DNA from: Dyella sp. EPa41
GTDB taxonomy: Bacteria; Pseudomonadota; Gammaproteobacteria; Xanthomonadales; Rhodanobacteraceae
Direction: 5' to 3'
Length of the DNA stretch: 64,000 nucleotides
NCBI RefSeq assembly: GCF_016586165.1
Contig: NZ_BCPR01000013.1
Coordinates: 1-64,000, forward strand
Shown here piece after piece: positions 1-64,000 of the stretch. The notes beneath the pieces were generated by a model, which had not been told where the DNA came from, ran no database searches, and worked only from the letters and a program-made list of their open reading frames with translations. Each line of letters opens with the position of its first letter. Within the stretch, counting starts at the first letter, position 1. Position numbers and translations under genes: made by a program.

Positions 1-19
1 CCAAAACCTCCCCTATCTC

Positions 20-140
20 TGTAGGAGCGCACCCAGTGCGCGACCGCAGCGTGGCGATGTTCCTTTGCCTTCCAGTCGCGACCACCGTGAATCGAGGCAA
101 CCCTGCCAGCCCGCGGTCGCGCACAGGGTGCGCTCCTACA
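20..140. repeat. REP pair (inverted, GTAG-headed)
   Basis: Two copies of a 28-bp repeat face each other at 20-47 and 113-140, with one mismatch between the arms. Each begins TGTAGGAGC and contains the palindrome GCGCAC-CCA-GTGCGC (or the CTG centre variant) followed by GCGACCGC. A GTAG tetranucleotide ahead of a short imperfect palindrome is the usual architecture of REP elements mobilised by REP-associated tyrosine transposases (RAYTs). No transposase is in this window. Related copies occur near 593, 17371, 17426, 19230, 19272 and, degenerate, 60841. Confidence 0.7.
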
Positions 141-367
141 ACGAACTGCAGCCATCAGCGTCGCGACGCGATGTGCCGCTCCGCGGCACGAGCCTTCAAA
201 CGACCCCTGTGTGGCGGTGAGGGGTGGACGATCAGGCCCCGCAGGGGTGCCCGACAGGACGTCGGGCACTTTTCGTCCGGGCAGGAGCCCGGTCGAAAAG
301 CCCGGCCACCCCTCACGGACTGGCTGGGCGTAGCCCGGCCAGCGCCGCGCGGGGTGCCGTTCTCTTT

Positions 368-471
368 GGTTACTTTTCTTTACTTCGGGCATCCTGCCCT
401 CCGCCCTACGGGCCGGCTTCGCCGTTCGCACGCGCTCCTGCGCGTGCGTGAGCAAGCAAAGAAAAGTGACC
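368..471. repeat. Intergenic element with 14-bp inverted ends
   Basis: GGTTACTTTTCTTT (368-381) faces AAAGAAAAGTGACC (458-471), a 14-bp inverted repeat with one mismatch around about 76 bp of GC-rich DNA. The same kind of TTACTTTTCTTT / AAAGAAAAGTGACC pair is familiar from intergenic regions of Xanthomonadaceae genomes; that statement is from memory and not checked here. Short open frames across it look like by-products of GC-rich DNA rather than genes. Confidence 0.5.
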
Positions 472-592
472 CGGGCCGCGGCAGCGGCTCGGAAGCCCGC
501 CGCAGGCGAGCCCGATCGCGGAACCCGGCAACGACCGCATCAGAAATCTTCATGCACCGAAACGACGAACATGCAGACCGGCGCGAAAGGCC

Positions 593-617
593 GTCGCGCA
601 CAGGGTGCGCTCCTACA
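593..617 (-). repeat. Single REP half (GTAG family)
   Basis: A solitary reverse-oriented copy of the GTAG-headed REP, reading GTCGCGCACAGGGTGCGCTC and then CTACA on the plus strand. It closes the repeat-rich 780-bp gap ahead of tgt. I see no convincing gene in 1-770: the open frames there run through the REP sequences and match no family I recognise. Confidence 0.55.
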
Positions 618-737
618 GAGGGGCGCGGGAGCAAGGGGCGAGTTGTGAGGCGGGGTTGGCCGCGCACCCCAGCCCTATCGCTCCACGGCGACTACCTTCG
701 GGTTGCCCGGAGGGGAAGGAGAGCAGGCAGGCCCTGA

Positions 738-1910
<1,173 letters not shown>

Positions 1911-1945
1911 GGTCGGCCGGGCCAGTCTGCCGCGTCCTCCCTGCT

Positions 1946-2071
1946 CGTCATTCCGGCGCAGGCCGGAATCCAGCAGCCGGGTGGCCCGGTTATCGCGAGC
2001 CGCTATCCAGATAGGTTTTGGCGACAACCAACCCTGGCGGTCACTGGATTCCGGCCTGCGCCGGAATGACG
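1946..2071. repeat. Perfect 28-bp inverted repeat
   Basis: CGTCATTCCGGCGCAGGCCG (start of the arm at 1946-1973) is repeated exactly in reverse complement at 2044-2071, and each arm also has an internal dyad (TTCCGG...CCGGAA). The pair sits in the tgt-yajC gap and could fold into a very stable hairpin, acting as a terminator or mRNA stabiliser. Relatives occur at 21407-21486 and 60891-60918. The rest of the gap (2072-2190) shows nothing but GC-rich spacer. Confidence 0.65.
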
Positions 2072-2189
2072 GGTAGGGGGATCGAGGGAACCAACGCCCC
2101 CTCACCCCGGTCCCGCCCCTTGGAAACCGCCCATTCCGACGCCAGAACCTTCGGCGGGCGGGTCTTGTGACGCATGCAGGGCCCGGGGG

Positions 2190-2202
2190 CGCGTGGCATA
2201 AT
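2190..2202 (+). promoter_or_regulatory. Extended -10 promoter for yajC-secDF
   Basis: TGGCATAAT (2194-2202) is an extended -10 (TGn plus CATAAT) about 65 bp ahead of the yajC start. No strong -35 is present, which fits an extended -10 promoter. With the hairpin repeat between, it suggests yajC-secD-secF is transcribed independently of tgt. Confidence 0.4.
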
Positions 2203-2266
2203 CCACGATCTTTTATCAGGTTCCAGCGGAAATCCCTGTTGGAACCATAACTTGCGAGACAAGCTG

Positions 2267-2599
2267 ATGACTTTTCCGACGTCCTTCGTGATCGCCCAGG
2301 CCGCTCCGGCAGCCGGCGCACCGAACCCGATCATGACGTTCCTGCCGCTGATCCTGCTGTTCGTGGTCTTCTATTTCCTGATGATCCGCCCGCAGATGAA
2401 GCGCCAGAAGGAACACCGCAACATGGTCGCCGCGTTGTCCAAGGGCGACGAAGTGGTCACCAACGGCGGCATCGCCGGCAAGGTGGATGAAGTGGGTGAG
2501 AGCTTCATCACGGTCGAGATCGCACCGAACGTGAAGATCAAGCTGCAGAAGGGCGCCGTGCAGCAGGTACTGCCCAAGGGCACGCTGAAGTCGTCCTGA
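2267..2599 (+). CDS. yajC: Sec translocase accessory protein YajC
   Basis: YajC is a small inner-membrane protein that associates with SecD-SecF and the SecYEG holotranslocon. The 110-aa product has the family layout: a short periplasmic N-terminus rich in Ala/Pro, one membrane helix (about residues 20-41, ending LMIRPQMKRQKEH), then a cytoplasmic domain with GDEVVTNGGIAGKV. The frame is open further upstream, but MTFPTSFVIAQAAP at 2267 gives the normal family length; 2174 would add 31 unrelated residues. secD follows after 92 bp containing small GC-rich hairpins. Confidence 0.95.
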   Translation: MTFPTSFVIAQAAPAAGAPNPIMTFLPLILLFVVFYFLMIRPQMKRQKEHRNMVAALSKGDEVVTNGGIAGKVDEVGESFITVEIAPNVKIKLQKGAVQQVLPKGTLKSS

Positions 2600-2691
2600 G
2601 GGCGGCTTGCCGGAGTGGAGGGGCTCCGGCTTCAACGACGCATTGCTTGCCGCGGCCTGCCTCGCGCCGCGGCTTTTGACGGATTCAAGGC

Positions 2692-4563
2692 ATGAGTGAT
2701 TTTCCACGCTGGAAATACGCGCTGGTCGCCATCGTACTGGTGCTCGGCATTGTCTATGCGCTGCCCAACGTGTTCCTGCCGGTGCCTGCCGTGCAGATCA
2801 CGGCAAACCGCAACGGCACGGTCGACCAGGCGCTCGAGCAGAAGGTGTCCGATGCCCTGACGAAGGCGAACGTCGCCAATACCGGCATCGAGATCAAGGG
2901 CGACCATCTGGTGGCCAGTTTCGCCAACGCCGACGTGCAGAAGAGCGCGGCGGACGCGATCAAGGCGGTGCTGGGCGACGACTACACGGTCGCGTTCAAC
3001 CTCAAGTCCACCGTGCCGGGCTGGCTCAATGCGATCGGCGCCAAGTCGATGCCGCTGGGCCTGGACCTCCAGGGCGGCGTGCACTTCCTGATGCAGGTCG
3101 ACCAGAGCGACGTGGTCGACAAGCAGGAAACCCGCTATGCGGATGACATCCGCAGCCTGCTGCGCGAAAAGAACATCCGCTACGACTCGGTGACGCGCAA
3201 CAGCCAGCGTGGCCAGGGCGTGCTGGTGGTGCTGAAGTCCAATGAGGACCGCGCGACCGCTGCCAACATCATCGCCACCGAGTATCCCGACCTCACCGTG
3301 CAGGAAGGCAACGCCACCGGCGACCGCTATCCGCTCAACGCCACCGTGCGTCCGGACAAGCTGCGCGAGCTGTCGCTCAATACCATCCGCCAGAACCTTG
3401 GCACGCTGCGCAACCGCATCAATGCGCTGGGCGTGTCCGAACCGATCATCCAGCAGCAGGGCGACAGCCGCATCGTGGTCGAGCTGGCCGGCGTGCAGGA
3501 CACCGCCGAAGCCAAGAAGCTGATCGGCGCCACCGCCACGCTGGAATACCGCGCGGGCTACGGCACGCCGCAGCAGGCCATCGACGCGCAGCGCTCGGGC
3601 ATCGTTCCGCCGGATGCGCGCCTGTACAAGGGCCGCGAAGGCCAGCCGTACCTGCTCAGCAAGAACATCATCGTCACCGGCGACCAGCTGGTGGATGCCT
3701 CGTCCACCTTCGACCAGCAGAGCGGTTCGCCTGCCGTGTCGGTCACGCTCAACTCGGCCGGCGCCAAGAAGATGCTGGACTTCACCACCGGCAACGTCGG
3801 CAAGCCGATGGGCGTGGTGTACGTCGAGCGCGTGGTCGAGACCAAGGTGGTCGACGGCAAGGAAGTGCGCACGCCCAAGATCACCGAAGAGGTGATCAAC
3901 TACGCCACCATCAACGGCGTGTTCGGCAAGAACTTCCAGACCACCGGCCTGCGCAGCCCGAAGGAAGCCTCCGAGCTAGCCCTGCTGCTGAAGGGCGGTT
4001 CGCTGGCCGCGCCGATCGACATCGTCGAGGAGCGCGTGATCGGCCCCAGCCTCGGCCAGGACAACATCGCCAAGGGCCTGCGCGCCGTGACCCTGGGCCT
4101 CGCCCTGGTGCTGCTCGCCGCCGCCCTCTACTACAAGCTGTTCGGTCTCGTGGCCGACGTGGCGTTGTTCTTCAACCTGGTGATCCTGATCGCCGTGATG
4201 TCGGCGGTGGGCGTCACGCTCACCATGCCGGGCATCGCCGGTATCGTGCTTACGCTGGGCATGGCGATCGACGCGAACGTGCTGATCTGCGAACGCATAC
4301 GCGAAGAGTTGCGCAACGGCTCGACGCCGCACGCGGCGATCCGCGCCGGTTACGACAAGGCGTGGGCCACCATTCTCGACGCCAACGTCACGCACCTGAT
4401 CGCCGCACTGGCGCTGACCACGATGGGTTCCGGCTCGATCAAGGGCTTCGGCGTCACGCTGCTGATCGGCATCCTGACCTCGATGTTCACCTCGGTCACC
4501 GTGACCCACGCGATCACCGCGCTGATCCACGGTCATCGCAAGCTCAAGACGTTGTCGGTCTGA
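2692..4563 (+). CDS. secD: Protein translocase subunit SecD
   Basis: SecD, with SecF, uses the proton gradient to pull translocating proteins into the periplasm. The 623-aa protein starts with a membrane helix (WKYALVAIVLVLGIVYALP), followed by the large periplasmic P1 domain with MPLGLDLQGGVHFLMQVD, and ends with a block of membrane helices from about residue 460 that includes the conserved GMAIDANVLICERIREEL. It sits between yajC and secF, 16 bp before secF, as one transcription unit. Length and motifs are typical for gammaproteobacteria. Confidence 0.97.
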   Translation: MSDFPRWKYALVAIVLVLGIVYALPNVFLPVPAVQITANRNGTVDQALEQKVSDALTKANVANTGIEIKGDHLVASFANADVQKSAADAIKAVLGDDYTVAFNLKSTVPGWLNAIGAKSMPLGLDLQGGVHFLMQVDQSDVVDKQETRYADDIRSLLREKNIRYDSVTRNSQRGQGVLVVLKSNEDRATAANIIATEYPDLTVQEGNATGDRYPLNATVRPDKLRELSLNTIRQNLGTLRNRINALGVSEPIIQQQGDSRIVVELAGVQDTAEAKKLIGATATLEYRAGYGTPQQAIDAQRSGIVPPDARLYKGREGQPYLLSKNIIVTGDQLVDASSTFDQQSGSPAVSVTLNSAGAKKMLDFTTGNVGKPMGVVYVERVVETKVVDGKEVRTPKITEEVINYATINGVFGKNFQTTGLRSPKEASELALLLKGGSLAAPIDIVEERVIGPSLGQDNIAKGLRAVTLGLALVLLAAALYYKLFGLVADVALFFNLVILIAVMSAVGVTLTMPGIAGIVLTLGMAIDANVLICERIREELRNGSTPHAAIRAGYDKAWATILDANVTHLIAALALTTMGSGSIKGFGVTLLIGILTSMFTSVTVTHAITALIHGHRKLKTLSV

Positions 4564-4579
4564 AGAGGAACAATCAATC

Positions 4580-5545
4580 ATGGAAATCTTCAACCACAAC
4601 GCAAACGTGAACTTCCTCGGCATGAGGAAGTTCAGTGTCGGCCTCGCCATCCTCTTGATGGTGGCCTCCGTCGCGCTCATCGCGGTGAAGGGCCTCAACT
4701 ATGGCCTCGACTTCACCGGCGGCGTATCGCTGGTGATGGACTACGACCAGCCGGTGCAGGTCGGTGAAGTCCGCGACGCCCTCGAGAAGGGCGGCATGGA
4801 GCATGCCCTGGTGCAGAGCCTGGGCGGCACCAAGGAAATCTCCGTCCGCCTGCAGCCGAAGGACGACCCGAACTCGGGCGTGGCCAGCGGCGGCAAGGTC
4901 AACTTGGATAAGATCGCCGAGGACGTCACCAAGGTGCTGCAGGTGGCTCGCCCCGATGCCAAGCTCAAGAGCCGCGACTACGTGGGTTCCGCCGTGGGCG
5001 AGGAGCTGCGCAGCGACGGCATCGTGGCCGCCATCGTGGTGGTGCTGGGCATCGGCTTGTACCTGGGCATCCGCTTCGAATGGCGCTTCGCCGTCGCCGC
5101 CATCGTGACCGAGGCGCACGACGCACTGGTCACCGTGGGCATCTTCGCGCTGGTGCAGCGTGAGTTCGACCTGACGGTGCTGGCCTCGGTGCTGGCGGTG
5201 ATCGGCTACTCGATCAACGACAAGGTGGTGGTGTTCGACCGCGTGCGCGAACTGTTCCGCCTGGCCCGCAAGGCCGAGCCGGAAGAGATCCTCAACCGCT
5301 CGATCAACAACACGCTGTCGCGAACCATCATCACCGCGCTGTTCACCGGCATCACCATGGCCGCGCTGTATTTCTTTGGTGGCCCGGCGGTGCACGGCTT
5401 CGCCATCACCATGCTGATCGGCATCCTGGTCGGCACGCTGTCTTCGATCTTCGTGGCCAGCCCGATCCTGCTGTGGCTCGGCGTGTCCAAGCAGGACCTG
5501 ATGCCCAAGACCAAGGAGAACCCGGAGCTGGCGCGCCGGCCCTGA
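4580..5545 (+). CDS. secF: Protein translocase subunit SecF
   Basis: SecF is the partner of SecD in the RND-like Sec accessory complex. The 321-aa protein has an N-terminal helix (about residues 15-35), the GLDFTGGVSLVM motif, a small periplasmic domain, and five C-terminal helices with GYSINDKVVVFDRVRE and NNTLSRTIITALFT. An AGAGGA ribosome-binding site lies 10 bp ahead of the ATG. It is the last gene of yajC-secD-secF and is followed by a strong intrinsic terminator. Confidence 0.97.
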   Translation: MEIFNHNANVNFLGMRKFSVGLAILLMVASVALIAVKGLNYGLDFTGGVSLVMDYDQPVQVGEVRDALEKGGMEHALVQSLGGTKEISVRLQPKDDPNSGVASGGKVNLDKIAEDVTKVLQVARPDAKLKSRDYVGSAVGEELRSDGIVAAIVVVLGIGLYLGIRFEWRFAVAAIVTEAHDALVTVGIFALVQREFDLTVLASVLAVIGYSINDKVVVFDRVRELFRLARKAEPEEILNRSINNTLSRTIITALFTGITMAALYFFGGPAVHGFAITMLIGILVGTLSSIFVASPILLWLGVSKQDLMPKTKENPELARRP

Positions 5546-5575
5546 GGTTTCGCCCTTGGCAACATGCTGAGCAGA

Positions 5576-5606
5576 ACGGCCCGGAAATCCCGGGCCGTTT
5601 TTTTTG
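5576..5606 (+). terminator. Intrinsic terminator after secF
   Basis: A perfect 9-bp stem ACGGCCCGG/CCGGGCCGT (5576-5584 with 5590-5598) is followed directly by eight T residues. It lies 30 bp past the secF stop codon. 5607-5780 shows no gene. Confidence 0.9.
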
Positions 5607-5784
5607 CCGGTCGCTCGCTCCGCCGGCGCGTCTCAACGCCCTCGCAGCGTGACGTACAGCGAATCGATGGGCCTCGCCAGGGTGCCCCGCAGGACTCCGG
5701 TCGCGGGCTCAGGGGCGCTCGTACGAGCGGGTCTGGCGTCTGGAAATCCGACCAGGCCGATAGGATTTGCCTGACAAGCCGCAT

Positions 5785-5846
5785 CGTAAGAAATTGACGA
5801 TTATTCTTACGGAAAGTTGACAAATCGTAAGAAAACGCTCTACCTT
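5785..5846 (+). promoter_or_regulatory. Promoter and CGTAAGAA dyads, first TonB receptor
   Basis: TTGACA (5817-5822) and TACCTT (5841-5846), 18 bp apart, form a sigma-70-type promoter. The octamer CGTAAGAA occurs at 5785-5792 and 5826-5833, and its complement TTCTTACG at 5804-5811. Two overlapping perfect dyads result: one upstream of the -35 (11-bp spacer) and one flanking it (14-bp spacer). A further direct copy is at 5899-5906. The same promoter and flanking dyad precede the second receptor gene (10183-10223). The dyad is a likely operator for an unknown regulator; its position over the -35 suggests repression. Confidence 0.6.
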
Positions 5847-5930
5847 CACGATTCCCTCATCCCGGCGACAGTCCTGAGTCAGCCCATCCAAGGCCTGGCG
5901 TAAGAAATCGTTCGCCGCACCGGAGGGAAC

Positions 5931-6049
5931 GGGGGTGGTTCGGCAGGGGGAGCCTGTCAGATCCGCACTAGAAGACAGCTAACTCCGATCGTCCCAAGGA
6001 CGAGCGGCAGGTTTCTTTTGCCCACGCATGGGCTGTTGGGGAGATCCAG
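5931..6049 (+). promoter_or_regulatory. Conserved 5' leader of first TonB receptor
   Basis: About 120 nt upstream of the start codon are shared with the leader of the second receptor (10304-10430). Shared blocks are GCAGGGGGAGCCTG, a CGTCC-CAA-GGACG hairpin (5990-6002), GGCAGGTTTCTTTTGCCC and a final GGGGAGATCCA ribosome-binding region. Compensating sequence in the hairpin loop and conservation outside codons suggest a structured leader. No known riboswitch class was recognised. Confidence 0.45.
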
Positions 6050-9000
6050 ATGAGTTTTAGTTCGTTGAACAGGGCCGTTCTGCTGCGTCGTTCGACGCTT
6101 GCCGCCGCGCTGACCATGAGCCTGGCGGGCGTGGCCTTCGCCCAGTCCACCACCGGTACCATCTTCGGCCAGGCGGAAGCCGGCGAGACGGTGACCGTTT
6201 CCGGCACCACCGGTGTCACCCGTTCGGCCACCGTGGACCAGTCGGGCCGCTACCGCATCAGCAACCTGCCGCTGGGTACCTATTCGGTCACGCTGCAGAA
6301 GGACGGCGCTACGGTCGACAGCCGCAAGGATGTCGCCATCACGGTGAACGCGGGTACCGAAGTATCGTTTGCCTCGGCCGCCAATGCGCAGGCACTTTCC
6401 TCGGTCACGGTGACGGCCAATGCGCTGCCGGCCATCGACGTGTCGTCGGTGGATTCGCGCACCGTAATCACCTCGCAGGACCTCGAGCGCCTGCCGCTCG
6501 GCCGCAGCGCCGAAGCGATCGCGCTGCTCGCTCCGGGCGTGGTGCAGGGCAGCAGCTATTTCAGCGGCCAGACGGCTGGCTCGTCGGTGGTGTCCTTCGG
6601 CGGCTCGTCGGTCAGCGAGAACGCCTACTACGTCAACGGCTACAACTCGAGTGACCCGCTGAAGAACCTGGGCGGCGTCGGCATGCCGTACGGCGCGATC
6701 GACCAGCAGGAAATCTACACCGGCGGCTACAGCGCCATGTACGGCCGTTCCGACGGCGGCGTGATCAGCCAGGTCGGCAAGCGCGGTACCAACGAATGGC
6801 ACTTCGGTGGCCAGGTGCTGTGGGCGCCGAAGTTCCTCGCGGAAGATCCCAAGAGCATCTACTACCCGAACGAGCAGCTGCCGGCGGGCTACGGTTACAC
6901 CAACAAGAACCTGCCGGGCACGCTGTACCGCTCGCGCAAGGACAACGTGAAGTGGAACCGCACCTATGACGCCTACGTCGGCGGCCCGCTGATCAAGGAC
7001 AAGCTGTACTTCTTCGTGGCGGCGGAAGCCGAGCGCCAGGAAGGCAAGTCGACCTCCACGTCGTCGGCAGCCGTGCCCGCGAACACCTACTACAAGTACG
7101 ACATTCCGAAGTACTACGCCAAGCTCGATTGGAACATCAACGACAGCAACATCCTCGAGCTGACGGGCATCTCCAGCAAGACCGAGTACAGCGGCGACCT
7201 CTACAAGTACGACTACAAGACCGGCGTCGAGGGCGGCTTTGCCGGCCATGACACGTCGACCAAGACCGGTTCGGACATCTATGTCGGCAAGTACACCAGC
7301 TACATCACCGACGACCTGACGTTCACCGCGACCTACGGCCAGAACCGCGCGATCGATTATTCGAACACGCCGGGCCTGACCACCACCCAGACCTACCTGA
7401 GTGGCGTGACCAACCAGGATCCGACCCTCACCGGCGGCACCCCGATCCGCAACTCGAACTCGGTGCTGTACGTGAAGGACCCGGGCGCGAAGAACAAGAC
7501 CCATGGCCTGCGCCTCGACCTCGAGTACAAGCTGGGTGATCACCTGTTGTCCGGCGGTATCGACAACATGCACTACAAGGCGATCAACGAAGGCCAGCAG
7601 GTGAGCGGCCCGGGTTACGCCTGGATCTATTACAAGGCGGCTGCCGGCAAGGAAAACGTGCCGATCCAGCCTGCCTTTGGCGTCGGTGCGCCGGGCGGCC
7701 GCGGTTACTACGCCGCGCGCTACATCTTCCAGACCACCACCAGCATGGCGGTGGACCAGAAGGCCCAGTACCTGGAAGACACCTGGCAGATTAACGACCG
7801 CTGGATGGTCAAGCTGGGCCTGCGCAACGACCAGTTCACCAACTACAACAGCGCCGCGCAGAAGTACGTCGACCAGAAGGACCAGTGGGCGCCGCGTCTG
7901 GGCTTCAGCTGGGACGTGTTCGGCGACTCCACCTTCAAGGTGTTCGGCAACCTCGGCCGCTACTACCTCGCGCTGCCCAACAGCGTGGCGATCCGCGGCG
8001 CCTCGGCGTCGACCTTCACCTATGAGTACTTCACCTACAGCGGCATCGACGCGAACGGCGCACCGACCGGCCTGAAGGCCATGGGCCCGGGCCCGGTGTC
8101 GACCAACGGCGAGTACGGCGTTGCGCCGGATCCCAAGTCGGTCGCCGCGTCGAACCTGAAGTCGCAGTATCAGGACGAAGCCATCCTCGGCTTCAACAAG
8201 ATGCTCGGCACGAACTGGGTGGCCGGCGCCAAGGTGACGCTGCGCAAGCTGCAGACCTCGATCGACGACGTGTGCGACCCGGATGCGCTTGAAGCAAAGG
8301 TGATCAAGAGCGGCATCGATCCGGACAGCGTCGTCATCCCCGACGGCTGCCTGATCTTCAACCCGGGCGAGAACAACACCTTCCTGCTGAAGAACGCCAA
8401 CGGCAGCGGCTACTCCAAGGTCAGCATGTCGACCAGCGACTGGGGCTTCTCCACCGGCGCCAAGCGCAAGTACTACGCCCTGGACCTGTTCGTGGAGCAT
8501 CCGTTCGACGGCACCTGGATGGGCCGCGTCGACTACACCTTCTCGCGCAGCTACGGCAACACGGAAGGCCAGGTGCTCTCCACCATCGGCCAGGACGACG
8601 TGTCCAAGACGCAGGACTGGGATACCCCGGCACTGATGGTCAACAGCAACGGCGTGCTCTCGAACGACCGCACCCACCAGCTGAAGGCGTACGGCTCGTA
8701 CCAGATCTCGCCGGAATGGATGGTCTCCGGCGCGGTTCGCATCATGTCCGGCGCACCCAAGGCTTGCCTGGGCTATTACGGCACCAACGAAAGCGATCCG
8801 TCGGGCTACAAGTCCAAGTACCGCTGGTGCGCAGGCGAGCCGACCAACTTGGGTAGCAACGGCCGTCTGCCGTGGACCAAGTTCCTGGACCTGGGCGTGA
8901 CCTACCGTCCGTCGTTCGCGGACCAGAAGCTGGCGTTCAACTTCAACGTGTTCAACGTGTTGAACGAGCGCAAGCCGACCGTGCTCGACGCAACCTACGA

Positions 9001-9094
9001 GTCGGGTCGTTACACCGTGTCGAACACCTACGGCGCCGCCCTGTACCAGACCACGCCGCGTTACGGTCGTTTCTCGGTCACGTACGACTTCTAA
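6050..9094 (+). CDS. Oar-like TonB-dependent outer-membrane receptor
   Basis: This 1014-aa protein is an outer-membrane beta-barrel transporter or receptor energised by TonB. A signal peptide (about residues 1-31, ending AGVAFAQ) is followed by a carboxypeptidase-regulatory-like beta-sandwich (about 32-110, GYRYRISNLPLGTYSVTL-type core), a plug domain (about 115-240, with SQDLERLPLGRSAEAIALL and YGRSDGGVISQVGKRGTN) and a long barrel ending in FSVTYDF with terminal Phe. The N-terminal sandwich places it in the Oar-like group. The substrate is not evident; xanthomonad relatives are often tied to peptide or complex-polymer uptake. It is a close paralogue of the gene at 10431, with shared promoter and leader. 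Confidence 0.93.
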   Translation: MSFSSLNRAVLLRRSTLAAALTMSLAGVAFAQSTTGTIFGQAEAGETVTVSGTTGVTRSATVDQSGRYRISNLPLGTYSVTLQKDGATVDSRKDVAITVNAGTEVSFASAANAQALSSVTVTANALPAIDVSSVDSRTVITSQDLERLPLGRSAEAIALLAPGVVQGSSYFSGQTAGSSVVSFGGSSVSENAYYVNGYNSSDPLKNLGGVGMPYGAIDQQEIYTGGYSAMYGRSDGGVISQVGKRGTNEWHFGGQVLWAPKFLAEDPKSIYYPNEQLPAGYGYTNKNLPGTLYRSRKDNVKWNRTYDAYVGGPLIKDKLYFFVAAEAERQEGKSTSTSSAAVPANTYYKYDIPKYYAKLDWNINDSNILELTGISSKTEYSGDLYKYDYKTGVEGGFAGHDTSTKTGSDIYVGKYTSYITDDLTFTATYGQNRAIDYSNTPGLTTTQTYLSGVTNQDPTLTGGTPIRNSNSVLYVKDPGAKNKTHGLRLDLEYKLGDHLLSGGIDNMHYKAINEGQQVSGPGYAWIYYKAAAGKENVPIQPAFGVGAPGGRGYYAARYIFQTTTSMAVDQKAQYLEDTWQINDRWMVKLGLRNDQFTNYNSAAQKYVDQKDQWAPRLGFSWDVFGDSTFKVFGNLGRYYLALPNSVAIRGASASTFTYEYFTYSGIDANGAPTGLKAMGPGPVSTNGEYGVAPDPKSVAASNLKSQYQDEAILGFNKMLGTNWVAGAKVTLRKLQTSIDDVCDPDALEAKVIKSGIDPDSVVIPDGCLIFNPGENNTFLLKNANGSGYSKVSMSTSDWGFSTGAKRKYYALDLFVEHPFDGTWMGRVDYTFSRSYGNTEGQVLSTIGQDDVSKTQDWDTPALMVNSNGVLSNDRTHQLKAYGSYQISPEWMVSGAVRIMSGAPKACLGYYGTNESDPSGYKSKYRWCAGEPTNLGSNGRLPWTKFLDLGVTYRPSFADQKLAFNFNVFNVLNERKPTVLDATYESGRYTVSNTYGAALYQTTPRYGRFSVTYDF

Positions 9095-9192
9095 GCAAGC
9101 ACTCGGGCTCACCCGGCCTGGCCACGCGGTTGCCTTGCGGCGCCGCGTGGTGGTCGAGACACAAGAAAGTCACAACGGAATCTTCTTCCCGG

Positions 9193-9220
9193 GCCGCCAG
9201 TGATCCTGGCGGCTTTTTTT
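9193..9220 (+). terminator. Intrinsic terminator after first TonB receptor
   Basis: GCCGCCAG (9193-9200) pairs perfectly with CTGGCGGC (9206-9213), followed by seven T residues, about 100 bp after the receptor stop codon. Confidence 0.88.
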
Positions 9221-9366
9221 CGTCTGTTGCCAGTACGGTTGCAAGATTGGGCTGCCCGCTCATGGATTGATATCACCCGGGAGTGGGCTAGAACTCCGTG
9301 CTGCTCAGTCACGGAAAATGTCGCCTGGTTAGTCAAATTTTTTACGGGCAACTACAAAAAACAAAG

Positions 9367-9399
9367 AAAAGGGCTTGCATCGCTGCAAGCCCTTTTTTC
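9367..9399. terminator. Bidirectional terminator hairpin
   Basis: A 13-bp perfect stem AAAAGGGCTTGCA/TGCAAGCCCTTTT (9367-9379 with 9384-9396) has a TCGC loop and T-rich sequence on both strands. It lies just downstream, on the minus strand, of the tRNA-like relic and the small secreted-protein gene, and could terminate transcription coming from them. Confidence 0.75.
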
Positions 9400-9400
9400 T

Positions 9401-9510
9401 GGGAGAGGGTGGGATTTGGACCTGCATACGTTTACGCGTACGCCCCGGTTTCAATTAGGCGAACTAGAACCGTATCGTGTTGAACGCTGCGGGAGTCTTA
9501 ACCCTGCTCC
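9401..9510 (-). pseudogene. Decayed tRNA-Ser-like sequence
   Basis: Read on the minus strand, this stretch resembles a degraded class II tRNA. It contains a GTTAAGAC D-arm-like piece, a GTTCAACAC piece, CGGTT...AACCG as an anticodon-stem-like pair, a TACGCGTAAACGTATG long variable arm (a good hairpin), GGTCCAAATCCC as a T-arm-like element with one changed T-loop base, and a CTCTCCC acceptor-like end before a strong terminator. The acceptor 5' strand and normal arm lengths are missing, so it cannot be a working tRNA. It could be an old tRNA-Ser copy or the trace of an integration site. Confidence is low because the match is by eye. Confidence 0.3.
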
Positions 9511-9522
9511 GTATCGAGTTTC

Positions 9523-9903
9523 TCAAAGGCCACTGCCAGGTTCATAGATCCAACCTGTTCCCGGAATCTGCTGCGGCCCCGTGGTCGGGCAACGGCTGAA
9601 GTCACACGCCTGTTCGATGGATATATTCGGCGGCAACACGTAGTTAAGGACGGGACCGTAGACATCGTTCTCGGTGGGAAATCCTGAGGGACATGAATAC
9701 TGCAGGACTGCCTTGTACTGCGATGAAACGTTACCAGCATGCACGATGTTCCCGAGGCAGTAGGAAATCTGCTGACCTACCGGAATTCCGTTTATGTCGT
9801 AGAAAATAACCGAGCCTGCGTACTTCGGTGCCGCATGCGCTTGAAATGCGCCAGCGGACATGACTAGGGCTCCAACGAACAGCGCTGACATCTTCCGATT
9901 CAT
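9523..9903 (-). CDS. Small secreted protein, DUF6289-like
   Basis: A 126-aa product with a clear signal peptide (MNRKMSALFVGALVMSAGAF, cleavage near AHA-AP) and a short mature domain with VIFYDINGIPVGQQISYCLG and several cysteines. The mature part recalls DUF6289, small exported proteins common in Xanthomonadales, but that is recognition by eye. The start at 9903 is preceded by GGGAG; the frame stays open to 10050 but those extra 49 residues would bury the signal peptide. Base composition is clearly lower in GC than the neighbours, and it lies next to the tRNA-like relic between two duplicated receptor genes, suggesting acquired DNA. Function unknown. Confidence 0.65.
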   Translation of the reverse strand: MNRKMSALFVGALVMSAGAFQAHAAPKYAGSVIFYDINGIPVGQQISYCLGNIVHAGNVSSQYKAVLQYSCPSGFPTENDVYGPVLNYVLPPNISIEQACDFSRCPTTGPQQIPGTGWIYEPGSGL

Positions 9904-10182
9904 TACTGCTTTCTCCCTTGTTGAACCAAAGGTGAAGCTAGGGGCCGAACAGAAGGAAGACTGAGAAGTGCATCGCAAATAATTGCAGTTCGTAGGCTTC
10001 GCGAAAGGTAGTGCCGACGGAGGCGTTAGTTCTTCCGAACCGATGCCCACACTTCAATGCCGTGGCGCCGCATGGGTAATCGCCAGAAGGGGGAGCTCGT
10101 TTTCTTCCCTGTAAATAATCAGTTACGGCGACAACGGTCGCGCGTGAAGGTGCTGACCCGGGAAAGAAGACGTTAATTTACG

Positions 10183-10223
10183 CTTACGGGAAGTTGACAT
10201 TCCGTAAGAAAACACTCTACCTT
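10183..10223 (+). promoter_or_regulatory. Promoter and dyad, second TonB receptor
   Basis: TTGACA (10194-10199) and TACCTT (10218-10223) with an 18-bp spacer repeat the promoter of the first receptor. CTTACGG (10183-10189) and CCGTAAG (10202-10208) form a perfect dyad around the -35. The bases immediately around it (GTAAGAAAAC, CTCTACCTTCAC) are almost unchanged from the first copy while sequence further out has diverged, which argues for functional constraint. The rest of 9904-10180 shows no gene. Confidence 0.6.
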
Positions 10224-10303
10224 CACCAGCAAGCCCTATCGACGACAGCTTGTAGACAGGTTCAGCGACGAGTCGCAAGCACCTACGTGTCGCGTCAGGG
10301 GGG

Positions 10304-10430
10304 AGGGTGGTTTCTGCAGGGGGAGCCTGACAGGACCGCACCACACGGCAACTTGAACCGATCGTCCTCTGGACGACCGGCAGGCTTCTTTTTGCCCTTT
10401 TTTCGGGGCTGTTACGGGGAGATCCATTAG
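10304..10430 (+). promoter_or_regulatory. Conserved 5' leader of second TonB receptor
   Basis: Counterpart of the leader at 5931-6049. It keeps GCAGGGGGAGCCTGACAG, a TCGTCC-TCT-GGACGA hairpin (10362-10376), GGCAGGCTTCTTTTTGCCC and GGGGAGATCCA before the start codon. The hairpin stem is conserved while the loop differs (TCT versus CAA), the pattern expected of a real RNA stem. Confidence 0.45.
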
Positions 10431-13400
10431 ATGAGCTTTCGTATGTTGAATCGGGCGGTGATGCTGCGTCGGACGACGCTGGCTGCCGCGATGACCATGG
10501 GCCTGGCCGGCGTGGCTTTCGCCCAGTCCACCACCGGCACCATCTTCGGCCAGGCGGAAGCCGGCGAAACGGTCACCGTCACCAGTTCCACCGGCATCAG
10601 CCGTTCGGCGACCGTGGATACCTCGGGCCGCTATCGCATCAGCAACCTGCCGCTGGGCACCTATTCGGTGGTCTTGCAGAAGGACGGCGCCACCGTCGAC
10701 AGCCGCAAGGATGTCGCCATCACGGTGAACGCGGGTACGGAAGTGACCTTTGCGGCGGCCGCCAACGCGCAGGCGCTGGCTTCGGTGACGGTGACCGCCA
10801 ATGCGCTGCCGGCCATCGACGTGTCGTCGGTGGATTCGCGCACGGTGATCACCTCGCAGGATCTCGAGCGTTTGCCGCTCGGCCGTAGCGCCGAAGCCAT
10901 TGCCTTGCTGGCGCCGGGCGTGGTGCAGGGTAGCGGCTACTTCGCCGGCCAGAAGGCGGGTTCGCCGGTGGTGTCGTTCGGCGGCTCCTCGGTGAGCGAG
11001 AACGCGTACTACATCAATGGCTACAACACGACCGATCCACTGAGCAACCTCGGCGGCATTGGCCTGCCTTATGGCGCCATCGACCAGCAGGAAATCTACA
11101 CGGGCGGCTACAGCGCCATGTACGGCCGTTCCGATGGCGGCGTGATCAGTCAGGTGGGCAAGCGCGGCACCAACGAATGGCACTTCGGTGGCCAGATCAT
11201 GTGGTCGCCCAAGTTCCTGGCAGAGGACCCGAAGGACGCGCTGTTCCCGAACCAGGCTCTGCCGAATGGCGATGAGTACACCGACAGCTCGCTGCCGGGC
11301 ACCAAGTACCGCAGCCGCAAGGGCAATACGAAGTGGAACACCACGTACGACTTATACGTGGGCGGTCCGCTGATCAAGGACAAGCTGTTCTTCTTCGTGG
11401 CAGCGGAAGCCGAGAAGGAGCAGGGTACGTCGACCTCTTCGGCGACCTCCGCGCAGCCGGCCAACACGAATTACAAGTACAGCGTGCCGAAGTACTACGT
11501 AAAGCTGGACTGGAACATCAACGACAGCAACATCCTCGAGCTGACCGGCATCTCCAACAAGACGGAGTACAGCGGCGTCAAGTACGCGTACGACTACGAG
11601 ACCGGCAAGACCGGCGAGTTCATCGGCAACGACACGTCGACGAAGACGGGTTCGGATATCTGGGTCGGCAAGTACACCAGCTATATCACCGACAACCTGA
11701 CGTTCTCCGCGACTTACGGCCAGAACCGCGCGATCGACTACTCCAATGTCCCAGGTATCGATCCCAGCCTGGTATACCTGAGCAGTCCGACCAATCAGGA
11801 TCCGGCCATCACCGGCGGCAACCCGATCTATAACGGCAACACCATCCTCTATGTGAAGGACCCGAACGCGCACAACAAGACCCATGGTCTGCGTCTCGAC
11901 CTGGAGTACAAGCTCGGCGACCACACGCTGGCGGCCGGTATCGACAACATGCACTACACCGCGACCGACGAAGGTCAGCAGGTGAGCGGCCCGGCCTATG
12001 CGTGGCTCTACGGCCACACCTCCCGTCCGAACAATCCGCTGTCGGCGGGTCAGGGTGTTGGCGCGCCGGGCGGTGACGGTTACTACGTCCGCAAGTACGT
12101 CTTCACCACCACCACCAGCATGTCGGTGGACCAGAAGGCCCAGTACCTGGAAGACCGCTGGCAGATCAACGACAAGTTTCTGTTGAATCTGGGTATCCGC
12201 AACGACCAGTTCACCAACTACAACAGCGCGGGCAAAGCGTACGTCGACAACAATAACCAGTGGGCGCCGCGCCTGGGCTTCAGCTGGGATGTGTTCGGCG
12301 ACTCCAGCTTCAAGGTATTCGGCAATCTCGGCCGTTACTATCTGGCTCTGCCCAACAGCGTAGCGATCCGTGGCGCTTCGGCATCCACGTTCACCTATGA
12401 GTACTTCACCTATTCGGGTATCGACGCCAACGGCAACCCGACCGGCTTGACGCCGCTTGGCCCAGGCCCGGTGTCGACCAACGGCGAGTATGGCCAGGCG
12501 CCTGATGCCAAGACGGTGACCGCCAGCAACCTCAAGTCGCAGTACCAGGACGAAGCCATCCTCGGCTTCAGCAAGATGCTGGGCACCGATTGGGTATTTG
12601 GCGCCAAGGGCACGGTGCGCAAGCTGCAGACGGCCATTGACGACGTTTGCGACATGGACCCTCTGATCAACAAGGCGGTTGCACAGGGTATTGACCCGGA
12701 TTCCGTAAACCTGCCGAACGGCTGCCTGATCTTCAATCCGGGCGAGAACAACTCGTTCCTGCTGGCCAAGGTGGATGGCTCGGGCTACGAGAAGGTGAAC
12801 ATGTCGACGAAGGACTGGGGCTTCTCCACCGGCGCCAAGCGCAAGTACTACGCCCTGGACCTGTTCCTGGAGCATCCGTTCGATGGCAAGTGGCAGGCAC
12901 GCGTGGACTACACGTTCTCGCGCAGCTACGGCAACACGGAAGGCCAGGTGCTTTCCACGATCGGCCAGGACGACATCTCCAAGACGCAGGACTGGGATTC
13001 GGCTCCGCTCATGGTCAACAGCAACGGCGTGCTTTCGAACGACCGCACGCACCAGCTGAAGGCTTACGGCAGCTACATGGTGTCGCCGGAATGGATGGTA
13101 TCGGGCGCCCTGCGCGTGATGTCGGGCGCGCCGAAGGCCTGCCTGGGCTACTACGGTCCGGATGAAACCGATCCCACCACCGGTTATGGCTCGGCCTATC
13201 GCTGGTGCGGCGGCAAGCCGTCCACTCTGGGTACGATCGGTCACCTGCCGTGGCAGAAGATCGTTGACCTGGGCGTGACTTACCGTCCGGCGTTCGCCGA
13301 CAACAAGCTCGCCTTCAGCCTCAATGTCTTCAACGTGTTCAACGAGCGCAAGCCGACCGTGCTGGAAGCGACGTACGAGGATTCCCCGTTCACCGTCTCC

Positions 13401-13472
13401 AACGCCTACGGCACGACGCAGTACCAGACCACGCCGCGCTACGCCCGTTTCGCGGTCTCGTACGACTTCTAA
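10431..13472 (+). CDS. Oar-like TonB-dependent outer-membrane receptor
   Basis: A 1013-aa paralogue of the 6050-9094 product with the same architecture: signal peptide ending AGVAFAQ, carboxypeptidase-regulatory-like domain (about 32-110), plug (about 115-240) and a barrel ending FAVSYDF. The N-terminal 240 residues and the last third are nearly the same in both. Differences cluster in loop-like segments, for example after AWLYGHTSRPNN, around residues 545-560, and in the cysteine-containing segment DDVCDMDPLINKA. That pattern suggests divergence in extracellular loops and hence in ligand. Both have the same promoter, dyad and leader, so they are probably co-regulated although each has its own terminator. 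Confidence 0.93.
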   Translation: MSFRMLNRAVMLRRTTLAAAMTMGLAGVAFAQSTTGTIFGQAEAGETVTVTSSTGISRSATVDTSGRYRISNLPLGTYSVVLQKDGATVDSRKDVAITVNAGTEVTFAAAANAQALASVTVTANALPAIDVSSVDSRTVITSQDLERLPLGRSAEAIALLAPGVVQGSGYFAGQKAGSPVVSFGGSSVSENAYYINGYNTTDPLSNLGGIGLPYGAIDQQEIYTGGYSAMYGRSDGGVISQVGKRGTNEWHFGGQIMWSPKFLAEDPKDALFPNQALPNGDEYTDSSLPGTKYRSRKGNTKWNTTYDLYVGGPLIKDKLFFFVAAEAEKEQGTSTSSATSAQPANTNYKYSVPKYYVKLDWNINDSNILELTGISNKTEYSGVKYAYDYETGKTGEFIGNDTSTKTGSDIWVGKYTSYITDNLTFSATYGQNRAIDYSNVPGIDPSLVYLSSPTNQDPAITGGNPIYNGNTILYVKDPNAHNKTHGLRLDLEYKLGDHTLAAGIDNMHYTATDEGQQVSGPAYAWLYGHTSRPNNPLSAGQGVGAPGGDGYYVRKYVFTTTTSMSVDQKAQYLEDRWQINDKFLLNLGIRNDQFTNYNSAGKAYVDNNNQWAPRLGFSWDVFGDSSFKVFGNLGRYYLALPNSVAIRGASASTFTYEYFTYSGIDANGNPTGLTPLGPGPVSTNGEYGQAPDAKTVTASNLKSQYQDEAILGFSKMLGTDWVFGAKGTVRKLQTAIDDVCDMDPLINKAVAQGIDPDSVNLPNGCLIFNPGENNSFLLAKVDGSGYEKVNMSTKDWGFSTGAKRKYYALDLFLEHPFDGKWQARVDYTFSRSYGNTEGQVLSTIGQDDISKTQDWDSAPLMVNSNGVLSNDRTHQLKAYGSYMVSPEWMVSGALRVMSGAPKACLGYYGPDETDPTTGYGSAYRWCGGKPSTLGTIGHLPWQKIVDLGVTYRPAFADNKLAFSLNVFNVFNERKPTVLEATYEDSPFTVSNAYGTTQYQTTPRYARFAVSYDF

Positions 13473-13499
13473 GCCAGTCCCGCCGGCCGCAAGGCCGGC

Positions 13500-13540
13500 T
13501 CGCCACACGATGCCACCTCCCTCCCGGCATCGTGTGGCGA
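13500..13540. repeat. 15-bp perfect inverted repeat after receptor gene
   Basis: TCGCCACACGATGCC (13500-13514) and GGCATCGTGTGGCGA (13526-13540) pair perfectly around an 11-base pyrimidine loop. There is no T-run, and a normal terminator follows at 13576, so it may be an mRNA 3'-end stabiliser or a protein site. Confidence 0.55.
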
Positions 13541-13575
13541 CCTCATCGCAAAGAAAGATGCACAGCGCTTTGCAG

Positions 13576-13603
13576 CCGCCGGCTTATCCCGGCGGTTTTT
13601 TTT
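13576..13603 (+). terminator. Intrinsic terminator after second TonB receptor
   Basis: CCGCCGG (13576-13582) pairs with CCGGCGG (13589-13595) and is followed by eight T residues. Confidence 0.88.
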
Positions 13604-13922
13604 ATGCAGTGCGAACGCCCCGTGGCGGCCGCGCTTATGTCGCGACGGTATTGGCGGACAATGCTGGTGGGGTCTCTGCCTCAGGTCGTACACCCCAAGC
13701 CCGGGCGACGGTGAGCGCGGTCCTTGTCCGCCGCGAGCACGGGGCATCCCGCCGCGCCGTGTTTGCGCGCGAAAGCGTGCCTATCTTGGCTCTGGCGCCG
13801 TCATTGGCAACGGTCGACGAAAAGCGTTCCCACCTCTGCTGGATAGGCAGCCATCGATCGACGCCGGTCTGCCAACAGTGCACTTCACCTTGACCGTGGT
13901 GACGCCGCCGCAACGTAATGGC
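13604..13922. other. Gap with no recognisable gene
   Basis: Between the receptor terminator and the 3' end of motB. The open frames here have no recognisable motifs or ribosome-binding sites, and I see no repeat or promoter. Confidence 0.5.
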
Positions 13923-14948
13923 TCAGGGTGAAGCGGGGCGCACCTGTGCAGCGTCCTCGGGAGCCGCGTTGTGGCTGGCTTCGATGGTGGGCGTTGCCAT
14001 GGCCGCCGGCGCGATGGGCGCGACGTCGGGCAGCAGGGCGTTTGTCGCCTTCGCGTCGACGGGGCCGGCGTCCTGCGACAGCGAGCTCGCTTCGGCCTGC
14101 TTGTTCATCACGATGATGCTGATGCGGCGGTTGATCGGATCACCCGGATTGGCGCGGTCGAAGGGCACCGACGCTGCCAGTCCCACCACGCGCGCGATCT
14201 TGTCTTCGCTCATGCCACCGGTGAGCAAAGCGCGCCGCGCCGCGTTGGCGCGATCGGCCGAAAGCTCCCAGTTGCCGTAGTGATGATCGCTGCTGTACTG
14301 CGCATCGTCGGTATGGCCCGAGATGCTGATGCGGTTGGGTACGCGATTGATGAAGCCGGCCAGTTCCTGCAGGATCGTCGTGGTATACGGCCTCAGCTGC
14401 GCACTGCCCAGGTCGAACATCGGGCGGTTCTGCTTGTCCACGATCTGGATGCGCAGCCCCTCGGGCGTGATGTCCAGCAAGAGCTGGTCCTTGAACGGCT
14501 CGAGCGCCTGGCTGCTCTGGATGGCGGCCTGCAATTGCTGCATCAGTTCTTCCAGCCGGGCGCGTTCCTGCTTGCGCGCTTCCTTCTCGATCTCCTTCGG
14601 ATCGACGCTGGCCGCGGCGGCGTTCTGTTTGTCGTGGCCGGGGCCGTGCGGCAGATCCATCGCGCCGCCGAGCTTGATCATGCTGTTGCTGGCGCCGCCC
14701 GGACCGGTCTGGCCGGAAGGCGCCATGGTGCTCGTTCCCTGCGTCATGCTGGGATTCTTGAAGTATTCGGAAATGGCCGCGCGTTGCTGCCGCGTGCCGG
14801 CGCCGATCAGCCACATCACCAGGAAGAAGGCCATCATCGCCGTTACGAAGTCGGCATAGGCCACTTTCCACGCGCCGCCGTGATGGCCATGCCCGCGCCG
14901 CTTTACGCGGCGCACGATGATGGGCGTCAAGTCGCCTTGATCGCTCAT
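13923..14948 (-). CDS. motB: Flagellar motor stator protein MotB
   Basis: MotB anchors the proton-driven flagellar stator to peptidoglycan. The 341-aa protein has a basic N-terminus (VRRVKRRGHGHH), one membrane helix with the proton-binding aspartate in YADFVTAMMAFFLVMWLIG, a plug and linker, and a C-terminal OmpA-like peptidoglycan-binding domain with ISISGHTDD and LSADRANAARRALL. The tail after about residue 295 is Ala/Pro-rich. Its ATG overlaps the motA stop codon (ATGA), so the two are translationally coupled and made from the sigma-28 promoter ahead of motA. Confidence 0.95.
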   Translation of the reverse strand: MSDQGDLTPIIVRRVKRRGHGHHGGAWKVAYADFVTAMMAFFLVMWLIGAGTRQQRAAISEYFKNPSMTQGTSTMAPSGQTGPGGASNSMIKLGGAMDLPHGPGHDKQNAAAASVDPKEIEKEARKQERARLEELMQQLQAAIQSSQALEPFKDQLLLDITPEGLRIQIVDKQNRPMFDLGSAQLRPYTTTILQELAGFINRVPNRISISGHTDDAQYSSDHHYGNWELSADRANAARRALLTGGMSEDKIARVVGLAASVPFDRANPGDPINRRISIIVMNKQAEASSLSQDAGPVDAKATNALLPDVAPIAPAAMATPTIEASHNAAPEDAAQVRPASP

Positions 14949-15814
14949 GCCGTCGCCTTGCGTGGCGACGCCTTGAGATGGTCTTCCAGGTCCTGGAAGC
15001 CGGGGCGGGTATGGGTGGAAAGCGACTTGCGGGCGAATTCCACGGCGACCTTGGGGTTATAGCCGCGAAGGTTGGCGAGCAGGGCGATCTTCACGCACTC
15101 GAATGCGCGGCCATCTTCCTGCACGCGGTTTTCCATCGCCGCGCCCAGTGGGCCGACGAAGCCATAGCACAGCAGGATGCCGAGGAAGGTGCCGACCAGT
15201 GCGCCCGCGATGTGCATGCCGATGCGCGAGGTGTCGTCGCCGAGCTGAGACATGGTGGTGACGATGCCGAGCACGGCTGCCACGATGCCGAAGCCCGGCA
15301 GCGCATCGGCCATCTTGGTCACCGCCATCGCAGGCGCCATGGCTTCGTGGTGATGCGTTTCCAGCTCCACTTCCAGCAGCTGCTCGAGCTCGTGCGGATT
15401 CATGCTGCCACCGACGATCAGGCGCAGGCAGTCGGTGGTGAATTCGATCAGGTGATGCTCGCGCAACAGGCGCGGGTAGGCGGAGAACAGCGAACTCGAT
15501 TGCGGGTCTTCGATGTGTTCTTCGATGCCGAGCAGGCCTTCCTTGCGCATGAGGCTGAACAGGTCGTAGAGCATCGACAGCAGGTCGATGTAATCCTGCT
15601 TCGAATACTTGGGCCCCTTCAGCAGGCCCATCGCATCGCGCAGCGCCGCTTTCACCACCTTGGCCGGGTTCGCCGAGACGAAGGCGCCCACCGCGCCGCC
15701 GCCGATGATCAGCAATTCATAGGGTTGCCACAGCGCGAGAATCTGGCCATGCGACAACACGAAACCACCGAGCACGCACGCAAGGACCACGAAGGCGCCG
15801 ACGAGGACCAACAT
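14945..15814 (-). CDS. motA: Flagellar motor stator protein MotA
   Basis: MotA forms the ion channel of the stator with MotB and contacts the rotor. The 289-aa protein has four membrane helices (two near the N-terminus, two near residues 175-230 with DALPGFGIVAAVLGIV and GALVGTFLGILLCYGFVGP) and a large cytoplasmic loop carrying the charged rotor-contact residues. GGAG lies seven bases ahead of the ATG. The pair is not embedded in a larger flagellar cluster in this window, as is common in gammaproteobacteria. Confidence 0.95.
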   Translation of the reverse strand: MLVLVGAFVVLACVLGGFVLSHGQILALWQPYELLIIGGGAVGAFVSANPAKVVKAALRDAMGLLKGPKYSKQDYIDLLSMLYDLFSLMRKEGLLGIEEHIEDPQSSSLFSAYPRLLREHHLIEFTTDCLRLIVGGSMNPHELEQLLEVELETHHHEAMAPAMAVTKMADALPGFGIVAAVLGIVTTMSQLGDDTSRIGMHIAGALVGTFLGILLCYGFVGPLGAAMENRVQEDGRAFECVKIALLANLRGYNPKVAVEFARKSLSTHTRPGFQDLEDHLKASPRKATA

Positions 15815-15856
15815 ATTCGCTCCGGAATACGGAGCCCATTACTCCGTGCCCAGGGC

Positions 15857-15883
15857 TTATCGGCGCCTGCGCGGGAAAGTTGA
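15857..15883 (-). promoter_or_regulatory. Sigma-28 (FliA) promoter for motAB
   Basis: On the minus strand TCAACTTT (15883-15876) and GCCGATAA (15864-15857) are separated by 11 bp. This matches the class III flagellar consensus TAAAGTTT-N11-GCCGATAA at 6 of 8 and 8 of 8 positions. The start of transcription would fall about 35-40 bp upstream of the motA ATG. Confidence 0.75.
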
Positions 15884-16064
15884 GAAAACGTTTGGGTGGC
15901 CTGAAAACGCGCGTTTCCCGCCATCACGATGTTGCGGCATGGCTTCGTAAGGTTCGGGCAAGAAGGCAGTGTGGAGTTTGAAATGGCCGATGACGTCGTC
16001 ATCAACCACGCGCGCCTTACAACGCCTGCACTCATCCGCGCTTCTGGATAGGCTGCCGCGAAAG

Positions 16065-17180
16065 TCAGGCCGTCGACGCGCTTTCCTGGGCCACGTCGTC
16101 CGGCAATGGCGGTTCTGCGTGTGCCGACGACGGTTGCATGACGTGATGCCCCAGCGCATGCAGGTCGAGCTGGTCCACCGGGATCGGCTCGTAGTTCGGG
16201 CTGAAGGCCACCTCGCCGAATTTCCATCCCGCCGGGCGCCGCACCGCGCCCAGGAAGCGTTTGCATGCGTTCCAGTGCAGCCCGATCAGGCCGTGGTTGT
16301 TGTCGTCGTCCACCATCGGATCACCTACGCCGGTGGGGCGCAGCGGTTCGCCGTAGAGTGCCGTGCCGAACAGCACGTCCCAGATCGAGAACACCTGGCC
16401 GAAGTTGCAGTTGTGCAGGTTGGGCCGCGTCGGATCGACCAGCATGTGGTGAAGCCGGTGGAACTTCGGCGCGACGAACAGGCGATTGAATACCGGCCCA
16501 AAGCCGATGCGCACATTCGCGTGGGAGAAGTTCTGCACCAGTTCGCCGACCAGCACGAGCCAGGCGAACTGGTCGGGCTCCACGCCCATCACGATGCCGA
16601 CCGTCGCGAGAATCATCGACTGGATGAAACCGTCGATGAGGCTGCCGCGATCGTTCGTCCAGCAGCTCATCTGGCGCGTGCTGTGATGCATGCTGTGCAG
16701 CGCCCACCACCACGGCAGTGCGTGCTGCAGGCGATGCATCCAGTAGTAGGTGAAGTCATAGACGATGTAGTAGCAGCCGAACAGCAGCCACGGATGCTCT
16801 TTCAGCGCGGGAAACCAGTGAGTGATCGCCAGCGGCGATGCGCTTGCGTCGCTGGGGCCGGTATCGGGGCCGCCGAAATAATTGGCGATCGGCGTCAGCA
16901 CCAGGTAGCTGAAGATCGGGAAGATGCCGACTAGCATCAACAGCGTGTACTGGAAATCGACTTTCGTCAGCTTGCGATCGGTCCACTTCTCCGCCGGCAC
17001 AATGCTTTCCAGCGGCCGGAAGATGAAGCCGATGATGCACAGTTGCAGCGTGGCGATGAGCAGCGATTCGGCGATGTCGTTGGGGTCGCCCGCGAGGCCC
17101 TGCAAGTGCAGGAACTGCAGCACCGGCTGCACGCCATGGCTGCTGAACCAGTTGACCAGGTGGGACCACAGTTCGGACAT
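16065..17180 (-). CDS. Fatty acid hydroxylase / sterol desaturase family protein
   Basis: An integral-membrane di-iron oxygenase of the fatty acid hydroxylase superfamily, 371 aa from 17180. Several membrane helices surround histidine clusters typical of the family: YWMHRLQH, HSMHH and FHRLHH. The likely reaction is hydroxylation or desaturation of a lipid; the substrate cannot be read from sequence. A longer frame opens at 17243, but MSELWSHLVNW at 17180 begins near a plausible AAGG site and fits the family better. It stands alone, between motA and murU. Confidence 0.85.
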   Translation of the reverse strand: MSELWSHLVNWFSSHGVQPVLQFLHLQGLAGDPNDIAESLLIATLQLCIIGFIFRPLESIVPAEKWTDRKLTKVDFQYTLLMLVGIFPIFSYLVLTPIANYFGGPDTGPSDASASPLAITHWFPALKEHPWLLFGCYYIVYDFTYYWMHRLQHALPWWWALHSMHHSTRQMSCWTNDRGSLIDGFIQSMILATVGIVMGVEPDQFAWLVLVGELVQNFSHANVRIGFGPVFNRLFVAPKFHRLHHMLVDPTRPNLHNCNFGQVFSIWDVLFGTALYGEPLRPTGVGDPMVDDDNNHGLIGLHWNACKRFLGAVRRPAGWKFGEVAFSPNYEPIPVDQLDLHALGHHVMQPSSAHAEPPLPDDVAQESASTA

Positions 17181-17370
17181 CGTCGATACCTTGCGGGGAA
17201 AACGGACGGTCCTGCAAGGAGGCAGGTCGGACAAGCGCGCCACGCTGGCGCCCTCAGACTACAGAACCGGGCGGTTTAGGATACCTCCGTGTGCGGCAAA
17301 GCCTCAAACCGGCAGGATTTTGCGGCGCATGGTCTGGGCGAGGCACAGCCGCGGGCTTGCAAGCCTCATC

Positions 17371-17452
17371 TGTGGGAGCGCACCCTGTGCGCGACAGCCT
17401 GACGGAGCGTCGAGCCGGCAATTCTGCGGTCGCGCACAGGGTGCGCTCCCAC
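17371..17452. repeat. REP pair downstream of murU
   Basis: GTGGGAGCGCACCCTGTGCG (start of the copy at 17371-17398) faces its reverse complement at 17426-17452. This is the GTAG/GTGG-headed REP family seen at 20-140. It lies just past the murU stop codon and could act as terminator or mRNA stabiliser. Confidence 0.65.
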
Positions 17453-17457
17453 CGTTG

Positions 17458-18168
17458 TCATGTCTTGGCGAGGAGCTTTTCGTCGAGCTCGGCGAGCCTT
17501 TGGGGTGTACCCACATCGGCCCAGGCACCACGATGGTGGCTGCCATGCAGCTTTCCCTGCGACATCGCGCGTTCCAGCAGTGGCCTGAGCTTGAAGCGTG
17601 GCGGTTTTTCCCGCGCGCCGGCATCGTCGACCACATCGCGCCAGCCATCCAGCAGTTCGCGACGGAACACGCCGATCCCGCTGTAGGTGAGGCGAGGCAA
17701 CGTATCGCCATCGTGCAGTACACCCTGCGCGTCCAGGGAGAAATCGCCGCCGGGGTGATGCGCGGGATTGTCGACCATCAGCAGATGCCCGATGCCCGCG
17801 GGCGCCGCGGGCAGGGCGGCGAAATCCGCATCGGTCCATACATCGCCGCTGATGACCAGGAACGGTTCGGGTCCGAGCAGACCCAGCGCATTGAGCATGC
17901 CGCCGCCGGTTTCCAGCGGGGTGGGGCCTTCGTACGCATAACGAAGGCGCAACCCCCAGCGCGATCCATCACCGAGCGCGTCGGGAAACTGGTCGGCGAG
18001 ATGCGAGGTGTTGATCACCACGTAGCGCACGTCGATGGCCGCGAGCTTTTCCAGATGCCATTCGATCAGCGGCTTGGCGCCGACCTTCAACAAAGGCTTC
18101 GGCGTGTGGTTGGTGAGCGGGCGCATGCGCTCGCCCAGGCCGGCGGCGAAGATCAGCGCGTGCCTCAT
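17458..18168 (-). CDS. murU: MurNAc-1-phosphate uridylyltransferase (MurU)
   Basis: MurU makes UDP-MurNAc from MurNAc-1-phosphate and UTP, in the peptidoglycan-recycling shortcut that bypasses de novo UDP-MurNAc synthesis. The 236-aa protein has the nucleotidyltransferase fold signature FAAGLGERMRPLTNHTPKPLL at its N-terminus, PLETGGGMLNAL, and VISGDVWTD with the metal-binding aspartate. Database relatives are often labelled mannose-1-phosphate guanylyltransferase; the adjacent kinase and the length favour MurU. Its ATG overlaps the stop codon of amgK by four bases (ATGA). Confidence 0.87.
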   Translation of the reverse strand: MRHALIFAAGLGERMRPLTNHTPKPLLKVGAKPLIEWHLEKLAAIDVRYVVINTSHLADQFPDALGDGSRWGLRLRYAYEGPTPLETGGGMLNALGLLGPEPFLVISGDVWTDADFAALPAAPAGIGHLLMVDNPAHHPGGDFSLDAQGVLHDGDTLPRLTYSGIGVFRRELLDGWRDVVDDAGAREKPPRFKLRPLLERAMSQGKLHGSHHRGAWADVGTPQRLAELDEKLLAKT

Positions 18169-19178
18169 GCCGCGGCCACCTGCGTAAGGTCGCGGCCTTC
18201 CGCGTGACGCTCCAGCAAGGCGACGAAGTCGGCGAGTTCCGGATAGCGGCGCGCCACCGACACCACGTAGTGATAGACGGTGGGCACGTTCGCGAGATAA
18301 GCGGGTTTTCCGTCGCGATACCACAGGCGATAGAACTGGCCGAGCACGCGCACGTGGCGGTGCATGCCGGTGAGATCCACCCAGCGCAGGAAGCGCTCGG
18401 GCGTCACCTTGCCGTCGATCACGCCCGCGCCGAGCAGGCGCTGGCGATACGACTCGATCCAGCCTTCCACGCGCTCGCGCGGCCACACGATGTAGGCGTC
18501 GCGCAAGAGCGAGGCGAGGTCGTAGGCGATGGGGCCGGCGAGCGCGCCCTGGAAATCGATGACGCCGGGATTGTTGCTGTCGACGACGAGCAGGTTGCGG
18601 CTGTGGTAGTCGCGATGCACGAAGCAGCGTGGCTGCTCCTGCGCGTTGCGGATGATCACGTCGAATGCGGCTTCCAGCACGTCCCACTCGCCGCAACTCG
18701 GCGTGTGGCCGAGGTGGCGGCCGAGGAACCATTCCGGCATCACTTCCAGCCCGGCTACCAGCACCTGGTGACTGAACGGCGGCAGGTTGTCATGGCTCAT
18801 GCGCGTCTGCATGAGCAGCAGGGCATCCATGGCGTCGCCGTAGAGCGCATCGGCCGTTTGTTCGTTGAGCTCGGACAGGTAAAGGCGATTGCCGAAGTCC
18901 TCGATCAGCAGGAAGCCTTGCTCCAGATCCTTCGCGTGCACCGCGGGCACGTGCACACCCGCTGCCGCCAGGCGCCCGCCGATGTCCAGCCAGGGGTGTG
19001 GATCTTCCTTGTCCGGCGGCGAATCCATCACGATCCAGCTGCGGCCGTTGTGGCGCGTACGCCAATAGCTGCGAAAGCTGGCGTCGGACGAGGCAGATTC
19101 GAGGGTGAGCGTGGCGTCGCCGAGGGCAGTGCGGGTCCAGGCCAGGCGGGCGGCGGCGCGGTCGAGGGCGTTGGTCAT
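18165..19178 (-). CDS. amgK: MurNAc/GlcNAc anomeric kinase (AmgK)
   Basis: AmgK phosphorylates recycled MurNAc and GlcNAc at the anomeric hydroxyl, feeding MurU. The 337-aa protein belongs to the aminoglycoside-phosphotransferase kinase fold: the catalytic loop is CFVHRDYHSRNLLVV (HxDxxxxN) and the metal-binding motif is GVIDFQGALAGP. Coupling to murU gives the recycling pathway described in Pseudomonas, where it underlies intrinsic fosfomycin tolerance. The frame stays open to 19283, but those 35 residues are translated REP sequence; MTNALDRAAARLAW at 19178 is the proper start although its ribosome-binding site is weak. Confidence 0.87.
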   Translation of the reverse strand: MTNALDRAAARLAWTRTALGDATLTLESASSDASFRSYWRTRHNGRSWIVMDSPPDKEDPHPWLDIGGRLAAAGVHVPAVHAKDLEQGFLLIEDFGNRLYLSELNEQTADALYGDAMDALLLMQTRMSHDNLPPFSHQVLVAGLEVMPEWFLGRHLGHTPSCGEWDVLEAAFDVIIRNAQEQPRCFVHRDYHSRNLLVVDSNNPGVIDFQGALAGPIAYDLASLLRDAYIVWPRERVEGWIESYRQRLLGAGVIDGKVTPERFLRWVDLTGMHRHVRVLGQFYRLWYRDGKPAYLANVPTVYHYVVSVARRYPELADFVALLERHAEGRDLTQVAAA

Positions 19179-19229
19179 GGCGTGCTGCGTGAGGTGATGC
19201 ACGCAGCTTAGCGGGTGAGGCCCTTCAAC

Positions 19230-19299
19230 TGTAGGAGCGCACCCAGTGCGCGACCGCGGCACCGAGGCCTTGCGGTCGCGCACTGGGTGCGCTCCTACA
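19230..19299. repeat. Perfect REP inverted pair
   Basis: Two identical 28-bp REP copies, 19230-19257 and 19272-19299, in inverted orientation with a 14-bp spacer. The GTAG head, GCGCAC-CCA-GTGCGC palindrome and GCGACCGC tail match the copies at 20-140. Perfect identity suggests recent insertion or gene conversion. It lies just upstream of amgK. Confidence 0.75.
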
Positions 19300-19324
19300 A
19301 AGGAGGTGGTTGTCGCAAGCCTGG

Positions 19325-19633
19325 CCCCTCACCCCGGCCCTCTCCTCGCTCCTCAAAGCCGCGGCCATCCATGGCCGCTCCCCGCGTGCCCCGGAGGGGA
19401 GAGGGAGCAACATGGTTCTTTTGCAGCATGTGGAACGGCTGCTTGCTCTTTACTTCCTCTCCCCTTCAGGGGAGAGGACTGAGGTGAGGGGTGGGTGCTC
19501 GCGATGATGCTGCTACGAGGCGCGCTTCGATCAAGCCATGAGGCAGGCGTGGCCCTCACCCCAACCCTCTCCTCGCTCCTCAAAGCCGCGGCCATCCATG
19601 GCCGCTTCCCGCGTGCCCCAAAGGGGAGAGGGA
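19325..19633. repeat. Tandem ~80-bp direct repeats before amtB end
   Basis: Two direct copies of an ~80-bp unit (19325-19405 and 19553-19633) run from CCCTCACCCC to GGGGAGAGGGAG. Both contain CTCCTCAAAGCCGCGGCCAT and a CATCCATGG centre. Between them a third, partial hairpin CTCTCCCCTTCAGGGGAGAG lies at 19458-19477. Each unit can form a hairpin from its CCTCTCC / GGAGAGG ends. This is a different family from the REP. The remainder of 19179-19643 has no gene. Confidence 0.6.
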
Positions 19634-19643
19634 GAAGGGCGGT

Positions 19644-21486
<1,843 letters not shown>

Positions 21487-21585
21487 TGAGTGGAGCCTCG
21501 GCCGCCAGCTTCGAAGGACGCCGGCATTGCCCGAAAACGGGGCGTTACACCCGGCGATCGCCCGCTTTTGGTGCACCGCCACGGT

Positions 21586-21627
21586 TTGACCCATGAGGCT
21601 TTAATCAGTACCATTTTGGTACCGATT
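21586..21627 (+). promoter_or_regulatory. suf operon promoter with overlapping dyad operator
   Basis: TTGACC (21586-21591) and TACCAT (21609-21614), 17 bp apart, form a good promoter for the regulator-suf operon. A 25-bp dyad covers the -10: AATC-A-GTACCA-TTT-TGGTAC-C-GATT (21603-21627), perfect in both the inner 6-bp and outer 4-bp arms. Such a site over the -10, directly upstream of an Rrf2 regulator gene, is the expected place for autorepression by the Fe-S-sensing regulator. The sequence differs from the E. coli IscR sites and cyanobacterial SufR boxes as I know them. Confidence 0.65.
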
Positions 21628-21653
21628 CCCGCAGTCCCTTCCGGCCGCTCCCC

Positions 21654-22088
21654 ATGCTTCGCGTCAGCCGCCTCACCGACTACGCCACGGTGGTGATGAC
21701 CTGCATCGCCGCCCATCCCGACGACGTGCTCAGCACGGCGCAGATCGCCGATGAGACGCGCCTGGAGCTGCCCACCGTGAGCAAGCTGCTCAAGTCGCTG
21801 GGGCATGCGGGGCTGGTGGAGTCCTTCCGCGGCGTCAATGGCGGCTACCGCCTGGCGCGTCCGGCCGGGGAGATCACCCTGGCGCAGATCGTCGAAGCGC
21901 TGGAAGGCCCCATCGGCATGACCGAATGCAGCCTCGCCGAAGGCCAGTGCGATCGCGAGTCGCAGTGCGGCGTGCGATCCAACTGGCAACGCGTCAACAG
22001 CGTGGTGGACAACGCCCTGCGCGCCATCAGCCTGTCCGACATGCTCAAACCTCCCAGTCGCCGCATCGATGCGACCCTGATCGGCTGA
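21654..22088 (+). CDS. Rrf2-family SUF system regulator
   Basis: A 144-aa winged-helix repressor of the Rrf2/IscR family. The N-terminal HTH is [24 protein letters not shown] followed by the [17 protein letters not shown] wing. Three cysteines at about 92, 99 and 105 ([12 protein letters not shown]) are positioned to bind a 2Fe-2S cluster as in IscR (spacing C-x6-C-x5-C). As first gene of the suf cluster, it probably represses the operon when clusters are sufficient. It matches the group annotated as SUF system Fe-S cluster assembly regulator. A 25-bp dyad lies over its own promoter. Confidence 0.9.
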
Positions 22089-22132
22089 CCGATCGCGCAA
22101 CGACCGCCCCCGACGACGACACGAAGATCGAT

Positions 22133-23607
<1,475 letters not shown>

Positions 23608-23611
<4 letters not shown>

Positions 23612-24237
23612 GCGCGGTACGGTCATCGCATTGGGACACGGTGTACAGCGAGAAGGGCGAGGCGCAGACCAGCTGGTTCCGCGCGCGCCTCGACGAATCG
23701 CTGCGCCTGATCGATGCGCTGGACCTGGCTCGTGACCAGCCCGTGCTGGACGTGGGCGGCGGTCGCTCCACCCTGGTCGATGACCTGTTGTCGCGCGGAT
23801 TCCGCGACGTGAGCGTGCTGGACCTTTCCGGCGTGGCGCTCGATGAAACGAGGCGCCGGCTCGGCGCGAAGGCCGATGCCGTGCACTGGGTCGTCGGCGA
23901 CGTCACCAGGGCCGAATGGCCGCCTGTCGCGCTATGGCATGACCGCGCGGTGCTGCATTTCCTGGTCGATGCGGACGAACGCGCGCGTTACGTCGCAGCG
24001 GCATCATGCACGGTGCAGGCCGGCGGCCATGCCGTCATCGGCGTGTTCGCGGCGGACGGCCCCGAGCGCTGCAGCGGCCTGCCCGTCGCGCGCTATGACG
24101 CACCCGCGCTGGCCGCGCTATTCAAGGATTCGTTCGAACTGATCGCCACCAGTCGCGACGTGCACCGCACGCCGGCCGGCGGTTCCCAAGCTTTCACTTA
24201 TGCCGTGCTTCGTCGCCGCGGTGGCGACAACGCCTGA
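23608..24237 (+). CDS. Class I SAM-dependent methyltransferase in suf operon
   Basis: A 209-aa Rossmann-fold methyltransferase. Motif I is [17 protein letters not shown], then an acidic strand end [18 protein letters not shown] and motif IV-like [20 protein letters not shown]. The substrate is unknown; the [21 protein letters not shown]-terminus is like small-molecule or thiopurine-type methyltransferases. It is translationally coupled to sufB (ATGA overlap) and lies 18 bp before sufC, so it is made with the Fe-S assembly machine. This place, splitting sufB from sufC, is unusual compared with E. coli sufABCDSE. Confidence 0.85.
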
Positions 24238-24255
24238 TTCCATCGAGTAACCACC

Positions 24256-25026
24256 ATGCTGAAGATCGAAAACCTGCACGCCCGCGTCGAGGGCAAGGAC
24301 ATCCTCAAGGGGCTCACGCTCACCGTGAATCCGGGCGAGGTGCACGCGATCATGGGACCGAACGGCGCCGGCAAGTCCACGCTGGGCAACGTGCTGTCCG
24401 GTCGTGACGGTTACGAAGTGACCGCAGGCTCGGTGACCTTCAACGGCATCGACCTGCTGGCGCTGGAGCCGGAAGAACGCGCTGCCGCCGGCGTGTTTCT
24501 GGCCTTCCAGTATCCGGTCGAAATCCCCGGCGTGAACAACACCTACTTCCTGCGCGCCGCGCTCAACGCGCAGCGCAAGCAGCGCGGCGAGAAGGAACTG
24601 GATTCCATGCAGTTCCTCAAGCTGGTGCGCGAGAAGCTCAAGATCATGCAGATCTCCGACGAGCTGCTGCACCGAGCGGTGAACGAAGGCTTCTCGGGCG
24701 GCGAAAAGAAGCGCAACGAGATCTTCCAGATGGCCGTGCTGGAGCCGAAGCTCGCGATCCTCGACGAGACCGACTCGGGCCTGGACATCGACGCGCTCAA
24801 GCAGGTCGCGCAGGGCGTGAACGCGCTGCGTACGACGGAACGCGGTTTCCTGGTGATCACCCACTACCAGCGCCTGCTCGAGTACATCGAGCCCGATTTC
24901 GTGCACGTGCTGGCCGGCGGCCGCATCGTGGAGAGCGGCGACAAGACGCTGGCGCTCAAGCTGGAAGAGCACGGCTACGCCTGGGTGGCGGACAAGGATC
25001 CGGCGCTTAGCGGGGCCTCGGCATGA
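24256..25026 (+). CDS. sufC: Fe-S assembly ATPase SufC
   Basis: SufC is the ABC-type ATPase that drives shape change in SufBC2D. The 256-aa protein has Walker A GPNGAGKSTLGN, Q-loop region FLAFQYPVEIPGV, the SUF-specific signature FSGGEKKRNEI, Walker B LAILDETDSGLDIDAL and the switch histidine in VITHYQRLLEYI. No membrane segment, as expected. The stop codon overlaps the sufD start. Confidence 0.97.
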   Translation: MLKIENLHARVEGKDILKGLTLTVNPGEVHAIMGPNGAGKSTLGNVLSGRDGYEVTAGSVTFNGIDLLALEPEERAAAGVFLAFQYPVEIPGVNNTYFLRAALNAQRKQRGEKELDSMQFLKLVREKLKIMQISDELLHRAVNEGFSGGEKKRNEIFQMAVLEPKLAILDETDSGLDIDALKQVAQGVNALRTTERGFLVITHYQRLLEYIEPDFVHVLAGGRIVESGDKTLALKLEEHGYAWVADKDPALSGASA

Positions 25027-26342
25027 GCGAAGCGCAACGCACGCCGTTCGTCGAATCGCTGCTGGAAGCCGCCGCGCAGGCGCAGCTGCCGGGCAGCGGC
25101 ATCGGCTGGTTGGACGCGGCCCGCCGGGAGAATCTCGATGCCTTCGTCGCGGCCGGCCTGCCGGATACCCGCGTGGAAGCATGGAAATACACCGCGCTGC
25201 GCGCGCTGGGCCAGCGCCGGTTTGCGCCGGGCGATGCGCAGGCGACGACGCGCGCCGTGGATGCCGCGGCAATCACGCTGCCGGGCGTCGATGGCCCCGC
25301 GCTGGTGTTCGTCAACGGCGTGTTCCGCGCCGATCTTTCGCGCGTCGATGCGCTGCCTGCCGGCCTGAGCCTGCAGCCGCTCTCGCAGGCGCTCCAGGGT
25401 GATGCCGAACCCCTGCGCTTCGCGCTTTCGCGTCACTACCGCGAAGGCGGTGATGCATTCGCGCGCCTCAACGCGGCGCTCTCCGGCGACGGCGTCGTGC
25501 TGCGCGTCGCGCCCCACGCCACGGTGGCGCAGACCGTGCACCTGGTGTTCGTCGGTGCGGCGGCCGAGGGTGATCTCGCCTGGCATATGCGGCACATCGT
25601 AGAACTCGGCGAGGGCGCCGAACTGTCGCTGGTCGAGCATCACGTCGCCAGCGGCGAGCAGCAGCACCTGGGTACGCAGGTCACCGACATCGCGCTGCGC
25701 AAGGGTGCCCGCCTTCGGTGGGTCACACTGCAGGACGCGTCGGCCGGCAGCACCCTGGTACGCCATGACAGCATGCAGTTGGATGAGGACGCACAAGCCG
25801 CGTCGCATGTGCTGGAACTCGGCGGCGCGCTCGTGCGCCACGACCTGCACGCCACGCTGGCAGGCGACCGTTCGCGACTGGAAACGCGCGGCGTGTTCGT
25901 GCTCAACGGCCGCCAGCATGTCGATACGCAGATGGCCATCCGCCACCAGGCGCTCGGTACCGCTTCGGATTCGGTCTGGCGCGGCGTGGCCGACCAGCGT
26001 TCGCGCGGCGTGTTCCGCGGCGCCATCGTGGTGGCGCAAGGCGCCGACGGCAGCGATGCCAGCCTGAGCAGCAAGAACCTGCTGCTCTCCGGCCAGGCCG
26101 AGATCGACACCAAGCCCGAACTGGAAATCTATGCGGACGAAGTAAAGGCCGCCCACGGCGCCACCGTTGGACAGCTGGACGAGCGTTCGCTGTTCTACCT
26201 GCGCTCGCGCGGCATACCGCTCGCCGAAGCGCGCGCCATGCTGACGGCGGCGTTTTGCCGCGCGGTGTTCGCCTCCCTCGACAACGATGCGTTGCGCGAA
26301 CATCTCGATCATCAGCTGATGGCGCACCTGCCTTCCGCGTGA
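25023..26342 (+). CDS. sufD: Fe-S cluster assembly protein SufD
   Basis: SufD is the SufB paralogue completing the SufBC2D scaffold and is needed for iron acquisition. The 439-aa protein has a helical N-terminus and the beta-helix core with LVEHHVASGEQQHLGTQV, RGVFRGAIVVAQGADGSDA, LLLSGQAEIDTKPELEIYAD and KAAHGATVGQLDERSLFYLR. The conserved histidine in AHGATVGQLD is present. It overlaps sufC by four bases and is 33 bp ahead of sufS. Confidence 0.95.
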   Translation: MSEAQRTPFVESLLEAAAQAQLPGSGIGWLDAARRENLDAFVAAGLPDTRVEAWKYTALRALGQRRFAPGDAQATTRAVDAAAITLPGVDGPALVFVNGVFRADLSRVDALPAGLSLQPLSQALQGDAEPLRFALSRHYREGGDAFARLNAALSGDGVVLRVAPHATVAQTVHLVFVGAAAEGDLAWHMRHIVELGEGAELSLVEHHVASGEQQHLGTQVTDIALRKGARLRWVTLQDASAGSTLVRHDSMQLDEDAQAASHVLELGGALVRHDLHATLAGDRSRLETRGVFVLNGRQHVDTQMAIRHQALGTASDSVWRGVADQRSRGVFRGAIVVAQGADGSDASLSSKNLLLSGQAEIDTKPELEIYADEVKAAHGATVGQLDERSLFYLRSRGIPLAEARAMLTAAFCRAVFASLDNDALREHLDHQLMAHLPSA

Positions 26343-26375
26343 AGGCGATTCCAAGGCAACAAGGCGAATGAACCG

Positions 26376-27623
26376 ATGAATGCACAGACCCAGGCGAGCC
26401 CTACCGTATTCGACGTGCAGCGCATCCGCGCCGACTTCCCCTTGCTGTCGCGCACCGTGCATGACAAGCCCTTGGTCTATTTCGACAACGCCAACACCAG
26501 CCAGAAACCGGCGAGCGTGATCGAGGCGGTGGACAACCACTATCGCCGCCACAACGCCAACGTTTCCCGCGCCGTGCACCAGCTCGGCGAGGAAGCCACC
26601 GCCGCCTACGAGGGCGCGCGCGACAAGCTGGCGCGCTTCATCAACGCCACCTCGCGCAACGAACTGGTGCTGACCTCGGGCACCACGCAGTCGATCAACC
26701 TCGTGGCCTACAGCTATGCGTTGCCGCGCCTGAAGCAGGGCGACGCCATCCTCACCACGGTGATGGAGCACCACGCCAACATCGTGCCATGGCAGCTGAT
26801 GGCCGCACGCACCGGCGCCACCGTGAAGGCGGCGCCGATCGATGAACGTGGCGAGCTGATCGTCGAGAAATACATCGAGATGCTGACGCCGGAAGTGAAG
26901 CTGGCCTGCGTCACCCACGTGTCGAACGTGCTCGGCACGGTCAATCCGGTGAAGGACATTGCCAGGGAATGCCGCAAGCGCGGCATCCCGCTGCTGGTGG
27001 ACGGTTCGCAGGCGGTGCCGCATCGCCCGGTCGACGTGCAGGCGCTGGGCTGCGATTTCTACGCGTTGACCGGCCACAAGATGCTTTCACCCACGGGCAC
27101 CGGCGCTTTGTGGGCGCGCAAGGAACACCTGGAGGCCATGCCGCCGTTCTTCGGTGGCGGCGAGATGATCCGCGAGGTGCGTTTCGACGGCACCACCTTC
27201 GCCGAGCCGCCGCACAAGTTCGAGGCGGGCACGCCGAACATCGCCGGTTTCGTCGGCCTGAGCGCGGCCATCGATTACTACCATTCGGTGGGGTTCGACG
27301 CGATCCATTCGTGGGAGCAGCAGCTGCTGGCGTATGCCACGGAGCGCTTGCGTGAAATCCCCGGTCTGCGCCTGGTCGGCGAGGCCAGGGAGAAGGAGCC
27401 GGTGATCTCGTTCCTGATCGAAGGCGCGCAGGCGACCGACCTTGCCACGCTGCTCGACCTGCAGGGTGTTGCCGTGCGCTCGGGTCACCACTGCGCCCAT
27501 CCGCTGATGCAGTTCTTCAAGGTGCCCGCCACGCTGCGCGCCTCGCTCGCGTTCTACAACACGCGCGAAGAAGTGGACGCGTTCATTACCGCCTTGTTGA
27601 AGGTGCGCAAGCTGCTGATGTGA
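26376..27623 (+). CDS. sufS: Cysteine desulfurase SufS
   Basis: SufS is a PLP enzyme that removes sulfur from cysteine as a persulfide for cluster assembly. The 415-aa protein shows the PLP lysine in YALTGHKMLSPTGTGALW and the catalytic cysteine in VRSGHHCAHPLMQFF, both characteristic of class II (SufS/CsdA) desulfurases. No sufE, sufU, sufA or sufT follows; the next gene is convergent, so the sulfur acceptor must be encoded elsewhere. A GC palindrome GCCGCCCGGGCGGC lies past the stop codon. Confidence 0.96.
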   Translation: MNAQTQASPTVFDVQRIRADFPLLSRTVHDKPLVYFDNANTSQKPASVIEAVDNHYRRHNANVSRAVHQLGEEATAAYEGARDKLARFINATSRNELVLTSGTTQSINLVAYSYALPRLKQGDAILTTVMEHHANIVPWQLMAARTGATVKAAPIDERGELIVEKYIEMLTPEVKLACVTHVSNVLGTVNPVKDIARECRKRGIPLLVDGSQAVPHRPVDVQALGCDFYALTGHKMLSPTGTGALWARKEHLEAMPPFFGGGEMIREVRFDGTTFAEPPHKFEAGTPNIAGFVGLSAAIDYYHSVGFDAIHSWEQQLLAYATERLREIPGLRLVGEAREKEPVISFLIEGAQATDLATLLDLQGVAVRSGHHCAHPLMQFFKVPATLRASLAFYNTREEVDAFITALLKVRKLLM

Positions 27624-27653
27624 CGGTGCGACCCGCGCCGCCCGGGCGGCCGG

Positions 27654-28442
27654 TCATTGCCTGCTGCGTAGGCCCTTGATGTATTCCAGTTCCGCCAGGG
27701 ACCTGGGCTCGTCATGGGTAATGGCGAGACACGACTTGTAGGCCGACTCCGCTTCGTCGAGCTTGTGGAGTTCAACCAGTACATAGCCCTTGCCGCGCAG
27801 CGACACACACTTGTAGTGATTCACCATGTCGGGCGTGGATGCGAGCTCCGCGTGCGCCTCCGCTTGCTCGTACAAGGCCATTGCCTTGGCGAAGTCACGC
27901 TTCTGCGCATACACGAAGGCCAGCTCATTGTTGTATTGCGGGTCCATGGGGGCGAGCGCCAGCGCCTTGCCGAGCTCGCGGATTTCTTCGTCGAACTGGT
28001 TCATTTCGCCGTAGATGTAGCCGCGCATCCAGTAGGCCATGGCCCAGGCGGGGCCGAACACGATGGTCTCCTGCGATTTTCCGCTCAGGTTGACGAGCAT
28101 GGCGTAGACCAGTGCGTCGGTCTCGGCGTGGGCGCTATAGACGGCCATGTCGCCTTGGCCATAACGCGACTCGTAATGGTCGATGACCTCGTTGAGCGGT
28201 TCCATGGCGGCCTTGAGCTTGCCGTCCTTCACCAGCTTGAACGCCGTATCGACTTTGTCGGCATCGGCGTCGATCCGAACCTTGCCTTCGGGAACGGTGT
28301 GAATCGTGACGTTGTTTCCCTTGGCGGTGATCAACACGACGTCGGAGCCGGTGTCGATCGTGGGCTGCGTCGGCCGTGGTGCCTGGTGGGCACAGGCGCA
28401 CAACAGGCAGGCCAGGCCCATGGCCGGAATGGATCGGCGCAT
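27654..28442 (-). CDS. TPR-containing lipoprotein, function unknown
   Basis: A 262-aa exported protein. The N-terminus MRRSIPAMGLACLLCACAHQ is a lipoprotein signal with the lipobox LCAC. The C-terminal half holds TPR-like helical pairs (PQYNNELAFVYAQKRDFAKA and VLVELHKLDEAESAYKS). The middle segment begins with a VVLITAKGNNVTIHTVPEGK strand-rich part. It is convergent with sufS and 122 bp downstream, on the same strand, of the M13 peptidase but separated by a terminator. No function can be assigned; TPRs imply protein-protein contacts in the periplasm. Confidence 0.8.
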   Translation of the reverse strand: MRRSIPAMGLACLLCACAHQAPRPTQPTIDTGSDVVLITAKGNNVTIHTVPEGKVRIDADADKVDTAFKLVKDGKLKAAMEPLNEVIDHYESRYGQGDMAVYSAHAETDALVYAMLVNLSGKSQETIVFGPAWAMAYWMRGYIYGEMNQFDEEIRELGKALALAPMDPQYNNELAFVYAQKRDFAKAMALYEQAEAHAELASTPDMVNHYKCVSLRGKGYVLVELHKLDEAESAYKSCLAITHDEPRSLAELEYIKGLRSRQ

Positions 28443-28513
28443 CGTCGTATTCCCCCGTGGAATGTCCCACTGCAGCCTAGTCGATAGGTTCGCGCGGCGC
28501 CACGGACCGAAAC

Positions 28514-28543
28514 AAGGACGCCGCGGCAAGCCGCGGCGTCCTT
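28514..28543 (-). terminator. Terminator hairpin after M13 peptidase
   Basis: A 13-bp perfect stem, AAGGACGCCGCGG (28514-28526) with CCGCGGCGTCCTT (28531-28543), loop CAAG. On the minus strand it is followed by GTTTCGG, a weak T-run, 22 bp past the peptidase stop codon. Confidence 0.6.
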
Positions 28544-28564
28544 GCGGCCAGGGATGCCGGCCTC

Positions 28565-30598
28565 TTACCAGATCTTTACCTGCCTCTCGCTGTCGCGAAC
28601 CATCTTGTCGCCGGCCTTGCACTGGAACGCCTGGGCGAACGCGGGCATGTTGGACGGCGCACCGATGGCGCGGAACTGCGCGGGGGCGTGCGGGTCGGTG
28701 TTGAGCAGGGTGAGCTGCGCTTCCGGGCGGATGTTGCCGCGCCACACGCGGGCCCAGTTGAGGAAGAAGCGCTGGTCCTGGGTGTAGCCGTCGATCTTGC
28801 TTGCCGCTTCCTTCGGATGCTTCGCCAGCGCCATCTGCAGCGCATCGTAGGCCGCGTTGAGGCCGCCGAGGTCGCCGATGTTCTCGCCCATGGTCAGCTT
28901 GCCATTGACGTACTTGCCCGGCAGCGCCTCGTAGTGGTTGAACTGGTCGGCCAGCTTGTCGGTGCGCGACTCGAAGGCCTTGCGGTCTTCGTCGGTCCAC
29001 CAGTTGGCGTTGTTGCCCTGGGCGTCGAACTTGCTGCCCTGGTCGTCGTAGCCGTGGCCCATTTCGTGGCCGATCACCGCGCCGATGCCGCCGTAGTTGA
29101 GCGCATCGTCGGCCTTGGCGTCGAAGAACGGCGGCTGCAGGATCGCGGCCGGAAACACGATCTCGTTCTTTTGCGGGCTGTAGTAGGCGTTCACCGTCTG
29201 CGGGGTCATGCCCCACTCGGTGCGGTCCACCGGCTTGCCGATCTTGCCCACCATGTAGTCGTAGTTGAACTTGGCGGCCGATTCGACGTTGGCGAAATAA
29301 TCGCCCTGGCGAATCTGCAGGCCCGTCCAGTCACGCCACTTGTCGGGGTAGCCGATCTTCGGCGTGAAGCTGGCCCATTTCTCCAGCGCTTTCTGCTTGG
29401 TCGCCTCGCTCATCCACGGCAGGTTCTCGATGCGCGCCTTGTAGGCGACGCGCAGGTTGTTCACCAGCTCCTGCGCGCGGGCCTTGGACTGCGGCGAGAA
29501 CGTCTGCGCCACGTACAGCTGGCCCAGCGCCATGCCCATGCCACCCTCGACGGCGTCGAGCGTGCGCTTCCAGCGCGATTTCATTTCCTTCTGGCCATTG
29601 AGCGTCTTCGCGTTGAAGGCGAAGTCCTCCTGCTGGAACGGCGTGGAAAGGTAGGGCGCCGCCTCGTCGATGGCGTGGAAGCGCAGGTAGGCCTGCCACT
29701 CGGACACCGGCACGTCGGCCAGCATCTTGTCGAACTCGGCGAAGAACTTCGGCTGCGACAGCGAGAAGCCCTGCTGCACGTCCGCGCCCTGCGCCTTGAA
29801 GAACGTCGCCCAGTCGAAGTGCGGCGTCACCTTGTCGGCATCGGCGACGCTGACGTAGTGGTAGCGGTTTTCCGGCTGGCGCAGCTCAGTGGGCACCAGC
29901 GAGGCGGACGCCAGGCGGGTCTCGAACGCCATCACCGCCTTGGCCTGCGCCTGTGCGTCGGCGTCGCTCACGCCCACCAGTCGCAGCGTGCGGGCGATGT
30001 GCGCGACGTATTCGGCGCGGATCTTTTCGAAGTCGGGCTTGCTGTAGTAGTCGGCAGTGGGCAGGCCCAGGCCGCCCTGGCCGGCATACGCGATCTGCGT
30101 GCTGGAATCCTTGAAGTCCGGGCTGCCGTAGAAGCGGAAGGCCACCGGGTTGCCGTGCGCGTAGCTGTCGGTGATGTAGCCGACGATATCGCTGCTGTTC
30201 TTCAGGCCGTCGATGCGGGCGAGTTCCGGCTTGATCGGGGCGTAGCCGGCCTTCTCGATCGCGGCTTCGTCCATGCCCGAGGCGTAGAAATAGCCGATCT
30301 TCTGTTCGATGGAGCCGGGCTTGGCGCTGCCGGCGCCCTTGGCAGCCTTTTCCGCGATGGTGTGCTGCACGTTGAGGCTGCCTTCGCGCAGCGCATCGAA
30401 CGAACCCCAGCGCGTGCGATCGTCCGGAATCGGGTTGGCGGCGATCCACTTGGCATTGACGAAGCCGTTGAAGTCGTTGCACACATCCTTGCCGGTGTCC
30501 AACTCCTTGATGTCGAACGCGGCGGGGGCAGCCAGTGCACCCGTGCACACGGCCAGGCCCACCGCCAGCGCGAGCGGTTTCACAATGCGGTTTTTCAT
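28565..30598 (-). CDS. M13 family metallopeptidase (PepO/neprilysin-like)
   Basis: A 677-aa secreted zinc endopeptidase. The start at 30598 (GGGAGAATCC before ATG) gives a signal peptide MKNRIVKPLALAVGLAVCTG ending in GALAAPAA. The M13 N-terminal helical domain is followed by the catalytic domain with zinc site HEMGH at 511-515 and the third ligand Glu572 in GENIGDLGG. NAYY near 448 fits the NAY substrate-binding signature, and the C-terminus QVKIW ends with the conserved Trp of M13 enzymes. Likely periplasmic peptide degradation. Monocistronic, divergent from a GNAT-Rieske pair. Confidence 0.93.
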   Translation of the reverse strand: MKNRIVKPLALAVGLAVCTGALAAPAAFDIKELDTGKDVCNDFNGFVNAKWIAANPIPDDRTRWGSFDALREGSLNVQHTIAEKAAKGAGSAKPGSIEQKIGYFYASGMDEAAIEKAGYAPIKPELARIDGLKNSSDIVGYITDSYAHGNPVAFRFYGSPDFKDSSTQIAYAGQGGLGLPTADYYSKPDFEKIRAEYVAHIARTLRLVGVSDADAQAQAKAVMAFETRLASASLVPTELRQPENRYHYVSVADADKVTPHFDWATFFKAQGADVQQGFSLSQPKFFAEFDKMLADVPVSEWQAYLRFHAIDEAAPYLSTPFQQEDFAFNAKTLNGQKEMKSRWKRTLDAVEGGMGMALGQLYVAQTFSPQSKARAQELVNNLRVAYKARIENLPWMSEATKQKALEKWASFTPKIGYPDKWRDWTGLQIRQGDYFANVESAAKFNYDYMVGKIGKPVDRTEWGMTPQTVNAYYSPQKNEIVFPAAILQPPFFDAKADDALNYGGIGAVIGHEMGHGYDDQGSKFDAQGNNANWWTDEDRKAFESRTDKLADQFNHYEALPGKYVNGKLTMGENIGDLGGLNAAYDALQMALAKHPKEAASKIDGYTQDQRFFLNWARVWRGNIRPEAQLTLLNTDPHAPAQFRAIGAPSNMPAFAQAFQCKAGDKMVRDSERQVKIW

Positions 30599-30763
30599 GG
30601 ATTCTCCCTTGGTGGAATGCGTCAGGCGCACCCGGACTGCCGATAGTGCGTAGGCGGGCCGCTGCGGCCCCGCCGCACAGGCTAGGCAGCCTTCGCGAGG
30701 GGCGCACAGTGTCGAAGGTCATTGTGCGGTGCGGTCACGATGCCGCGGGCTTATCATGCAAGG

Positions 30764-31312
30764 ATGCCTACCACGTCCTTGCCTGTGTACCGCGCGGCCA
30801 CGGCCGCCGACGTCCCCGCCATCGTCGCCCTGGTCGAATCCGCCTATCGCGGCGAATCCGGTCAGCGCGGATGGACCACCGAAACCCATCTGCTCGATGG
30901 GCAGCGCACCGATGCGGCGAACGTCGAGGAGCTGATCGCCCGCGCCGGCAGCAGGGTGCTATTGGCCGAGCGTGACGGCGTGCTGGTCGCCTGTTGCCAT
31001 GTGGAGCAGCAGGGCAGTCATGGCTATTTCGGCATGTTCGCGGTCAACCCCGAGCTGCAGATGGCCGGCCTCGGCCGGGCGTTGCTGGCCGAGGCCGAAC
31101 GCGTCGCGCGCGACGAGTGGCGTGCCATCGCCATGCGCATGTCGGTGATCGAGCAACGCGCCGAGCTCATCGCGTGGTACGAGCGGCGCGGCTATCGGCT
31201 CACCGGCGAGACGGGCGAGTTTCCCTATGGCCAGCCGCGTTTCGGCGTTCCCCGCCGCGACGACCTGCGCTTCGTCTACATGAGCAAGCCGCTGCAGGAG
31301 GTGGCCGCATGA
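30764..31312 (+). CDS. GNAT family N-acetyltransferase
   Basis: A 182-aa acetyl-CoA-dependent acetyltransferase. The core GNAT fold is visible, with the acetyl-CoA loop GYFGMFAVNPELQMAGLGRALLAEAE (Q/R-x-x-G-x-G/A type: QMAGLGRA) and the C-terminal LIAWYERRGYRLTGE. Substrate unknown. The start at 30764 has AAGG directly before it; an in-frame ATG at 30740 is possible. The stop overlaps the start of the downstream Rieske gene, so the two are coupled. Confidence 0.87.
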   Translation: MPTTSLPVYRAATAADVPAIVALVESAYRGESGQRGWTTETHLLDGQRTDAANVEELIARAGSRVLLAERDGVLVACCHVEQQGSHGYFGMFAVNPELQMAGLGRALLAEAERVARDEWRAIAMRMSVIEQRAELIAWYERRGYRLTGETGEFPYGQPRFGVPRRDDLRFVYMSKPLQEVAA

Positions 31313-31629
31313 ATCTCGCCGATTGGATCTTCGTGGGAACGCGCAGCGAGCTGCTGCCCGGCGAGTTCAAGGTGGTATGGGATGGCGACACGGCCATTGC
31401 CGTCTACAACATCGACGGCGATCTGTACGCCATCGAGGATGTCTGCAGCCACGACGGCGGTGAACTCGCCGGCGGCGAAGTGCACGGCTTCGAAGTGGAG
31501 TGCCCGCGCCATGGGGCGCGTTTCGACCTGCGCACCGGCGCCGTCACTTGTCCGCCGGCGTACGAGCCGATCGCGAGTTTTCCCGTGCACGAGGTGGACG
31601 GGCAGATCTGGACGCGCGACGATCGTTGA
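31309..31629 (+). CDS. Rieske-type 2Fe-2S ferredoxin
   Basis: A 106-aa single-domain Rieske protein. The 2Fe-2S ligands are Cys46 and His48 in VCSHDGG and Cys65 and His68 in CPRHGARFD, the biphenyl-dioxygenase/NirD-like arrangement. No signal peptide or membrane helix, so it is a soluble electron carrier or small reductase subunit. AGGAGG lies seven bases ahead of the ATG, which overlaps the stop of the GNAT gene. The partner oxygenase or reductase is not in the vicinity. Confidence 0.9.
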   Translation: MNLADWIFVGTRSELLPGEFKVVWDGDTAIAVYNIDGDLYAIEDVCSHDGGELAGGEVHGFEVECPRHGARFDLRTGAVTCPPAYEPIASFPVHEVDGQIWTRDDR

Positions 31630-31688
31630 GGGCCGTTTGCACGGGGCGTGGCGACCGCGCCCGCTGACCATTCAGGGAGGAATGCTCG

Positions 31689-32417
31689 ATGATGCGGTTT
31701 CGTTGGCTGCTCGGCAGCTTGCTCGCTCTGGTCGTGCCGTGCGCATCCGCGGAACTGCACGTTCCCGACGTTCACTATCCCAGCCTGCCCGCGCAGGCCA
31801 TGCATGCCGAAGGCTTCGTGCCGAACGGATGGCGACTGGAATCGCAACAGGCCGATGACCTCAATGGCGATGGTCGGCCCGACCTCGTGCTTGTCCTGCG
31901 GCAGCAGGATCCAGCCAATGTCATACGCAACGACGACGGCCTGGGCGAAAACCCGCTGGACACGAATCCGCGCATCCTGGCCGTGGCGTTCGCGCGTGAT
32001 GGTGGCGGTTATGCGCTGGCGTTGCAGAATCACGCATTGATCCCGCGCCACGACATCCCGACCATCGAGGACATGCTCAGCGAGGGTGGCGTATCGGTAC
32101 TGCGGGGCGTGTTGCGCGTCACCCTGCATTTCTGGGCCAATGCCGGCAGCTGGTCGATGGGCAACACGACGTACACGTTCCGCTGGCAGAACGGCCGCTT
32201 CGAGCTGATCGGCTACGACAGCGATTCGGTGATGCGCAATTCGGGCGCCAGTGAGAGCCTCAGCATCAACTACTCCACCGGCAAGGTGAGGCGCGGCGTC
32301 GGCAACATGCAGGACGACAAGGAAACCGTCACCTGGCAGAAGTTGCCTTCGTCACGTCGATGGACGCTCGATGAGGTGGGCGATGGCTCGGCGTTCGATC
32401 CGCTGCCGGCGCGCTGA
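31689..32417 (+). CDS. Secreted protein with calcium-type repeat motif
   Basis: A 242-aa exported protein with signal peptide MMRFRWLLGSLLALVVPCAS (cleavage near ASA-EL). The mature part has a DLNGDGRPDLVLVL segment, the DxDxDG calcium loop seen in FG-GAP/VCBS-type propellers and dockerins, but only one copy is evident. A strand-rich C-terminus contains NTTYTFRWQNGRFELIGYD. GGGAGGA precedes the start. No family was recognised with certainty; convergent with the exporter operon. Confidence 0.75.
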   Translation: MMRFRWLLGSLLALVVPCASAELHVPDVHYPSLPAQAMHAEGFVPNGWRLESQQADDLNGDGRPDLVLVLRQQDPANVIRNDDGLGENPLDTNPRILAVAFARDGGGYALALQNHALIPRHDIPTIEDMLSEGGVSVLRGVLRVTLHFWANAGSWSMGNTTYTFRWQNGRFELIGYDSDSVMRNSGASESLSINYSTGKVRRGVGNMQDDKETVTWQKLPSSRRWTLDEVGDGSAFDPLPAR

Positions 32418-32429
32418 GCCGGCGGTTCG

Positions 32430-33227
32430 TCAGAGCCTGTAGACGAAGGCCAGCGTGGTGGTCAGCTGGTTGGGCGTGCCGAAGCTCCTGACCAGCGGGC
32501 TGTCGGCGGCATCGCCAAGCAGCCGGGTGTAGTTCAGGGCCAACGCAAAGCCGGTGTGCACGCTGGTGGGGATATAGGCGTCGTATTCGAGCGACACCTG
32601 CTGGCTTCCCGCGCCTGGCGACCACGGCGTGACACCGAGCTTGGCGGCCTGCCCGGGCGTGACGCCGAAGAAGCGCCGCATCGCCGGACCGTTCATGCCT
32701 TGCCACTGCAGCTGCAGGCTGTGCTCGATGTAACCGAGGGCAGGCAGGTCGTAGTCGGCGTAGACATTGAGGTAGGCGCCCGCGCCTTGCGTATCGTGGC
32801 TCAGCGTGGCGCCCAGATTGAGCTGCACCGTGGCCTGGTACTCCAGGTAGCCGCCCCCGTTGAGGCGGGGCGAGAGCGAGTCGACGACGCCGGCCAGCGG
32901 CGCGCCGAGTTCGTCATGGTCGCGTCCCCACAGGTAGTTGCCGTAGAGGCCACCACGCCATTGCTGCCCGTGGATCAGGTCGACGGTGAGGCCGTCGAGC
33001 GTGGAGAGCGTGATGTGCCACGGCAACTCGGCCTGGATATAGGGAACCGCCTGGTTGCGATGCTCGCTCGATCCCATCCATGCCGGCATGCGTTCCACGC
33101 CGCCACCCAGCAATACGTTCGGACCATCGGTGACATTGTCCGCCCTGGCATGGAACGCCGTCGTCAGGCACAACAGTCCGGCAACGGCGCGCAGCGTCAG
33201 CGCGAATGGAAAACGACGAAGGGACAT
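32430..33227 (-). CDS. MipA/OmpV family outer-membrane protein
   Basis: A 265-aa outer-membrane beta-barrel of the MipA/OmpV family. The signal peptide begins MSLRRFPFALTLRAVAGLLC and ends at HARA-DN; the mature part has the family start GPNVLLGGGVERMPAWMGSSE, alternating amphipathic strands, and ends with TLAFVYRL. MipA of E. coli scaffolds murein synthases and hydrolases; other members are porin-like. The frame opens upstream at 33263 but MSLRRF at 33227 gives a proper signal peptide. It is the last gene of the five-gene exporter operon, 10 bp behind the adaptor. Confidence 0.82.
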   Translation of the reverse strand: MSLRRFPFALTLRAVAGLLCLTTAFHARADNVTDGPNVLLGGGVERMPAWMGSSEHRNQAVPYIQAELPWHITLSTLDGLTVDLIHGQQWRGGLYGNYLWGRDHDELGAPLAGVVDSLSPRLNGGGYLEYQATVQLNLGATLSHDTQGAGAYLNVYADYDLPALGYIEHSLQLQWQGMNGPAMRRFFGVTPGQAAKLGVTPWSPGAGSQQVSLEYDAYIPTSVHTGFALALNYTRLLGDAADSPLVRSFGTPNQLTTTLAFVYRL

Positions 33228-33237
33228 GTGATACGGA

Positions 33238-34179
33238 TCAGGAGCCGGGCTTGGCTGGCGCACTGGCGTGGGTGCCGGCGCCGAACTGCACGATGACGCG
33301 CTGGCCGATGCGCAAGGAGGCCGGGGGCGGCTGGTCGAACGCCAGCACGCATTCCACCGTGCGCGTATTGGCGCGGATCAGCGGATCCTCTTCCAGTGCG
33401 CTCGGGCCGAAGACGGTGCCGATGCGCTGCACGTGCGCGCTGAGCGTGGGGGCGCCGCTGCCGCTGTCGTCGACCACGGTGGCGTGCATGCCATCCTGCA
33501 CCGCGCCCACGAAGGACTCGTTGAGCTCGGCGCGCACGATCCGCGCGCCTTCCGGCAACAGCACGAAGGCCGGGCCGCCCTGTGGCGATACCGCGGCACC
33601 GGGCTGGATGTCGCGTTCCACGATCTGCGCATCGACGGGCGCGACCAGGCTGCGCTGGGCGAGTTCGTAGCGGGCGGCGTCCAGCTTCTGCACGGCCATC
33701 GCTTCGGCGGCGCGGGCGTTGTCCAGTTCACCCCGCAACTGCTGGGCGGCGTCGTGCGCGTCATCGGCGCTCTGGCCATCGCCCGCACCCGCGGATGCCG
33801 CCTGGGCGAGGCGGCTGGCGCGCTGCTGCGCCGCCTTGAGGCGAACCTCGAGCAGCTTGCCTTGTGCCTGGGCCTGTTTCTGTTCGGCCTCGGCGGCGTT
33901 CACCGCGAGCTGCGCCGGACGCGTATCGAGCACGGCCAGCACCTGGCCTTTGTGCACATGGTCGCCTTCGTGCGCCTTGATCTCGGCGACGACGCCGTCG
34001 CGCGGCATGCTCAGCTTGAGCAGGCCGCCTTCGACATCCACGCGTCCGCGGGCCACGGCCGCATAGCCGACGGACGCGGGCGCCGGCGCGTTGCCCTTGG
34101 AGGCGTCGTCGCGCGAGCAGGCCGCCAGCAGCGAAACGACGAAAGCCAGGGAAAGCGGGATGAGCGGACGCAGGGTCAT
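33238..34179 (-). CDS. HlyD/DevB-type periplasmic adaptor lipoprotein
   Basis: A 313-aa membrane-fusion protein linking an inner-membrane ABC pump to an outer-membrane channel. The lipobox is LLAAC near residue 21. A split biotinyl-lipoyl domain (GVVAEIKAHEGDHVHKGQVL; LVAPVDAQIVERDIQPGAAV) flanks an alanine- and glutamine-rich coiled coil (about 95-175). The C-terminus has a beta-barrel. It overlaps the ATPase gene by four bases and lies in an operon with a permease and an outer-membrane factor. Substrate unknown. Confidence 0.88.
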   Translation of the reverse strand: MTLRPLIPLSLAFVVSLLAACSRDDASKGNAPAPASVGYAAVARGRVDVEGGLLKLSMPRDGVVAEIKAHEGDHVHKGQVLAVLDTRPAQLAVNAAEAEQKQAQAQGKLLEVRLKAAQQRASRLAQAASAGAGDGQSADDAHDAAQQLRGELDNARAAEAMAVQKLDAARYELAQRSLVAPVDAQIVERDIQPGAAVSPQGGPAFVLLPEGARIVRAELNESFVGAVQDGMHATVVDDSGSGAPTLSAHVQRIGTVFGPSALEEDPLIRANTRTVECVLAFDQPPPASLRIGQRVIVQFGAGTHASAPAKPGS

Positions 34180-34910
34180 GCAGAAGGTTCCTCGAGTCCC
34201 GACGTCGGCGTCGAAGTGGGGGACGGCACACGGTCGCTAAGGATACGTCCATCCTCCATGGCCAGCACGCGATCGGCGTGACCGACCAGGCGCGGGTCAT
34301 GGCTGACGCACAGTACGGTAGTGCCGTGGGTGCGCGCGATGCGATGCAGGATGTCGATGATGATTTGCCCGTTCGCTGCATCCAGCGCGCTGGTGGGTTC
34401 GTCGGCGAACAGCAGGTCCGGCTCCTTGGCCAGCGCACGGGCTATGGCCACGCGCTGCTTCTCGCCGCCGGACAGCTCGGACGGGCGCAGGCCCATGCGA
34501 GGCCCCAGGCCCACCTCCTCCAGCGACGCCACGGCGCGGCGTCGAGCTTCGCCCGGCGCCAGCCCCAGGTAGCTGAGCGGCAGTTCCACCTGCTCCAGCG
34601 CGTTGAGCGCCGGGAACAGGTTGAAGCCCTGGAACACGAAACCCGTGTGCTGCAGGCGGAAGCGCTCCAGCGCATGCGTATTGAGCTCGGCCAGGTCCTG
34701 GCCGAGCGCGAGCACCTGTCCGGCATCGGGGCGCTGCAGTCCGCTCAGGATGGCGAGCAGAGTGCTCTTGCCACAGCCCGACGGGCCGGAAATCAGCGTG
34801 AGCTCGCCCGCGCGCATGTCCAGCGTGAGGTTGTGCAGCACCGTGTTGTGGATGGGGCCGGACGTGAACGACTTGGTCACGTTGCGGGCCTGCAACGAAA
34901 TGGAAGACAT
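34176..34910 (-). CDS. ABC exporter ATPase (LolD/MacB/DevA type)
   Basis: A 244-aa ATPase with Walker A GPSGCGKSTLLA, Q-loop FVFQGFNLFPAL, signature LSGGEKQRVAIARAL, Walker B DLLFADEPTSALD and switch histidine in VLCVSHDPRL. The FNLFPAL and LGLGPRMGLRPSELSGG features are those of the LolD/MacB branch that work with FtsX-type permeases. MSSISLQARN at 34910 is the natural start, 11 bp past the permease gene; the longer frame to 35315 overlaps the permease. Confidence 0.92.
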   Translation of the reverse strand: MSSISLQARNVTKSFTSGPIHNTVLHNLTLDMRAGELTLISGPSGCGKSTLLAILSGLQRPDAGQVLALGQDLAELNTHALERFRLQHTGFVFQGFNLFPALNALEQVELPLSYLGLAPGEARRRAVASLEEVGLGPRMGLRPSELSGGEKQRVAIARALAKEPDLLFADEPTSALDAANGQIIIDILHRIARTHGTTVLCVSHDPRLVGHADRVLAMEDGRILSDRVPSPTSTPTSGLEEPSA

Positions 34911-34921
34911 GGCGCGTGCCC

Positions 34922-36055
34922 TCACCTCAACAACGTCGCCGGATCGGCTCGGCGCAGGCTGCGCATCGCCGCCAGGCCGGACACGATCGCCAGGCCCATG
35001 CACAGTGCCAGGCACGCCACCGTGGTCCAGGGTCCGAGCGCGACCGGCACGCTGCGGCTGCGCGCGAGCGCCAGGGCAATCCCGCCGAGCACCGTACTTC
35101 CGAGCAGGCCAAGTGCGCCCACCCAGAACGCCTGTTCCATCACCACCTTGCGCAGCGCGCCCACGCCGACGCCGAGCGCGTTGAGCGTGGCGTACTCGCG
35201 CACCGAGCCGATCACCGCGGCCACCAGCGTCTGGCTGGTGATCACCGCCCCGACCAGGAACACCACGCCCGCCAGGAACAGCACGCCCGCGCCCGCGCCG
35301 GTATCGAACATCCAATAGAGCTGCGAGCGGCGGGCGAAGCTTTCGGCCGTCCAGACGTCGTAGCTGCCGAACGCCCGATTGCCACGCAGGCGCGCGGCGA
35401 CGTCATCGGCCTCGGCGGGATCACGCAGCTTGGCCACGAAATAGGTCATGCGGCTGGCGTTGGAAGGGTCGGTATCCAGTTCGGCTGCGGTAGCGAGCGA
35501 TGCGACCACGTTCACGCCACCGAGCGCGCGCAAGCCATTGCTCACGCCGACCACGCGCACGCGGTGGCCGTTGATCACGGCGGAGTCGCCGATGCCCACG
35601 CCCAGGCTGTCCAGGTCGGCACGATCGACGATGACGGCATCGGGCTCGTTGAGCCTCGCGCGCAGGGCGGGGGAGAGCGCATGCGCGAACAGCATGCCGT
35701 CCGGTCGTGCGTTGATGCCGGAAACGAATACCGACACGCCGCCGGTATCGCTGGGGCCGCGCCAGTCGGCGTCCACCCAGTGGAACGGTTCCACCGCCGT
35801 GACGGCGGGATCCATGCGCAGGCGCATTTCCACGCCCGCATCGATCGACCGCCCCAGGTTCACGCTCTGCGTGCCGGGATAGCCGGCCCAGAGGTCAGCC
35901 GACGAGCCCGTGATGTACACGCTTGCGCTGCCGAAGATGCCCAGGACCAGCGCGGCCTGCAGCAACTGCAACAGGCCGGCGAAGCCCACCGCGAGGATCG
36001 CGGGCAGGAAGCGGCGCCATTCGTAGATGAGGGTTTTGCGTGCCAGGGCCACCAT
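34922..36055 (-). CDS. FtsX/DevC-type ABC permease
   Basis: A 377-aa inner-membrane permease with one N-terminal helix (ILAVGFAGLLQLLQAALVLG), a periplasmic domain of about 220 residues, and three C-terminal helices (around 265-290, 315-340, 345-365), the FtsX/MacB topology. The cytoplasmic loop VREYATLNALGVGVGALRKVV is the usual coupling region. With the ATPase, adaptor and outer-membrane factor it forms a tripartite exporter like DevBCA. Start codon and upstream stop overlap as TAATG. Confidence 0.88.
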   Translation of the reverse strand: MVALARKTLIYEWRRFLPAILAVGFAGLLQLLQAALVLGIFGSASVYITGSSADLWAGYPGTQSVNLGRSIDAGVEMRLRMDPAVTAVEPFHWVDADWRGPSDTGGVSVFVSGINARPDGMLFAHALSPALRARLNEPDAVIVDRADLDSLGVGIGDSAVINGHRVRVVGVSNGLRALGGVNVVASLATAAELDTDPSNASRMTYFVAKLRDPAEADDVAARLRGNRAFGSYDVWTAESFARRSQLYWMFDTGAGAGVLFLAGVVFLVGAVITSQTLVAAVIGSVREYATLNALGVGVGALRKVVMEQAFWVGALGLLGSTVLGGIALALARSRSVPVALGPWTTVACLALCMGLAIVSGLAAMRSLRRADPATLLR

Positions 36056-37467
36056 TATTCGGTGCTCCGCGGCGGCGCGGCATCCGCCGGCATCGATGCG
36101 CCACCCAGCGCCTTGTACAGCGATACATAGGCAAGGTCGCGGGCAGCGATCGCGCTGATCACTTCGAGCTGCGCGCGGCGGTTTTCGATCAGCCCGTCCT
36201 GGACGTCCAGGTGGCTGCCGAGGTTGAGCTCGGCACGCTTGTTCAGCGCATCCATGGTGGTCTGCACCGCTTGCGCGGCTTGCACGGTGGCTTGCTCGCG
36301 GCCGCGCAATTGCTCCAGGTCGCCCATGGCGATTTCCGCCTCGGCGACGCCCTGCAGCACCGCCTGGCGATAAGCGAGCACCGCCGCTTTCAGCTCATGG
36401 TCCTTGGCATGCGCAGCGGCCACGCGTTGGCCCCAGTCGAACAGCGGTATGTCGATCAGCGGGCCGTAGGAGAAGATCGCTTCGCCGGTATGCACGCGAT
36501 AGTTGCTCGCGATGTTCGCGGACCACTGCAGCGATGCGCCAAGCCCGATGTGCGGCCAGATGTCCGCGCGGCTCAGGCCCAGTTCGCCTGCGGCGCGCAG
36601 CACTTCGGCTTCGGCGCTGGCAATCTCCGGTCGGGCGCGCAGCATGTCCGCCGGTGCGGTGGTGAGCTGCCAGTTGCCCAGTTTCGGCTGCGGGCCCGCC
36701 TGCAGCCATGCCGGATCGGGTTCGTTCTGGCCCAGCAGGACGGCGAGTTGCTGGGCGGTGCTGTTGATGGTCTGGCGCGGTTCGGCGAGCGCGGCCTCGG
36801 CGCGGGCAAGCTCCGCCTGCGCCTTTGCCACTTCCAGCGGTGGCGCGAGCTTCAGCCCTTCGCGCACCTGCACCAGCCGCACTTTCTCCTGCAGCGCGTC
36901 GTGGATGCCCGTCAGCAGCAGCTCTTGCTGCTGCGCCGAGCGCAACTCGATCCAGCGTCGCGTCACTTCCGCCACCAGTGTTACCTGGGCGCCGCGCAAC
37001 GCGGCATCGGCCCCATGGAGTTGCCCCTCCGCCACGCGCTTGCTGCTCTGCCAGGCGCCGAACAACGGCAGCTCCCAGAGGGCGTCGAAGCCGGCGACGA
37101 AGTACGAGGCCGTGGTGTCGGGGTCGATCTGGTCGTTGGTACGACCGTGCAGCGCGGGCAGGTACGGGTCGTGCGCGTGGCGATTGAGTATGCGCGCCGC
37201 CTGTACCCGCTCGGCGGCCTGCGCCACGTCGAGGTTGGCCTGCAATGCGCGGTCGACCAGGGCATCGAGGGCCGGGTCACCCAGTGCCTGCCACCATCCG
37301 CGCAGGTCGGCCGCAGGCGGCGCGACGCCTGCCGGCGCGTTGCGCCACGCATCGGGTACCGGCGGCTTGAGCTCGGGGAGCGGCGCAACCGAGCAACCAG
37401 CCAGCGTCACCAGCCCCCACCCCAGCAGCAGGCTGGCGAGCAGGTGGGGACGGGGCCGAGCATCCAT
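36055..37467 (-). CDS. NodT-family outer-membrane efflux lipoprotein
   Basis: A 470-aa TolC-like outer-membrane factor. MDARPRPHLLASLLLGWGLV leads to the lipobox LAGC. The two repeated OEP domains are visible: RALQANLDVAQAAERVQAAR in the first and RPEIASAEAEVLRAAGELGL in the second, with long alpha-helical hairpins. NodT-type factors normally serve RND pumps; here it is encoded with an ABC pump. The start at 37467 rather than 37503 gives a normal lipoprotein signal. It is first in the minus-strand operon. Confidence 0.9.
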   Translation of the reverse strand: MDARPRPHLLASLLLGWGLVTLAGCSVAPLPELKPPVPDAWRNAPAGVAPPAADLRGWWQALGDPALDALVDRALQANLDVAQAAERVQAARILNRHAHDPYLPALHGRTNDQIDPDTTASYFVAGFDALWELPLFGAWQSSKRVAEGQLHGADAALRGAQVTLVAEVTRRWIELRSAQQQELLLTGIHDALQEKVRLVQVREGLKLAPPLEVAKAQAELARAEAALAEPRQTINSTAQQLAVLLGQNEPDPAWLQAGPQPKLGNWQLTTAPADMLRARPEIASAEAEVLRAAGELGLSRADIWPHIGLGASLQWSANIASNYRVHTGEAIFSYGPLIDIPLFDWGQRVAAAHAKDHELKAAVLAYRQAVLQGVAEAEIAMGDLEQLRGREQATVQAAQAVQTTMDALNKRAELNLGSHLDVQDGLIENRRAQLEVISAIAARDLAYVSLYKALGGASMPADAAPPRSTE

Positions 37468-37509
37468 GACCGACAGACCCGGGTTGATTCGACTCGGAAG
37501 CACGAAAAT

Positions 37510-37523
37510 CCTGAATGTTCAGG
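37510..37523. promoter_or_regulatory. Small dyad upstream of exporter operon
   Basis: CCTGAA-TG-TTCAGG is a 6-2-6 dyad 43 bp ahead of the exporter operon's first gene, in the divergent gap with the HAD phosphatase gene. It could be a regulator site; nothing else supports this. Confidence 0.25.
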
Positions 37524-37692
37524 TGGGGAATGGCTGAACGCTTGACCAGCATCGCGCCAAGAAGTGCCCAAGCATACCGGAGGCAGCCTTCAGCTGGCTT
37601 ATCGGCCCCCTCCAAAAGCAGGGGGTGACCGGTGTCCGTCCACAAGAAAGGAGCCCGAAAGGGGCGGGCACCTAAGGTGTGAGCATCTCGCC

Positions 37693-38412
37693 ATGCGGAG
37701 TTGTACCTCAGTGACCGGTTGGACCATTCTCTGCGACTTCGATGGCACCATTTCCGTCGAGGACGTGATCGACTCGCTGCTCGACCGTTTTGGCCGTCCG
37801 GGCTGGGAAACCCTCGAGCAGGATTGGCGCGCCGGCCGCATCGGTTCGCGCGAATGCATGACGGGCCAGGTCGGCCTCCTCGACATGAGCCCCGAGGAGC
37901 TGGACAAGCATCTTTCCTCGCTGTGGATCGACCACGCCTTCCCGGCGTTCGTGAAGCAGGCGCATGGTTTCAACACGCCGATCCGCATTGTCAGCGACGG
38001 CCTGGACTATGCCATCAAGAAGATCCTCGCCCGCTATGGCCTGGATGACCTGCCGCTGGCCGCCAATCACCTGGCGCCGGCCACGCCTCCGCAGAAGTGG
38101 CAGCTGACGTCGCCGTTCCAGGCCGACGGCTGCCGCAGCGGCACCTGCAAGTGCGCCGTGGCCGCGCAGGCGAGCCGCGGCGGTGCCAAGACCCTGCTCA
38201 TCGGCGATGGCGCGTCCGACTTCTGTGCCGCCGATCGCGTCGATTTCGTGTTCGCCAAGCACCGCCTGATCGAACACTGCCGCGCCGCCGGCATCCCCTA
38301 TGTGCCGATCACCGGCTTCGAAGACGCGCTTGAACTGCTGCCGCGCCTGCTCGATGGCAGCCTGCTGGCCGAGCACGAGACCGCCATCCCCGCGGATCGG
38401 GTCGTCGCCTGA
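37693..38412 (+). CDS. MtnX-like HAD phosphatase
   Basis: A 239-aa HAD-IB hydrolase. Motif I is LCDFDGTISVEDVID, motif II the serine in IRIVSDGLDYA, and motif III/IV AKTLLIGDGASDFCAADRVD. The spacing and the IGDGASDFCAA block match the MtnX/phosphoserine-phosphatase-like group; whether it dephosphorylates a methionine-salvage intermediate is not shown by context, since no mtn genes are nearby. The start could also be the GTG at 37711 (TGWTILCDFDG), preceded by GGAG. It is 36 bp ahead of the aminotransferase gene and probably co-transcribed. Confidence 0.82.
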   Translation: MRSCTSVTGWTILCDFDGTISVEDVIDSLLDRFGRPGWETLEQDWRAGRIGSRECMTGQVGLLDMSPEELDKHLSSLWIDHAFPAFVKQAHGFNTPIRIVSDGLDYAIKKILARYGLDDLPLAANHLAPATPPQKWQLTSPFQADGCRSGTCKCAVAAQASRGGAKTLLIGDGASDFCAADRVDFVFAKHRLIEHCRAAGIPYVPITGFEDALELLPRLLDGSLLAEHETAIPADRVVA

Positions 38413-38448
38413 TCGCTTTCCCCATCTGAACGTTTCCGGATTTTCCTG

Positions 38449-39858
38449 ATGAATGCTTACGACAAGAACGCCGCTGGCGTCGTGATTCCCGACGCGCAGC
38501 TGCTGGCTGACGAGGCCGAGTGGAGCTCGTTCGGCGACACCGTGCACTACGTCGATCCGCCGAAGATCTTCCGCCACGGCGAAGGCAGCTGGATGATCGA
38601 CAGCGCGGGCACGCGCTTCCTCGACCTGCAGATGTGGTACTCGGCCGTGAACTTCGGTTACGGCAACAAGCGCCTCAACGACACGCTGAAGAACCAGATC
38701 GACGTGCTGCCGCAGGTCGCCAGCCAGTACCTGCACCAGACCCGCATCGAGCTGGCCAAGACCATCGCGGTCGACGCGCAGCAGAAGTTCGGCCTCAAGG
38801 GCCGCGTGCATTTCAACGTGGGCGGCGCGCAGGCGGTGGAAGACTCGCTGAAGCTCGTGCGCAACTACAAGAACGGCAAGAGCCTGATGTTCGCCTTCGA
38901 GGGCGGCTACCACGGTCGTACGCTGGGCGCCTCGTCGATCACTTCGAGCTATCGCTACCGTCGTCGCTTCGGCCACTTCGGCGAGCGCGCGATGTTCATC
39001 CCGTTCCCGTATCCGTTCCGGCGCCCGAAGGGCATGACGCCGGAAGAGTATTCCGATGCGTGCGTGCGCCAGTTCGCGCGCCTGTTCGAAACCGAATACA
39101 ACGGCGTGTGGGATCCCAAGGTCAACCAGGCCGAATACGCCGCCTTCTACGTCGAGCCGATCCAGGGCACCGGTGGCTACGTCCTGCCGCCGATGAACTT
39201 CTTCAAGGATCTGAAGAAGGTGCTGGACCAGTACGGCATCCTGATGGTCGTCGATGAAATCCAGATGGGTTTCTGGCGTACCGGCAAGCTGTGGTCGATC
39301 GAACACTTCGGCGTGACGCCGGACGTGATCGTGTTCGGCAAGGCGCTGACCAACGGCCTGAACCCGCTGTCGGGCCTGTGGGCACGCGAAGAGATGATCA
39401 ACCCGACCATCTTCCCGCCGGGCTCCACGCACAGCACGTTCAACTCCAACCCGCTGGGCACGGCCCTCGGCCTGGAGGTGATCAAGATGGGCTACGAGCT
39501 GGATTACGAGACCAGCGTGCCGAAGAAGGGCGCGCACTTCCTCGAAGGCTTGCGCGACCTGCAGAAGCGCCACAAGGAAATCGGCGACGTCGACGGCCTC
39601 GGCCTCGCGATGCGCGCGGAAATCTGCACTGACGACGGCTTCACCCCCAACAAGGCACTGTTGGACAAGATGGTGGACATCGGCCTGGCCGGCGATCTCG
39701 AGCACAACGGCAAGAAGATCGGTCTCGTGCTGGATGTGGGCGGTTGGTACAAGAACGTCATCACGTTCGCGCCTTCGCTGGACATCACCCACGAAGAAAT
39801 CGACCTTGCCATCGCGCTGCTCGACCAGCTGCTGACCAAGGCGAAGAAGGCCATGTAA
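38449..39858 (+). CDS. Class III PLP-dependent aminotransferase
   Basis: A 469-aa class III (ornithine/acetylornithine-type) aminotransferase. The PLP lysine is Lys298 in VIVFGKALTNG, the cofactor-binding aspartate is in LMVVDEIQMGFWRTG, and FEGGYHGRTLGASS carries the pyridine-stacking region. Family relatives use omega-amino donors; the substrate is not evident. Pairing with an HAD phosphatase suggests phosphorylated-intermediate metabolism, in which one enzyme transaminates and the other dephosphorylates. Followed by two hairpins, the second a clear terminator. Confidence 0.9.
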   Translation: MNAYDKNAAGVVIPDAQLLADEAEWSSFGDTVHYVDPPKIFRHGEGSWMIDSAGTRFLDLQMWYSAVNFGYGNKRLNDTLKNQIDVLPQVASQYLHQTRIELAKTIAVDAQQKFGLKGRVHFNVGGAQAVEDSLKLVRNYKNGKSLMFAFEGGYHGRTLGASSITSSYRYRRRFGHFGERAMFIPFPYPFRRPKGMTPEEYSDACVRQFARLFETEYNGVWDPKVNQAEYAAFYVEPIQGTGGYVLPPMNFFKDLKKVLDQYGILMVVDEIQMGFWRTGKLWSIEHFGVTPDVIVFGKALTNGLNPLSGLWAREEMINPTIFPPGSTHSTFNSNPLGTALGLEVIKMGYELDYETSVPKKGAHFLEGLRDLQKRHKEIGDVDGLGLAMRAEICTDDGFTPNKALLDKMVDIGLAGDLEHNGKKIGLVLDVGGWYKNVITFAPSLDITHEEIDLAIALLDQLLTKAKKAM

Positions 39859-39864
39859 TGCGAT

Positions 39865-39969
39865 GCCGCGGGAGAGCCTCCCGCGGCGTTCTCGCAAAGG
39901 TTTGTCTCAAGCAGTTCCCATGCAGGGGATGTGTGACAGCGGCGACACTCGTGTGTCGCCGTTTTTTTT
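39865..39969 (+). terminator. Two hairpins, second a strong terminator
   Basis: The first hairpin GCCGCGGGAG/CTCCCGCGGC (39865-39874 with 39878-39887) has a 10-bp perfect stem but no good T-run. The second, CGGCGACAC/GTGTCGCCG (39940-39948 with 39953-39961), is followed by eight T residues and ends the aminotransferase transcript. Degenerate GTAG-family repeat pieces follow around 39990-40010 and 40085-40105. Confidence 0.8.
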
Positions 39970-40095
39970 GGGGCGTACGCATGGCGCTCTTGCGGGAGCG
40001 CGACCGCGGCGCCAGGGCCTGCCCGATCGTCCCTGGCCGATGGGGGATGCCGCCCGTGTTTCACCTTGCAGGTTCATCGCGCGCCGGGCGCGCTC

Positions 40096-41556
40096 CTACA
40101 TGCGGGAAGGTGTTGCCTTCGAGGTGCGTGCGGGCGGAAACACGATCTCCACGCGCAGGCCGCCATGGCTGCCGTTGAGATAACGCACCAGCGCGCGATG
40201 GCGCTCGGCGATGCGTTGCACGATCGCAAGGCCCAGGCCGGTGCCTTCCTCGGCTACGCCCGGTACGCGGAAAAAGCGCTCGCCGAGTCGCTCCAGGAAG
40301 GCGGGCGGGACGCCAGGTCCGTTGTCTTCCACGCTCAGGCAGGCGCCGTTGGACAGCGCCGATACGCCCACCGTGAGGATGCTGTGGCGTCCTGCGTAAC
40401 GCAGGCTGTTGTCGATGAGGTTGTCGAGCATCTCCTGCAGCGAGATGCGGTCGCCATCGATCCAGATCGGGCCGGATGGGCCTTCGTAGCCCAGGTCGAC
40501 GCCGGCGGCGATGGCGTCGTGCACGCGCACGCTCAACATCTCGGGCACGAGCTGGGCCAGGTCGAGCAGGCACGGCGGGGCCGCGTCGGCCGATTCGGTC
40601 GATTGCACGCGCGTGAGCGCGAGCAGCTGGCTGGAAGCGCGGCTGGCGCGCTGGGTGAGGCGCAGGATGTGTTGCAGGGCGTCGTGGACGGTTTCCTTGC
40701 TCGGGTCGGCCTGGGCGCGCTCCACATGTACGCGCAGCCCCGCCAACGGTGTCTTCAGCTGATGCGCGGCGTCGGCGATGAAGCGTTCCTGTAGCGCAAG
40801 CATGCCGCGCTGCCGGGCGAACAACCCGTCGATCGTGCGCGTCAGCGGCAGGATCTCCACCGGCACGTCCGCGTCGCCGATGGGCGCGAGGTCGTGCTCG
40901 CGCGAAGCGAGCCGCGCGGTGAGCGGATCGAGCTGGCGCAGTCCCACGCGCACGCCATACAGCACGAGGATGAAGACGCTGGCGATCAGGATCGCCTGCG
41001 CGGGAATGCTCAACAGCAGGATTTCCCGCGCGCGCTGGTGGCGGTCGCGGAACGTCTCGGCCATGGTCACGGTGAGCTGGTCGCTCGGGTCGTGCAGGTT
41101 GGGAATGCGCACGGTTGCCGCGCGCACCTGGCGACGCCCCAGCATGGTGGTGTACAGCGCGGGCTCGCCGTCCTGCGTGGCGCCCTTCAACGGTGCCGGT
41201 CGAAGCTCCGGCGCTCCTGCCAGCAGCCCGTGGTTGAGGCTGCTGACGTTGAAGTAGTTGTGTCCTTCCGGGGCGTATTCGAGCAGGAAGCGCGCCTGCG
41301 GCGAAACCTTTCCGCCCAGGTCTTCCTGGCTCAGCATCTGGGCGAGCGTCATCGCGTCGTCGGCGAGGTCGCGGTCGTGCACATGATTGGAGTAGATCAA
41401 CGCGCCGCCGTAGGTGACCAGGCTTTCCACCACCAATAGCATCATCAGCGGCACGAGCAGCGAGGAGAGCAGGTGGCGCTGCAGGCTGGCACGGCCCGCC
41501 GGCTCGATGAGGCCATGCAGCCACGAACGTCCCGGCTTGGCCGCTACTTCGATCAT
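40096..41556 (-). CDS. Two-component sensor histidine kinase
   Basis: A 486-aa inner-membrane sensor. Two helices (about 28-55 and 180-203) flank a periplasmic region of about 125 residues, followed by HAMP-like sequence, phosphoacceptor His265 in ADAAHQLKTPLAGL, N-box NLIDNSLRYAG, G1 VEDNGPGVP and G2 GTGLGLAIV. The periplasmic domain resembles the two-component sensor N-terminal domain of TctE/QseC-type kinases. Overlaps its regulator gene by four bases. It is divergent from the redox operon, so that operon is a possible target. Confidence 0.92.
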   Translation of the reverse strand: MIEVAAKPGRSWLHGLIEPAGRASLQRHLLSSLLVPLMMLLVVESLVTYGGALIYSNHVHDRDLADDAMTLAQMLSQEDLGGKVSPQARFLLEYAPEGHNYFNVSSLNHGLLAGAPELRPAPLKGATQDGEPALYTTMLGRRQVRAATVRIPNLHDPSDQLTVTMAETFRDRHQRAREILLLSIPAQAILIASVFILVLYGVRVGLRQLDPLTARLASREHDLAPIGDADVPVEILPLTRTIDGLFARQRGMLALQERFIADAAHQLKTPLAGLRVHVERAQADPSKETVHDALQHILRLTQRASRASSQLLALTRVQSTESADAAPPCLLDLAQLVPEMLSVRVHDAIAAGVDLGYEGPSGPIWIDGDRISLQEMLDNLIDNSLRYAGRHSILTVGVSALSNGACLSVEDNGPGVPPAFLERLGERFFRVPGVAEEGTGLGLAIVQRIAERHRALVRYLNGSHGGLRVEIVFPPARTSKATPSRM

Positions 41557-42242
41557 GCCTTGCTTTCCTTGTCTTCCTTCACTTCCTCGAGCAGATAACC
41601 CAGCCCGCGGATGGTGCGCACCTGCGTGCCCGAGTCGGCAAGCTTGCGGCGCAGGCGGTAGATGGCGATGTCCAGGCCGTTGTCGGTGAGCTCCTCGTCC
41701 CAGCTGCAGAGCGCCTCGACCAGTTGCGCACGACTGGTCACGCGATCGGGGCGCGCGGCCAATGCCTCCAGCAGGCCGAACTCGCGTGCGGTGAGCTCCA
41801 GTGGCGAGTCGCCGATCCAGGCGCGATGGCCGGGCAGGTCCAGGCGCAGCTTGCCCAGGCTCATCTCCGGCGCGCCCTGCGAGGTGTAGCGCCGCAGCAG
41901 CGCGCGCACGCGCGCTTCGAACTCGGCCAGCGCGAACGGCTTTACCAGATAGTCGTCGGCGCCCAGATCGAGCACGCGCACACGCTCGCGCAGGCCCTCG
42001 CGCGCCGTGATCACCAGCACCGGCAGGCCCGTGCCGCGCTTGCGCAGGCGTTGCAGCACGTCGGCGCCGTCGAGGTTGGGCAGGCCCAGATCGAGGATGA
42101 GCAGGTCGTAGGGCGTGTCGCGCAATGCCGCATCGGCCTTGGAGCCGTCGGAGACGCAGTCGACCGCGTGGCCGCCTTGTCGCAGCGACGCGCTGACGCC
42201 CGCGGCAATGGAAGGATCATCCTCGGCGATCAAAATACGCAT
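41553..42242 (-). CDS. OmpR-family response regulator
   Basis: A 229-aa DNA-binding regulator. The receiver domain has the acidic pair EDD at 7-9, phosphoacceptor Asp51 in LILDLGLPNLDG, and the conserved Lys in DDYLVKPFAL; the C-terminal winged helix has LTAREFGLLEALAARPDRV and DNGLDIAIYRLRRKL. GGAAG precedes the start at 42242. Upstream in-frame codons would translate the intergenic region. Promoter region is shared with the divergent redox operon, including a Fur-box-like site. Confidence 0.94.
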   Translation of the reverse strand: MRILIAEDDPSIAAGVSASLRQGGHAVDCVSDGSKADAALRDTPYDLLILDLGLPNLDGADVLQRLRKRGTGLPVLVITAREGLRERVRVLDLGADDYLVKPFALAEFEARVRALLRRYTSQGAPEMSLGKLRLDLPGHRAWIGDSPLELTAREFGLLEALAARPDRVTSRAQLVEALCSWDEELTDNGLDIAIYRLRRKLADSGTQVRTIRGLGYLLEEVKEDKESKA

Positions 42243-42305
42243 GGCAGCTTCCAGATAGGGTCGGCGACCGGACGGCGCGATGGGGTGATGCGCACCTCGG
42301 CTGAA

Positions 42306-42325
42306 TTGCGATTGATTCTCATTTA
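42306..42325. promoter_or_regulatory. Fur-box-like site
   Basis: GATTGATTCTCATTTATG (42310-42327) includes ATTCTCATT, one complete half of a typical Fur box (AATGAGAATCATTCTCATT). The left half (TTGCGATTG) is poor. It lies between the divergent response-regulator gene and the redox operon, in one of the few AT-rich stretches of the region, and would bring iron control to a reductase cluster. By-eye match only. Confidence 0.4.
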
Positions 42326-42468
42326 TGGCAAGATCCCGGCTCGTTGTCAGGGAAGGGCTGCCCGATGAAAGGAGCTTAGCGCCCTGGCGCCGCAATGAGA
42401 CAGCTGGCGCGCGACTCGGTTGCATGGCCCGTCATGCACCGGCGCGAATGACAGGCAAGCGGGCGGGC

Positions 42469-43110
42469 ATGGAACCAGTGGCACGGTCACACAACAAGGT
42501 CGGTTCGAGCCGGGCGTTCTGGCTCAAGCAATTGCACCAGTGGCACTGGATCAGCGCGGCGTTGTGCCTGGTCGGCATGCTGCTTTTCGCGGTCACGGGC
42601 TTCACGCTCAACCACGCCGGACAGATCGAGGCGAAGGCACAGACCGTGCACCGCAACGTTCAACTGCCCGCGTCGCTACTCAAGGCCGTTGCCGGAGAAG
42701 ACGAGCGCAAGGGCATTGCCGTGCCGGACGTGGTGGCCGACTGGATCGGCGCCCACCTCGACATCGACGTGGCTGGCCGCGCGGCCGATTGGTCGTCGGA
42801 TGAAATCTATGTCTCGATGCCGCGTCCCGGTGGCGACGCCTGGCTAAGCATCGATCGCGAAAGCGGCAAGGTGGAAGCCGAGCGGAGCACCCGCGGCGTC
42901 ATCGCCTACCTCAACGATCTGCACAAGGGACGCCACGCGGGCCCTGCGTGGGGCTGGTTCATCGACGTGTTCGCGTTCGCCTGCGTGATCTTTTCGGCGA
43001 CCGGCCTGCTGCTTCTGAAAATGCACGCCGCACGACGTGGCGCGACCTGGCCGCTGGTGGCCTTCGGTCTGCTGCTGCCGTTGGTGCTGGCATTGATCTT
43101 CATTCATTGA
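42469..43110 (+). CDS. PepSY-associated membrane protein
   Basis: A 213-aa inner-membrane protein of the PepSY-associated type. It has an N-terminal helix following FWLKQLHQWHW, where histidines sit at the membrane edge, ISAALCLVGMLLFAVTGFTL, a periplasmic PepSY-like domain (about 65-150, WLSIDRESGKVEAERSTRG), then two helices with LNDLHKGRHAG and FACVIFSATGLLLL. Histidines near the helices could ligate heme as in related PepSY reductases. Start choice is uncertain: in-frame ATGs at 42424 and 42448 exist, none with a good ribosome-binding site. First gene of the five-gene redox operon. Confidence 0.85.
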   Translation: MEPVARSHNKVGSSRAFWLKQLHQWHWISAALCLVGMLLFAVTGFTLNHAGQIEAKAQTVHRNVQLPASLLKAVAGEDERKGIAVPDVVADWIGAHLDIDVAGRAADWSSDEIYVSMPRPGGDAWLSIDRESGKVEAERSTRGVIAYLNDLHKGRHAGPAWGWFIDVFAFACVIFSATGLLLLKMHAARRGATWPLVAFGLLLPLVLALIFIH

Positions 43111-43122
43111 CGGGACCTGCCC

Positions 43123-43638
43123 ATGCGTCGACTGATGTTTTCCGTGCCCGCCCTGCTGCTGACCGCGCCCGTGATGGCGGCCGACCTCAATGTCACCGTG
43201 CAGATCCCCCGGCTGGATGTGGCCGAGTACCACCGCCCGTACACGGCGGTGTGGATCGAGCGCGAGGACCACACCGTGGCGGCGCAGCTGGCCGTCTGGT
43301 ACGCGCAGAAGGAATCTAAGGAAGGTGCCGGCACCAAGTGGTTGCCCGAGTTGCGCCAGTGGTGGCGTCGCGGTGGCCGCGACCTGCCGATGCCGGTGGA
43401 TGGCGTCTCCGGCGCCACGCGTCCTGCCGGCGACCAGACGTTGAGCTTCCACGAGGGCAAGGCGCCGCTGGGCGCGTTGCCGGCGGGCAACTACGCACTG
43501 GTCGTGGAGGCTGCGCGCGAAGTGGGCGGGCGCGAAGTCGTGCGCGTGCCTTTCACCTGGCCGGCCGCCGCGCCACAACAGCTGGATGCCAAGGGCAGCA
43601 GTGAACTCGGCGCGGTCAAGCTCGACCTCGCCCCATGA
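43123..43638 (+). CDS. DUF2271 exported protein with flavinylation-like motif
   Basis: A 171-aa exported protein: signal peptide MRRLMFSVPALLLTAPVMAA, then a strand-rich DUF2271 domain (LNVTVQIPRLDVAEYHRPYT, VWIEREDHTVAAQLAVWY). Residues 93-99 read DGVSGAT (codons 43399-43419), the same core that ApbE modifies with FMN on a threonine in NqrC/RnfG-type proteins (SGAT; Thr99 would be the acceptor). An ApbE gene follows two genes on. This makes it a candidate periplasmic FMN-carrying electron carrier. The motif is seen; the modification is inferred. Confidence 0.82.
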   Translation: MRRLMFSVPALLLTAPVMAADLNVTVQIPRLDVAEYHRPYTAVWIEREDHTVAAQLAVWYAQKESKEGAGTKWLPELRQWWRRGGRDLPMPVDGVSGATRPAGDQTLSFHEGKAPLGALPAGNYALVVEAAREVGGREVVRVPFTWPAAAPQQLDAKGSSELGAVKLDLAP

Positions 43639-43655
43639 TCGGAACGGAGACACTC

Positions 43656-44474
43656 ATGATGAAGCGATCGTTGAAGTGGAGCGCGCTGGCGCTGGCGCTG
43701 GCGATGACCCTGCCGTTGGCCGCGCAGGCGCACAAGATGTGGATGGTGCCGTCGGCCACCAATGTCTCCGGTGCCGATCCGTGGGTGACCGTGGATGCCG
43801 CTGTCTCCAATGACCTGTTCTACGCCGACCACATGCCCGTGCCGACCGATCGCGTGGTCGTCACCGCGCCGGACGGCCAGGCGGTCAAGGTGGAAAACGC
43901 ATTCACCGGGCAGTATCGCAGCGTGTTCGATGTGCATCTGACGCAGCCGGGCACGTACAAGATCGCCGCCGTGAACGGCGGCCTGTTCGCCAGCTATGAA
44001 GTGGATGGACAGAAGCGCCGCTGGCGCGGCGAGCCGGCGAATTTCGCCAAGGAGATTCCGGCCGGCGCGAAGAACGTGGACGTCTCCGAATCGATCGGCC
44101 GCGTGGAGACCTTCGTCACCCATGGCAAGCCCAGCGATGCGGCGCTCAAGCCCACCGGCAAGGGACTGGAGCTGGTGCCCGTCACCGCGTTCACCGATCT
44201 CGTTGCGGGCGAACCGGCCACGTTCCAGTTGCTGCTCGACGGCAAGCCCGCCGCCGACCTGAAGGTGTCCGCGATCGCGGGTGAAACGCGCTACCGCAAC
44301 GCCCAGGAAGCGATCGACGTCACCACCGGCAAGGACGGCAGGTTCAGCCTGAACTGGCCGCATGCGGGCATGTATTGGGTCAATGCGAGCACGCAGGACG
44401 ACAAGACCAGCCTCAAGCAGGCCAGGCAGCGCCGGCTGTCGTACTCCGCCACGCTGGAAGTGCTGCCGCAGTGA
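43656..44474 (+). CDS. DUF4198 periplasmic protein
   Basis: A 272-aa exported protein; signal peptide MMKRSLKWSALALALAMTLP, cleaved near AQA so that the mature protein begins HKMWMVPS. The N-terminal His of DUF4198 proteins is suited to metal binding after cleavage. The body is two beta-sandwich-like parts (TYKIAAVNGGLFASYEVDG; FQLLLDGKPAADLKVSAI with Ig-like QTG). DUF4198 proteins often lie next to metal or iron uptake genes. GGAG is seven bases before the 43656 start; 43635 is an alternative that would spoil the signal. Part of the redox operon. Confidence 0.85.
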   Translation: MMKRSLKWSALALALAMTLPLAAQAHKMWMVPSATNVSGADPWVTVDAAVSNDLFYADHMPVPTDRVVVTAPDGQAVKVENAFTGQYRSVFDVHLTQPGTYKIAAVNGGLFASYEVDGQKRRWRGEPANFAKEIPAGAKNVDVSESIGRVETFVTHGKPSDAALKPTGKGLELVPVTAFTDLVAGEPATFQLLLDGKPAADLKVSAIAGETRYRNAQEAIDVTTGKDGRFSLNWPHAGMYWVNASTQDDKTSLKQARQRRLSYSATLEVLPQ

Positions 44475-44520
44475 TGCAGGGTCAAGCGCGCGATGGCCGG
44501 TGCGGAGCATCACGCCGTTG

Positions 44521-45489
44521 ATGGATCTCGTCGTGCAATCCACGCAGGGCGAGACCATGGGCACGACGTGGTCCGTGCGCGCCGTGCTGCCCAGGGAGCT
44601 GTCGCTGGCGACGTGGCATGACGGCATCCAGGCCGCGCTCGATCGGGTCGACGGCCAGATGAGCACTTACAGGCCGCAGTCGGACCTGTCGCGCTTCAAC
44701 AGCGCGCCCGCCGGAACCTGGCATGTGCTGCCCGCCGAATGCTTCGACGTGGTGGAGCATGCGCTGTCGGTGGCGCGCGACAGTGGCGGGGCGTATGACC
44801 CGACGGTCGGCCCGTTGGTGAACCTCTGGGGTTTCGGTCCCGAAACACCGCGCTGCGGGCCGCCCTCGATCGAGGCGATGAACCTGGCCAGCGAGCGTGT
44901 CGGGTGGTGGAAACTGCGGCTCGATGAAGCCACGCGCAGCCTCTATCAACCTGGCGGCATCTATCTCGACCTGTCTTCGGTGGCCAAGGGTTACAGCGTC
45001 GACCTGGTAGGCCACTGCCTGGACCGTCTCGGCATCGATGCCTGGCTGGTGGAAGTGGGCGGCGAGCTCAAGGGCAAGGGCGTCAAGCCGGACCGATCAC
45101 CGTGGCGCATCGGCATCGAACGCCCGGGTGCTGCCAGCGGTGCTGTCGAACATGCCGGTCAGCTCAGCCAGGTGCTTACGCTGAGCGGTCGCGCCATCGC
45201 CACGTCGGGCGACTATCGTCGCCACTTCACGGCAGGCGACGTGCACTACTCGCATCACATCGATCCGCGCACGGGCCGGCCGGTGGCGCACGGCGTCGCG
45301 TCGGTCAGCGTGCTTGCACGCGACGCCATGCACGCAGATCCGATCGGCACGCTGATGACCGTGCTGGGGCCGGAGCAGGGCCTGTCGTGGGCGAGCGAGC
45401 GCGGGCTCGCGGTGATGTTCATCCTGCACGGTGCGGGCGGCCTGGAAGAGCGCCTCTCGCCTGCGTTTGCCGCGGCGTTGGCGTCATGA
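44521..45489 (+). CDS. apbE: FAD:protein FMN transferase (ApbE)
   Basis: ApbE moves FMN from FAD onto a threonine of target redox proteins. The 322-aa protein has the N-terminal GETMGTTWSVR, DPTVGPLVNLWGFG, DLSSVAKGYSVDLV and the C-terminal HHIDPRTGRPVAHGVASVSV with ATSGDYRR, covering the FAD and Mg sites. Most ApbE proteins are exported lipoproteins; this one shows no signal peptide in any in-frame upstream sequence, so it looks cytoplasmic, or its true start is obscure. It overlaps the reductase gene by four bases. The probable target is the DUF2271 protein of the same operon. Confidence 0.92.
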   Translation: MDLVVQSTQGETMGTTWSVRAVLPRELSLATWHDGIQAALDRVDGQMSTYRPQSDLSRFNSAPAGTWHVLPAECFDVVEHALSVARDSGGAYDPTVGPLVNLWGFGPETPRCGPPSIEAMNLASERVGWWKLRLDEATRSLYQPGGIYLDLSSVAKGYSVDLVGHCLDRLGIDAWLVEVGGELKGKGVKPDRSPWRIGIERPGAASGAVEHAGQLSQVLTLSGRAIATSGDYRRHFTAGDVHYSHHIDPRTGRPVAHGVASVSVLARDAMHADPIGTLMTVLGPEQGLSWASERGLAVMFILHGAGGLEERLSPAFAAALAS

Positions 45490-47120
45490 GTACATCGACG
45501 ACGACATCGGCCGACCGCTCCGCCTGGGGCAATGTCGCGTTGTGCGGATTGCTTGCCCTCCTGGCCGCCTGTCTGCTGCGCATGCACGCGGACGAATGGG
45601 AATGGCATGCGCCGGGTACCGCGCGCTGGCTGGCCGCCGCCGCGGCGTTGTTCCTGTGGAGCGCTTTTACGGGCTGGGTGGCCTGGTCGCGTCGATCGGC
45701 ACGCAGGACGCAGATGCCTACCCAGGTTGCCCGGCCCGATGACACGCTGGTGGTGTTCGCCAGCCAGACCGGCACGGCAGGGCAACTGGCGCTGCAGACG
45801 ATGCAAAGCCTGCAGCAGGCAGGCAAGCGTGCACGCCTGCTGGAGCTTGGCGCACTCGACGACGACCTGCTCCAGCAGGCCCATCAGGTGCTGTTCGTGG
45901 TGAGCACGACCGGAGAAGGCGACGCGCCCGACAGCGCCGCGCCCTTCATCACGCGCACGATGCGCGAGCCCATGGTGCTCGCGCAGTTGCGCTATGGCCT
46001 GCTGTCATTGGGTGACAGCGATTACGACGACTTCTGCGGTTTTGGCCGGCAGTTGCAGCACTGGCTGCAGCGCAGCGGCGCCACGCCCCTGTTCGACGCG
46101 GTGGAAGTGGACCATGGCGATGCCGCCGCACTGCGCCACTGGCAACACCATCTCGCGCTGTTCACCGGCGTGGCCGACCTGCCGGACTGGCAGCGGCCCG
46201 ACTATCAGCGCTGGCGGCTGGTCGAGCGACGCCTGCTCAACCCGCAGAGCCTCGGCGGGCCGTGTTTCCATCTCGCGCTGCAGCCACTTGAGGGTCAGGT
46301 GAGCTGGCAAGCCGGGGACCTGGTGGAGATCGGGCCGCGTCACGCAGATGCCACGGTGGAGCACTGGCTGGCGGCGCAGGGGCTCGATGGCCAGGTCGTC
46401 GTCGCATGCCGCGGCCAGCGCGCCGCGCTGCGCGAGTGGCTGGCGGGCAGTCACCTGCCATGGCATGCCGATGTCACCGGACAGGCGGCGGAGGCGATCG
46501 TCGCCCAGCTGCAAGCACTGCCGCATCGCGAGTACTCCATCGCATCGCTGCCTTCCGATGGCGCGCTGCACCTGCTGGTCCGCCGCATGCAGCGCGACGA
46601 CGGCTCGCCGGGCATCGGTTCGGGCTGGCTCACGCAACACGCGGCAGTGCATGGCGAGATCGCGTTGCGCATACGCGCCAACGCGGGTTTCCGCGTGCCG
46701 GAAACCGGGCGTCCGCTGATCCTCATCGGCAATGGCACCGGTCTCGCCGGACTGCGCGCCTTGCTCAAGGCGCGCATCGAACGCCGCCACCTGCGCAACT
46801 GGCTGCTGTTCGGCGAGCGGCAGCTCGAGCGTGATTTCTACTATCGCGACGAGATCGAATCGTGGCTTCGGCAAGGCGCGATCGAACGCCTGGACCTCGC
46901 CTGGTCACGCGGCGAGGGGCAGCGCGCCTACGTGCAGGATCGCTTGCGTGAAGCCACCGACGCGCTTCGCGCTTGGGTGGAGGACGGCGCCGCCATCTAC
47001 GTATGCGGCAGCCTCGACGGCATGGCGCCGGGCGTCGATGCCGTGCTGCGCGAGGCACTCGGGGAAGCCATCGTGGAAGCACTCCGCGAGCAGGGACGTT
47101 ACCGCCGCGACGTGTACTGA
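45486..47120 (+). CDS. Membrane-anchored flavodoxin-FNR reductase (CysJ-like)
   Basis: A 544-aa diflavin reductase-like protein. Two N-terminal helices (about 16-34 and 46-66) anchor it; a flavodoxin domain follows (VVFASQTGTAGQLALQTM, VVSTTGEGDAPDSAAPF, LSLGDSDYDDFCGFGRQL), then an FAD/NAD(P)H-binding FNR-type module (REYSIASLPSDGALHLLVRR, LILIGNGTGLAGLRALL, IYVCGSLDGMAPGVDAVL). It would take electrons from NADPH and pass them to the membrane PepSY protein. The domain order is that of sulfite-reductase alpha subunits, but the membrane anchor and operon suggest ferric-siderophore reduction instead. Confidence 0.87.
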   Translation: MSTSTTTSADRSAWGNVALCGLLALLAACLLRMHADEWEWHAPGTARWLAAAAALFLWSAFTGWVAWSRRSARRTQMPTQVARPDDTLVVFASQTGTAGQLALQTMQSLQQAGKRARLLELGALDDDLLQQAHQVLFVVSTTGEGDAPDSAAPFITRTMREPMVLAQLRYGLLSLGDSDYDDFCGFGRQLQHWLQRSGATPLFDAVEVDHGDAAALRHWQHHLALFTGVADLPDWQRPDYQRWRLVERRLLNPQSLGGPCFHLALQPLEGQVSWQAGDLVEIGPRHADATVEHWLAAQGLDGQVVVACRGQRAALREWLAGSHLPWHADVTGQAAEAIVAQLQALPHREYSIASLPSDGALHLLVRRMQRDDGSPGIGSGWLTQHAAVHGEIALRIRANAGFRVPETGRPLILIGNGTGLAGLRALLKARIERRHLRNWLLFGERQLERDFYYRDEIESWLRQGAIERLDLAWSRGEGQRAYVQDRLREATDALRAWVEDGAAIYVCGSLDGMAPGVDAVLREALGEAIVEALREQGRYRRDVY

Positions 47121-47248
47121 CCGTCGCCTGGATGCATCGCGGAACACCGCTTCACCGCTGCGTTTTGCGAACGCAGACCATGACCTTTGGCCTATAGGAG
47201 GCCCGCGCACCCATGCCTCAGTCTGGGCGATCCTTGGGGGAGGGCAGC

Positions 47249-49459
47249 ATGGTGATGTCGAGGGAAAGCAGGCACGGCCGCTGGCTGGCCGTGGCGTGGT
47301 GCCTTGTGATGCCCTGGGCGGCATTCGCGCAACAAGAAGCACCTGTCGTGGTGACCACGCCGCCGCCCCTGATTCCCTTGGTGAAGGCGCATGCCGCCGC
47401 ACCTCACGAGCCCAGTGCGGAAGACGCATGGGGTGGCATCCGCAGCGGCAACGAACCGACGCTTTCCGATCGCGTGGTCGGCTATCGCATCGATGCCGAA
47501 CTCGACGCAGCCAGGCACCGCGTCAGCGGCACCGAGCAGCTCACCTGGCGCAACCGCAGCGGCCAGCCGGTCAATCGCATCTACCTGCACCTGTATCTGA
47601 ATGCCTTCCAGAACGAAGGCAGCACCTTCTTCACCGAGCGCAGCGTGCTTACCGCGCACGGGCATTCCCGTGGCGCCGCCGCGCTGAAGAAGGGCGAATG
47701 GGGATGGATCGACCTCAAGAGCGTGCAGCAGGGCGGCGCCGCGTTGAAATGGAGCTTCGTGCATCCGGACGACGGCCCCGCGACCGACCAGACCGTGGCC
47801 TGCATCGATCTCGCCGAGCCGGTGCCCGCTGGCGGCACGCTCACGCTGGATATCGACTTCATCAGCCAGTTGCCGCGCGTGGTGGAACGCACGGGCTGGT
47901 GGGGCAACTTCAACCTGGTTGGCCAGTGGTTCCCCAAGATCGGCGTGCTGGAGCTGCCCGGTGAGCGCGGTGCCACGCAGGTGCAGTGGAACGTGCACGA
48001 GTTCCATTTCAACAGCGAGTTCTACGCCGACTTCGGCAGCTTCGACGTGCGGCTCACGGTGCCTTCCGACTACACCGTGGGCGCGGTCGGCGAATCGCAG
48101 GGTCAGCCCGAGCAGGCCGGAGGAAAGACCACCTATCACTTCGTGCAGGGCGACGTGCACGACTTCGCGTGGGTGGCGGCCAAGGGCTACAAGACGCTGG
48201 ATACGACCTGGCAAGGGCCGGGCAGCCCCAAGGTCGCCGTGCGGGTGATCTATCCGCCGGAATACATCGCCAGCGCACAGCCGGTGCTCAAGGCGACCAC
48301 CGATTCGCTCACCTACTTCTCCGACACGCTGGGTGCCTATCCGTATCGCACCGTCACGGCGGTGGTGCCGCCGTACAACGCGGACGAAGCGGGCGGCATG
48401 GAGTACCCGACGTTCTTCACCGCGGAAGGCTACAAGACGATCGACAGCCAGACGTCCGACCAGTGGGACATCGACTTCGTCACCATCCACGAGTTCGGCC
48501 ATGGCTACTTCTACGGCCTGCTCGCCTCGAACGAATTCGAGGAACCCATGCTGGACGAAGGCATGAACGAGTACTGGGACAACCGCATGTTGCGCGAGCG
48601 CAACCAGCGCATCCTCACGCCCAGCCCGTGGCTGCGCCGCGCAGGCATCACGCCGTCGACGGACGTGTTCCAGGCGGAGCGCATCTACGCCGGGCTGTCC
48701 AGGCCCTACGACCCGCTCGGCCAGAACAGCTGGGATCGGTACTCCAGCACCAGCTATGGCACGGTCTACTCGCGCACGGCGGTGGCGATGAGCGATCTCG
48801 AGGAGCGCCTGGGCAAGAGCGTGATGGAGCGCGGCTTCAAGGAATACTACCGGCGCTGGCATTTCCGTCACCCGTCGGTGGCGGACCTGCGCAAGACGCT
48901 GGTCGATGTGTCGGGCAACGCGCGCGCGGTGAACGAAGTCTTCGATCAGTTCGTCTATGGCACGGCGCACATCGACGATCGCGTCGATGCCATCGACAAC
49001 CAGGAAGTGACGCCGCAGGCCGGCAGCTGGGTGAAGCAGGGCCAGCGCGTGGAACTCTCCAGCGACGATCGCGATGAACAGGCGGAAAAGCAGCGCGACG
49101 CGTGGAAGACATCGCATCCCGGCGCGAAGGACAGCGGGCCTGGCCCGTTCCTGTGGCGCGGCACGGTGACCGTCGTGCGTGAAGGCGTGCCGGTACCGCA
49201 GGTGCTGCGCGTGACGTTCGCCGATGGCAGCCACGAAGACGTGCGCTGGGACGACGATCGCCGTTGGGCGCGCTTCGTGTTCACGCGTCCCACCAGGGTG
49301 GTGTCGGCCGAACTCGATCGCGAGCAGACGATCCAGCTGGATGCGAACAAGCTCAACGACAGCCACACGGTGAAATCCGACGCTTCCGCCTCGCGGCGCT
49401 GGACGGCCGATGCCGCCGCCGTGCTGCAGGCCTTCTACGCATTCCTGGTGACGCTGTGA
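47249..49459 (+). CDS. M1 family aminopeptidase-like metallopeptidase
   Basis: A 736-aa exported zinc peptidase. GGGGGAGG five bases before 47249 and the signal peptide MVMSRESRHGRWLAVAWCLV...AFAQQ support this start; an upstream ATG at 47213 has a weaker setting. The catalytic domain shows the substrate-binding GGMEYPTFF and the zinc site HEFGH at 414-418 with Glu437 18 residues later (DEGMNEYWD). The N-terminal beta-sandwich spans about 90-260 (IYLHLYLNAFQNEG). C-terminal beta domain follows. Stop codon overlaps the start of a membrane protein gene (TGATG), coupling the two. Confidence 0.93.
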   Translation: MVMSRESRHGRWLAVAWCLVMPWAAFAQQEAPVVVTTPPPLIPLVKAHAAAPHEPSAEDAWGGIRSGNEPTLSDRVVGYRIDAELDAARHRVSGTEQLTWRNRSGQPVNRIYLHLYLNAFQNEGSTFFTERSVLTAHGHSRGAAALKKGEWGWIDLKSVQQGGAALKWSFVHPDDGPATDQTVACIDLAEPVPAGGTLTLDIDFISQLPRVVERTGWWGNFNLVGQWFPKIGVLELPGERGATQVQWNVHEFHFNSEFYADFGSFDVRLTVPSDYTVGAVGESQGQPEQAGGKTTYHFVQGDVHDFAWVAAKGYKTLDTTWQGPGSPKVAVRVIYPPEYIASAQPVLKATTDSLTYFSDTLGAYPYRTVTAVVPPYNADEAGGMEYPTFFTAEGYKTIDSQTSDQWDIDFVTIHEFGHGYFYGLLASNEFEEPMLDEGMNEYWDNRMLRERNQRILTPSPWLRRAGITPSTDVFQAERIYAGLSRPYDPLGQNSWDRYSSTSYGTVYSRTAVAMSDLEERLGKSVMERGFKEYYRRWHFRHPSVADLRKTLVDVSGNARAVNEVFDQFVYGTAHIDDRVDAIDNQEVTPQAGSWVKQGQRVELSSDDRDEQAEKQRDAWKTSHPGAKDSGPGPFLWRGTVTVVREGVPVPQVLRVTFADGSHEDVRWDDDRRWARFVFTRPTRVVSAELDREQTIQLDANKLNDSHTVKSDASASRRWTADAAAVLQAFYAFLVTL

Positions 49460-50361
49460 TGGCCTACAAGAGCTCCCGTCAGGTCGACCTCGGCGATGTG
49501 TTCGGCGCGTTGTTCTCGGCGCTGCAGTGGCGGTTGTTGCTGCTGTGGGTGTTGTTCCTGCTCTTGCCGGTGGCCATGGCCGCGCTGCCGTTGCTGCAAG
49601 CGCTGGGCGCGCTGCTGAACCACTCCACGCACGCCCGTGCCTGGGCGCAGCAGTTCGACATGATGATGTTTGGCGATGTGCTGCAAGCGCTGGTTCCGCA
49701 ACACGCCATGTTCCATGGCGCATTGGCTGCCAGCTTGTTGCTTGCCTTGCTGCTGCTTCCGTGGCTCAACGGCATGGTGATGGCGAGCGGCAGGGCGGGG
49801 CGTGCGCTGGGTTTTGGCGCGCTGCTGCAGGGCGGGCTCGCCGAGTACGGGCGCATGTTCCGTTTGCTGCTGTGGTCCGCGCTGCCGTACGTGGCGGCCG
49901 GTTACCTGGTGCAGCTGGGACTGGACAAGGCCGACGATGCGGCCGACGCCGCGGTACTCGAGTCGCGCGCGATGGCCGCGCAGCATGCGGCGTATTGGTG
50001 CGCCGGCGTGGTGATCGTCCTCGCGCAGGCCTGGGTCGAGTCGGCGCGTGCCGCCTTCATCGCCGATGCATCGTTGCGCTCGGCGTCCGTCGCCATGGCG
50101 CGCGGGCTGCTGCAGGTGTTGCGCCGCCCGTTTTCGACCTTGTTCGCCTACCTGCTGGTCACGCTGGTCGGCTTTGCGCTGGCGTTGTCGGCTGGTTTGG
50201 CGCGTGCCCATACGCTGGCCGTAGGCGCGCAAGGCTTGTTGCTGGGCTTCGCGCTCAGTGCACTGGTGGTGGTCGTGCTCGGATGGATGCGCATCGCGCG
50301 TCTGTTCGCGCTGGCCGAGGTGGCGCGTTCGTTGGGTGGAGCGAGGCGTTCGGGCTTCTGA
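49459..50361 (+). CDS. Polytopic membrane protein, function unknown
   Basis: A 300-aa inner-membrane protein with about six predicted helices (around 24-50, 85-105, 128-152, 175-195, 225-250, 258-285). The N-terminal KSSRQVDLGDVFGALFSALQ is cytoplasmic-like. I recognise no family. It is translationally coupled to the M1 peptidase, so the two may act together, for example as anchor or export partner. Confidence 0.8.
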   Translation: MAYKSSRQVDLGDVFGALFSALQWRLLLLWVLFLLLPVAMAALPLLQALGALLNHSTHARAWAQQFDMMMFGDVLQALVPQHAMFHGALAASLLLALLLLPWLNGMVMASGRAGRALGFGALLQGGLAEYGRMFRLLLWSALPYVAAGYLVQLGLDKADDAADAAVLESRAMAAQHAAYWCAGVVIVLAQAWVESARAAFIADASLRSASVAMARGLLQVLRRPFSTLFAYLLVTLVGFALALSAGLARAHTLAVGAQGLLLGFALSALVVVVLGWMRIARLFALAEVARSLGGARRSGF

Positions 50362-50393
50362 CGTCGCCGGCGCAAGCGGGCGACGATGCCGCA

Positions 50394-50963
50394 TCAGAGG
50401 ATCGGCAGCCTGGCGAGCACGATTTCCCCGCCGCCTTCGATCCGTACCGGATGACCGGGGATCGGGTCGATCCACAGCATGTCGTTCTGCAGCAGGTCGT
50501 GCGTGCGATGGTCGGCGACCACCTTGGCCTGGCCTGACAGCAGCAGCACGAACCAGCGCCAGCCGCCGGGCGCGAGCAGCACCATGGTGCCGTTCAAGGG
50601 GCGCACGATGAGCTCGCCCTGGGTGTCGTTGCGCAGCTTCAGGTTGAACGAGCGGGTGGGCGCCTCGGGGCGGCAATCGCCCGGGTCGTTCGCCTGGTCG
50701 AAATGGGCCAGGTCGAACCGGTTCAGGTGCAGGGTGCGCCCATCGGGAAAGCTGACGGAGACGGCGGCGTCCAACGGCACAAACTGCCTGCGTATGTCCG
50801 TATGTGCCGGAAATTCCACGTCCCGGCCGATATCGACCAGGGTCAGCTGCCATTGCCAATCGTCGCCCGGGGAACTGCTGGCCACCTCGGTAATCGTGAC
50901 GCTGCCATCGGCACATGGCAGTGTCTGAAGCGTTTCCGACGGGAGGCGATTGAGCTGGCTCAT
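50394..50963 (-). CDS. HutD/Ves-family cupin protein
   Basis: A 189-aa cytosolic protein of the HutD (Ves) family, a double cupin domain. Visible: ITEVASSSPGDDWQWQLTLVDIGRDVEFPAHTDIRRQFVPLDA at the N-terminus and LNRFDLAHFDQANDPGDCRPE. HutD is linked to histidine utilisation in some bacteria, possibly sensing N-formylglutamate, but no hut genes lie here. Its start overlaps the stop of the upstream GNAT gene (ATGA). Confidence 0.85.
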   Translation of the reverse strand: MSQLNRLPSETLQTLPCADGSVTITEVASSSPGDDWQWQLTLVDIGRDVEFPAHTDIRRQFVPLDAAVSVSFPDGRTLHLNRFDLAHFDQANDPGDCRPEAPTRSFNLKLRNDTQGELIVRPLNGTMVLLAPGGWRWFVLLLSGQAKVVADHRTHDLLQNDMLWIDPIPGHPVRIEGGGEIVLARLPIL

Positions 50964-51499
50964 GCCCAGGCGCGTCGCTTCTCGGGCAGCGGCGGGTAGT
51001 ACGCGAAGACGTGGTTGTGGGCGCCGAAGAAATCCATGTCCTCGATGTGCTCGCCGCCCAGCCTTTCGGCCACGCGGTCGGAGGCGTCGTTGCCGATCCT
51101 GACCAGGCTGATCACGCGCTGCGCGTTCAACCCGTGCCAGGCGAAATCCAGGATGGCGTTGCCTGCCTCGGTGGCGAAACCGTGGTGGCGGAACTGCGGC
51201 TTGAGCATCCAGCCCAGTTCCAGGTCAGGCCAACCTTCGGGGCGCATCAGGCCGGCGCGGCCGATGAATTCGCCGGTGTCCTTCAGCTCCAACGCCCACA
51301 TGCCGTAGCCACGCAACTGCCAGTGACCGATCAGCATGGCGAGCGAGCGCCAGGCATTGGTACGGTCCAGCGGCTGCCCGTCGCCGATCCAGCGGGTGCT
51401 GGCCGGGTCCGCGAGCATGCAGGCGTAATCCTCGAAATGCCGCTCGGCGAGAGCGGTGAGGCGCAGGCGCGCCGTTTCGATGACGGGTATATCGATCAT
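50960..51499 (-). CDS. GNAT acetyltransferase, RimJ/RimL-like
   Basis: A 179-aa GNAT enzyme with N-terminal IETARLRLTALAERHFEDY typical of the RimJ/RimL group, GWPDLELGWMLKPQFRHHGFATEAGNAIL at the acetyl-CoA site (R-x-x-G-x-A: RHHGFA) and a closing NDASDRVAERLGG. RimJ/L-type enzymes acetylate ribosomal or other protein N-termini, but small-molecule substrates are equally possible. Start at 51499 follows the SET-domain gene by five bases. Coupled to the HutD-like gene. Confidence 0.85.
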   Translation of the reverse strand: MIDIPVIETARLRLTALAERHFEDYACMLADPASTRWIGDGQPLDRTNAWRSLAMLIGHWQLRGYGMWALELKDTGEFIGRAGLMRPEGWPDLELGWMLKPQFRHHGFATEAGNAILDFAWHGLNAQRVISLVRIGNDASDRVAERLGGEHIEDMDFFGAHNHVFAYYPPLPEKRRAWA

Positions 51500-51504
51500 G
51501 GTCT

Positions 51505-51984
51505 TCAACAAGCAAGTCGGGTGCCAGCCAGCAGGGCAGCCAGGGCGTGCGTGCTGGTGGCGAGGCTCTCGATCCAGGGCAGGCCGACAATCCTGCGTCC
51601 GGTCGCGGTATCGACAAAGGCTTCTTCTTCGCCGGGCGGCAACAGGTGGCGATAGTCCACCGTGATCTCGGTGCCTGCCGGCAGGTCGCGCGTGGCAAAC
51701 ACGAAACCGAGATGCCACAGCCCGGTCGGTTCGAAGCTGTGGTTGATGTAGCACTCGTCGGGCCAGTCGGGAGACACCGTGTAGCGGTCTTCGAACCAGC
51801 GCGCGCTGGCGTAGAGCTGCGCGGACAGCTCCGGCGAACCCACGAGTTCGGCATAGCGGTAGGTGCGGTCAATGGCATCCGGCGCCGTGACAATCTGTCC
51901 CGTCGCAACGTCTTCTTCCAGGAATAGCCCCTGACCCGCCCCGGCGATTTCCGACGCGGCAATGCGGTAACGCGGAACGATCAT
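51505..51984 (-). CDS. SET-domain protein (putative lysine methyltransferase)
   Basis: A 159-aa protein that is essentially a stand-alone SET domain. N-terminal ASEIAGAGQGLFLEEDVATGQ is the first SET motif, CYINHSFEPTG the NH-box (usually NHSCxPN, here NHSFEPT), and GTEITVDYRHL the third motif with the catalytic tyrosine. Post-SET cysteines are absent. Such proteins are common in eukaryotes and rare but widespread in bacteria; the substrate is unknown. First gene of a three-gene minus-strand unit with a GNAT and a HutD-like gene. Confidence 0.82.
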   Translation of the reverse strand: MIVPRYRIAASEIAGAGQGLFLEEDVATGQIVTAPDAIDRTYRYAELVGSPELSAQLYASARWFEDRYTVSPDWPDECYINHSFEPTGLWHLGFVFATRDLPAGTEITVDYRHLLPPGEEEAFVDTATGRRIVGLPWIESLATSTHALAALLAGTRLAC

Positions 51985-52089
51985 GTCGCCTCTAACCTAC
52001 ATCAAGGCGGCCGAGTGTAGGCCCATCCGGTCGGGTGTGCCAGACCCGACCGGAGTGCTTTTCTAAACGCAAGTGGCTGATAGGTTTGA

Positions 52090-52428
52090 TTATTCGCCAG
52101 AGGGTTTGGCGGCCAGCTTCGCCTTGGCGGGCGCAGCCGGCTTGGCGGCCTTGCTGTTGCCCGGTGCATCGTCCAGCAGGATCGCATTGCGATTGCGTTC
52201 CAGCGTGGCCGGGCCGATGCCCTTTACCTGCCCGAGGTCGTCCACGCTTTTGAAGGGACCATGCTCCTCGCGCCAGGCCACGATGGCCTCGGCCTTGCTG
52301 TGGCCGACTCCGTCCAGCGACTTGGCCAAGGTGTCCGCGTCGGCCTTGTTGACGTTCACCGGCGTGGCCGCGAAGGCGGGCAGGGCCATGGCCAGGCTGA
52401 TGAGTACGGCGGCGATCTTGTTGCGCAT
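52090..52428 (-). CDS. ComEA-like helix-hairpin-helix DNA-binding protein
   Basis: A 112-aa exported protein: signal peptide MRNKIAAVLISLAMALPAFA, then the two-HhH ComEA core (VNVNKADADTLAKSLDGVGH and SVDDLGQVKGIGPATLERN), and a Lys/Ala/Pro-rich tail. ComEA is the periplasmic DNA receptor for natural transformation. The tail after residue 85 is longer than in minimal ComEA and may bind DNA. GGGAG lies six bases before the start. Confidence 0.9.
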   Translation of the reverse strand: MRNKIAAVLISLAMALPAFAATPVNVNKADADTLAKSLDGVGHSKAEAIVAWREEHGPFKSVDDLGQVKGIGPATLERNRNAILLDDAPGNSKAAKPAAPAKAKLAAKPSGE

Positions 52429-52644
52429 CTGATGCTCCCTATGGTTTGAAGCGGCCTCCGTTTTGGACCGCGCAGCGACTCTGCCCGTGTGCCGGGCATC
52501 CGGCAGTAGTCCGATGGCCACGGCTGCATGAGGGATGACGCGGCAGCTGTGTACGCCGAGGGAGGGATGCCATGTGGGTGTCCCGGCGGGCTTCTCGGCT
52601 GCGCTGATACAATGGGCGCTTTCCTCTCGCTGCAGGAGTCGCCC

Positions 52645-54069
<1,425 letters not shown>

Positions 54070-54078
54070 GCTCCCTGT

Positions 54079-54100
54079 GGCCCCGGCGGTTGCCGGGGCC
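54079..54100 (+). terminator. Hairpin after M20 peptidase
   Basis: GGCCCCGGC/GCCGGGGCC, a perfect 9-bp stem with loop GGTT, 10 bp past the stop codon, followed by a pyrimidine-rich CTCCTTCTT rather than a clean T-run. Confidence 0.5.
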
Positions 54101-54161
54101 GCTCCTTCTTCGCCGCGTAGCGCCGCCGATGCCTGCGCAGCCACCTGCCGGGCGATCCGCG

Positions 54162-54878
54162 ATGACGAATGCTTCCAGCGACTACGCTTATCTCGCCGCC
54201 AACTGGGCATCGGTGCGCGGGCGCGTCGATGCCGCCTGCCGCGATGCCGGCCGGGATCCATCGGACGTGTCGATCCTGCCGGTCAGCAAGACCTTCGGGC
54301 CGGAGGTCGTGCGCGCCGCGATGGCGCTGGGCCTGAGGCGCTTCGGCGAGAACAAGGTGCAGGAGGTCCGCAGCAAGGCCGACGCGCTGGCGGGCGCAGG
54401 CATCGAGTGGGTGGTGATCGGCCACCTGCAGACGAACAAGGCCAAGGACGTCGCGCGTCTCGCCAGCGAGGTGCAGTCGCTCGACCGCATCGAGCTGGCC
54501 GAAGCGCTGCACAAGCGCCTGGCCATCGAGGGTCGTGCGATCGACGTGCTGGTTGAAGTGAAGACCTCGCCGGAAGAGAGCAAGCAGGGCTTGTCGCCGG
54601 CTGAACTGCCGTCCTTCCTGGACGCCTTGCGTGCCTACGAAACCCTGCGCGTGCGTGGGCTGATGACCATGGCCGTGCAGTCCGACGACCCGCTGGCAGT
54701 GCGCGCGTGCTTCCGCCAACTGCGCCAGCTGCGCGATGCCGCCAACGCGCAAGGCCATGAATTGTCGAGGCTTTCGATGGGCATGAGCGGTGACTTCCCG
54801 TTGGCCATCGCGGAGGGGGCCACCGAGGTCCGCATCGGGACTGCGATCTTCGGCCGCCGGGATGTGACGCACGTCTGA
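54162..54878 (+). CDS. YggS/PLPBP PLP homeostasis protein
   Basis: A 238-aa PLP-binding protein of the YggS (PLPBP) family, single alanine-racemase-like barrel without known enzyme activity, involved in vitamin B6 homeostasis. The PLP lysine is in [13 protein letters not shown], followed by [37 protein letters not shown] and VRIGTAIFG, all hallmark stretches. An in-frame ATG at 54129 would add 11 residues. The usual neighbours (pilT, proC) are not here. Confidence 0.95.
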
Positions 54879-54889
54879 AACATACGGAA

Positions 54890-54965
54890 CCGAATTGAAT
54901 AATTAGTTCACTAATTGGTCAAAAAGTAATCACATTTTGACTATTTGTCTTTATGAATCAGCCAG
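54890..54965. promoter_or_regulatory. AT-rich island with nested dyads
   Basis: This stretch is far more AT-rich than the rest of the window. It holds AATTAGT-TC-ACTAATT (54901-54916), a perfect 7-2-7 dyad, and GTCAAAA (54918-54924) facing TTTTGAC (54935-54941). No clear -35/-10 pair fits. It could be a terminator for yggS, a binding site (for example for a nucleoid protein), or promoter DNA for the cell-wall hydrolase 160 bp further on. Confidence 0.4.
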
Positions 54966-55127
54966 TTGCACGAAATGCATGGGCCGTGCCAAGTTTCGAA
55001 ACGATAGAGTTCAGTTAACCTCGATCGAACATACGGCCTATATCCCTTTGCTAAGTTCACATGGCCATCACGTCAACGGCACCCGCCGACGACATAACTC
55101 CACGAACTGCAAAGGGATTTGTCCCAC

Positions 55128-55838
55128 ATGCCAACGAAGCGATTGTTTGCTGCCGCTGCGCTTGCTGGTGCACTGCTCACGTCCCTTCCGCTTTTCGCCG
55201 AGCCGCTCAACGGCCAGGCCAATACGCCGACTGCCACGCTCGCTCCCAACCTGATGGGTCAGCTCGCCGTATTCGCACCGGCGGCCAGCCTCACGCAGGC
55301 GGCGCTCCCGGCTCAGCCGGTGCAGGCCAAGTCCAAGCCCTCGGGCTGGGCCATCGAAGAAGACGATCTGGATGCCGACGGCATGCCGGGCGATGGCGTG
55401 GACAACGTCGCCTCGCTCGCCAACGACACGTCCGATCTGCGCAAGACCCTGATCAGCCTGGCCATGAAGCTGCGTGACATCCGTTACGTGCGTGGCGGTC
55501 GTGATCCCTCCACCGGTTTCGATTGCAGCGGCTTTGTGCGCTACGTGTTCGCCCACGCCGTGGGCCTGGACCTGCCGACCAATTCCGCCTCGCAGTTCCT
55601 CGCCGGCCTCAAGGTCAACCGCGGCGACATGAAGCCGGGCGACCTGGTGTTCTTCCGTACCGCGGGCAAGCGTGGCCAGGGTCGCATTTCGCACGTGGGC
55701 ATCTACATCGCCAACGGCCAGTTCATCCATTCGCCGTCGCGTGGCAAGACCGTGCGCGTGGACAGCCTCGACGAGTCCTACTGGGCCAAGCGTTTCGCCG
55801 GCGCCAAGCGTCCCGACGCACTTGCCCGCAGCAGCTGA
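55128..55838 (+). CDS. C40 (NlpC/P60) cell-wall hydrolase
   Basis: A 236-aa exported peptidoglycan endopeptidase. The signal peptide MPTKRLFAAAALAGALLTSL is followed by a low-complexity linker to about residue 95, then the NlpC/P60 domain with catalytic Cys133 in GFDCSGFVRYVF, His189 in RISHVGIYI and His201. The start at 55128 gives a normal signal peptide. Likely cleaves D-Glu-meso-DAP-type bonds in the stem peptide. Ends with a strong terminator. Confidence 0.93.
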   Translation: MPTKRLFAAAALAGALLTSLPLFAEPLNGQANTPTATLAPNLMGQLAVFAPAASLTQAALPAQPVQAKSKPSGWAIEEDDLDADGMPGDGVDNVASLANDTSDLRKTLISLAMKLRDIRYVRGGRDPSTGFDCSGFVRYVFAHAVGLDLPTNSASQFLAGLKVNRGDMKPGDLVFFRTAGKRGQGRISHVGIYIANGQFIHSPSRGKTVRVDSLDESYWAKRFAGAKRPDALARSS

Positions 55839-55863
55839 TCATCCAGCGTGTCCGTCAGTCAGA

Positions 55864-55889
55864 GGCCGCCCGATGGGCGGCCTTTTTTT
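55864..55889 (+). terminator. Intrinsic terminator after NlpC/P60 gene
   Basis: GGCCGCCC/GGGCGGCC (55864-55871 with 55875-55882), loop GAT, then seven T residues. Confidence 0.9.
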
Positions 55890-55899
55890 GTGCCCGGCT

Positions 55900-56541
55900 T
55901 CAATGGCCCAGCGCTTGGAGCTGGTCCGACTCCACGATGCGCACGCCTTCGCCGGACGTCTTGGCGAGCCGCAGCATCGCGCAGGCCACGGTGGAGGCCT
56001 CGATGCCTCGCCAGCGGCCGGGCAGGATGCGTGAGAAGGGCGCGGCGAACGCCTCGCCCAGGCGTGGCTTGTGCCGCGCGCCAAGCAGCAATGACGGGCG
56101 CACGATGGTGAGTTGCGGCCAATTCTGCTTCTGCAGGGCCAGCTCCAGTTCGCCCTTGGTGCGGTTGTAGAACAGGCGCGAGGCCGGGTTGGCGCCCAGC
56201 GCGCTGATCACCACGTAATGGCGTGCGCCCAGCGCGAGCGCATGCTTGCCCAGCATCAGCGGCAGGTCGTAATCCACCATGCGAAAGGCTTCGCGCGAGC
56301 CGGCCTGCCGGATGGTGGTGCCCAGGCAGCAGAACACCGTGTCGACCGGACCCTGAAGCTGGCAGATCAGATGGCTGACCATGCCCACCGGGTTTTCCAG
56401 CTTGGGATGCGGGCTGAGCGGATGGCGGGTCGGGGCGACCACGCGCTCCACCTCCGGATCATCCAGGAGCAGCGCAAGCACCCACTGGCCGGTGAGTCCG
56501 GTCGCGCCCGCTATGTGCACCTGGCGTGGTGAAGCACTCAT
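55900..56541 (-). CDS. NAD(P)H-binding oxidoreductase (HTATIP2-like)
   Basis: A 213-aa atypical short-chain dehydrogenase. The dinucleotide loop is VHIAGATGLTGQWVL; DTVFCCLGTTIRQAGS, FRMVDYDLPLMLGKHALALG and YNRTKGELELAL follow the HTATIP2/NmrA-like pattern, with YNxxK in place of YxxxK. Function is unknown; such proteins are mostly regulators or minor reductases. Convergent with the NlpC/P60 gene, 11 bp past its terminator. Confidence 0.87.
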   Translation of the reverse strand: MSASPRQVHIAGATGLTGQWVLALLLDDPEVERVVAPTRHPLSPHPKLENPVGMVSHLICQLQGPVDTVFCCLGTTIRQAGSREAFRMVDYDLPLMLGKHALALGARHYVVISALGANPASRLFYNRTKGELELALQKQNWPQLTIVRPSLLLGARHKPRLGEAFAAPFSRILPGRWRGIEASTVACAMLRLAKTSGEGVRIVESDQLQALGH

Positions 56542-56589
56542 GGCGGCATTCTACGGCGGGGGAAGTTGTGTTGCCGTTGGAGGGCGTGT

Positions 56590-58218
56590 TCAAAGCCCGC
56601 GCATGCTTTGCGGCCGCTGGTAATCGCTGCCGGGCTTCCATTGCGGATAGCTGTCTTCCATCGACAGCCGGCTTCCCACCATGAACAGTGCGCGGGCATC
56701 CTCCACGGTGCCTGAGAGATCCCGGCGCGGGTTGTAGCGATCGAGCGACGCCGGGACGCCGTAGTCCGTGCCCGCATCCGGTTGGGCGGCGGCCGAGCGC
56801 ACGTACAGCACGGGCACGCCGGCACGCGCGAAGCTCAGCTGGTCGGAGCGGAAGAACAGCCCCTTTTCCGGCTCGACGTCAGGCATGACCTTGCGTCGTT
56901 GGCTATGCGCCGCGTCAGCCAGGTAGTCATCGAGTTGCGACTGGCCAAAGCCAATGACCGCCAGTGCGCTGGCCGGGCCGTCCGTGGGCAGCAGGTCGAG
57001 GTTGATATCGGCCACCGTACTGGACAGCGGCACCAGCGGATGCCGGACGTAGTAGCGCGCACCGATGAGCCCGGTCTCGTCGAGCGTGGTGGCGATGAAG
57101 AGCAAGGAACGATGCGGCTTGGGCGCACGATGCGCGAACGCCTCGGCGATCTCCAGCAGGCCCGCGAGGCCGGCGACATTGTCCATCGTGCCTTGCGGTG
57201 CTTCACCGGTGGCGGGCACGTGATCCCAATGGGCGGAATACACGATCACCTCGCCAGGGCGCTTGTTGCCGTCGAGGCGTGCGACGACGTTGTGCGATTC
57301 GCCCCGGCGGATCGTGCTGTCGAAGGCGACGCCGAGCGTGGCATGCAGTGGCAGGGGTTTGAAGGCACGCTCCGCCGCCTGCTTCTTCAGCGCATCGAAG
57401 TCGGCCCCCGCGAGGGCGAACAGTTGCCGTGCGGCAGCGGCGGTGAGCCAGCCCGCCACGGGCAGGCGTTGCCCGCCTTCGTCGGCCATCGGCAGATCGG
57501 GTCGGGCGATCGACCAGCCGTCTTGCACGACGGACCAGGGGTAACCCGCGTCGTCCGTGTCGTGCACGATGAAGGCGGCGGCCGCCCCCTTTCTCGCGGC
57601 TTCTTCCAGCTTGTAGGTCCAGCGGCCGAAGTAGGTGAATTCCCGGCCCTTGAACAGCCGCGGATCCTGGCGGGCCCAGCCGGGATCGTTGACCAGGATG
57701 ACGACGGTCTTGCCCTTCACGTCGATGCCGGCGTAGTCGTCCCACTGTTCGCCCGGCGCATCGATGCCGTAGCCCACGAAGACCAGCGGCGATGCCTCCA
57801 GCGCGGAGTGCGGCTGCTCCGCCAGGGTACCGACCACCATGTCCTTGCCGAAGGCCAGCTCGGCCGTGCCGCGCTCCCCCTGGATAGAAAGCTTGACCTG
57901 CTCCGGGTGCTGCAGCGTCGCCGACACATAAGGCACCGCCTGCAGCCAGTCGCCGTTGTTGCCGGGCGCCAGGCCAATGCGCGTGAACTGCTGGATGAGA
58001 TAACGCGTCGTGCGTTGCTCGGCCTCGCCGCCCACCGTGCGGCCGAGCAGTTCGTCCGAGGAAAGCGCCTTCATGTGCTGGGCGACGTCATCGAGCACGA
58101 TGCCCGGCGAGAAGGCCGCATCCGAAGACGACGCATCCGCCGTGCCGTTGTTTGTCTGATGATGCTGGCATGCGCTCAGCGCGATGCCCAACAGCAACAT
58201 CATCCATGGGCGACGCAT
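56590..58218 (-). CDS. M28 family metallopeptidase lipoprotein with PA domain
   Basis: A 542-aa exported aminopeptidase. Lipobox LSAC follows MRRPWMMLLLGIA. The early part (60-140) and a PA-like insert (about 145-285, VFVGYGIDAPGEQWDDYAGIDVKGK) precede the M28 catalytic core: YSAHWDHVP (His, Asp), GTMDNVAGLAGLLEIAEAF (Asp), LDETGLIGARYY (catalytic Glu; family form is EE) and SDQLSFARAGVPV near the C-terminus. The longer frame to 58761 is out of character; MRRPW at 58218 is the start. Likely periplasmic peptidase. Confidence 0.92.
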   Translation of the reverse strand: MRRPWMMLLLGIALSACQHHQTNNGTADASSSDAAFSPGIVLDDVAQHMKALSSDELLGRTVGGEAEQRTTRYLIQQFTRIGLAPGNNGDWLQAVPYVSATLQHPEQVKLSIQGERGTAELAFGKDMVVGTLAEQPHSALEASPLVFVGYGIDAPGEQWDDYAGIDVKGKTVVILVNDPGWARQDPRLFKGREFTYFGRWTYKLEEAARKGAAAAFIVHDTDDAGYPWSVVQDGWSIARPDLPMADEGGQRLPVAGWLTAAAARQLFALAGADFDALKKQAAERAFKPLPLHATLGVAFDSTIRRGESHNVVARLDGNKRPGEVIVYSAHWDHVPATGEAPQGTMDNVAGLAGLLEIAEAFAHRAPKPHRSLLFIATTLDETGLIGARYYVRHPLVPLSSTVADINLDLLPTDGPASALAVIGFGQSQLDDYLADAAHSQRRKVMPDVEPEKGLFFRSDQLSFARAGVPVLYVRSAAAQPDAGTDYGVPASLDRYNPRRDLSGTVEDARALFMVGSRLSMEDSYPQWKPGSDYQRPQSMRGL

Positions 58219-58662
58219 AGTGGTTCCTGGGCGGTACGGGACGCACAATCTAGCGTGTCGTCCGCCTGCTTCAAACGTCCCGAAAGGCACACGTGCATCT
58301 TGCGGCGGATCGCAAGAAATTACCGATAATTCCAGGGCTTGCGCGCAGCTTGCGTGGTCGATGCCGCCGTGGCGGCCGCGGCGATGCGCCATCGCGGGGC
58401 ATGACGGCGCGGAACCGGCGAACAGTGGCATGCGCCCCTCAAATAGACGTCCATATGCCTTCGCCTGGCGGAGGCGCGCCGATCGCACTCGTCGTGCCGA
58501 AAGCCCGGTGCCGTGTTCGGAAGCCGACCTCGCCGGATACGACGATGCACGAATCGCCATCCTCATTTCGCGCGAAAGGCGCGGTTCCCGGAGAGCGTGA
58601 GCGTGGCGGCCGCGTCCCGCTGCGGTTACGCTTGCCGGAACCGCCTCCCCGAAGTGCCCCCG
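58219..58662. other. Gap with no recognisable gene
   Basis: Between divergent M28 and rhomboid genes. It must contain their promoters, but no clear -35/-10 pairs, dyads or REP copies stand out. Open frames here show no family motifs. Confidence 0.45.
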
Positions 58663-59313
58663 ATGCCGTTTGACCTGCCTGCCGTCACGCGCAACCTCCT
58701 GATCGCCAACGTGGCGGTCTTCCTGTTGCAACAGGTGATGGGCGATACCCTGATCCTGCATTTCGCCCTATGGCCCTGGGGCCCCGATCGCGTGGCCCAG
58801 CTGCCGGAAGGCCTGGTATCGATCGGCTTCCGTCCCTGGCAGCTGGTGTCCTATGCCTTCATGCACGGCAGCACCCTGCACCTGTTTTCCAACATGCTCG
58901 CGCTGTTCATGTTTGGCGGGCAGATCGAGCGCGTGTTCGGGCCGCGCAATTTCATCGTGTACTACTTCGTCTGCCTGTTGATGGCGGCGCTTGCGCAGCT
59001 GGCAGTGGTGCAGTGGTTTACCGGCGGGTTCTACCCGACGCTGGGCGCTTCGGGCGCGATCTTCGGCATCCTGCTCGCCTTCGGCATGCTGTTCCCGCAC
59101 GAGAAGATGATGCTGATCTTCCTGCCCATCCCGATTTCAGCCTGGCTGTTCGTCACCTTGTACGCACTGTTTGAACTGGTGCTTGGCGTCACCGGCACGC
59201 AGTCGGGCATCGCGCATTTCGCCCACTTGGGCGGCATGCTGGGTGGCTTCCTGCTGATCCAGTACTGGCGCGGCAAGTTGCCGGTCAAGCCGAGGCGACA
59301 GCTCTGGCGTTAA
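58663..59313 (+). CDS. Rhomboid family intramembrane serine protease
   Basis: A 216-aa rhomboid with about six membrane helices. The catalytic serine is Ser130 in TLGASGAIFGIL (GxSG); the partner histidine is His188 in IAHFAHLGGML. His73 and Asn77 in HLFSNM provide the oxyanion side. It cleaves transmembrane substrates in or near the bilayer; the substrate is unknown. MPFDLPAVTR at 58663 is chosen over further upstream in-frame codons that would encode arginine-rich, unlikely sequence. Confidence 0.93.
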   Translation: MPFDLPAVTRNLLIANVAVFLLQQVMGDTLILHFALWPWGPDRVAQLPEGLVSIGFRPWQLVSYAFMHGSTLHLFSNMLALFMFGGQIERVFGPRNFIVYYFVCLLMAALAQLAVVQWFTGGFYPTLGASGAIFGILLAFGMLFPHEKMMLIFLPIPISAWLFVTLYALFELVLGVTGTQSGIAHFAHLGGMLGGFLLIQYWRGKLPVKPRRQLWR

Positions 59314-59453
59314 GACAACGCCCGATGGGTATCGACGCCGTCGCGATGTACGGAAGGCATCACCCCATCGCTGGAGATTCAAATACGTTGGGGCCAGGCG
59401 GCGATGCTCCTCCCGCATCGCCTTAACCATTCCACGCATTCATCCGATCGTTC

Positions 59454-60698
59454 ATGACACAGCATCTCCAGCGCCGCCTCACGCCGCGCCACATCACCTT
59501 CATGGCGCTTGGCATGGCCATCGGCGCCGGCCTGTTCCTGGGCTCTGCCGATGCCATCAAGCTCGCGGGCCCGTCGGTTCTTTTTGCCTATATGGTCGGC
59601 GGCGTGATGATCTTCATCATCATGCGCGCGCTGGGCGAGATGACCGTGCACGATCCCGTGGCGGGTTCCTTCAGCGTGTATGCGCAGCGCTATCTCGGCT
59701 CGTTCGCCGGCTATCTCACCGGTTGGAATTACTGGTTGCTGATGGTGGGTGTCGGCATGGCCGAAGCCACCGCCGTGGGCGCCTATATGCAGGTCTGGTT
59801 TCCCGATTGGCCGCGCTGGGTCTGGGTGCTGGGCAGCGTGCTGATGATCGGCGGGCTCAACTTGCTGAGCGTGCGGATCTACGGCGAGATGGAGTTCTGG
59901 TTCACCCTGGTGAAGGTGGTGACCGTGCTGGCCATGATCGTCGGCGGCCTGGCCATCATCTTCCTTGGCTGGGGCAATGGCGGGCAGCCGACCGGCCTCT
60001 CGAACCTGTGGTCGCATGGCGGCTGGTTTCCGCACGGCGTGATGGGCATGGTGCTGGCGCTGCCGGTGGTGGTGTTCTCTTTCGGTGGCGTGGAAACCGT
60101 GGGCATCGCGGCGGGCGAGGCTGCGCAGCCGGAACGCACCATCCCGCGTGCGGTGAATTCGGTGCTGTGGCGCATCCTGATCTTCTACGTCGGCGCGCTC
60201 TTCGTGATCATGGCGATCTACCCGTGGACCGGCCTGGGTGAACACGGCAGCCCCTTCGTCACCACATTCGCGAAGCTGGGCATTCCACAGGCGGCCGGAC
60301 TGATCAACTTCGTGGTGATCACGGCAGCCTTGTCGGGCTTCAACAGCACCACCTTCAGCGGCAGCCGCATGCTGTACAGCCTCGCCACCAAGGGGCAGGC
60401 GCCATCGGTGCTGGGTACGGTCAACGCGCATGGCGTGCCGCTGCGCGCGATCCTCGCGACGCTGGCGGTGCTGCTTTTGGCCGTGCTGCTCAACTACCTG
60501 CTGCCGGCCAAGGTGTTCGGCATGATGATGTCGATCCTGTCGTTCAACACCGTGTGGACCTGGACCATGGTGCTGCTGGCGCACTACAGCTTCCGTCGCC
60601 GCATGCGCCTGAAGGGCGAGGCGCCGGCGGGATTCAGGCTGCGCTGGTGGCCGTTTACCCCCCTGTGTGCCTTGCCTTCTTTGCTTTCGTATTGGTGA
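59454..60698 (+). CDS. Amino-acid permease, 3' end frameshifted
   Basis: A 414-aa APC-superfamily transporter of the AAT/GABA-permease type. N-terminus LTPRHITFMALGMAIGAGLFLGS is the signature of this family (consensus GxAIGxGLF), with MRALGEMTVHDP, EFWFTLVKVVTVL, GGVETVGIAAGEAAQPERTIPRAV and FNSTTFSGSRMLYSLA. The reading frame ends early with FTPLCALPSLLSYW; the expected last two helices continue in another frame (60664-60826). A six-C run at 60658-60663 is one base short of restoring a 457-aa protein. The truncated protein would lack the final helices. Real or sequencing error cannot be told here. Confidence 0.88.
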   Translation: MTQHLQRRLTPRHITFMALGMAIGAGLFLGSADAIKLAGPSVLFAYMVGGVMIFIIMRALGEMTVHDPVAGSFSVYAQRYLGSFAGYLTGWNYWLLMVGVGMAEATAVGAYMQVWFPDWPRWVWVLGSVLMIGGLNLLSVRIYGEMEFWFTLVKVVTVLAMIVGGLAIIFLGWGNGGQPTGLSNLWSHGGWFPHGVMGMVLALPVVVFSFGGVETVGIAAGEAAQPERTIPRAVNSVLWRILIFYVGALFVIMAIYPWTGLGEHGSPFVTTFAKLGIPQAAGLINFVVITAALSGFNSTTFSGSRMLYSLATKGQAPSVLGTVNAHGVPLRAILATLAVLLLAVLLNYLLPAKVFGMMMSILSFNTVWTWTMVLLAHYSFRRRMRLKGEAPAGFRLRWWPFTPLCALPSLLSYW

Positions 60699-60826
60699 TG
60701 CTGGGCGTGAGCCCGGATACGCGCGTGGCGCTTTATGTCGGCGTGGCGTGGATTGCGCTGCTCAGCGTGGCGTACAGGCTGTGTGGCGTGCACGACCGCA
60801 TGGCGGCGCTGCCGGCGGCGGCCTGA
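60664..60826 (+). pseudogene. Displaced C-terminus of the amino-acid permease
   Basis: In the -1 frame relative to the permease, VYPPVCLAFFAFVLVMLGVS, then DTRVALYVGVAWIALLSVAYRL, are the two final helices expected of AAT-family permeases. Adding one C to the run at 60658-60663 fuses it in frame to the 59454 gene. It has no start codon or ribosome-binding site of its own in a sensible place. Confidence 0.75.
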
Positions 60827-60840
60827 CGTGCCGTTCTGTT

Positions 60841-60918
60841 TGTAGGAGAGCACGCTGTGCGCGACCGTCGTTCGCGCCAGTCCCCGTGCCCGTCATCCCG
60901 GCCTTCGCCGGGATGACG
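60841..60918. repeat. Degenerate REP half plus perfect hairpin
   Basis: TGTAGGAGAGCACGCTGTGC (60841-60860) is a degenerate GTAG-headed REP. CGTCATCCCGGCCTTCGCCG (first 20 bases of 60891-60918) is a perfect hairpin on itself with TTCG in the loop, related to the inverted repeats at 1946 and 21407. It lies between the convergent permease and rapA genes and may terminate either. Confidence 0.6.
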
Positions 60919-60977
60919 GACAGGAAGAACCGAGGCGAAAGGACTCGCGCACTGGGTACACGCCTGCAGTGAAGGGG

Positions 60978-63818
60978 TCAGCGCAGGGCGAGGAAGTCGG
61001 GGCTGACCACGAAACGCACGGCGTCCAGGCGCAGCCGTGATTCCGGCAGCGCCTTGAGCAAGGCGCTGCGCTCGTCGGCGATCGCGCCGATTTCCGATTC
61101 GCTGATGGCCGGGTTGACGGCACGCAATCCGATCAGGCGCGACAGCTCGGCATCGAGTGCACCGGTAGCCTGGTTCACCGCTTCCGTGACGCTGGCCTGC
61201 GAACGCTCCTGCGCGATCGCCTCGGCCTTCTCCAGCATGGGCGGCACCAGCTTGGCGAGGAACTTGCGGTAGCGGGCGACTTCGATCGTGCGATCGGCCG
61301 CCTTGCGCAGCGCCACTTCACTGGGACGGAAGTCCGCACGCTCGGCAAGACGCGTGTCGACCGTCACCATGACCGGCTGGGTCGGCAGGAAGCGCTCCGC
61401 ATCGAGACGACGGTCCGCCACGCATTCGAGCAGGAATACGGCCTGCAGCAGCGCGCTGCGCGGCGGCAATGCATCGTCGACCAGGAACGCGGCGTTACCC
61501 TGCTCGTTGGACAGCGTGAGATCGAGCGCGCCTTGCACCATCGGGTGGTCGAGGCGAAGCAGCGGCAGTTCCTCGCGGGCGAGCGCCACCTCGCGAGCGA
61601 AAGTGACGGCCTGAGGGCCCTCGGCGAAACCGGGCAGGGCATCGGTGGAGAGGTACTGCGGATCGAGCAACAACACCTTGCCGCCCAGCTCCTCGGTATG
61701 GATGCCGAACCGCTCGAGCAGTGCCTGGATGAAACCATCACGGCTGGGGTCGTGGTCCTCGCGGGTGAACGCCTGCTGCAGCTCGTCCGCGTGAAGATCC
61801 CGGCTGGCCGCCAGTTCGAGCAGATGGTCGCGGCCGTCGCGGATCAAGGCGGCCATTTCCTCGTGTGCGCCCCGCGTTTCCGCGAGCAGCACGTCGAGTT
61901 CCTGGTCGCGATTGTCATCGTCGCGCGCATGCTCGTCGGCGAGGCGGGCGAGCGATTCGCCAAAACGGCGCAACAGCTCGCGGCCGTCGGCCGGGCTGGA
62001 CCGGAACGCATCCACGCCTTCGTCGTACCAGCGAGCCAGCACGTGCTGCGCGCTGTCGGCCACGGCGAGGATATGGATGCTGATGTCGTGCTGCTGGCCG
62101 ATGCGGTCCAGGCGGCCGATGCGCTGCTCCAGCAGGTCCGGGTCGAGCGGAAGGTCCCACAGGACCAGGCGATGCGCGAACTGGAAGTTGCGACCTTCCG
62201 AACCGATCTCCGAACACAGCAGCAGGCGCGCGCCGTCGGGCTGGGCGAAGTACGCCGCGTTGCGATCGCGCTGCACGATGCCGAGGCCTTCGTGGAAGCG
62301 CGCCACGCCGACGCCGCTGCGCGTGCGCAGGGCTTCTTCGAGCGCGAGTACCTTGGCCTGGCTGCGGCAGATCAGCAGGAATTTGTCCTGTGGATGCGCG
62401 TCGAGGAGGTTGACCAGCGCGTCCAGGCGCGGGTCGTTCGCATAGTCGACTTCGATGGCCGGCATCGGCTGCTGGATGTCCGCGTGGAATTCGGCGAGCA
62501 GCGTCTGTCGGCGATCGTCGCTCAGCGAGTCGGCATCGAGCAGGTGCCATACCGGCAGGCGCTTGGGAAAGCCGCCGATGCTCGCGCGGCGATTGCGGAA
62601 CATGGCGCGGCCGGTGCCGTGGCGGTCGATCAGCGCAGCGAGGATCTCGCGCATGTTCTCCGGCTTGGCCGTGTCGGCCAGGCGGGCGAGCAAGGCTTCA
62701 TCGCCGGCAAAGGCTTCCTGCAGGATGGCGCGCTGCGTGTCGTCCAATGCCTGGTTCTCAAGCAGCCGGTCGGCGATCTTCGAGAGGTTGTGGAACTTGT
62801 CCGACTCGGACAGATAGACGTCCAGGTCGTGATAGCGCTGCGGATCGAGCAGGCGCAGTCGCGCGAAGTGGCCGCTGCGGCCCAGCTGTTCCGGCGTCGC
62901 GGTGAGCAGGATGATGCCCGGCGTGGCGGCGGCGAGCTTCTCCACCAGCGTGTAGCGCGGGCTCGCGGCTTCGGGGGTCCAGGCCAGGTGATGCGCCTCG
63001 TCGACCACCAGCAGGTCCCACGGCGCATCCAGCAGCTGCTGCGCGCGTCGCGGCGACTGCTCGAGGAAGCTGAAGTCGGCGATGACCAGCTGTTCGTCCT
63101 CGAACGGATTGCGCCCGTCGCCTGATTGCTCCAGCGCCTCGCAGCGCTCCTCGTCGTAGATGGCGAAGCTGAGGTTGAAGCGGCGCAGCAGCTCCACGAA
63201 CCACTGGTAGACCAGCGTGTCGGGCAGCAGGATCAGGGCGCGCTCGGCACGGCCGGTGGCGAGCTGGCGGGCAAGGATCATGCCCGCTTCGATGGTTTTG
63301 CCCAGGCCGACTTCATCGGCCAGCAGCACGCGGGGAGGGCGACGCGCGGAGGCGATGCCCGCCACGCGCAACTGGTGCGGCACCAGCCCGATGCGGGAGG
63401 CGCCCAGGCCCCATGCCGGCGAACGGCGGGCGTCGGCGCGGCGGCGCAGGCCTTCCAGGCGCAGTTCGAAATGCGATGCCGGGTCGGTGCGCCCGCCGAT
63501 CAGGCGATCATCAGCCTGGCTGACGCTCTGCTCGTCGTCGAGCTGGCCTTCTTCCAGTTCGCGCCCCTCGCCGCGATAGATCAGCAGGTCTTCGCGGATT
63601 TCCACGCGCTCGACCAGGAAGGCGATGCCCTTGCCGGCCACGCGCTGGCCAGGACGGAACTCCGCTCGCACCAGCGGTGCCGAGTCGACGGCGTAGGGGC
63701 GCAGCACCCCCGCCTTCGCAAACAGCACCTGCACGCCGCGCCCTTCGACGCGCAGCACGGTGCCGAGGCCGAGTTCTGGCTCGGCGGTGGAGATCCATCG
63801 TTGACCGGGTACGAACAT
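60978..63818 (-). CDS. rapA: RNA polymerase-associated helicase RapA (HepA)
   Basis: RapA is a Swi2/Snf2 ATPase that binds RNA polymerase and helps recycle it after transcription. The 946-aa protein has two N-terminal Tudor-like domains (about 1-110, FVPGQRWISTAEPELGLGTV and VRAEFRPGQRVAGKGI), then a helicase core with Walker A VLLADEVGLGKTIEAGMIL, DEAH box VVDEAHHLAWTPEA, motif III LLTATPEQLG and C-terminal motif VI region RLDRIGQQHDISIHI. Length and end match family members. Confidence 0.96.
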   Translation of the reverse strand: MFVPGQRWISTAEPELGLGTVLRVEGRGVQVLFAKAGVLRPYAVDSAPLVRAEFRPGQRVAGKGIAFLVERVEIREDLLIYRGEGRELEEGQLDDEQSVSQADDRLIGGRTDPASHFELRLEGLRRRADARRSPAWGLGASRIGLVPHQLRVAGIASARRPPRVLLADEVGLGKTIEAGMILARQLATGRAERALILLPDTLVYQWFVELLRRFNLSFAIYDEERCEALEQSGDGRNPFEDEQLVIADFSFLEQSPRRAQQLLDAPWDLLVVDEAHHLAWTPEAASPRYTLVEKLAAATPGIILLTATPEQLGRSGHFARLRLLDPQRYHDLDVYLSESDKFHNLSKIADRLLENQALDDTQRAILQEAFAGDEALLARLADTAKPENMREILAALIDRHGTGRAMFRNRRASIGGFPKRLPVWHLLDADSLSDDRRQTLLAEFHADIQQPMPAIEVDYANDPRLDALVNLLDAHPQDKFLLICRSQAKVLALEEALRTRSGVGVARFHEGLGIVQRDRNAAYFAQPDGARLLLCSEIGSEGRNFQFAHRLVLWDLPLDPDLLEQRIGRLDRIGQQHDISIHILAVADSAQHVLARWYDEGVDAFRSSPADGRELLRRFGESLARLADEHARDDDNRDQELDVLLAETRGAHEEMAALIRDGRDHLLELAASRDLHADELQQAFTREDHDPSRDGFIQALLERFGIHTEELGGKVLLLDPQYLSTDALPGFAEGPQAVTFAREVALAREELPLLRLDHPMVQGALDLTLSNEQGNAAFLVDDALPPRSALLQAVFLLECVADRRLDAERFLPTQPVMVTVDTRLAERADFRPSEVALRKAADRTIEVARYRKFLAKLVPPMLEKAEAIAQERSQASVTEAVNQATGALDAELSRLIGLRAVNPAISESEIGAIADERSALLKALPESRLRLDAVRFVVSPDFLALR

Positions 63819-63851
63819 CAGAGGGGCAGCCGCCAGTTACAAGGGCCGCCA

Positions 63852-63880
63852 ATTATCCGCCCAGTGCTTGTCGATGCCTA
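63852..63880 (-). promoter_or_regulatory. Candidate promoter for rapA
   Basis: On the minus strand TAGGCA (63880-63875) and GATAAT (63857-63852) are 17 bp apart, a fair sigma-70 promoter. Transcription would begin about 25-30 bp ahead of the rapA ATG. Confidence 0.4.
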
Positions 63881-63954
63881 GAGAAGATGGCCATTCCGTT
63901 GATGATCGAAGGGGCCGGCTGCTCGGGGGCGCCGAAAAACAGGGTGGCGCGAGC

Positions 63955-64000
63955 TCAGGTATCAGCCCACTGCCGCAGCAGGTTGTGATAGACACCGGTC
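63955..64000 (-). CDS. 3' end of a minus-strand gene, continues past window
   Basis: Read on the minus strand from the window edge, an open frame ends TGVYHNLLRQWADT and a TGA at 63957-63955. The short C-terminus is too small for a family call. It lies 98 bp before the rapA promoter region in the same direction. The supporting evidence is only the uninterrupted frame and its plausible residue composition. Confidence 0.35.
   Translation of the reverse strand, partial: TGVYHNLLRQWADT

Follow-up and report, generated by a model that had tools for sequence, protein, structure and literature searches.

A 25-bp dyad over the suf promoter of Dyella sp. EPa41 is very probably the operator of the adjacent Rrf2-type SUF regulator

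What binds the inverted repeat at the suf promoter of Dyella sp. EPa41, and what would binding do to the genes downstream? A sequence-only reading of this locus had described a dyad with perfect arm pairs (AATC/GATT and GTACCA/TGGTAC) that covers the -10 hexamer TACCAT of a promoter serving an Rrf2 regulator gene and then sufB. We examined the dyad in the window, the whole 64,000-nucleotide stretch of contig NZ_BCPR01000013.1, and followed it through related genomes.

The dyad and the suf promoter

The description of the locus was borne out: we found the promoter, a regulator gene matching TIGR02944, and a sufB match downstream. The features are as follows.

21586..21591, + strand: -35 hexamer TTGACC (promoter search)
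21603..21627, no strand assigned: 25-bp dyad, putative operator of the Rrf2-type SUF regulator (sequence, conservation, and covariation)
21609..21614, + strand: -10 hexamer TACCAT, within the left half-site of the dyad (promoter search)
21654..22088, + strand: Rrf2 regulator, SUF system Fe-S cluster assembly regulator (TIGR02944, 170 bits)
22133..23611, + strand: sufB (profile match)
24256..25026, + strand: sufC (profile match)
25023..26342, + strand: sufD (profile match)
26376..27623, + strand: sufS-type cysteine desulfurase (profile match)

The dyad, AATCAGTACCATTTTGGTACCGATT, lies 26 bp upstream of the regulator gene. Ten of its 12 symmetric positions pair, all of them in the two arm pairs named above; the unpaired positions are A5/C21 and T12/T14. 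TTGACC and TACCAT, 17 nt apart, form the sole sigma-70-like promoter detected in 21300-21700, where shuffled sequences average 0.1. Between sufB and sufC, an open reading frame at about 23608-24237 on the + strand overlaps the sufB stop and resembles, by eye, a class I SAM-dependent methyltransferase gene. On the - strand, a glnK-like P-II gene and an AmtB-like open reading frame (the latter judged by eye), together spanning 19644-21309, diverge from the suf operon and share its intergenic region.

AATCAGTACCATTTTGGTACCGATT is present once in the window, even when up to three mismatches are allowed, and the 4.9-Mb genome contains a single exact copy of its core, GTACCANNNTGGTAC. Only 0.004 chance dyads are expected within one 60-bp stretch. 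Across the window, we counted 17 stretches of 25 bp in which 10 or more of the 12 symmetric positions pair, this dyad included, versus 7.65 expected from 40 dinucleotide-preserving shuffles of the window. Because at least one of the 40 shuffles also reached 17, the symmetry alone is not significant, and with 17 equal or better dyads in the window we rejected it as proof of an operator by itself. The significance of the dyad comes from its conservation.

Conservation of the site and a second copy at nfuA

The regulator was present in 238 of 250 genomes sampled from the order. We assembled 110 regulator loci from nine families, 30 from an initial search (the window's own included) and 80 chosen across genera and families; two checks, covering the 80 and the 30, found a sufB match in every locus. 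Using a matrix grown from the window's site, we found the 25-bp site upstream of regulator-sufB in 110/110 loci. When each family was scored with a matrix built without it, all 110 upstream regions outscored every one of the 198 to 215 shuffled upstream regions per family (lowest observed score, 12.5; highest shuffle, 5.1). The site was also found in 80/80 named loci from genera that include Dyella, Rhodanobacter, Luteibacter, Dokdonella, Lysobacter, Luteimonas, Thermomonas, and Arenimonas; their species partly overlap the 110-locus set. The sequence-only reading had proposed comparing Rrf2-sufB upstream regions in other Xanthomonadales, with lack of conservation to count against it. In both sets the dyad was kept, as it was in the loci outside the order described below.

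The families are numbered here, f1 being the window's own (Dyella, Rhodanobacter, and related genera). Among 43 f1 sites, the commonest forms are AATCAGTACCATTTTAGTCCCGATT (nine) and the window's own (five); among 41 f2 sites, they are AAAGCGTACAATTTCAGTCCGCTTT (six) and the fully symmetric-armed AAAGCGTACAATTTCGGTACGCTTT (four). In f1, the information per position is 1.67 bits inside the site versus 0.25 to 0.84 bits on either side, as calculated from the 29 of 43 loci whose flanking sequence was long enough. We also searched 18 genomes from the order, counting the best model match in each: it lay beside the regulator and sufB in 12, lay elsewhere in 5, and was missing in 1. This set holds seven f9 genomes, with distant regulators, and one genome (G061) that is also in the 110-locus set. 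Among twelve genomes of the order that lack the regulator, five gave weak matches (best E, 0.23), and no such match lay close to nfuA or to sufB, which these genomes may also lack; this absence carries little weight because 10 of the 12 genomes are less than 90% complete.

The two arms covary. Among 77 distinct sites, 72.1% of cells were paired versus 68.6% in column shuffles (0 of 500 reached the observed value), and pairing in shifted registers was 32 to 40%. Cells changed on both sides numbered 58 versus 39.9 in shuffles; counted by position pair, however, doubly changed pairs (6) and pair types (14) did not exceed the numbers seen in shuffles of the 77 sites. Within families, the observed pairing was reached by 12 of 2,000 shuffles in f1 and 20 of 2,000 in f2; the remaining families, mixed, gave no covariation signal (1,457 of 2,000). 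Covariation is therefore modest once families are taken separately.

TIGR02944 scored above its cutoff in 78 of 274 genomes drawn from the class. From these we fetched 30 loci, 27 of them outside the order, and in 27/27 the site outscored all shuffles, the weakest site reaching 7.7 and the best shuffle 2.5; ATTCAGGACTATTTTAGTCCTATTT is an example. Over 181 sites, A8, C9, G17, and T18 are invariant, giving AC-N7-GT in all. G at position 7 is found in 16 of 27 sites outside the order, 2 of 44 nfuA sites, and 1 of 110 suf sites of the order, and C at position 19 in 20 of 27, 37 of 44, and 80 of 110, respectively. The dyad had been put forward as a candidate recognition sequence of a xanthomonad SUF regulator. 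Its presence throughout the 110, the 80, and the 27 loci makes it very probably the regulator's operator; versions of it also occur beyond the xanthomonads.

The nfuA sites came from a genome search with model R1, which was built from suf sites only. In 25 f1 genomes, the best R1 match lay beside the regulator and sufB in 25/25, a result that is in part built in, since R1 had been trained on many of these sites. R1 found a further site in 21 of the 25, and in 14/14 of those with a known nfuA position, the site lay 14 to 59 bp before nfuA. In the window's genome, the second site, ATACAGCACCATTTTAGTCCTATTT, lies 35 bp before nfuA, a gene whose best NfuA model score (215 bits) is below the 269 cutoff and far above the next non-NfuA families. 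Some nfuA matches read through one stop codon, and their proteins are possibly shorter than the query. In one genome (G252), the second R1 site is not at nfuA; there a strongly palindromic sequence, AATCAGGACAATTTCCGTCCTGATT (L144, G252:C3:569574-569598), precedes an open reading frame that by eye resembles an HTH-type regulator gene. Further R1 matches were seen in G022, G150, and G255.

We then scanned 89 nfuA upstream regions (one of 90 was dropped), with a threshold above 99% of 890 shuffles. The site was present in 40/43 f1 and 3/3 f3 upstream regions but in only 1/31 from f2 and 0/12 from f4, f5, f8, f10, and f12 together. Thus, the nfuA target characterizes f1 and f3 but not the order as a whole. 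When 24 f2 genomes were searched with the model, 21 had a single match, 2 had a pair of matches, and 1 had no match; in 9 of the 24 a match lay at the known suf site. In the window's genome, model R2, trained on suf and nfuA sites, yielded only suf (E, 4.8e-5) and nfuA (E, 1.8e-4) at E up to 10, and we rejected a larger regulon there; weak sites may be missed because of the training set, the scoring of 150 of 808 first-look candidates, and the stricter filters. A divergent gene that by eye resembles a pterin-4a-carbinolamine dehydratase gene shares the nfuA upstream region (L147 and L145), and an operator at nfuA could act on both genes.

The regulator and related systems

The regulator scores 170 bits against the TIGR02944 cutoff of 110.65, and in the window it lies beside sufB, sufC, sufD, and sufS, the gene context that we had set as a criterion. 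Its nearest named relative found is the regulator of Dyella jiangningensis (99% identity). Against the IscR model TIGR02010 it scores 71.9 bits, where the cutoff is 207.55, and no IscR above the curated cutoff was found in the window's genome. A second, weak Rrf2-family match is present there (L116, G000:C23:47689-48084; 52.8 bits to the IscR model).

We compared the 110 regulators with IscR, whose cluster ligands and DNA-contact residues are defined in PMC8593673 and PMC11475020; the residue correspondence is our own alignment to an E. coli IscR sequence, and the regulator matches IscR structures. Cys92, Cys99, and Cys105 are invariant in 110/110, with the spacing C-x6-C-x5-C in 103, x7 in 4, and x5, as in IscR, in 3. 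The position of IscR His107 is Arg in 89 of 110 and His in none, and the IscR ligand set (C92, C98, and C104 with His107) was not found among the 110 proteins. Arg59 is invariant. Where IscR has Ser40, Glu43, and Gln44, nearly all of the regulators carry Pro, Ser/Ala, and Lys, the Glu43 position being Ser in 84, Ala in 24, Gly in 1, and Arg in 1.

The dyad had been thought unlike both IscR type 1 and IscR type 2 sites. For type 2 (AWARCCCYTSnGTTTGMnGKKKTKWA) this was right: the fit was 13.9/26 versus 13.1 for shuffled sites, and we rejected that class. For type 1 it was not supported. The type 1 operator consensus, given in PMC6599224 as ATASYYGACTRWWWYAGTCRRSTAT, has the same 25-bp length and spacing as the sites here, and A1, A8, C9, G17, T18, and T25, which it fixes, are likewise present in all or nearly all of them. 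Type 1 sites also lie at Fe-S biogenesis genes, and PMC8593673 places nfuA among the E. coli IscR type 1 loci. The differences are that type 1 has Y6, G7, and R20 where the sites here have G6/C20 and often T7, and that the regulator here is not IscR by the curated cutoff. The window's copy fits the type 1 consensus at 13/25 positions, which may explain why no likeness was seen. The mean of 86 sites is 15.5 versus 9.9 for symmetric permutations, and with every fourth site taken, set-level symmetric permutation reached the observed fit in 224 of 20,000 trials; on the better strand, the means are 15.8 for sites outside the order and 16.5 for nfuA sites. X. campestris IscR is reportedly the subject of a study by Fuangthong in 2015. 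PMC6599224 lists a Xanthomonas campestris site among the IscR type 1 sites, so that the counterpart in Xanthomonas has been described at least in part, and names X. campestris as an example of bacteria that make Fe-S clusters by SUF alone. Judged from these sequences, the site appears to be a lineage-specific form of a type 1-like Rrf2 site with a small regulon of suf and, in the window's family, nfuA.

RisR of Myxococcus xanthus provides the best mechanistic precedent. According to PMC9973013, repression of suf by this Rrf2 protein works through a GAC-N7-GTC dyad that overlaps the promoter hexamers and depends on its three cysteines; RisR acts in its holo form at suf and isc promoters, with the operator T[t/g]GAC-N7-GTCC[t/a]. 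The AC-N7-GT core, the dyad over suf promoter hexamers, and the three-Cys Rrf2 protein are all as here, and in RisR, too, Ser40, Glu43, and Gln44 of IscR are not conserved. The G and C that flank this core in RisR are present in part of the sites here, as counted above for positions 7 and 19. RisR differs in that it also controls isc, belongs to the IS6 group of PMC9973013, and has the spacing C-x9-C-x5-C (C92, C102, and C108). Cyanobacterial and mycobacterial SufR, compared by protein only, is likewise a SUF-recruited regulator holding an Fe-S cluster but is an ArsR-like HTH protein according to PMC9973013, not an Rrf2 protein. Rhodobacter IscR is, according to PMC4618611, an Rrf2 repressor that needs its cluster and a palindromic promoter site, the Iron-Rhodo-box; unlike here, the box is 19 bp, the protein has a single cysteine, and the targets include iron uptake and storage genes. 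For Rrf2 groups near suf other than IscR and RisR, PMC9973013 states that Fe-S binding awaits experimental validation.

Alternative explanations and proposed mechanism

Could the conserved block be the promoter only, with the dyad arising incidentally from a conserved -10 and the bases around it? The -10 (TACCAT or TACAAT) does lie inside the left half-site in most loci, starting 6 bp upstream of the dyad center in 94 of 99 loci of f1 to f5 and f12, and T7, part of the -10, is found in 109 of 110 suf sites of the order. However, the right-arm positions G17, T18, and T25, downstream of the -10, are fixed in 110/110, and the arms covary. In six of eight f10 loci, the -10 starts at +30 from the dyad center and the dyad is still present, with the -35 (TTGTTT) extending into its right arm. 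The dyad is retained there with the promoter 36 bp elsewhere, so that its conservation serves a protein rather than the promoter. The same dyad stands before nfuA in the opposite orientation in 39 of 40 f1 sites, with C7 in 33 of 44 nfuA sites rather than T7, and the 27 sites outside the order have G (16) or T (11) at this position; the overlapping -10 (TAC..T) presumably dictates T7 in the suf sites of the order. The fixed right arm, the covariation, and the f10 register led us to reject the promoter-only explanation, which we consider very improbable. The site scores better in the reversed orientation in both of the f8 loci and in the single f6 locus. An attenuator-type RNA hairpin, which an inverted repeat near a start codon might bring to mind, is hardly conceivable: the start of transcription expected from the promoter, about 7 nt after the -10, falls within the right arm, so that the left arm would be absent from the mRNA, and no terminator-like site was found in 21300-21700. 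We rejected the hairpin on both grounds.

If the dyad is kept for a protein, that protein could be one other than the adjacent regulator, such as a true IscR, Fur, or a different Rrf2 paralogue. Binding by the adjacent regulator is a prediction, and the weak second Rrf2 match offers a paralogue; however, the genome has no IscR above the curated cutoff, the site stands at the regulator's own promoter in 110/110 loci, and the 12 regulator-less genomes have no model match near sufB or nfuA, with the caveat on sufB given above. We regard another protein as quite unlikely. Also unlikely, if a little less so, is that the regulator binds as an activator or in its apo form, as apo-IscR does at the E. 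coli suf type 2 site. The replacement of Glu43 in 110/110 regulators means that the cluster switch may differ from that of IscR. Against this, the site lies over the -10, a position from which bound proteins generally exclude polymerase, and the type 2 fit is lacking. Activation of E. coli suf by apo-IscR is described in PMC8593673 and PMC12594620, whereas the similarly placed RisR represses in its holo form (PMC9973013).

We conclude that the dyad is genuine and that it very probably serves the adjacent SUF regulator as its operator; on the evidence from sequence comparison, a holo-dimer most likely represses suf, its own gene, and nfuA, and the apo form would release them. According to this model, a homodimer of the TIGR02944-type regulator would bind the dyad with one subunit per arm and carry an Fe-S cluster on its three cysteines. 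RNA polymerase would be blocked because the left half-site contains the -10, and the regulator-sufBCDS operon would be repressed, giving negative autoregulation. The Fe-S carrier NfuA would be repressed as well, via the site of the same design 35 bp before its gene. When clusters become scarce, under iron starvation or oxidants, the apo-protein would release the DNA and the genes would be turned on. Conservation, arm covariation, overlap with the promoter, the second site at nfuA, and the invariant cysteines are observations; that the adjacent protein binds the dyad, whether it represses or activates, and which cluster form does so are what we infer here. Repression by the holo-protein with autoregulation is most likely.

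A broader proposal commands about equal belief and doubt: that many Gammaproteobacteria possess an old, dedicated SUF repressor with its own code, GGAC-N7-GTCC, a three-Cys protein with no His and no Glu43 and so without the type 1/type 2 switch of IscR. Its regulon in Rhodanobacteraceae would be suf and nfuA, and in the order one half-site would have fused with the -10, with T7 forced and promoter strength and operator co-evolving.

Near-universal retention among the relatives studied and a second copy at another Fe-S gene suggest a small, dedicated feedback switch. With a predicted operator at the promoter of nearly every member analyzed and at a second target, this feedback loop could be tested with a 25-bp probe, and the predicted operator would allow the regulon to be read from genomes.
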